This document shows, piece by piece, positions 1 through 20,362 of a stretch of DNA of 20,362 bases. Numbering within the stretch: the first letter of the stretch is position 1; every line of letters begins with the position of its first letter. The notes beneath the pieces were generated by a model, which was not told the origin of the DNA, did not search any database, and was given only the letters and a program-made list of their open reading frames with translations. Location of the stretch: the IMG/VR virus record IMGVR_UViG_3300025011_000225, positions 1 to 20,362 of that record. One strand, written 5' to 3'. Both the position numbers and the translations under genes were made by a program. This DNA is from a virus.

Positions 1-203
1 TCTGGGGTTGTTGCCGCCGGAGTGCTATTTGGATTAGGGACACCCGGTATCATAGCGGGTGGCCCACTTTCAGCTAGCCCACTTCCTGCTAATCTGTCGG
101 TGTTAGTGGTTGGATATAGACTCTTTGTTCCACCATCGGCTTGAGCAGCCGCAATACTAGCTTTCCTTATTTCGTCTGCCGTTTGGGATGCGGTAGTTGC
201 CAT
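1..203 (-). CDS. Unknown small protein, C-terminus cut by window edge
   Basis: The reading frame starts at ATG 201-203 behind a strong AAAGGAGG site seven bases upstream and is still open at base 1, giving 67 visible codons. The visible part begins MATTASQTADEIRKAS and becomes rich in Pro, Thr, Ala and Gly, so it looks disordered or fibre-like. I recognise no domain. It is the last visible gene of the leftward tail block and follows two terminator-like hairpins, so its expression may be partly uncoupled from the genes before it. A distal tail or lysis-module role is possible from position only. Confidence 0.6.
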   Translation of the reverse strand, partial: MATTASQTADEIRKASIAAAQADGGTKSLYPTTNTDRLAGSGLAESGPPAMIPGVPNPNSTPAATTP

Positions 204-231
204 GTCATACCTCCTTTATGGGTAAACGGAC

Positions 232-273
232 AAAAATAATAGAGCTTTTCAGCCCTTACTTTTGCCTATTATT
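232..273 (-). terminator. Weak terminator-like hairpin
   Basis: On the leftward transcript an 8-bp stem (AATAATAG with CTATTATT) encloses a 23-nt loop and is followed by a short T-run. The large loop and AT-rich stem make it a weak candidate. It sits just before the ribosome binding site of the leftmost gene. Confidence 0.3.
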
Positions 274-312
274 GTTTTATTGGTGTGGCGCATAATGCGT
301 CTACTGTCTTGT

Positions 313-355
313 AAAAGGGCAATAAAAATAGACCATCCCTGGTCATTTATTGCCC
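313..355 (-). terminator. Rho-independent terminator
   Basis: A perfect 10-bp outer stem (GGGCAATAAA with TTTATTGCCC) and an inner 5-bp stem (GACCA with TGGTC) form a long hairpin, followed on the leftward transcript by TTTT. It lies directly after the 46-residue CD1375-like gene. With the weak hairpin at 232-273, it is the main content of the 163-base gap 204-366. Confidence 0.7.
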
Positions 356-366
356 TGTGAATTAAG

Positions 367-507
367 TTAAGGTGTTACGATTGGCACTCCATTTTCATCA
401 AGCCCCATTGTCAGCAATTCTGCTCTTACTGCTGGTTGCAAACTGACAGGAACTTGTGAAAAAGTCTTTGAGCCGTAAACGATTAAGGTTACAAATACTA
501 ATACCAT
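367..507 (-). CDS. CD1375-like small phage protein (copy 2)
   Basis: A 46-residue protein. The start at 507 is chosen over the upstream in-frame ATG at 564 because GGAGGAGGTGATC sits just before it. The sequence MVLVFVTLIVYGSKTFSQVP matches the pattern of small Bacillota prophage proteins of the CD1375 type: V-[FY]-x-T-L-I-x2-G-x-K-T-x3-V-P, then a helix with Val and Leu. The next gene upstream shows the same pattern, so the two look like tandem paralogues. Such proteins are usually encoded after the tail-fibre genes, as here; their function is unknown to me. The family name is from memory of the pattern. Confidence 0.7.
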   Translation of the reverse strand: MVLVFVTLIVYGSKTFSQVPVSLQPAVRAELLTMGLDENGVPIVTP

Positions 508-547
508 GCGATCACCTCCTCCCAATAAGAGGTTAATAAGCCAAACC

Positions 548-658
548 CTAAACATTATCTGCATCTAGCAGTGCTTGCACTTCTGCTTTTTTATTTGCAG
601 GGACATCGTTAATTGTTTTCATCCCTGCTTTAATCAGTGTGTAGAATACTTGTGCCAT
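548..658 (-). CDS. CD1375-like small phage protein (copy 1)
   Basis: A 36-residue protein starting at ATG 656-658 behind GAGGAGGG. It begins MAQVFYTLIKAGMKTINDVP and continues with a charged helix ending QALLDADNV. The spacing V-F-x-T-L-I-x2-G-x-K-T-x3-V-P is shared with the gene at 367-507, so I read it as a paralogue. Its stop lies upstream of the neighbour's ribosome binding site, with about 40 bases between the two genes, which fits co-transcription. Function unknown. Length, start site and the shared motif support a real gene. Confidence 0.7.
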   Translation of the reverse strand: MAQVFYTLIKAGMKTINDVPANKKAEVQALLDADNV

Positions 659-670
659 AATAACCCTCCT

Positions 671-928
671 CTATAATCCTAATGTTGCCATATAAATGTC
701 CGTTAGCCCATTCATAATAATCATTAGGTTGTCATTTATTTCTTGATTAGTCGGTTGAGCAGGTTGCGGTTCTGACGGAACAGGTTCAGGCGTGATAAAT
801 GTTCCGTCTGGTTGCAATATATCTCCGCATTCGCCTGTTTCTGATTCCAGTTCTCCATCAGCGATAACCTCTCCAGTTCTTACTTGCTTAATTGCCCCAT
901 TCCCGTCTAATAATAAATATCGTCCCAT
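671..928 (-). CDS. XkdW-like tail-associated small protein
   Basis: An 85-residue protein. Residues 1-45 look like a small beta-rich unit (MGRYLLLDGNGAIKQV at the start). A Pro-rich linker follows at about 46-58 (PEPVPSEPQPAQP), then a C-terminal helix from about residue 59 beginning PTNQEINDNLMIIMNGL. That order (small domain, linker, Asn/Ile-rich helix) resembles XkdW-type accessory proteins encoded beside tail-fibre genes of Bacillota phages. It sits between a fibre-like gene and two CD1375-like genes, which fits. The Shine-Dalgarno site is poor (AGGAAGG about 15 bases upstream), so translation may depend on coupling. Precise role unknown. Confidence 0.55.
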   Translation of the reverse strand: MGRYLLLDGNGAIKQVRTGEVIADGELESETGECGDILQPDGTFITPEPVPSEPQPAQPTNQEINDNLMIIMNGLTDIYMATLGL

Positions 929-948
929 AAGATGTAATCACTGCCTTC

Positions 949-1494
949 CTAAAAAAATTCTATTAACTGCCAATGTACATTTGCTATAGCTAATTGGATG
1001 TGTAGGCCTATAGTGGATGCCGTTAAAATGTCGGCTTGTATTACTTCCGACTCATCCGAATTTAAACCAGAAGTATGAGAGTGTGAAATGAATAAAATCG
1101 ATTTGCTTGGGTCTATAGGGGATACAGCAATTTCTACTGGCCCCGTTACCGAAAGGGTGTAATCTGCCCTTTGTAGAGATTTAACATTAATGAATTCTAG
1201 AACACTAATAACAAAAGGATTTGCATTTTCATTTGAAACCCTAGAAACTTCTATATTTGTTGGTGACGTTAGCTTTGCTTTTATACAAGACCTTTCCCCA
1301 TACGCATATGATTGTCTACTGACTGTTACAATAGTTTTAGTCATATTTACGGCTGGAATTGTTAAATTTAGTGTTGTGGGGCCAAGGTGGGTAAAAGTTG
1401 ATGAAACTCGTTGTATTGGTTTCATGTTGCTTCCAACGCTACCACCGAACACATTAGCCTTGCTTAGTAAATTTCCACTAAGTAATCCTTCCAT
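949..1494 (-). CDS. Tail-fibre-like protein with two tandem beta domains
   Basis: A 181-residue protein made of a short N-terminal segment (1-23) and two copies of an approximately 80-residue beta-rich unit: residues 24-103, opening MKPIQR, and 104-181, opening VKSLQR. Both copies continue with alternating Thr/Ser/Val strands and a P-S-K or T-K turn before a strand. Units with a V-K-S-x-Q-R opening recur in phage tail-fibre and virion surface proteins, so a distal tail or receptor-contact role is inferred. The start (ATG 1492-1494) has GAGGTGAC upstream and overlaps the previous gene's stop by one base (TAATG), so translation is coupled. Confidence 0.65.
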   Translation of the reverse strand: MEGLLSGNLLSKANVFGGSVGSNMKPIQRVSSTFTHLGPTTLNLTIPAVNMTKTIVTVSRQSYAYGERSCIKAKLTSPTNIEVSRVSNENANPFVISVLEFINVKSLQRADYTLSVTGPVEIAVSPIDPSKSILFISHSHTSGLNSDESEVIQADILTASTIGLHIQLAIANVHWQLIEFF

Positions 1495-1814
1495 TAAGCC
1501 GTCACCTCGTTAACTCCCCAGATATAAAAGTCCATATCGGTAGCTACTTCACCCTTAACCTTGATAGTTTTTGTTGTAGCAATAGGGATATTGAGGTCAG
1601 AACGAATTAAGGTATCGCCAGTTGGTATTGCTTTCAAGTATGGTAATATGCGCTTATCATCAATAAGCAGTTCTGCTTTCTTGTCGGCTGCGTTAGCATT
1701 TGATATACAAAAGCCCTTCATGATAAAAGTTGTAGATGCCCCAATGGCGGCAATCGTAACGGACGATGTTGTTAGGGTTCCGCTATAAACTTGATCTGCA
1801 TATGTTTTAGCCAA
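1494..1814 (-). CDS. Small beta-rich virion protein
   Basis: A 106-residue protein starting at TTG 1812-1814, preceded by AGAGGGGTGAG; the start lies inside the last codons of the upstream gene. It begins MAKTYADQVYSG and is mostly short Thr/Val/Ile-rich strands, ending in a predicted strand with Trp (FYIWGVNEV). It resembles in style the 90-residue protein at 6256-6528. I recognise no family. Position between a fibre-like protein and a 170-residue virion-type protein suggests a baseplate or fibre accessory. Confidence 0.6.
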   Translation of the reverse strand: MAKTYADQVYSGTLTTSSVTIAAIGASTTFIMKGFCISNANAADKKAELLIDDKRILPYLKAIPTGDTLIRSDLNIPIATTKTIKVKGEVATDMDFYIWGVNEVTA

Positions 1815-2319
1815 TGAATCTCACCCCTCTCAAATCTAGATATTTTTTGTCTGCTTGGTACTGAACATATTCTGCCTGATGTTCAGCAAGGGAATCACTA
1901 ACACCTTTGACCGTTTCAGCCGTTCTCCCAACTCCTGCTAAATCATCCAACTCAGCTTGAGTCGCAACATCTGCCGCACACTTAGCCGCCGTCACTGAAT
2001 CATCAGCATATTTAATCGTGGTTAATGAACCATCAGGTATTGCCCCTAATACTGCGGCAACAATTTGGGCATACAGCCAGTCCGCCCTATCCCTTACATT
2101 TGTTCCGCTACCTGATATAGTTTCAGGTATGCCGGTATTGTCAGCACCACTAGCATCGCTCGTTGTGGCATTGAGAAGATTAGCGACTACATTTAACGCT
2201 ACCCTTAATTCTTCTCCCCTAGCATTCATGTATTCCTTCGTCTGAGCAGGAGTCCAATTCGGATAATCAGTCTGCGCTTCAAAATCAAACGTGAAAGTAT
2301 CCTTTGTGGGAAATGCCAT
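1807..2319 (-). CDS. Tail-fibre-type virion protein
   Basis: A 170-residue protein whose ATG directly follows the stop of the 604-residue tail gene; GGAGGTTAGG within that gene's last codons serves as its binding site. Residues 1-65 are mixed. The middle (about 75-150) is Ala/Asp/Thr-rich, with a segment (GSLTTIKYADDSVTAAK) like the linker repeats of phage fibre proteins, where short strands alternate with T-A-A-K turns. The C-terminus (about 140-165) looks helical, then ends LRGVRFIG. A trimeric fibre or fibre-attachment role is inferred from these features and location. Confidence 0.6.
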   Translation of the reverse strand: MAFPTKDTFTFDFEAQTDYPNWTPAQTKEYMNARGEELRVALNVVANLLNATTSDASGADNTGIPETISGSGTNVRDRADWLYAQIVAAVLGAIPDGSLTTIKYADDSVTAAKCAADVATQAELDDLAGVGRTAETVKGVSDSLAEHQAEYVQYQADKKYLDLRGVRFIG

Positions 2320-4134
2320 TTACCTAACCTCCGATCCCTGATCGTACTGCACATTTAAGGAAATAACACTCATCTCCTCATCCAGTACATTATTGCCGAA
2401 CCTAAATTGAAAATAGTTAGCTCGTTTGGACATCCTCTTCCTCTTTAGCACAGGGAAAAACGATGTATTGAATGTAAAATTGACAAAGCAAAATCCAACA
2501 AAACTGAACGCGCTCGTTTGCATAATCAATACAACATCGCTATTACTTTTACGAGAACGGAATGAGACGAGTGTTGAACCCCTGCTCATTGGTTTAGCGA
2601 GTAGGCCTATCTTATTGATCACCTTGACCATGTTCGGCGAACCTGCGTTTTCCTCGCGCAAGTCATACCATGCGTCAATCGCCACGCCGTCATCATTCGC
2701 AATTAATGGGTCGAATTGATAAACGATTCCATCAGTGTTACTGCCGAAGCAGAGCGTGTTGTCGATTACAACAAAACATGATGCAGGAATGTTTGTGTCG
2801 AATAGCCATGCGTTGAGTTTGTAATCCCATATATAGCAGACATCATTAATACAGAGTCCGTAGTATCCATCATGGTTGTAGGATACTGCATTGGTTAAAT
2901 TACCTTCTTGGAGGATGCCTAAGTCTGTTCTGCCTGAACCCGATTTGTTTACTAGGTCGCTTATGTCGTTAATGGATAGTCGATTATTGACAGTGGTATT
3001 GGATAGGACTTGCATTACTCCGTTGCTCGTAGAGGCACATACAACCGTGTTGTCGACCTCTTGAATGGAACTAGGTATGTCACTGCCCTTTTCGAGATTG
3101 ATGTCAGCATAGGGGAATATGGGGTAGGCTGTGCCATCTGCATAAGAGAGGTATCCATGGCCCTTGCTGTGCGAGACATAGAGCAGGTCGAAGATGTGAG
3201 CTAGTCCCGTGACGTTGCCCGGTACTTTTTGTACTGCGTCATCCGGGAAATAGTCAGCGTTATAGTTTTCTCCGTATAGGCGAGAGTGCCATATTAGATC
3301 GGGATAGTTGGGGTTACCAGAGAAGAATACTGTTGCTTCTGCTTTTCCTCCGTAGACCTCGGCGTGTTTGCAATTAAGGATTAGCGCAGGGGTGGTGAGC
3401 GATGCCTTGAACGCTGTGATTATGACGTTGTCTGTTCCGATGGTTGGAGCAATGTTGAATGTGACTACACCTGTTGTACGGTTGACTGTGAAGTTTGTTG
3501 TTTCGACCATGGATACGCCGTTGACTATGGCTGTTATGGCTGTTGCGTCGAGAGAGGTATATGGGAGAGTGTAGGCTGTTGCTGTGCCTGTTGCAGAGAA
3601 CGAGGTACGAAAGCCGGGGGATATGATGTTAAAAGCTTCCTGGGAGGTTCCATAGTTAGGGGAACCTGTTGGCGAACGACCAATGAGAACTAGGGGGATG
3701 TAACCGACGACATCAGCGCAAGCAACCCCATTAAAAGACAGGTAGTTGGTTCCGTTGTGTATATACAGGGTGTCGCTGAGAACAAAAAAAGAAGCCTTAG
3801 CGTTTGCTAGGCCCGACTTGATCTCGACAGGTTGGTCATCTGATTCTTGGGTATAAAGCTTTGTTCCGTGGGCTATGAGACGAAATTTTGTTCCTGATGC
3901 TTTGACGTAGGGGGATATGCCGTTGATGCCACCTGCTCCGAGGGATGTTGGGTATAGACGGGAGTAGCCGGGACGTTTTCCTATTGTGCCATCACGGATA
4001 CGGACGTTAACGCACTCTGGCGTTTTGTTGATTGCCAGAAGGCTAGGATTTGACCGATAGTCTAACCCTCCAGAAAAGTCAGAGTAAGTTAATTCGCGGG
4101 CAGTCGAAGGAAAGGAGGGTATTTTTATCTGCAA
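2320..4134 (-). CDS. Tail stabilisation / tubular-type protein
   Basis: A 604-residue protein starting at TTG 4132-4134 with GGAGG seven bases upstream; the nearby ATG (4137-4139) opens only a four-codon frame. The N-terminus reads FSGGLDYRSNPSLLAINKTP, then a Cys-containing strand and a G-K-R-P-G-Y motif (about 53-58). That opening is typical of large beta-propeller-like phage proteins of the tail knob or stabilisation type in short-tailed phages, which close the portal after packaging. Many Gly/Ser/Thr-rich strands and Trp/Tyr repeats through residue 480 fit a propeller. It follows the connector-like gene apart from the inserted HNH cassette. Subunit assignment is inferred. Confidence 0.65.
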   Translation of the reverse strand: MQIKIPSFPSTARELTYSDFSGGLDYRSNPSLLAINKTPECVNVRIRDGTIGKRPGYSRLYPTSLGAGGINGISPYVKASGTKFRLIAHGTKLYTQESDDQPVEIKSGLANAKASFFVLSDTLYIHNGTNYLSFNGVACADVVGYIPLVLIGRSPTGSPNYGTSQEAFNIISPGFRTSFSATGTATAYTLPYTSLDATAITAIVNGVSMVETTNFTVNRTTGVVTFNIAPTIGTDNVIITAFKASLTTPALILNCKHAEVYGGKAEATVFFSGNPNYPDLIWHSRLYGENYNADYFPDDAVQKVPGNVTGLAHIFDLLYVSHSKGHGYLSYADGTAYPIFPYADINLEKGSDIPSSIQEVDNTVVCASTSNGVMQVLSNTTVNNRLSINDISDLVNKSGSGRTDLGILQEGNLTNAVSYNHDGYYGLCINDVCYIWDYKLNAWLFDTNIPASCFVVIDNTLCFGSNTDGIVYQFDPLIANDDGVAIDAWYDLREENAGSPNMVKVINKIGLLAKPMSRGSTLVSFRSRKSNSDVVLIMQTSAFSFVGFCFVNFTFNTSFFPVLKRKRMSKRANYFQFRFGNNVLDEEMSVISLNVQYDQGSEVR

Positions 4135-4159
4135 TTCATCACCTCCGTTTTTTTATAAG

Positions 4160-4180
4160 AAAAGCACTCTATATGAGTGC
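4160..4180 (-). terminator. Short terminator at the end of the HNH gene
   Basis: The leftward transcript carries GCACTC-ATATA-GAGTGC followed by TTTTCTTAT. The hairpin overlaps the TAG stop (4169-4171) of the endonuclease gene. It closes the cassette just before the binding site of the tail gene at 4134. Confidence 0.6.
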
Positions 4181-5200
4181 TAGTTGTTGGAATCCGTTAT
4201 GATAATTAAGATATTCCAAAATGGTTTTTTCTCGTTCCTTGGAATAGTATTTGAATTTTGGATACCATACTGAGAAAAGTTTTTTCCCCTTACTACTGTT
4301 GCAACTTCCACATGCAGGGATTACATTTTCAACGGAAAGCTCTCCATTTTTCGCCAGTGGATGGAAATGGTCTTGATGTAGTGTTTCCCCATCTTTTGCA
4401 CTTCTTCCGCAATAAGCACACTTTCTACCAAAATGGTTTAGCGTTATGTCCCATTGCTCGTTCGTCAATGTAGCCTTGGCATTTTTCTTTAATGTCCTGC
4501 GTCTTTGCCCGGACAATCTCCTCTTTTCAGGGTTTTCCTTGCGCCACGCTATAGAGTTTTTACGAGCCCTGTCTTTATTATTTTCAAACCATTTACAGGA
4601 CCTAATTATGGACACTCCTTCGTGTTCGATATCCCACCTCTTGGACCTCAATAATATTTTGTCTCTATTTTTTTCATAGTATATATCCCATTTTTCTTTC
4701 CTATTTGGATCTGCATATTTCCAGGCTTTTTTACTAGCCCTATTTCTTTCTAGGTTATTACTAACCCAATTATTAACGCGTGATCGCTCACATACCCTGC
4801 ACACTCCTTTGAAACCATCAATAGATCCACTAGTTCTTTCTCCAAAATACTCATTTGTTAATGGCTTCTCAATCCCACATTTTGAACATATCTTATGTCC
4901 TTCTTTTACAATTTTCTTGGGCTGAGTGAAATTATAACCAGCGCATTCCTTACATGCGGCAACGAGTCTGTTAGTATAACTATTAAAATGGAAATGATAT
5001 TCGTTAGCAGGAAGTTCGCGCTTGCACTTTGAACAAAATTTATAACCTTCCCTTGCGATCGGTTTCTGAAAACATTTAGCCCCCATGCACTCCTTACACG
5101 CAGAGACTAGGCCATCCTTAACATCAGATCGTGCGTAGAAGTGAATCTTATCCGATGGCAAACTACGTTTACATTTTGAACATACCTTGAGTTTAGGCAA
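4169..5200 (-). CDS. HNH homing-type endonuclease with three zinc ribbons
   Basis: A 343-residue protein starting at TTG 5198-5200, with AGGAGGG nine bases upstream. Three N-terminal zinc-ribbon units have paired CxxC motifs at C7/C10 with C35/C38, C56/C59 with C83/C86, and C105/C108 with C134/C137. A basic middle (about 140-235) repeats W-K/R-x3-N units of the kind that contact DNA. The C-terminal HNH nuclease has C261-x2-C264, H275-x-D277-H278, N292 and C297-x2-C300-N301. Such enzymes cut phage DNA at a target and spread by repair. The gene splits the connector and tail genes and carries its own promoter, leader and terminator. Target site unknown. Confidence 0.9.
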   Translation of the reverse strand: MPKLKVCSKCKRSLPSDKIHFYARSDVKDGLVSACKECMGAKCFQKPIAREGYKFCSKCKRELPANEYHFHFNSYTNRLVAACKECAGYNFTQPKKIVKEGHKICSKCGIEKPLTNEYFGERTSGSIDGFKGVCRVCERSRVNNWVSNNLERNRASKKAWKYADPNRKEKWDIYYEKNRDKILLRSKRWDIEHEGVSIIRSCKWFENNKDRARKNSIAWRKENPEKRRLSGQRRRTLKKNAKATLTNEQWDITLNHFGRKCAYCGRSAKDGETLHQDHFHPLAKNGELSVENVIPACGSCNSSKGKKLFSVWYPKFKYYSKEREKTILEYLNYHNGFQQLALI

Positions 5201-5231
5201 AACAAAACACCCTCCTACAGGCTTTTTTCTT

Positions 5232-5294
5232 CTTCCTAGCCATTCGGGTAGCGTGGGGGACTAGGAAATCCCCCATAGCAAGGTAGCTACTCCC
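5232..5294 (-). ncRNA. Folded leader RNA with predicted pseudoknot before the HNH gene
   Basis: The 5-prime leader of the HNH transcript folds well by eye. An outer stem pairs bases 5286-5294 with 5246-5252 (GGG-A-GTAGC with GCTACCC, one bulge). An inner stem pairs TGGGGGA (5269-5275 complement) with TCCCCCA (5254-5260 complement). The eight-base hairpin loop TTTCCTAG (5261-5268 complement) is complementary to CTAGGAAG (5232-5239 complement) downstream, with seven Watson-Crick pairs and one G-U. GTAGC/GCTAC elements occur several times, which would allow alternative pairing. I cannot match it to a known RNA family. Confidence 0.5.
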
Positions 5295-5311
5295 TACTAT
5301 TCGCTACTTAT

Positions 5312-5341
5312 AGTATACCACTTTTCAGGCATAATTACCAA
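5312..5341 (-). promoter_or_regulatory. SigA-like promoter for the HNH cassette
   Basis: On the minus strand TTGGTA (5336-5341), an 18-base spacer and TATACT (5312-5317) form a plausible promoter. The -35 box overlaps the last codons and stop of the connector-like gene. Transcription would begin near 5305, just upstream of the folded leader. Confidence 0.5.
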
Positions 5342-6243
5342 TTATTGAAGTTCTCGATCGTCCCATTTTGCTCATCAATTGTCGGACTAGATTCGGTCAT
5401 AAAGGAATCGTATTGGTTAATAAGGGTTAAACCCTGAGCTTGCTGGCCTGTACTAAACAACCAACTTCCACTTGAGAAGTAAGATAAGTACGAATGACCC
5501 TCTATGGGTGTTTCAGGAATATCCGTATCCAATACCAATGGGTCTGGCCTCTTAAAATAATGCACGTCAAATGACCCACTATAAAAATAGTTCAAAACTA
5601 AATTTTTCTTCTCAATACTATAGTCGATGAGTGTACTGTGTTCTCTGTCGTCTCCGTTGACCACAATCTTATTGAGTGAAATATAATCACCGGGTAATGG
5701 ATAGTTTACATACGGCTTAAATTTAGGAACATCATCAGCATTCGCAAAGGAATAAAAATACAAAGCTGTTCGGCGTATGTTATACGGATAATTTCCAGAA
5801 AAGCGTATGCGAATATCATTGGCTACATTCGATGCGGTAATCAATCCCTTGTATTCAGTAAAGGATGTTATTCCTGTAATTGTGATAGTAGATAGAGTGG
5901 TCCATACTCCTGCGATATTTTCCTCGATATAAGCTACGCAATCCTTGTCGACCTCAAAATAATAACTCTTTGCGCTCGTCGTACTAACTGTGTAATCCTC
6001 GTCCAAGTGCTGAACGATATTAAATGAAGAGTACATATTTAATAGATTTGGTATGCTTTTCTGAGTAATGCTATAGACCGATTCGACAGGAGTAAACTGT
6101 AGGCTTTTGTAATAACCAGTGTTAATAAAATCCGTCATGGCTAATCGAGCATCTGCATTGTCAGACAAGGCGATCAATTGTCCGTCCGCGCTGTACGTGT
6201 TGGCGAGCTTATATGCTAAATCCCTTATCTCTCCAAGATTCAT
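5335..6243 (-). CDS. Head-tail connector / tail adaptor-like protein
   Basis: A 302-residue protein starting at ATG 6243 behind TAGGTGGTGGTG. The N-terminus (MNLGEIRDLAYKLANTYSAD, then a helix with D-F-I-N-T-G-Y-Y near 38-45) has the helix-turn-helix layout seen in phage adaptor proteins that dock under the portal. From about residue 60 to 240 it is rich in aromatic beta strands, unlike small adaptors, so it may instead be a tail-knob protein. Position after capsid genes and before the 604-residue tail protein supports a connector role, but no exact family is recognised. The stop at 5335 overlaps the HNH promoter. Confidence 0.55.
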   Translation of the reverse strand: MNLGEIRDLAYKLANTYSADGQLIALSDNADARLAMTDFINTGYYKSLQFTPVESVYSITQKSIPNLLNMYSSFNIVQHLDEDYTVSTTSAKSYYFEVDKDCVAYIEENIAGVWTTLSTITITGITSFTEYKGLITASNVANDIRIRFSGNYPYNIRRTALYFYSFANADDVPKFKPYVNYPLPGDYISLNKIVVNGDDREHSTLIDYSIEKKNLVLNYFYSGSFDVHYFKRPDPLVLDTDIPETPIEGHSYLSYFSSGSWLFSTGQQAQGLTLINQYDSFMTESSPTIDEQNGTIENFNNW

Positions 6244-6255
6244 CTACACCACCAC

Positions 6256-6528
6256 CTAAATATCCAAAATTAATACAGCGCAACTCGTCCCGGTCGCATT
6301 AGAGATCACTGACAAATTGTTTTTCACCGAGAACTTTACTTGTAGCAGAGTCCCGGCTGGAACGAGAAACCCGTTTGCCGCTGTTGCCGTCTCCGTTGGG
6401 TGAAAGTACAGGGGTTGTGCTCCTGTGTTGCTTATCATGCACGGTCTTCCGTTTACCGCTATGTTTTGGGCTGTCGCAACGAGTGTCGTTACAACCAGGA
6501 CTTCTTTTGCTAATGGGCAATGTGCCAT
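6256..6528 (-). CDS. Small beta-rich virion protein
   Basis: A 90-residue protein starting at ATG 6526-6528, with GAAGGGGG nine bases upstream. It begins MAHCPLAKEVLVVTTLVATA and is a set of Val/Thr/Ala strands with a Gly-Pro turn near G44 and a Phe-Leu-Val-Pro strand near residue 54. The composition is like phage decoration or fibre-base proteins and like the 106-residue protein at 1494-1814. It ends 12 bases before the connector-like gene, so the two are probably translated together. The upstream frame at 6299-6694 overlaps its first 230 bases in another phase. No family recognised. Confidence 0.65.
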   Translation of the reverse strand: MAHCPLAKEVLVVTTLVATAQNIAVNGRPCMISNTGAQPLYFHPTETATAANGFLVPAGTLLQVKFSVKNNLSVISNATGTSCAVLILDI

Positions 6529-6694
6529 TTATGCTATCCCCCTTCAATTCTTCTCCTAGCCCTAAGCCCTTCGCGATTGGGTTTAGAACTTCGATAAGTT
6601 GTGCGAGTAGTTCGTTTGTTTTGCGTGATTCAGTGCGAATATCGTAGAGTAGTTGACGTTCGGTTGTCGATGTGTCAATTTGAGATTCTAGCAT
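6299..6694 (-). CDS. Short coiled-coil protein with doubtful C-terminal half
   Basis: The start at ATG 6692-6694 has a strong AAGGAGGAAATA site. Residues 1-50 (opening MLESQIDTSTTERQLLYDIR, then ELLAQLIEVLNPIAKGLGLG) are heptad-like and look like a real small coiled coil. After about residue 56 the frame runs antiparallel to no gene but overlaps the 90-residue gene at 6256-6528 in another phase. There it turns Ser/Arg/Lys-rich with no structure, as expected of out-of-frame reading. It may be a real overlapping frame, or the first part of a protein joined to the next frame by a +1 shift or lost base. Only the first half is supported. Confidence 0.5.
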   Translation of the reverse strand: MLESQIDTSTTERQLLYDIRTESRKTNELLAQLIEVLNPIAKGLGLGEELKGDSINGTLPISKRSPGCNDTRCDSPKHSGKRKTVHDKQHRSTTPVLSPNGDGNSGKRVSRSSRDSATSKVLGEKQFVSDL

Positions 6695-6705
6695 TATTTC
6701 CTCCT

Positions 6706-6731
6706 AAAAAGAAGAGGGCATTAAGCCCTCT
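6706..6731 (-). terminator. Strong terminator-like hairpin
   Basis: A perfect 7-bp GC-rich stem (AGAGGGC with GCCCTCT) and a 5-base loop, followed by TCTTTTT. It overlaps the TAG stop of the 155-residue gene, and the next gene's AGGAGG begins within five bases of the T-run, so there is no space for a promoter. Confidence 0.75.
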
Positions 6732-7197
6732 ATAGTGCTGTGTAATATATTTCGTAGGTTCCTACAAGTCCCGCAGTTGCTCCACCCGCTACCATCGAAC
6801 CTGTTACCCATTTACCGGATGCCAGTCGCTTGAATGGTTTTCCATTTGTTCCTGCGCTTTCATCATTGGTGAAGATACCTGTTGCGGCAGCGATGTCTTT
6901 TCCGTCGATTAAGGTATCACTGGAGGTTGTTGCACTGGTGGCAGTAGTTCCAACGTCTATTGAACATGCTCCGGTAGTTTTTGTAGTCACATTTAGGACT
7001 ACATGATGGACTAATATCGCTCCTGCCTCTGGATTCGCCCATGCGAATATTCCGCCACCTGTATCGACAGCCGCCAACGCTCCGGTAACCTTCTTCATGG
7101 AACGATTGAGTTCCGTTGCGGTTGCCGTTATTGCTACGCCTCCCATAGAAAAAGAATCTGCATCTACGATGGTAAAATTACTGATTCCTTCGGTCAT
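6730..7197 (-). CDS. Small virion-type protein after the capsid gene
   Basis: The 155-residue start at ATG 7195-7197 is chosen over the GTG at 7206 because AAGGAG lies eight bases before it and would be jammed against the GTG. It begins MTEGISNFTIVDADSFSMGG. The rest (about 30-155) is Ala/Gly/Thr-rich strands with G-x-x-x-x-W and a closing YEIYYTAL. The lack of charge and the location next to the major capsid gene suggest a head decoration or head-tail joining protein. I do not recognise a family. Terminator-like hairpins lie on both sides of the gene. Confidence 0.65.
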   Translation of the reverse strand: MTEGISNFTIVDADSFSMGGVAITATATELNRSMKKVTGALAAVDTGGGIFAWANPEAGAILVHHVVLNVTTKTTGACSIDVGTTATSATTSSDTLIDGKDIAAATGIFTNDESAGTNGKPFKRLASGKWVTGSMVAGGATAGLVGTYEIYYTAL

Positions 7198-7214
7198 GTG
7201 ATTCACTCCTTAAA

Positions 7215-7246
7215 AAATAAAGTAAGGCGAGTATTTCTACCCGCCT
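7215..7246 (-). terminator. Terminator-like hairpin after the major capsid gene
   Basis: The leftward transcript forms AGGCGGGTA-GAAA-TACTCGCCT, a nine-pair stem with one G-U and a GAAA tetraloop, then TACTTTATTTTTT. The ribosome binding site of the next gene starts right after the T-run. Confidence 0.65.
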
Positions 7247-7251
7247 GTTAA

Positions 7252-8247
7252 TTAGAATGCTGTTGCGCCGGATAAGCCAGGTGCAGAGCAGAGAATTGTT
7301 CTCCAATTGTTAGGAGCTGCACCATGCCTAGCTCTGGCGCGCCACACGTTATTGTCAGTATTTTCATCAAACGTGCTTCTTAGCGTTAATGGAATACGGT
7401 CAAGCCAAATCAGCGCTTGATAGGCATCGTTAAACGTGCTATCCATGAGCATCCAACAATCTCCACTCGTTCCGCTAATAGCTTCAAGGTATGGCGAAAA
7501 CACAATGTTCCATCTTCCGAAATGGAAATTAGTGGCATTGTTTGCAGTTGTTGGATTATTTTCAGATCCGATTGCCTCAAAGACTAACTTTTTAATAGCA
7601 GCCTTGTCCGGGATAATTATCGTATCGGGAGTTACCGTGAGAATTTGGCCATTGTCATCCTTGAAATAGTGCATCTTTTCTTCTGCATAAGAGAGGTTGT
7701 CGTAAGAAAAGGCACCGCCATAAAGATTGGATTGTGCGGCGGTTCCTCCCGTAATGGACGGATGATCGGTTGCGAACATAGCCTTTCCGTCAGCGCAACT
7801 AATATCGAAGTTCTTCCCGCCAAAATTCATAGTGGTGGCATTACCTACGCTCAAGAGTTTTGCAGCAAAAAGCTCACGGGTACGGTTGTAGGTCATCATG
7901 AATTGGTTTGTTTTAGACCGAACCTTTCCCATCTTGGAATCCTCGATCATTTCCTGGGTAATGGCAAATGAGTTTTTCCAAGTTTCCGGCTCAATTACCT
8001 TGGAATATCCTTCCTGGAAGTCGGTTTCAGGGTACTTACCAGCCTCACCGACGGGTTTGAAATCTCCCATTGATGTTTCTGTGGTGTACTTATTGGCGAA
8101 GTCCTTAGTTTCATCCTTAAAGAAGATGTGGTCGATAATAGACATCTTCTGCCAAGCTTCTTCCTGTTCCTCTAGGATCATTCTGATTGGCTCCTGAGAC
8201 TTTCCAAACGCGCTGTCCATTACTCCACTTGTTTTGCTAATAATCAT
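7252..8247 (-). CDS. Major capsid protein (HK97 fold, Mu gpT-like)
   Basis: A 331-residue protein starting at ATG 8245-8247, eight bases after AAGGAG; the GTG nine bases upstream is too close to the site. Features typical of Mu gpT-like coat proteins: an N-terminal helix region with EPIRMILEEQEEAWQKMSII, a long E-loop-like strand pair (about 50-95), F-x-I-T-Q-E-M-I near 95-102, A-T-D-H-P after residue 160, and a P-domain-like C-terminus with W-R-A-R-A-R-H-G-A. It assembles around the scaffold encoded two genes upstream to form the procapsid shell. Length is in the usual 300-350 range. Fold is inferred by sequence style, not modelled. Confidence 0.85.
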   Translation of the reverse strand: MIISKTSGVMDSAFGKSQEPIRMILEEQEEAWQKMSIIDHIFFKDETKDFANKYTTETSMGDFKPVGEAGKYPETDFQEGYSKVIEPETWKNSFAITQEMIEDSKMGKVRSKTNQFMMTYNRTRELFAAKLLSVGNATTMNFGGKNFDISCADGKAMFATDHPSITGGTAAQSNLYGGAFSYDNLSYAEEKMHYFKDDNGQILTVTPDTIIIPDKAAIKKLVFEAIGSENNPTTANNATNFHFGRWNIVFSPYLEAISGTSGDCWMLMDSTFNDAYQALIWLDRIPLTLRSTFDENTDNNVWRARARHGAAPNNWRTILCSAPGLSGATAF

Positions 8248-8272
8248 TGCTTTCACTCCTTAAATTTGCTCA

Positions 8273-8303
8273 CAAAAATAGGACCCCTCATCCCGAGAAG
8301 CCC
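8273..8303 (-). terminator. Terminator-like hairpin before the major capsid gene
   Basis: GGGCTTCTC-GGGAT-GAGGGGTCC forms nine pairs (three are G-U) and is followed by TATTTTTG. It lies between the decoration-like and capsid genes, with the capsid binding site immediately after it. Confidence 0.55.
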
Positions 8304-8322
8304 ATCGTTAATTCAACTCAAC

Positions 8323-8727
8323 TTACCTGCGGAAATAACCTTTCACATTAGAGGTAGTCGTTGCCCCGTCCGTTGCGCTAATCTCGAACACTCCACTGGA
8401 ACTTGTTGCAGTTACCAGTAATCCGTCAGTATGCAACGTGACTTTCGTACCAATCACTGTATCAGCCACTGTCGCCATGCTTTGTGTGGAAAACTCAGTC
8501 GTTTCCTTAACCCTCACAACGGCCAATGGTGTAACTGAAGTGGCTTCAGCAGTTCGGTCACATACCGCGATAAATTCCGGAACCCCAGTTGCGGCACACT
8601 TTGTCAATCTGCCGGATGTTTGTGATAATGCCTCTCCTAAGGTTGCCCCCTCATTGTCGGTTAAGAGATAATACTCGAACGGGTCTTGATCCCCGCTAAT
8701 GCTTCCAACTCGCTTAAATGCACACAT
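8323..8727 (-). CDS. Head decoration-like protein
   Basis: A 134-residue protein with AAGGAG about nine bases before ATG 8725-8727. It begins MCAFKRVGSISG, then a strand-rich core (about 20-120) of Val/Thr/Ala segments with G-x-P-E-F-I-A-V and a closing KGYFRR. Small beta proteins encoded between scaffold and major capsid genes commonly act as decoration proteins that stabilise the expanded shell, and composition fits. The gene starts 13 bases after the scaffold stop, so they are likely translated together. Family not recognised with certainty. Confidence 0.65.
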   Translation of the reverse strand: MCAFKRVGSISGDQDPFEYYLLTDNEGATLGEALSQTSGRLTKCAATGVPEFIAVCDRTAEATSVTPLAVVRVKETTEFSTQSMATVADTVIGTKVTLHTDGLLVTATSSSGVFEISATDGATTTSNVKGYFRR

Positions 8728-8740
8728 TAAAAATCACTCC

Positions 8741-9652
8741 TTATTTGTTTTGACTCTTTTTCCAGTGCTTCTTGTAGTCATCCATGCTCTTACCTGGATT
8801 AAGAGCTTTGTATTGCGCTAACACATCATCCGGTATCCTCACCGTTTCCCCTTCGGACCCCTTGCCGTTCCCTCGAACATGGTCCTTCGACTGAATGTTG
8901 TTCAGGGTCGCTTGCTTGGCCGCCTCAACCTTCCTTGTCTCGATGTTCTTTCTCTCGACTACAAGATAGGCCTCATTAAGCGTTAACCCCGTACTACCAT
9001 TTCTCCACTTACGCCAAACATCAGGAGGAACATCTGCAACCCCTTTAATATCAGGGTACTCCTTCGTCAACTCATCAAATGAGTTAACTAAGAAGTTATC
9101 CTCTTGCGCCCGAATAGCAGCTTGCTTAAACTCCCTCGCCGCCTGAAGATCTGGATGTTCATCTACGAGCTTCTTAACCATGTCGGGGTCAATCCCCTTA
9201 GCTGTGTATTCCTCACGCCTTAAAGCCTCTTCAAGCTGTGCTACGTTATGAATCCCATGCGACTGACCATACTTTTCATCTACATCAGCATCAGAGAACA
9301 CGCCATATTGACCGAACTTCTTAGCAATCTGAATATCCCTTTGATGTTGCGCCTCAACTTCACTTGCCCTGCGTTCCGCTGCCTCCGCTTTCCTTCTCAG
9401 GTCTGCGTAAGCCCTGTCTTGCTCAGGAGTTTGTTTAGGCTTGGAATCTACCTCAACGCCTGTTTTATCGGTTGTTCCTTCACTTTGACCCGTAGACTCT
9501 GTGGAATCTGTCGATTGCTCAGTCGAGGTATCTGTGGTTGATTCAGTTGATTCGGTTGAAGTTGTTTCTTGCGATGTAGCGACCCCACCACTTCCGCTAT
9601 CTACTTCATCCATAAATGGACGTAAATTCAAATTGAATAGATTGATTAGCAT
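8741..9652 (-). CDS. Scaffolding protein
   Basis: A 303-residue acidic protein. The start at ATG 9650-9652 has AAAAGGAGATT upstream; an upstream in-frame ATG (9694) has none. Residues 15-80 are Ser/Thr/Glu-rich and disordered (runs such as TSTESTESTTDTSTEQSTD). Residues 85-150 form a charged coiled coil (AYADLRRKAEAAERRASEVE), and the C-terminus is Lys-rich (DDYKKHWKKSQNK), as expected for the coat-binding end of a scaffold. The position between portal and major capsid genes is the standard place. It guides shell assembly and then leaves. No protease domain is visible. Confidence 0.8.
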   Translation of the reverse strand: MLINLFNLNLRPFMDEVDSGSGGVATSQETTSTESTESTTDTSTEQSTDSTESTGQSEGTTDKTGVEVDSKPKQTPEQDRAYADLRRKAEAAERRASEVEAQHQRDIQIAKKFGQYGVFSDADVDEKYGQSHGIHNVAQLEEALRREEYTAKGIDPDMVKKLVDEHPDLQAAREFKQAAIRAQEDNFLVNSFDELTKEYPDIKGVADVPPDVWRKWRNGSTGLTLNEAYLVVERKNIETRKVEAAKQATLNNIQSKDHVRGNGKGSEGETVRIPDDVLAQYKALNPGKSMDDYKKHWKKSQNK

Positions 9653-9730
9653 TGCGAATCTCCTTTTGCGTATCCGATCGCCATCGTATTGCATCCATTA
9701 GGAGGATGATACCTTGCCCCAAATTAGGCA

Positions 9731-9767
9731 AAAGAAAAGGTATACCTATGGTAATTAGGTATACCTT
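9731..9767 (-). terminator. Perfect 12-bp hairpin terminator
   Basis: AAGGTATACCTA (complement) and TAGGTATACCTT make a perfect 12-bp stem with loop ATTACCA, then TTCTTTTG on the leftward transcript. Each arm contains the palindrome GGTATACC. It separates the 39-residue gene from the scaffold gene. Confidence 0.75.
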
Positions 9768-9793
9768 GGTAAACCATTTACTAATGGAATACC

Positions 9794-9913
9794 TTATTTA
9801 CCTGAACGAAGGTCCTTGCCAGTTGACTTCTTAGGCGCAGCATTCTTTTTATCCATGTTTGTTGCCTTGATGTACCCTGCGCTGTTTTGTGTAATCTTCA
9901 TTTTCCCTGCCAT
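9794..9913 (-). CDS. Tiny basic protein downstream of the Tad2 gene
   Basis: A 39-residue protein with a strong GGAGGTGATT site before ATG 9911-9913. It begins MAGKMKITQNSAGYIKATNM and continues with about one-third Lys/Arg, ending KDLRSGK. It has no hydrophobic segment and looks unstructured. Terminator-like hairpins lie both before and after it, so it forms a small separate unit. A role in DNA binding, capsid filling or host takeover is possible, but nothing in the sequence decides. Confidence 0.6.
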   Translation of the reverse strand: MAGKMKITQNSAGYIKATNMDKKNAAPKKSTGKDLRSGK

Positions 9914-9942
9914 TTGAATCACCTCCTTGACTAAAGATGGGT

Positions 9943-9966
9943 AAAAAATAAGAACCTTCTCGGTTC
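9943..9966 (-). terminator. Terminator after the Tad2 gene
   Basis: GAACC-GAGAA-GGTTC followed by TTATTTTTT on the leftward transcript. The stem is short but the T-run is long. It begins ten bases past the Tad2 gene's stop. Confidence 0.6.
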
Positions 9967-9975
9967 GTCAGTTGG

Positions 9976-10395
9976 CTATTTAACTATTTTCCAATCCTCT
10001 GCCATGATGTCGGTAATACTCGGAACCCAAGTGTTGTATCTACCCGTGACGTTAAATAGTAACAGGCAATCATTATCAACCTGTATGTTATCGGGAGTAT
10101 AGAGCTTAGTTCTAGTAACGTGCATGTTTTTTCCATTCCATCCAGCACGTTCGATGGCGAATCCCTTGCCCGTTGCCTCTACCGCTAATCCAAAGGTCAT
10201 GCCATCCGTCTTTCGGTATGCCTCGCTGAATGCATCACTTGGCGACCAACTAATGTAATCATCAGAATACTTAACGAGATACCCTTCTTTTTCAGGATTC
10301 TCATCGACAGGGATAGTCCACCCCTTAAACTTGTTGTAGTCTCCTAGATTCATCGGCTTTGCATCAATAATCTTTACTCCAATATAACTCTCCAC
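9976..10395 (-). CDS. tad2: Tad2-type (DUF2829) anti-Thoeris protein with N-terminal extension
   Basis: A 139-residue protein starting at GTG 10393-10395, with AAGGGGA about 11 bases upstream. The C-terminal part (65-138) matches the DUF2829/Tad2 family: F-G-L-A-V-E at 68-73, R-A-G-W-N-G at 83-88, W-V-P-S near 123 and D-I-M-A-E-D-W at 129-135. Tad2 proteins bind the cyclic nucleotide signal of Thoeris immunity (and some relatives CBASS signals), so the effector is not triggered. The N-terminal part (1-62) contains GYLVKYSDDYISWSPSDAF, a separate small phage domain sometimes fused to Tad2. It lies in the capsid operon between two basic proteins, so expression may be late. Ligand not tested. 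Confidence 0.8.
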   Translation of the reverse strand: MESYIGVKIIDAKPMNLGDYNKFKGWTIPVDENPEKEGYLVKYSDDYISWSPSDAFSEAYRKTDGMTFGLAVEATGKGFAIERAGWNGKNMHVTRTKLYTPDNIQVDNDCLLLFNVTGRYNTWVPSITDIMAEDWKIVK

Positions 10396-10398
10396 TTA

Positions 10399-10647
10399 TT
10401 AGCACTTCCCCTTCTTCGTTCCACTTTTCTTTCCCTTGCCAGACATAGGAATACCGGGCATACTCTTGGCTAACATCATGTCAATCTTCTTAGACTCTTT
10501 CTTTTTGTCAGGCTCTTTCGCCATCTTACCCTTTGGTTTCGATTCCATCATTTCTTCTTTTGGGCTTTCTGTACCCTTGGGCTTACCCTTTCCCCTCGCT
10601 GCCAACATTTTTTGGAATGCGGCTTTTTGAGCTTCTGATTGTGCCAT
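10399..10647 (-). CDS. Lys-rich small protein after the portal gene
   Basis: An 82-residue protein starting at ATG 10645-10647 behind AAGGAGGTCAAC; the ATG overlaps the portal stop by one base (TAATG). It begins MAQSEAQKAAFQKMLAARGK and is then mostly Lys, Gly, Pro, Ser and Met, ending GTKKGKC. The composition is polycationic and disordered with no enzyme motifs. Possible roles are binding packaged DNA, assisting scaffold-portal assembly, or an internal virion protein. The single C-terminal Cys could form a disulphide. Tight coupling to the portal gene supports a structural or assembly function. Family not recognised. Confidence 0.65.
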   Translation of the reverse strand: MAQSEAQKAAFQKMLAARGKGKPKGTESPKEEMMESKPKGKMAKEPDKKKESKKIDMMLAKSMPGIPMSGKGKKSGTKKGKC

Positions 10648-12794
10648 TACTGTTGACCTCCTTCTTGCGGTTGCGGTTGACCTTGCTGAGTCATGAGCAT
10701 TTCGATAATTTTTACCTTCTGCTCGTCTGGCGCATTTTTAAACGCCTGCTGTTCCTCAGGACTCATATTCGCCAAAGACTCCTGCAAGACTTTCATTACC
10801 TGTTCCTGTGGGTTTGCTTGTGGTTGTGGTTGTTGTGCCTCCATACGCTGCTCTGTGCCTTGTGGTGGAGTCTCTTGAGGTTGTGCAGGTTGTTGTGTTG
10901 CTGCGTTAGGTTGTGGCATTTGAAGTAGTTGACCCATTGCTTCTGGATTTCCTCCTTGCGACTTAATACCAATCTTGGCTAATTCCTGAGATTGCGCGTC
11001 TGGCATAAGGTCCTTGTATGCAATACTTACTTTTGGTAATGCTGTAGGGGTTTTAGCCTGTGCTTCCATTTGCTTATTGATGCTGTCGAGAATGACCTTA
11101 GCATTAGGGAATTTCTGAGCTACTAATTGAGTCCATAGAACTACAGAAGCAGGTCCGGGGTTATACGCCCCATACTTCAGCATTTCCGTAGCTTGGTTGA
11201 ATAGCCACATCTTATCTCGTGGCAATCCCATCCCTGCATCAGCCTGAAAGATGAAGTCTGTGTTGTAGTAGAGTTCGCCAGCTTTGTCCCGAATAAGAAA
11301 GGCGTATTTATTGAAGTCTCCAAACGAGTCCTGCCCATTTGCATCCTTTGTCACGAATGGTCGAAGCTCATCATAGAACGCTAATTTAAACTCGAACATG
11401 ATTTCATAGAGCTGTTTAAATGCGGCGTACTTGTTTGATTCCTTTGAACGAAGTCTGCCGGACGCTTGCTGTACTTGAATCTGCTTTGCTAGGCCGGATA
11501 CTGCTGTTGAGTCTGATTTCCCTTGATATGAGTTTGTGATACCGAGGGTTGACTGCGCTGCCTTGTATTGTTGTTGAGCAAAGGCTAAGTCATCACCGAT
11601 GCTTGCAGATAGGTTTTTTACTCCTAGTGCATTTAACTCAGACTGAGTACCCCTAATGATTCCGTATAGCTCGTTGGAAAGATTGAAGCGATGTCCTTCT
11701 AATGCTGTAACCACAACAGAACCTCGCATAATCTTTTCCTCGATTGTGGAGATTACTTTTTTATAAGCGTCTTGTTGATCGCGGATTACATCGACATCCG
11801 ATTGACCGCCGAATGCGAAGTTGAGAGGGATGTTTTCGCGAATGATTAGAGGGTAGCGTGTTGGCGTAAAGTAGGGAACCTTTGCGCCGACGGGGAGAAC
11901 TTCGCCGGGTTGTCCATTGACAGAGGATAAGGTTACTTCAGTGCCAAGTTCTTCAAATTCTTGGATTTTACCGTTGATTCTCCGAGCGTAGAAGTTCTCC
12001 ATATCCTCAAGGATTTCGTCCTCGCACCAAACGAGCTTAGATACTTCGCCATCATCATTCTTGTACCAGCAGACAATTTCTGTGACCATGTCGGGGTTAT
12101 TTGGCTGGGAAGTGTTACTGACAAGACTAATGTTGGGGAATTGTTCGTCTACGTTTTCAAGGTCAACATCATATCGCTTTTTGATATAGTTTTTCGTGAC
12201 TGATGACAAAATAAAGAAGTAGTCCATCTTTTGAAGGTCAAATACTCCGGGTTGCGGAATAATCCGTTTGGGATGAATTGACTCTATTTCCAATTCCCCG
12301 CGGTAAAGATGATGTTTGAAGTCAGGATTCCAGCCTACAAGCATGGCAGAGTAGCCCTGCACCGGGGTTATGCGCTCATTAATATCGTTGATCGCTGTCA
12401 TGCCGAGTTCTGTTATGTCTGCGGTTAAGCTGTCCTCGATCATCATGGCTTGTACTTCATAGCCGGGGAGCTTGGTTCGGACTGAAGGTTGTGGGATTGT
12501 GGAGTCTACACCTGTTTCAATGAATTCTAGGACGAGGTTGACTACGTTGTTGGCTTGCTTTCTTTTGCCGCCTGTATTTTTTGAGTTTATATTACCATCG
12601 ACGGTTTTTGTGCCAAGGTAGATGGCTTCTCGCTCGTCTCTGATTGCCTCGTCGATGCCGGTTCTAGCTTCTTCGAACTTGTCAATCCATTTTTTGAGTT
12701 TAGCTTGCTGCTCGGATTCTTCTTTCATGGAGAGTTTTTTATCTTTCAACTTTTTCACCACCTTTTTCCCGAAGTCCTTTATTACATCAATCAA
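10647..12794 (-). CDS. Portal protein
   Basis: A 715-residue protein starting at TTG 12792-12794, six bases after the terminase stop, with AGGTGATG upstream. The N-terminus is Lys-rich (MIDVIKDFGKKVVKKLKDKK). The central 70-560 has portal features: conserved R/K-Q-x-N-N-V-V-N near 78-85, long helical wing segments, and a stem region. The C-terminus (about 600-715) is Gln/Pro-rich with a short helix (QEQVMKVLQESLANMSPEEQ). The ring forms the DNA entrance, nucleates the capsid and binds terminase and the tail connector. Size matches large short-tailed-phage portals (600-750). The Gln/Pro tail is unusual. Confidence 0.85.
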   Translation of the reverse strand: MIDVIKDFGKKVVKKLKDKKLSMKEESEQQAKLKKWIDKFEEARTGIDEAIRDEREAIYLGTKTVDGNINSKNTGGKRKQANNVVNLVLEFIETGVDSTIPQPSVRTKLPGYEVQAMMIEDSLTADITELGMTAINDINERITPVQGYSAMLVGWNPDFKHHLYRGELEIESIHPKRIIPQPGVFDLQKMDYFFILSSVTKNYIKKRYDVDLENVDEQFPNISLVSNTSQPNNPDMVTEIVCWYKNDDGEVSKLVWCEDEILEDMENFYARRINGKIQEFEELGTEVTLSSVNGQPGEVLPVGAKVPYFTPTRYPLIIRENIPLNFAFGGQSDVDVIRDQQDAYKKVISTIEEKIMRGSVVVTALEGHRFNLSNELYGIIRGTQSELNALGVKNLSASIGDDLAFAQQQYKAAQSTLGITNSYQGKSDSTAVSGLAKQIQVQQASGRLRSKESNKYAAFKQLYEIMFEFKLAFYDELRPFVTKDANGQDSFGDFNKYAFLIRDKAGELYYNTDFIFQADAGMGLPRDKMWLFNQATEMLKYGAYNPGPASVVLWTQLVAQKFPNAKVILDSINKQMEAQAKTPTALPKVSIAYKDLMPDAQSQELAKIGIKSQGGNPEAMGQLLQMPQPNAATQQPAQPQETPPQGTEQRMEAQQPQPQANPQEQVMKVLQESLANMSPEEQQAFKNAPDEQKVKIIEMLMTQQGQPQPQEGGQQ

Positions 12795-12799
12795 TTACA

Positions 12800-14674
12800 T
12801 CACCTGCCTATCTTTTTGAGAATGTAGGCCCTCATTTCAGGGGTAGCTCTTTCTAAGTCCTCAACTAGATCATCCGGTAAATCCCGGAGATCATGAACTT
12901 CTGATTTACCCACAGACATTCTCTGTTGTGGTCTAATCTCGTTAGCTATGCAATCCGCAATCAGTAGGTCGTCATGCTTTCCACTTTGGGCATCCGGTCT
13001 ATTGTCTTTGTCATAAACAAAAGTTAAGAACTCGCCAAGCATGGTAAGGTCAGTAAAGAGCTCAATATGGTTCTCTACTAAGTCAATTTCCTTGTCGATG
13101 ACCAACGGCCTCGTGTTGCCATCTGTTTTAAATCCGAAACGCTTAGTTACTTCGTGAGAAATTTTGTCGTATGTCTCTCGCATGTACTGCCTTGGGTATC
13201 TCAGTCTTTCAAGTTCTTCAAGTGGTCCAGTGTTCAGGTTAGATTCAATCCCTATTAAGGCATCGTTGTAATACTTTCCAAGACAATACATCTGATGGGT
13301 GTAGGGCCTTGAATTACTAGACTTCATATGAATGGTGGCAGCCCTTTTTCCTGTTATGTTGTTCAGTAAACTACAGGCATAGTAATCTGCTCCCTGTCCA
13401 GCCGTGTCTCCGCCAGCTACATAAAAGAAGTCTTTCTGCACATCTTCATAAATAGTAATGAATCCCCTATCATCGTCAATCCATCGAATAGTGTCATTCT
13501 TTATTTGATCTTGAGCATCACCATCTACCCACTCAAAAGAAAAACGCCCAACTTTCGGTGGGTGTTCCTTGTATTCCTTCTTTAGTTGGTTAATACGAAT
13601 CTTAATGAGTTCGTTCGCGAATACTGGCCGCCCTGTAGCAAGGAAACTTTCTTCAGCAAAGCTAGGATTTTCTTGCTTCATTAGGTCAGTATCATTATTA
13701 CAGTCATTTCTTAGTTTCCAGCGATACCACGCAATCTGCTCTACTGTCAGACTATACAGCTCGGTTATATTTCGCTCATAACAATAACTGCATTTGCAAT
13801 CCTTCTTGTGATTCTTGGATTCCTCTATGTTTTTCTCTATGCCCTTTCTCTCATCATCAGTAACGGGCATTTGATATAGGGGATAGTCATGCCAAGCGAA
13901 GAACATAGGAATGAAGTCGTTCTCTCCTGCTACAGCCATGTCCCATAAATCCATGAATGAGTTTGTTCCGTTGGCTGTTGACTCTATAAGGACTATTGTA
14001 CCCGGTACATTTGGAACTGATTGGAGGATACCAGTAAGGGTTCTCAGCGGATCACCACCGTAGAAAGCGAACTCTGATAAATGAACGTAATGGTAAGTGT
14101 CTGACCGACCAATTCCATCACTTCCGGCTGTCTGCACCTTTATCATTGAGTTAAGACCTTGTTGCTTACCTTTATATCCAGCGGGGGTGTCGAATATTAA
14201 CTCCCTTGCATTAGATGCTTTCTGTAATGGTTGAATGTGGGGTGGTAAATTCGCCGTCATGTACTTTGATTTACCGAAGATAGAAGACGTAGAATCATCC
14301 CGATGTGCTACCACAAGAGCGTTCCTATTCTTATTTTTTACCGTCTGACAAAGTATTTTTGCTTGGGTATACGTTGAACAGCCTTCCTGTCTAGCTTTTA
14401 ATATAATAATTCGAGCAGGTTTGCCTTGTGATTCCAACTCTTTTATTTTGTCATCTATTTTCCTTTGAATTGGATTGAATAGGAATGGAACCTGTTGCCC
14501 ATCCTTATTAACAATCTTAACATAATATTTGCAAAAATCTTCGTCATTACGCCTTGCTAATTCATCATGAATAAGTTGTAACGATGGCAAATCACTCTGC
14601 TTTATCTTAGTCCTCTCAGCTTTAACGGGAACATCCGCAATTTCCTTACTCGCCTTTTCCTTCTTCACTACCAT
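12800..14674 (-). CDS. terL: Terminase large subunit
   Basis: A 624-residue protein starting at ATG 14674 behind TTGGAGTGAT. The ATPase domain has Walker A-like KARQEGCST at 93-101, Walker B around HYVHLSEFAF (195-204) and coupling motif IVLIESTANG (227-236). The nuclease domain has acidic metal ligands D423 (GGDTAGQG), E477 (GIESN) and D568/D569 (KHDDLLIA). It drives DNA into the procapsid and cuts concatemers. An unusual insert with CKCSYC (293-298) may hold zinc. It is separated from its small subunit by about 2.1 kb; the portal gene starts six bases after its stop. Confidence 0.92.
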   Translation of the reverse strand: MVVKKEKASKEIADVPVKAERTKIKQSDLPSLQLIHDELARRNDEDFCKYYVKIVNKDGQQVPFLFNPIQRKIDDKIKELESQGKPARIIILKARQEGCSTYTQAKILCQTVKNKNRNALVVAHRDDSTSSIFGKSKYMTANLPPHIQPLQKASNARELIFDTPAGYKGKQQGLNSMIKVQTAGSDGIGRSDTYHYVHLSEFAFYGGDPLRTLTGILQSVPNVPGTIVLIESTANGTNSFMDLWDMAVAGENDFIPMFFAWHDYPLYQMPVTDDERKGIEKNIEESKNHKKDCKCSYCYERNITELYSLTVEQIAWYRWKLRNDCNNDTDLMKQENPSFAEESFLATGRPVFANELIKIRINQLKKEYKEHPPKVGRFSFEWVDGDAQDQIKNDTIRWIDDDRGFITIYEDVQKDFFYVAGGDTAGQGADYYACSLLNNITGKRAATIHMKSSNSRPYTHQMYCLGKYYNDALIGIESNLNTGPLEELERLRYPRQYMRETYDKISHEVTKRFGFKTDGNTRPLVIDKEIDLVENHIELFTDLTMLGEFLTFVYDKDNRPDAQSGKHDDLLIADCIANEIRPQQRMSVGKSEVHDLRDLPDDLVEDLERATPEMRAYILKKIGR

Positions 14675-14678
14675 ACTA

Positions 14679-14834
14679 TCACTCCAAAGATACTTGATAC
14701 GTCACCCAGTGCCGAACCCATATTTCTTCCCGGCATTTGTGTCTGCTGTAATTCCATCGTTTGCAGTTAGCGCAGTTACAGCGAAGGTCGGGTGAATGTG
14801 GTTTGAATTCTGAACATGATCTATTTTCTTGCAT
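14679..14834 (-). CDS. Small Cys-rich protein upstream of terL
   Basis: A 51-residue protein. The start at ATG 14832-14834 is preceded by GAGGGG; a longer in-frame reading to 14903 would overlap the DUF3307 gene. Five Cys occur, at C7, C19, C21, C24 and C34 (CNCANCK with a later C), which looks like a small zinc-binding knuckle. Two Trp-rich stretches (KRWNYS and IWVRHWVTY) follow. It sits five bases from the start of terL, so it is probably translated with it. Function unknown; a zinc-dependent protein or nucleic-acid contact is plausible. Confidence 0.5.
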   Translation of the reverse strand: MQENRSCSEFKPHSPDLRCNCANCKRWNYSRHKCREEIWVRHWVTYQVSLE

Positions 14835-14844
14835 ATTTACCCCT

Positions 14845-15162
14845 CTATAGCAAACATAGTAATAATTGACCGAAGTGCAGAAGTTGATCTTTCCACAAAT
14901 CATCAGTCAACGCTTTTGACTTATCTTCCCTTCGAGCTTTCCATCGGTCAATGATGAAATGTCCAACGAACAGCATAGCTACTTTCCACAAATCATAATT
15001 ACCGGTTAGGAATAGCCCTGCTGTAATCGTTCCTGTCCAAATAACCGAATGAGCGAAAAGTAAATAATCGTATTTACCCTTGAAGTTTGCAAGGAACTCG
15101 CCTTGTAATGGAAAGTCAGCGATAAAGTGGAGCCAAAATAAAATCACAAACTGAAATACCAC
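14845..15162 (-). CDS. DUF3307 membrane protein
   Basis: A 105-residue protein starting at GTG 15160-15162, with AAGGAG about 11 bases upstream. It has the DUF3307 signature: H-F-I-A-D-F-P-L-Q at 12-20, a Lys after it, a His in the next helix (LLFAHSVIW) and H-F-I-I-D-x2-K near 67-74, then D-Q-L-L-H-F at the C-terminus. Three or four membrane helices span about 4-18, 34-54, 58-72 and 93-105. The His and Asp residues in membrane segments suggest metal or proton handling, but the family's function is unknown. It is found in phages and bacteria. Here it sits between regulatory and packaging genes. Confidence 0.75.
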   Translation of the reverse strand: MVFQFVILFWLHFIADFPLQGEFLANFKGKYDYLLFAHSVIWTGTITAGLFLTGNYDLWKVAMLFVGHFIIDRWKARREDKSKALTDDLWKDQLLHFGQLLLCLL

Positions 15163-15317
15163 CTTAAATAATTCTCCTTTTCATGTTCATATTTAACGTT
15201 GCTTACTACGTTTAACAGAACGCCTATAAACTCATTGCCTGTCCTTAACGATGGACAAGGTTAAAACATGGTAGAATCAAGGGTTTTATTTAAAAAGAAT
15301 GATAATAAGAGAAACGA

Positions 15318-15485
15318 TTAAACTTTCATTCCCAATTCATCCATAGCCTTATCAACTAACTCCTTGGCGTTAGGACTCATGGCGGTAGAGCAAACTGCAT
15401 ACATCATACACTTTCTACACAACCCCCTACCCTCCCTGAACTCATACTCTGTTACTGAACAAGATTCCATATCTTCTAGCTTCAT
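15318..15485 (-). CDS. Small protein with CxxC-x5-C motif
   Basis: A 55-residue protein with AAAGGAGATT before ATG 15483-15485. Cysteines at 9, 23, 26 and 32 make CRKCMMYAVC (C-x2-C-x5-C) plus one more upstream, a likely zinc or iron-sulphur site. The C-terminal 20 residues are an acidic helix (ELVDKAMDELGM). The same C-x2-C-x5-C spacing appears in the partial gene at the right edge of the window. Twin palindromic operator-like sites lie just upstream of its binding site, so its expression is probably regulated. Function unknown. Confidence 0.6.
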   Translation of the reverse strand: MKLEDMESCSVTEYEFREGRGLCRKCMMYAVCSTAMSPNAKELVDKAMDELGMKV

Positions 15486-15517
15486 TTGCAATCTCCTTTA
15501 ATTATTAACATTAAAAA

Positions 15518-15557
15518 TGAGGTAAATTTACCTCAGAAGTGCGGTAATTCTACCTCA
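15518..15557. promoter_or_regulatory. Twin palindromic operator-like sites
   Basis: TGAGGTAAATTTACCTCA (15518-15535) is a perfect 18-bp palindrome. Four bases later comes TGCGGTAATTCTACCTCA (15540-15557), the same site with three changes. Centres are 22 bp apart, about two helical turns, as for cooperative dimer binding. They lie between the RepL-like gene and the Cys-rich gene, before the latter's ribosome binding site. The binding protein is unknown; the winged-helix product just upstream is a candidate. Confidence 0.65.
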
Positions 15558-15635
15558 AAAAATAATGGCATCAAACCCTTGCAGCAGTAAGGATAGGAGT
15601 ACTTTTTTCATTTCGGCTAACTCTTACTCTTATAC

Positions 15636-16130
15636 CTATACGGCGTTCTTTATCTGTTTGTTAGTTAAAATCGAAGTTACCTTTTTACCAGCCTTAAATG
15701 CCATTAGATTATGATCAATCTTACAGCGTCTATGGAACTCAGAATCAAACAAGTTAAAAAGGTAGGCGGGCACTTCTCCCATCTGAAACAGAAAGGGGTT
15801 CATATAATAAATTTCCTTATCTCCACTCTTCCATAATCCAAAGGCATTCTTTTTCATAAGCAATTTAACTACCTTGCGAATATTGGAACGGTCAATACCT
15901 GTTTCGTCTGCCATTTGTTCTATACCCATATAATCTCCATTAGGTGCTACAACCGCATTCGTATTCAGTTGCAAAAACATCGACAGCCTATGCAATGTCT
16001 TTTCTTCAGCAGGGGTAAAAACATCTTTCTTATTCACGTATCTCCACACCTCCAACATTGTCTTTATAAATCGTTCAGACTTTTGGTAATGGATTTCTCC
16101 AGTCTCTATGTTTGCAAATTTATTTCTCAT
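15636..16130 (-). CDS. RepL-like winged-helix DNA-binding protein
   Basis: A 164-residue protein with a strong AGGAGGTGAT site and ATG 16128-16130. The N-terminus (FANIETGEIHYQKSERFIK) and spacing match RepL-type plasmid or phage initiator proteins. Residues 66-112 form a winged helix: YMGIEQMADETGIDRSNIRK is the helix-turn-helix, and FGLWKSGDKEIYYMNPFLF the wing. The C-terminus (about 140-164) is basic and may bind DNA. It could initiate replication or act as a transcription regulator; the adjacent palindromes suggest regulation and the repeat-rich DNA beyond its start suggests an origin. I cannot choose between these. Confidence 0.7.
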   Translation of the reverse strand: MRNKFANIETGEIHYQKSERFIKTMLEVWRYVNKKDVFTPAEEKTLHRLSMFLQLNTNAVVAPNGDYMGIEQMADETGIDRSNIRKVVKLLMKKNAFGLWKSGDKEIYYMNPFLFQMGEVPAYLFNLFDSEFHRRCKIDHNLMAFKAGKKVTSILTNKQIKNAV

Positions 16131-16796
16131 AAGGTTGTATCACCTCCTGATGTAAGGCATGCCAAAAAACCCTCATAAATATATAAGAGGTGGGTAGCTT
16201 TGTTTAAAGGTACTCAGATGCTTCAATGGTATGGGGGGTATAGATTTAATCCTGTATCCAATACGGACATTGTTGGCACTGCATATATGTTCCCTCAGGT
16301 GGACAGTAGTTATTGTTGTAGCACATATGAATCAGCTCCTAGCAGAATTAGTTATGAGGTGTTATGGAGATTATTCTTTATATAGAAATTGATTATGATT
16401 AGTTATAGAGATATATACACAGATCACCCCTTTACCCGGCTGTCAGTTCGTGCCCAGGGGGAGGGTCTAAATTCAGGATTTGGCACTACCTCAGCACTCC
16501 GGGATCACAACAGCCCGGTCACAGCAGAGCCAGACAGCAGAGAAAGAGTATAAGCCAAAGGAGCAGCACAACAGATGCCATCCAGCCAAAGCAACAGCTA
16601 CACTCGGCATGGCATCTACCAATCATAACAGCCAGCTACCGCGAATGTGACACAAGGGTATTCTGGCACATTCACAATCAACCTATAGGCGGATCACAGC
16701 GGTTTGCTATTGATAATGCCCTCTAAATGAGAATAGAATGGATAAAATCCACCACTGACGGACATTTAACGTGGGGATTTACTCCGCACGTTGCCA
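16131..16796. other. Repeat-rich non-coding region between terminase small subunit and RepL-like gene
   Basis: This 666-base stretch contains no convincing gene. The right half is CAG/ACA-rich with short direct repeats (ACAGCAGAG at 16521-16529 and 16534-16542; CACAACAG at 16506-16513 and 16567-16574; GATCAC three times). Inverted repeats: CCGGG/CCCGG at 16499-16518, AGATGCCAT/ATGGCATCT at 16573-16617, GAATGTG/CACATTC at 16643-16673, and AACGTG/CACGTT at 16768-16792. It directly adjoins the terminase small subunit stop, so a packaging recognition site or replication origin is plausible. Some frames of 35-61 codons exist but lack support. Confidence 0.45.
16164..16190 (-). terminator. Possible terminator or attenuator before the RepL-like gene
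   Basis: CCTC-TTATATATTTAT-GAGG followed by GTTTTTT on the leftward transcript, ending about 20 bases before the RepL-like ribosome binding site. The stem is only four GC-containing pairs, so it is weak. Confidence 0.3.
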
Positions 16797-17324
16797 CTAC
16801 TCCTTAGCCTCAATATCCACTACCTCACCCTGAATTTGCGCTCTCTCCATTATCTCAGCCATGAGCCTAAGATCCTCATCTGAGTATGCAGAGACAGCCT
16901 GGATGAGCAGAGGGCCGCCGTTGGGGCCGGTGTTTTCTACTGTTTGGACATCTTTCCAGCCGTAGTTCTTGAGGGCAAAGATGGCACCTTGAGGAGATTT
17001 GGCTTGGAAGAGCTGCTTTTCGGCGTAATTGTGGCATCTGAGCTTCGCACGAACGATAGTGTCACGATGCTCTTTTGTATATCCTTCACTAGTTCCATCT
17101 TGAATGTTCATTAAAACCTCTCTACTAGCATTTAACGCCAACGCCAACCCGGTAATAGTAAAAGGTTCTACTTGTATCTTCTTTCCTGTTTCAGCATCTA
17201 TCTCGAAACAAGAGTCGAAAAAAGCATCTATCTTAGTTTGTAACTCTTCTACAGAAGGAAACTTTAGATTCTTTTCTCCACCCCTATTACCCAACGCATA
17301 CTTATTACCCACTGCAGCCGCCAT
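16797..17324 (-). CDS. terS: Terminase small subunit
   Basis: A 175-residue protein. ATG 17322-17324 is preferred over 17336 because GGATGGTGAT precedes it closely. Residues 20-90 have the small-subunit layout: FPSVEELQTKIDAFFDSCFE, then a helix-turn-helix-like segment (ITGLALALNASREVL) and a charged helix. The stretch YAEKQLF, then P-Q-G-A-I-F-A-L-K-N-Y-G-W matches the oligomerisation core of gp3-like small terminases. The C-terminus is acidic (QGEVVDIEAKE). It recognises viral DNA and hands it to the large subunit, which is about 2.1 kb further along the same strand. Confidence 0.85.
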   Translation of the reverse strand: MAAAVGNKYALGNRGGEKNLKFPSVEELQTKIDAFFDSCFEIDAETGKKIQVEPFTITGLALALNASREVLMNIQDGTSEGYTKEHRDTIVRAKLRCHNYAEKQLFQAKSPQGAIFALKNYGWKDVQTVENTGPNGGPLLIQAVSAYSDEDLRLMAEIMERAQIQGEVVDIEAKE

Positions 17325-17408
17325 ACTAATCACCATCCTATAACATAGTTGTTCGCTGACAAACGAGCCATATCTACTTGATATACTAATAACTAAATTA
17401 CTACTAAT

Positions 17409-17537
17409 CTACCAAATCCAATAAGCCCCAACGCCAAATACCCGCACCACTAAATCATGAATCAACCCAACGCTAAGAAATAAAGCAGATACCATACACA
17501 TCTTCATATCAAATTTAACCCAACTCTTAACACTCAT
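17409..17537 (-). CDS. Small probable membrane peptide
   Basis: A 42-residue frame starting at ATG 17535-17537, about ten bases after the stop of the 62-residue gene, with GAGTGG as a weak site. It has one hydrophobic segment (MCMVSALFLSVGLIH, then VVRVFGVGAYWIW). The ending and the coupling to the preceding gene make it plausible, but there is no homology signal. It could be a small membrane toxin-like or host-interacting peptide, or chance. Confidence 0.35.
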   Translation of the reverse strand: MSVKSWVKFDMKMCMVSALFLSVGLIHDLVVRVFGVGAYWIW

Positions 17538-17549
17538 GTTTATCGCCAC

Positions 17550-17738
17550 TCATTTCTCATCGTCAATAGGTATTCCGGTGATAATAAAGTCCGTTAAATC
17601 TATCGTAAAACCAATCGCATATATCAATTTACTCAACTCTAACCCAGTTTGATAAGGATCTCCAATACTTTGTATCCTTAATAGCTCTACATGTATTTTA
17701 CATAGTACATCGTTAAATGATTCATCTCTTATAAACAT
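17550..17738 (-). CDS. Unknown 62-residue protein
   Basis: The start at ATG 17736-17738 has a strong AAGGAGGTG site with a long (12-base) spacer. The protein begins MFIRDESFNDVLCKIHVELL and continues with an amphipathic helix and a hydrophobic segment (LIYAIGFTIDLTDFIITGIP), ending with an acidic DDEK. It may be a small membrane-associated or oligomeric protein. As the first gene of the leftward block it begins near the divergent promoter region, so it may be expressed at the switch between early and late transcription. No family recognised. Confidence 0.6.
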   Translation of the reverse strand: MFIRDESFNDVLCKIHVELLRIQSIGDPYQTGLELSKLIYAIGFTIDLTDFIITGIPIDDEK

Positions 17739-17975
17739 ATAACCAGCACACCTCCTTAATATCTCACCGCAAGCCCTACAATCAACCCTAAGCCCACTAC
17801 TAAGTAATCCGATAGCAATCTACTCAATGACTTAATAGCACTTTTAAAACATTGCTTATATAGAGCAACGCAAAGACAAAATAAACTTAACAATATTTGA
17901 TAAATGCCATTGCATAATTCAATGAGCTATGTTATTGTTATTCCATCGAACAAAAATAACGAGGAGGAAACAACA
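17739..17975. promoter_or_regulatory. Divergent intergenic region
   Basis: This 237-base stretch lies between the leftward and rightward blocks. Besides the rightward promoter at 17910-17938 it contains an inverted repeat TTGCT-N7-AGCAA (17852-17868), a possible repressor site. A leftward frame with a hydrophobic end exists at 17761-17900 but has no binding site. A leftward promoter is expected here, but I could not pick one confidently. Confidence 0.4.
17910..17938 (+). promoter_or_regulatory. Extended -10 promoter for the ArdC gene
   Basis: TTGCAT (17910-17915), 17-base spacer, TATTGT (17933-17938) with TG one base before it (extended -10). It points into the ArdC gene, whose GAGGAGG site lies downstream. 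Confidence 0.5.
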
Positions 17976-18833
17976 ATGGCTAAAGCAACCACTAAGTCAG
18001 CCCAATCAGCACCGAAGCAAAATGTCTACGAAATGGTAACTGAACGCATCATTAAAAAATTAGAATCAGGTGTTATCCCTTGGCATAAACCTTGGAACTC
18101 ATCCGGTGCAGTAGCTTGGGATACCCAAAGAGAATATCGCGGCATCAATGCAATGCTACTTGAACCCGGCGAATATGCTACCTTCAATAAAATCAAGGAA
18201 TCAGGTGGCAAGGTAAAAAAAGGAGCTAAAGGCCAAATGGTAGTATTCTGGAAAATGTTCGAGAATGAATCAGATCCCGATAAGAAAATCCCCTTCCTGC
18301 GCTACTTCACGGTCTTTGAAATCAACACCCAGGTCGAAGGAATGAAGTCCAAGCGCAAAGAAGCAGTAGCCAACGAACATAACCCGATTGAATCAGCCGA
18401 GCAAATAAAAGAAGCCTACCGGAATTGCCCTCCGATAAGCTACGCGCCAGGTAAAGCCTTCTACCAACCCTCCAATGACTCAATAAGTGTACCAGATATT
18501 AATGACTACAACAACCCCGAAGAGTTCTATTCCACCATGTTCCACGAAATGGTACATAGCACAGGACATAAGTCGAGATTGAACCGGGCCGGGATAACTG
18601 GGATTGCAGCTTTCGGAAGCGAAACCTACTCTAAGGAAGAATTAGTCGCAGAGATTGGAGCAGCGATGCTTTGTACGGTCGCAGGAATTGACCAAGCAAC
18701 CTTTGAAAACTCCGCATCTTATGTCTCATCATGGCTTAGAGTATTAAAGGGAGATCCCAAGCTCGTAGTATTCGCAGCAAGTCAAGCGCAGAAAGCAGCC
18801 GATCACATCCGGGGTATCAAGGCAGAATATTAA
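17976..18833 (+). CDS. ardC: ArdC-type antirestriction protein
   Basis: A 285-residue protein starting at ATG 17976 behind GAGGAGG; the upstream in-frame ATG at 17904 has none. Residues 15-115 are the ArdC N-terminal ssDNA-binding domain: YEMVTERIIKKLESGVIPWH, W-D-T-Q-x-x-Y-R-G-I-N, and GGKVKKGAKG (78-87) before V-V-F-W-K. Residues 180-280 are a zincin-like metallopeptidase domain with HEMVH at 190-194 and a possible third ligand Glu at 222 (EELVAEIGA). ArdC proteins bind single-stranded DNA and protect incoming DNA from restriction, usually as the first gene expressed. It opens the rightward cluster. Confidence 0.88.
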   Translation: MAKATTKSAQSAPKQNVYEMVTERIIKKLESGVIPWHKPWNSSGAVAWDTQREYRGINAMLLEPGEYATFNKIKESGGKVKKGAKGQMVVFWKMFENESDPDKKIPFLRYFTVFEINTQVEGMKSKRKEAVANEHNPIESAEQIKEAYRNCPPISYAPGKAFYQPSNDSISVPDINDYNNPEEFYSTMFHEMVHSTGHKSRLNRAGITGIAAFGSETYSKEELVAEIGAAMLCTVAGIDQATFENSASYVSSWLRVLKGDPKLVVFAASQAQKAADHIRGIKAEY

Positions 18834-18845
18834 TCCATAAGGCCA

Positions 18846-18865
18846 GCCGGGAGCCAATACCCGGC
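18846..18865 (+). other. GC-rich hairpin before a ribosome binding site
   Basis: GCCGGG-AGCCAATA-CCCGGC is a perfect 6-bp stem. It lies one base before GAAAGGAG of the next gene and closely resembles the hairpin before the rightmost gene (20260-20275), so it is probably a regulatory or processing element. Confidence 0.5.
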
Positions 18866-18882
18866 GAAAGGAGCAAGCGCGC

Positions 18883-19080
18883 ATGATTAATGTAGGCGAT
18901 AAGTTTATTGGCACTGTTAACGGTATGAAGTTTGAGGTTATAGAGTTTAGATCCGCTCGCAAAGATGTGGGATTGCAACCAGATTACATATTGCGTTATG
19001 GAACTAACGACAAGGTTATTAGCGCAACTCAAAACCTCTTAGATTGGTTATTAAAGTCTGGGGGATTAATTAATGACTAG
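18883..19080 (+). CDS. Unknown 65-residue early protein
   Basis: ATG 18883 has AAAGGAG nine bases upstream, just after a GC hairpin. The protein begins MINVGDKFIGTVNGMKFEVI, a small beta-barrel-like pattern (G-D-K-F, then G-x-K-F-E-V), and continues with a strand and a helix ending in LLKSGGLIND. This resembles small SH3-like or OB-like folds, but no family is assigned. Its stop overlaps the next gene's start by eight bases, so the two are translationally coupled and probably work together. Confidence 0.55.
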   Translation: MINVGDKFIGTVNGMKFEVIEFRSARKDVGLQPDYILRYGTNDKVISATQNLLDWLLKSGGLIND

Positions 19081-19240
19081 TGGAGGAAAACGCCCCGGAG
19101 CAGGCCGCAAACCAGTTTCAGAAAAAGCCACTAACCGCACGATCCGCATGACAGACGCAGAATGGGAAACCATACGCCAACTAGCCATAGCATCAGGGCA
19201 AACAATATCAGACTACATCCGAACTAAGGCCACCAAATAA
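19073..19240 (+). CDS. Ribbon-helix-helix-type small regulator
   Basis: A 55-residue protein whose ATG (19073-19075) overlaps the end of the previous gene; GGGGGAT lies upstream. The N-terminus (GGKRPGAGRKP) is the basic tail common in small phage ribbon-helix-helix proteins. A strand (NRTIRMTDAEWETI) and two helices follow, ending TISDYIRTKATK, where the second helix carries the usual hydrophobic spacing. It probably binds an operator as a dimer. A terminator overlaps its stop. The binding site is unknown; early-gene control is a fair guess. Confidence 0.65.
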   Translation: MTSGGKRPGAGRKPVSEKATNRTIRMTDAEWETIRQLAIASGQTISDYIRTKATK

Positions 19241-19250
19241 GGTGGTCTTT
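19227..19250 (+). terminator. Rho-independent terminator
   Basis: AGGCCACC-AAATAA-GGTGGTCT makes an 8-bp stem (one G-U) overlapping the stop codon, followed by TTCCTT. It ends the ArdC transcription unit. Confidence 0.6.
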
Positions 19251-19252
19251 CC

Positions 19253-19384
19253 TTATCCCCTCACAACCCCCATGACTCCACCTAAGCCCCTTACTAATCC
19301 TTCTAACGCATTCCTTCCAAAAGGATTAACAACAGGCTCAGAATACTTCCCTTCTATAAAGCGATCATTCCTAAAAAGAATTTA
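19253..19384 (-). pseudogene. Possible remnant of a small leftward gene
   Basis: A 43-codon open frame on the minus strand has no start codon but a convincing protein-like C-terminus (VVNPFGRNALEGLVRGLGG). Upstream, ATG 19395-19397 with AAAGGGG reads MRYLLNSF and stops at 19371, in the other phase. A +1 shift at the TTTTT run would join the two. It may be a gene broken by a one-base change, a programmed shift, or chance; it lies antisense in the gap before the next early promoter. Confidence 0.25.
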
Positions 19385-19405
19385 ACAAATATCTCATTTT
19401 ACCCC

Positions 19406-19434
19406 TTTACATTCCGTTACGTATCGTATATACT
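19406..19434 (+). promoter_or_regulatory. Strong SigA-type promoter of the second early unit
   Basis: TTTACA (19406-19411), 17-base spacer, TATACT (19429-19434): five of six matches in each box with optimal spacing. A leader of about 58 bases follows before ATG 19499. Confidence 0.8.
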
Positions 19435-19453
19435 AAGATCAATCAAACAAGTT

Positions 19454-19469
19454 GCTTGCGGATCACAAA
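19454..19469 (+). repeat. Leader repeat, copy 1
   Basis: GCTTGCGGATCACAAA lies in the leader of the 85-residue gene and matches GCTCGCGGATCTCAAA at 19928-19943 in 14 of 16 bases. Both precede a ribosome binding site in the same unit, suggesting a shared protein- or RNA-binding element. Confidence 0.5.
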
Positions 19470-19498
19470 GGGGATCGAGGCGTAAAGGAGTTTTCCAA

Positions 19499-19756
19499 AT
19501 GATTAAATCTAATGCAATAGAACTTAAGCATAAAATCGAGAATCGCCATACCTTCGAACCTATTAACCTTAAGTGCAATGGCGGATTCGGTTATGGCGCA
19601 GGAGTATTGAACTTCGAAGACTCGGGAGATAACCAAAACGGCGTTTGGATGTTTTCTAACGGTCAGGCTGGCGGAAGCTTTGAAGCTGAAGAAGAATTTG
19701 TTTTAATGGTAATCGGAAGCAATTACCAGAACATCAAGGATTATTTCAAATCTTAA
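19499..19756 (+). CDS. Unknown 85-residue early protein
   Basis: ATG 19499 follows GTAAAGGAG and is the first gene of a strong promoter. The protein begins MIKSNAIELKHKIENRHTFE and has a Gly/Asn-rich beta core (GGFGYGAGVLNFEDSG, then W-M-F-S-N-G-Q-A-G-G), ending with a helix (NYQNIKDYFKS). No family recognised. The strong promoter and leader repeats suggest an early, abundant product, possibly a host-takeover or anti-defence factor; this is inference from position. Confidence 0.55.
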   Translation: MIKSNAIELKHKIENRHTFEPINLKCNGGFGYGAGVLNFEDSGDNQNGVWMFSNGQAGGSFEAEEEFVLMVIGSNYQNIKDYFKS

Positions 19757-19771
19757 GGAGGTATGTGGCCA

Positions 19772-19909
19772 ATGGCAGCTAAAGTGATTCTAAAATTCGA
19801 TGTCTTTCCCTCGGAAAAAGAGCGTCTCGAAGCAATCTGTAACCGCCTCCATATAAGCAAAATTGAGTTCCTGCGCCAAGCAATGGCTGAAGCGGAAAAG
19901 CAATCATAG
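19772..19909 (+). CDS. Ribbon-helix-helix-like 45-residue protein
   Basis: ATG 19772-19774 is ten bases after AAGGAGG; the earlier in-frame ATG at 19763 sits directly on the site and is less likely. It begins MAAKVILKFDVFPSEKERLE, a strand then two helices (EAICNRLHISKIEFLRQAMA), the ribbon-helix-helix pattern. It may be a small repressor of the early unit. A hairpin (GAGGGAA-TTTTC-TTCCCTC) overlaps its stop and lacks a T-run. Not the same family copy as the 55-residue one, as it lacks the Gly-Arg-Lys tail. Confidence 0.55.
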   Translation: MAAKVILKFDVFPSEKERLEAICNRLHISKIEFLRQAMAEAEKQS

Positions 19910-19927
19910 AGGGAATTTTCTTCCCTC
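19909..19927 (+). other. Hairpin at the end of the 45-residue gene
   Basis: GAGGGAA-TTTTC-TTCCCTC forms a 7-bp stem directly on the stop codon. No T-run follows, so it is more likely a processing or stability element than a terminator. Confidence 0.4.
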
Positions 19928-19964
19928 GCTCGCGGATCTCAAACACGTTGAGGTATACGAGCGA
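19926..19964 (+). other. Two-tier hairpin leader before the 83-residue gene
   Basis: TCGCTCG pairs with CGAGCGA (outer 7 bp), and inside CTCAA pairs with TTGAG around ACACG, separated by a five-base internal loop on each side. It includes leader repeat copy 2 (19928-19943). Confidence 0.5.
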
Positions 19965-19991
19965 ACGAAGAAGATGAAAGAAGGAATTAAG

Positions 19992-20243
19992 ATGAACTTT
20001 CAAGAATCAAACGCCAACCTCGATGAACTCATAAAATTCTACTTACCCCAGGATTCCACCGTAACCAGCGTTAACCTATCCAACCGATTCGGCAGTCTAT
20101 TCGCAGATGTCCATTTCACCGTAACCGAGGAGTACAAGAAAGCCAACGACCTCACCTATGCAAATCGCATTATGCAAATCAGACTCATAAAGAGCGAGGA
20201 TGACAAAGGCTTACCCATCGGGGCATTTGCGGATAGATCGTAA
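19992..20243 (+). CDS. Unknown 83-residue early protein
   Basis: ATG 19992 is preceded by GAAGGAATTAAG; a longer frame from 19863 reads through the 45-residue gene in another phase and is rejected as start. The protein begins MNFQESNANLDELIKFYLPQ, has a strand-rich middle (TSVNLSNRFGSLFADVHFTV), and then a Lys-rich helix and a strand with QIRLIKSEDDKG. No family recognised. It follows a folded leader and ends 49 bases before another small gene in the same direction. Confidence 0.55.
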   Translation: MNFQESNANLDELIKFYLPQDSTVTSVNLSNRFGSLFADVHFTVTEEYKKANDLTYANRIMQIRLIKSEDDKGLPIGAFADRS

Positions 20244-20259
20244 TTTAACCTAAAGCCAA

Positions 20260-20275
20260 GCCGGGCTAAATCGGC
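20260..20275 (+). other. Hairpin before the rightmost gene
   Basis: GCCG-GGCTAAAT-CGGC, followed two bases later by TAAGGAGG. The same GCCGGG...CGGCG-AAGGAG arrangement occurs before the 65-residue gene (18846-18865). Confidence 0.4.
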
Positions 20276-20292
20276 GTAAGGAGGAACGATCT

Positions 20293-20362
20293 ATGTCTAA
20301 AGTTTGTAAAACCTGTTGCCTAAAAGACATTTGCAACAAAAAGTTTTGTGCATGGGGAAAGG
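20293..20362 (+). CDS. Cys-rich protein, cut by the right edge
   Basis: ATG 20293 follows TAAGGAGGAACG and the frame is open to the end of the window. The visible 23 residues carry five Cys, with C5-x2-C8-x5-C14 then C19 (VCKTCCLKDIC...FCAW). The same C-x2-C-x5-C spacing is seen in the leftward gene at 15318-15485. A small zinc- or metal-binding protein is likely; the rest of the gene is outside the window. Confidence 0.55.
   Translation, partial: MSKVCKTCCLKDICNKKFCAWGK

Follow-up and report, generated by a model that had tools for sequence, protein, structure and literature searches.

In translational riboswitch platforms, access to the Shine-Dalgarno (SD) sequence is set by mutually exclusive pairing of an anti-SD strand, and a three-way junction combined with a pseudoknot from its third loop (L3) is the topology of flavivirus exonuclease-resistant RNAs (xrRNAs). 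In T4-like phages, homing endonucleases are known whose translation is held down by structure at the ribosome-binding site (RBS). Specifically, the RBS of I-TevI lies in a hairpin that represses translation, which is undone by an internal late promoter; such a hairpin has been shown for Aeh1 mobE and implicated for T4 segB (PMC3014915). The int-alpA RNA, finally, has been placed among putative small RNAs in published work. Its Rfam entry (RF02996) carries the type 'Gene; sRNA', with a model of 71 positions that ends at the pseudoknot strand.

The leader described here lies in a 20-kb phage fragment (the window, meaning the whole stretch of 20,362 nucleotides that was analysed) that encodes a capsid protein and a portal protein weakly similar to that of P22. 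Two structural genes on its minus strand flank an HNH homing endonuclease gene and the leader of 131-134 bases that belongs to it (Table 1). We propose that this leader is probably a cis-acting translational switch carried by a mobile nuclease cassette. Transcription would start at helix P1, and the RNA would fold into a three-way junction that displays the anti-SD-like loop L3. In the ON state, L3 would pair with a decoy strand 20-30 bases 5' of the SD, forming a pseudoknot and leaving the SD free, and in the OFF state it would pair with the SD within the loop of the SD hairpin.

Table 1 Features of the HNH cassette and its leader in the window, with the evidence for each
Feature	Position	Strand	Evidence or remark
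HNH homing endonuclease gene	4169..5200	-	343 aa, TTG start, Pfam HNH 4.6e-11
SD hairpin, SD in its loop	5204..5228	-	helix 4: 85.5% paired, 9 of 9 pairs changed on both sides
SD UAGGAGG, proposed alternative partner of L3	5211..5217	-	7 bp including two G-U, -6.7 kcal/mol
Pseudoknot strand CUAGGAAG, SD mimic pairing with L3	5232..5239	-	-9.1 kcal/mol
P1 3' strand CGCUAC	5248..5253	-	fold and covariation
P3 3' strand UCCCCC	5255..5260	-	fold and covariation
L3 apical loop UUUCCUAG, anti-SD-like, proposed switching strand	5261..5268	-	covaries with pseudoknot strand and SD
P3 5' strand GGGGGA	5269..5274	-	P3 92% paired and covarying
P2 3' strand CCUUGCUAU	5275..5283	-	fold and covariation
P2 loop AGUAGCUA, self-complementary core	5284..5291	-	palindrome count across P2 loops
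P2 5' strand AUAGUAGGG	5292..5300	-	fold and covariation
P1 5' strand GUAGCG	5302..5307	-	P1 95% paired and covarying in alignment A7
Extended -10 promoter TGGTATACT (TGN-TATACT)	5312..5320	-	sequence; the start it sets is the 5' edge of P1

On the minus strand the element begins at about 5308 and ends at the start codon (5200), which makes it longer than 5232-5294, the span marked in a first-pass annotation. The three-helix junction occupies 5307-5248 (minus strand), and the entire eight-base loop of the third hairpin (GGGGGA-UUUCCUAG-UCCCCC) pairs with 5239-5232; the nested hairpin whose loop that annotation had found complementary to a downstream strand is indeed there, on the minus strand. 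The folding energy of the 131-base leader is -45.2 kcal/mol, against a mean of -34.9 for dinucleotide shuffles (z -3.1, 2 of 200 shuffles as good). Together with conservation at the insertion site and the covarying pseudoknot of distant relatives, both described below, this puts the structure of the leader well beyond chance and bears out the earlier reading of a pseudoknotted leader linked to the HNH gene. The alternative pairings proposed at the same time stand in part: more than one pairing is possible, but the GTAGC/GCTAC elements singled out for it can pair in the window sequence without being conserved, and the actual alternative partner appears to be the SD, which had not been named. 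A GTAGC/GCTAC switch was accordingly rejected, the P2 loop being GTCATGAC in one same-site copy (L003) versus GTAGCTAC in the window and highly variable in other leaders.

In nearly all leaders that were found without the promoter in the search, TGGTATAAT or a near variant stands at equal spacing, a count that excludes 61 motif-scan loci, themselves selected by the promoter motif. The promoter precedes the whole element here, whereas that of I-TevI is internal and late. As in the T4-type cases, an SD hairpin lies before a homing endonuclease gene in the window, and structure at the RBS is predicted to hold translation down; theirs, however, are simple hairpins, whereas here a loop of a pseudoknotted junction holds the anti-SD strand, which also has a decoy partner.

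Five related contigs (L010-L014) lack both leader and HNH gene, and in them the stop codon of the upstream gene directly abuts the start region of the next gene (L011 and L014 being alike at the insertion site), so that leader and HNH gene together represent about 1.2 kb inserted between genes. Four other contigs (L003, L007, L008, L009) carry cassettes at the same site. Their complete HNH proteins are 35-67% identical to that of the window and the HNH genes behind the leaders are only 49-71% identical at the DNA level, whereas the DNA of junction and pseudoknot is 88-99% identical among the same-site copies (four other leaders). It looks as if the reading frame had been exchanged or had diverged while the leader was held. 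The window protein has several CxxC motifs N-terminal to its HNH domain; across the same-site cassettes the number of these N-terminal CxxC modules varies, and QQLAL ends all complete HNH proteins. Elsewhere in the window, on the strand opposite the structural genes, 17904-18833 encodes an ArdC-like antirestriction protein (ArdcN and MPTase-PolyVal).

Homologues were sought by a two-step covariance search (models R1 and R2) and a motif scan of viral contigs. Over 50 distinct relatives came out of the covariance searches, almost all of them immediately 5' of homing endonuclease genes, which are of the HNH, GIY-YIG, LAGLIDADG, Vsr-like and NUMOD types. R1, built from five leaders, found copies elsewhere in the same phages (L132, L133, L134), each before another nuclease gene, and further matches before HNH genes of other phages (L147, L135, L157, L148, L152). 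R2 added leaders L136, L145, L151, L186 and L173; its E-values are rough and include at least one false positive (L315). This match, in genome G155, was judged spurious, being a terminator-like stretch with no nuclease. The motif scan gave 61 loci, most with the full element. Among 40 scanned downstream genes, 34 have a nuclease or homing-associated domain, namely HNH (several types), GIY-YIG, LAGLIDADG, Vsr/DUF559, NUMOD3/4, AP2 or CapR/DUF723, and six (L285b, L283, L255, L291, L299a, L268) have none. Named examples include phage D6E, whose leader precedes an HNH gene between two baseplate genes, and Dulem virus 33, with a canonical int-alpA match before an endonuclease.

The sub-group to which the window leader belongs was seen only in related metagenomic phages. 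Named phages searched at the DNA level gave no match to the complete cassette, and the strict leader pattern occurs in none of 84,980 species genomes. HNH relatives in genomes mostly have the HNH core alone in common, with no leader, and the HNH genes of Bacillus SPbeta-type, Lactococcus, f2b1 and Sporosarcina phages have none either; the model gave weak matches at three of these genomic loci (L068, L070, L101). Two Bacilli genomes show further arrangements. In G109 (L313, 1501-2474), an int-alpA RNA lies directly 5' of a LAGLIDADG gene, itself just after a terminase-like gene. In G157 (L314, 1-3061), an insertion splits a tape-measure gene after EAEAG; it consists of an int-alpA-type leader at 1501-1561, slightly under the cut-off, and a DUF4379/CapR-type nuclease, with a group I intron match at 2392-2661 (43.1 bits, E 2.9e-8, under cut-off). 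Leader, nuclease and intron match together indicate that the leader serves intron-borne nucleases too.

Searches of Rfam returned no match to self-cleaving ribozymes, HEARO/omega RNA or known riboswitches, and none to any guide family, so the earlier suggestion of a guide-like or ribozyme-like RNA is not borne out. That the annotation did not recognise the RNA as a known riboswitch agrees with this result, but the element is not wholly unknown, since sister leaders fall into Rfam int-alpA. Specifically, L305, L299 (twice), L258, L288, L250, L313 and L348 score above the int-alpA cut-off, and R2, which was seeded by the window's group, matches L299, L305, L250 and L288 at the coordinates of their int-alpA matches. 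Through such intermediates, the window RNA appears homologous to int-alpA. The contig of L305 also has an Rfam GP20-b RNA at 3441-3499 on the minus strand (46.1 bits, above cut-off).

The window leader shares with int-alpA the P1-P2-P3 three-way junction and a P3 loop that pairs 3' of P1, and most viral relatives also have the junction letters UAG and CGAAAAG. The window leader contains an AUAG, probably paired within its longer P2 (in the int-alpA consensus, a junction UAG follows P1), and no CGAAAAG or CGACAAG (CGAMAAG) joint between P2 and P3; bridging leaders (L134, L300:5287) combine a window-type P1 with a retained CGAMAAG joint. Judged by its predicted pairing, the window copy represents a divergent branch whose junction has mostly given way to additional base pairs in an extended P2. 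As it gives no int-alpA match at the gathering score and none on 5140-5345 even at E values up to 10, and lacks CGAMAAG, we call it int-alpA-like rather than a proven int-alpA member. Two differences concern int-alpA as a whole: Rfam treats it as a trans sRNA, whereas here it is read as a leader at the 5' end of a gene, in most cases one for a phage homing endonuclease, and the SD hairpin and the L3:SD pairing extend past the Rfam model. Canonical int-alpA RNAs are present in 39 of 369 Gammaproteobacteria genomes, and none of the ten genes scanned behind them (L316-L345) has a Pfam domain, which means that nucleases are not the only genes with this leader. We know of no earlier description of int-alpA as a translational leader, an impression that leaves its original description aside.

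The evidence that carries the proposed switch is covariation. In alignment A7 (53 distinct rows), all 30 modelled pairs changed on both sides, which answers the call of the first-pass annotation for a covariation check on homologues. Paired cells make up 88.8%, against 46-49% when partners are slid by 1-3 columns; the rows were aligned so as to fit the structure model, but this fit alone cannot explain the pairing because the slid controls fall to background. Among distant relatives, loop and strand have changed together to CUUCAA/UUGAAG, GCCUUAG/CUAAGGC, UUCCUCAA/UUGAGGG, UCCGA/UCGGA and CUCUAA/UUAGAG. Across 56 non-redundant leaders, whose start codons and, in part, loops were set manually or with a script, L3 matches its own pseudoknot strand with z 16.8 and its own SD with z 11.2 (0 of 5000 permutations each), and a reversed-loop control gives z 2.9 for the pseudoknot and 0.5 for the SD. 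With the set reduced to a single sequence for each of the 44 loop classes, L3:SD still reaches z of about 10, a test that removes the dependence due to shared phylogeny only in part. The gammaproteobacterial int-alpA set gives z 5.2 for L3:SD and 5.9 for L3:pseudoknot (0 of 5000 each), with its reversed-loop SD control itself raised to z 2.9.

Both L3 pairings are read from complementarity. The two targets are purine-rich, and part of the L3 signal may reflect selection for a pair of sites that resemble ribosome-binding sites. Variants that are not SD-like weaken this account. SDs leave the AGGAGG consensus as L3 changes, for example GAUGAAGGG with L3 CUUCA (L148), AAAGGCGG with GCCUU (L136), CCUUGAGGGG with UUCCUCAA (L134) and UACAGAGG with CCUCUGUA (L259). 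The sequence of Aeromonas phage 62AhydR11PP has AAUAGACAG before the AUG, which is hardly an SD, and the UAGAC in it complements the P3 loop. The two duplexes have median energies of -7.85 (pseudoknot) and -7.3 kcal/mol (SD), the pseudoknot being stronger in 37 of the 56 leaders; they are thus similar in strength, as a switch would need. At the level of sequence statistics, these comparisons establish how the RNA folds, including its pseudoknot and SD hairpin, that L3 covaries with either partner, and that such leaders go with many kinds of homing endonuclease; we infer that the two L3 pairings are alternative, mutually exclusive states. The earlier suggestion that the leader gates translation of the nuclease appears probable, given that L3 covaries with the SD, and the predicted effect of the switch is to limit nuclease synthesis.

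What might set the choice of L3? Transcription yields the pseudoknot strand ahead of the SD, and L3 usually pairs more strongly with it, so that the pseudoknot, and with it the ON state, would be the likelier default. The nuclease protein is probably not the trigger, since one leader type serves unrelated nuclease folds. A host factor or ligand at the conserved junction, or homodimerisation of the RNA via the palindromic P2 loop, fits better. A metabolite or ion bound at the junction (UAG, CGAMAAG) would make the leader a riboswitch, which we hold to be possible though doubtful. The int-alpA consensus and its matches keep the junction letters while the helices vary freely, and the element is of compact, aptamer-like size and contains a pseudoknot. 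However, the junction conservation of the viral leaders stems partly from the search pattern itself, and the window's group has turned the junction into base pairs, which a strict ligand switch could hardly survive. The leader would share with translational riboswitches the mutually exclusive anti-SD pairing that decides SD access; unlike them, it has a single-stranded SD mimic as the competing partner, is associated with selfish nuclease genes and has no known ligand. A ligand would in any case refine the switch explanation rather than oppose it.

For homodimerisation, the P2 loops are informative. A palindromic 4-mer occurs in 20 of 23 distinct P2 loops of at least five bases (7.4 expected; 0 of 5000 shuffles reach 20), and the palindromes vary (AGCU, UGCA, AAUU, CAUG, CGCG, GGCC, GUAC, GAUC); in P3 loops such 4-mers are rarer than expected (4 of 42). 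This self-complementarity suggests loop-loop homodimers. On the widest reading, the leaders would form a widespread class of switches in selfish nucleases of all folds, toggled between SD mimic and SD by P2-loop homodimerisation, with nuclease synthesis going down as leader copies build up and with int-alpA as the same device; we consider this full picture unlikely.

Two accounts without switching fare worse than the proposed cis-acting switch. The junction-pseudoknot might be a passive 5' stability element that shields the 5' end and could stop 5'-3' exonucleases, RNase J for example. P1 does begin at the promoter-set start in most leaders, and a P3 loop that pairs 3' of P1 gives the leader the topology of flavivirus xrRNAs; the likeness is one of topology only, as the leader sits at a bacterial translation start and has no sequence relation to them in Rfam. 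Yet the element is common in Gammaproteobacteria, which to our knowledge have no RNase J, and an exonuclease block would be insufficient because it leaves the L3:SD covariation unexplained, so that we regard this account as quite improbable. Slightly less plausible still is that L3, pseudoknot strand and SD are alike merely through an origin from SD/anti-SD-like repeats. The loops are pyrimidine-rich and the targets purine-rich throughout, and some tests give slightly elevated values for reversed loops, but permutation between leaders preserves composition and z is still 11, SDs leave the consensus together with L3, and the signal survives the use of one sequence per loop class. That the RNA is a trans-acting small RNA whose position before nuclease genes is incidental, as its Rfam type would have it, is hardly credible, with a gene start a few tens of bases past the pseudoknot in nearly all members, a covarying SD hairpin in between and an L3 that matches that same SD.

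Taken together, the findings give int-alpA, an sRNA in Rfam, a testable function. Loop, decoy and SD covary three ways, which amounts to a strong natural record of a switch between alternative pairings and pinpoints the strands to mutate. Additionally, the relatives suggest that HNH, GIY-YIG, LAGLIDADG, Vsr-like and NUMOD nucleases travel with a common regulatory RNA. Such a shared leader, probably an on/off switch that restrains the selfish nuclease genes, bears on how these nucleases avoid harm to phage and host.
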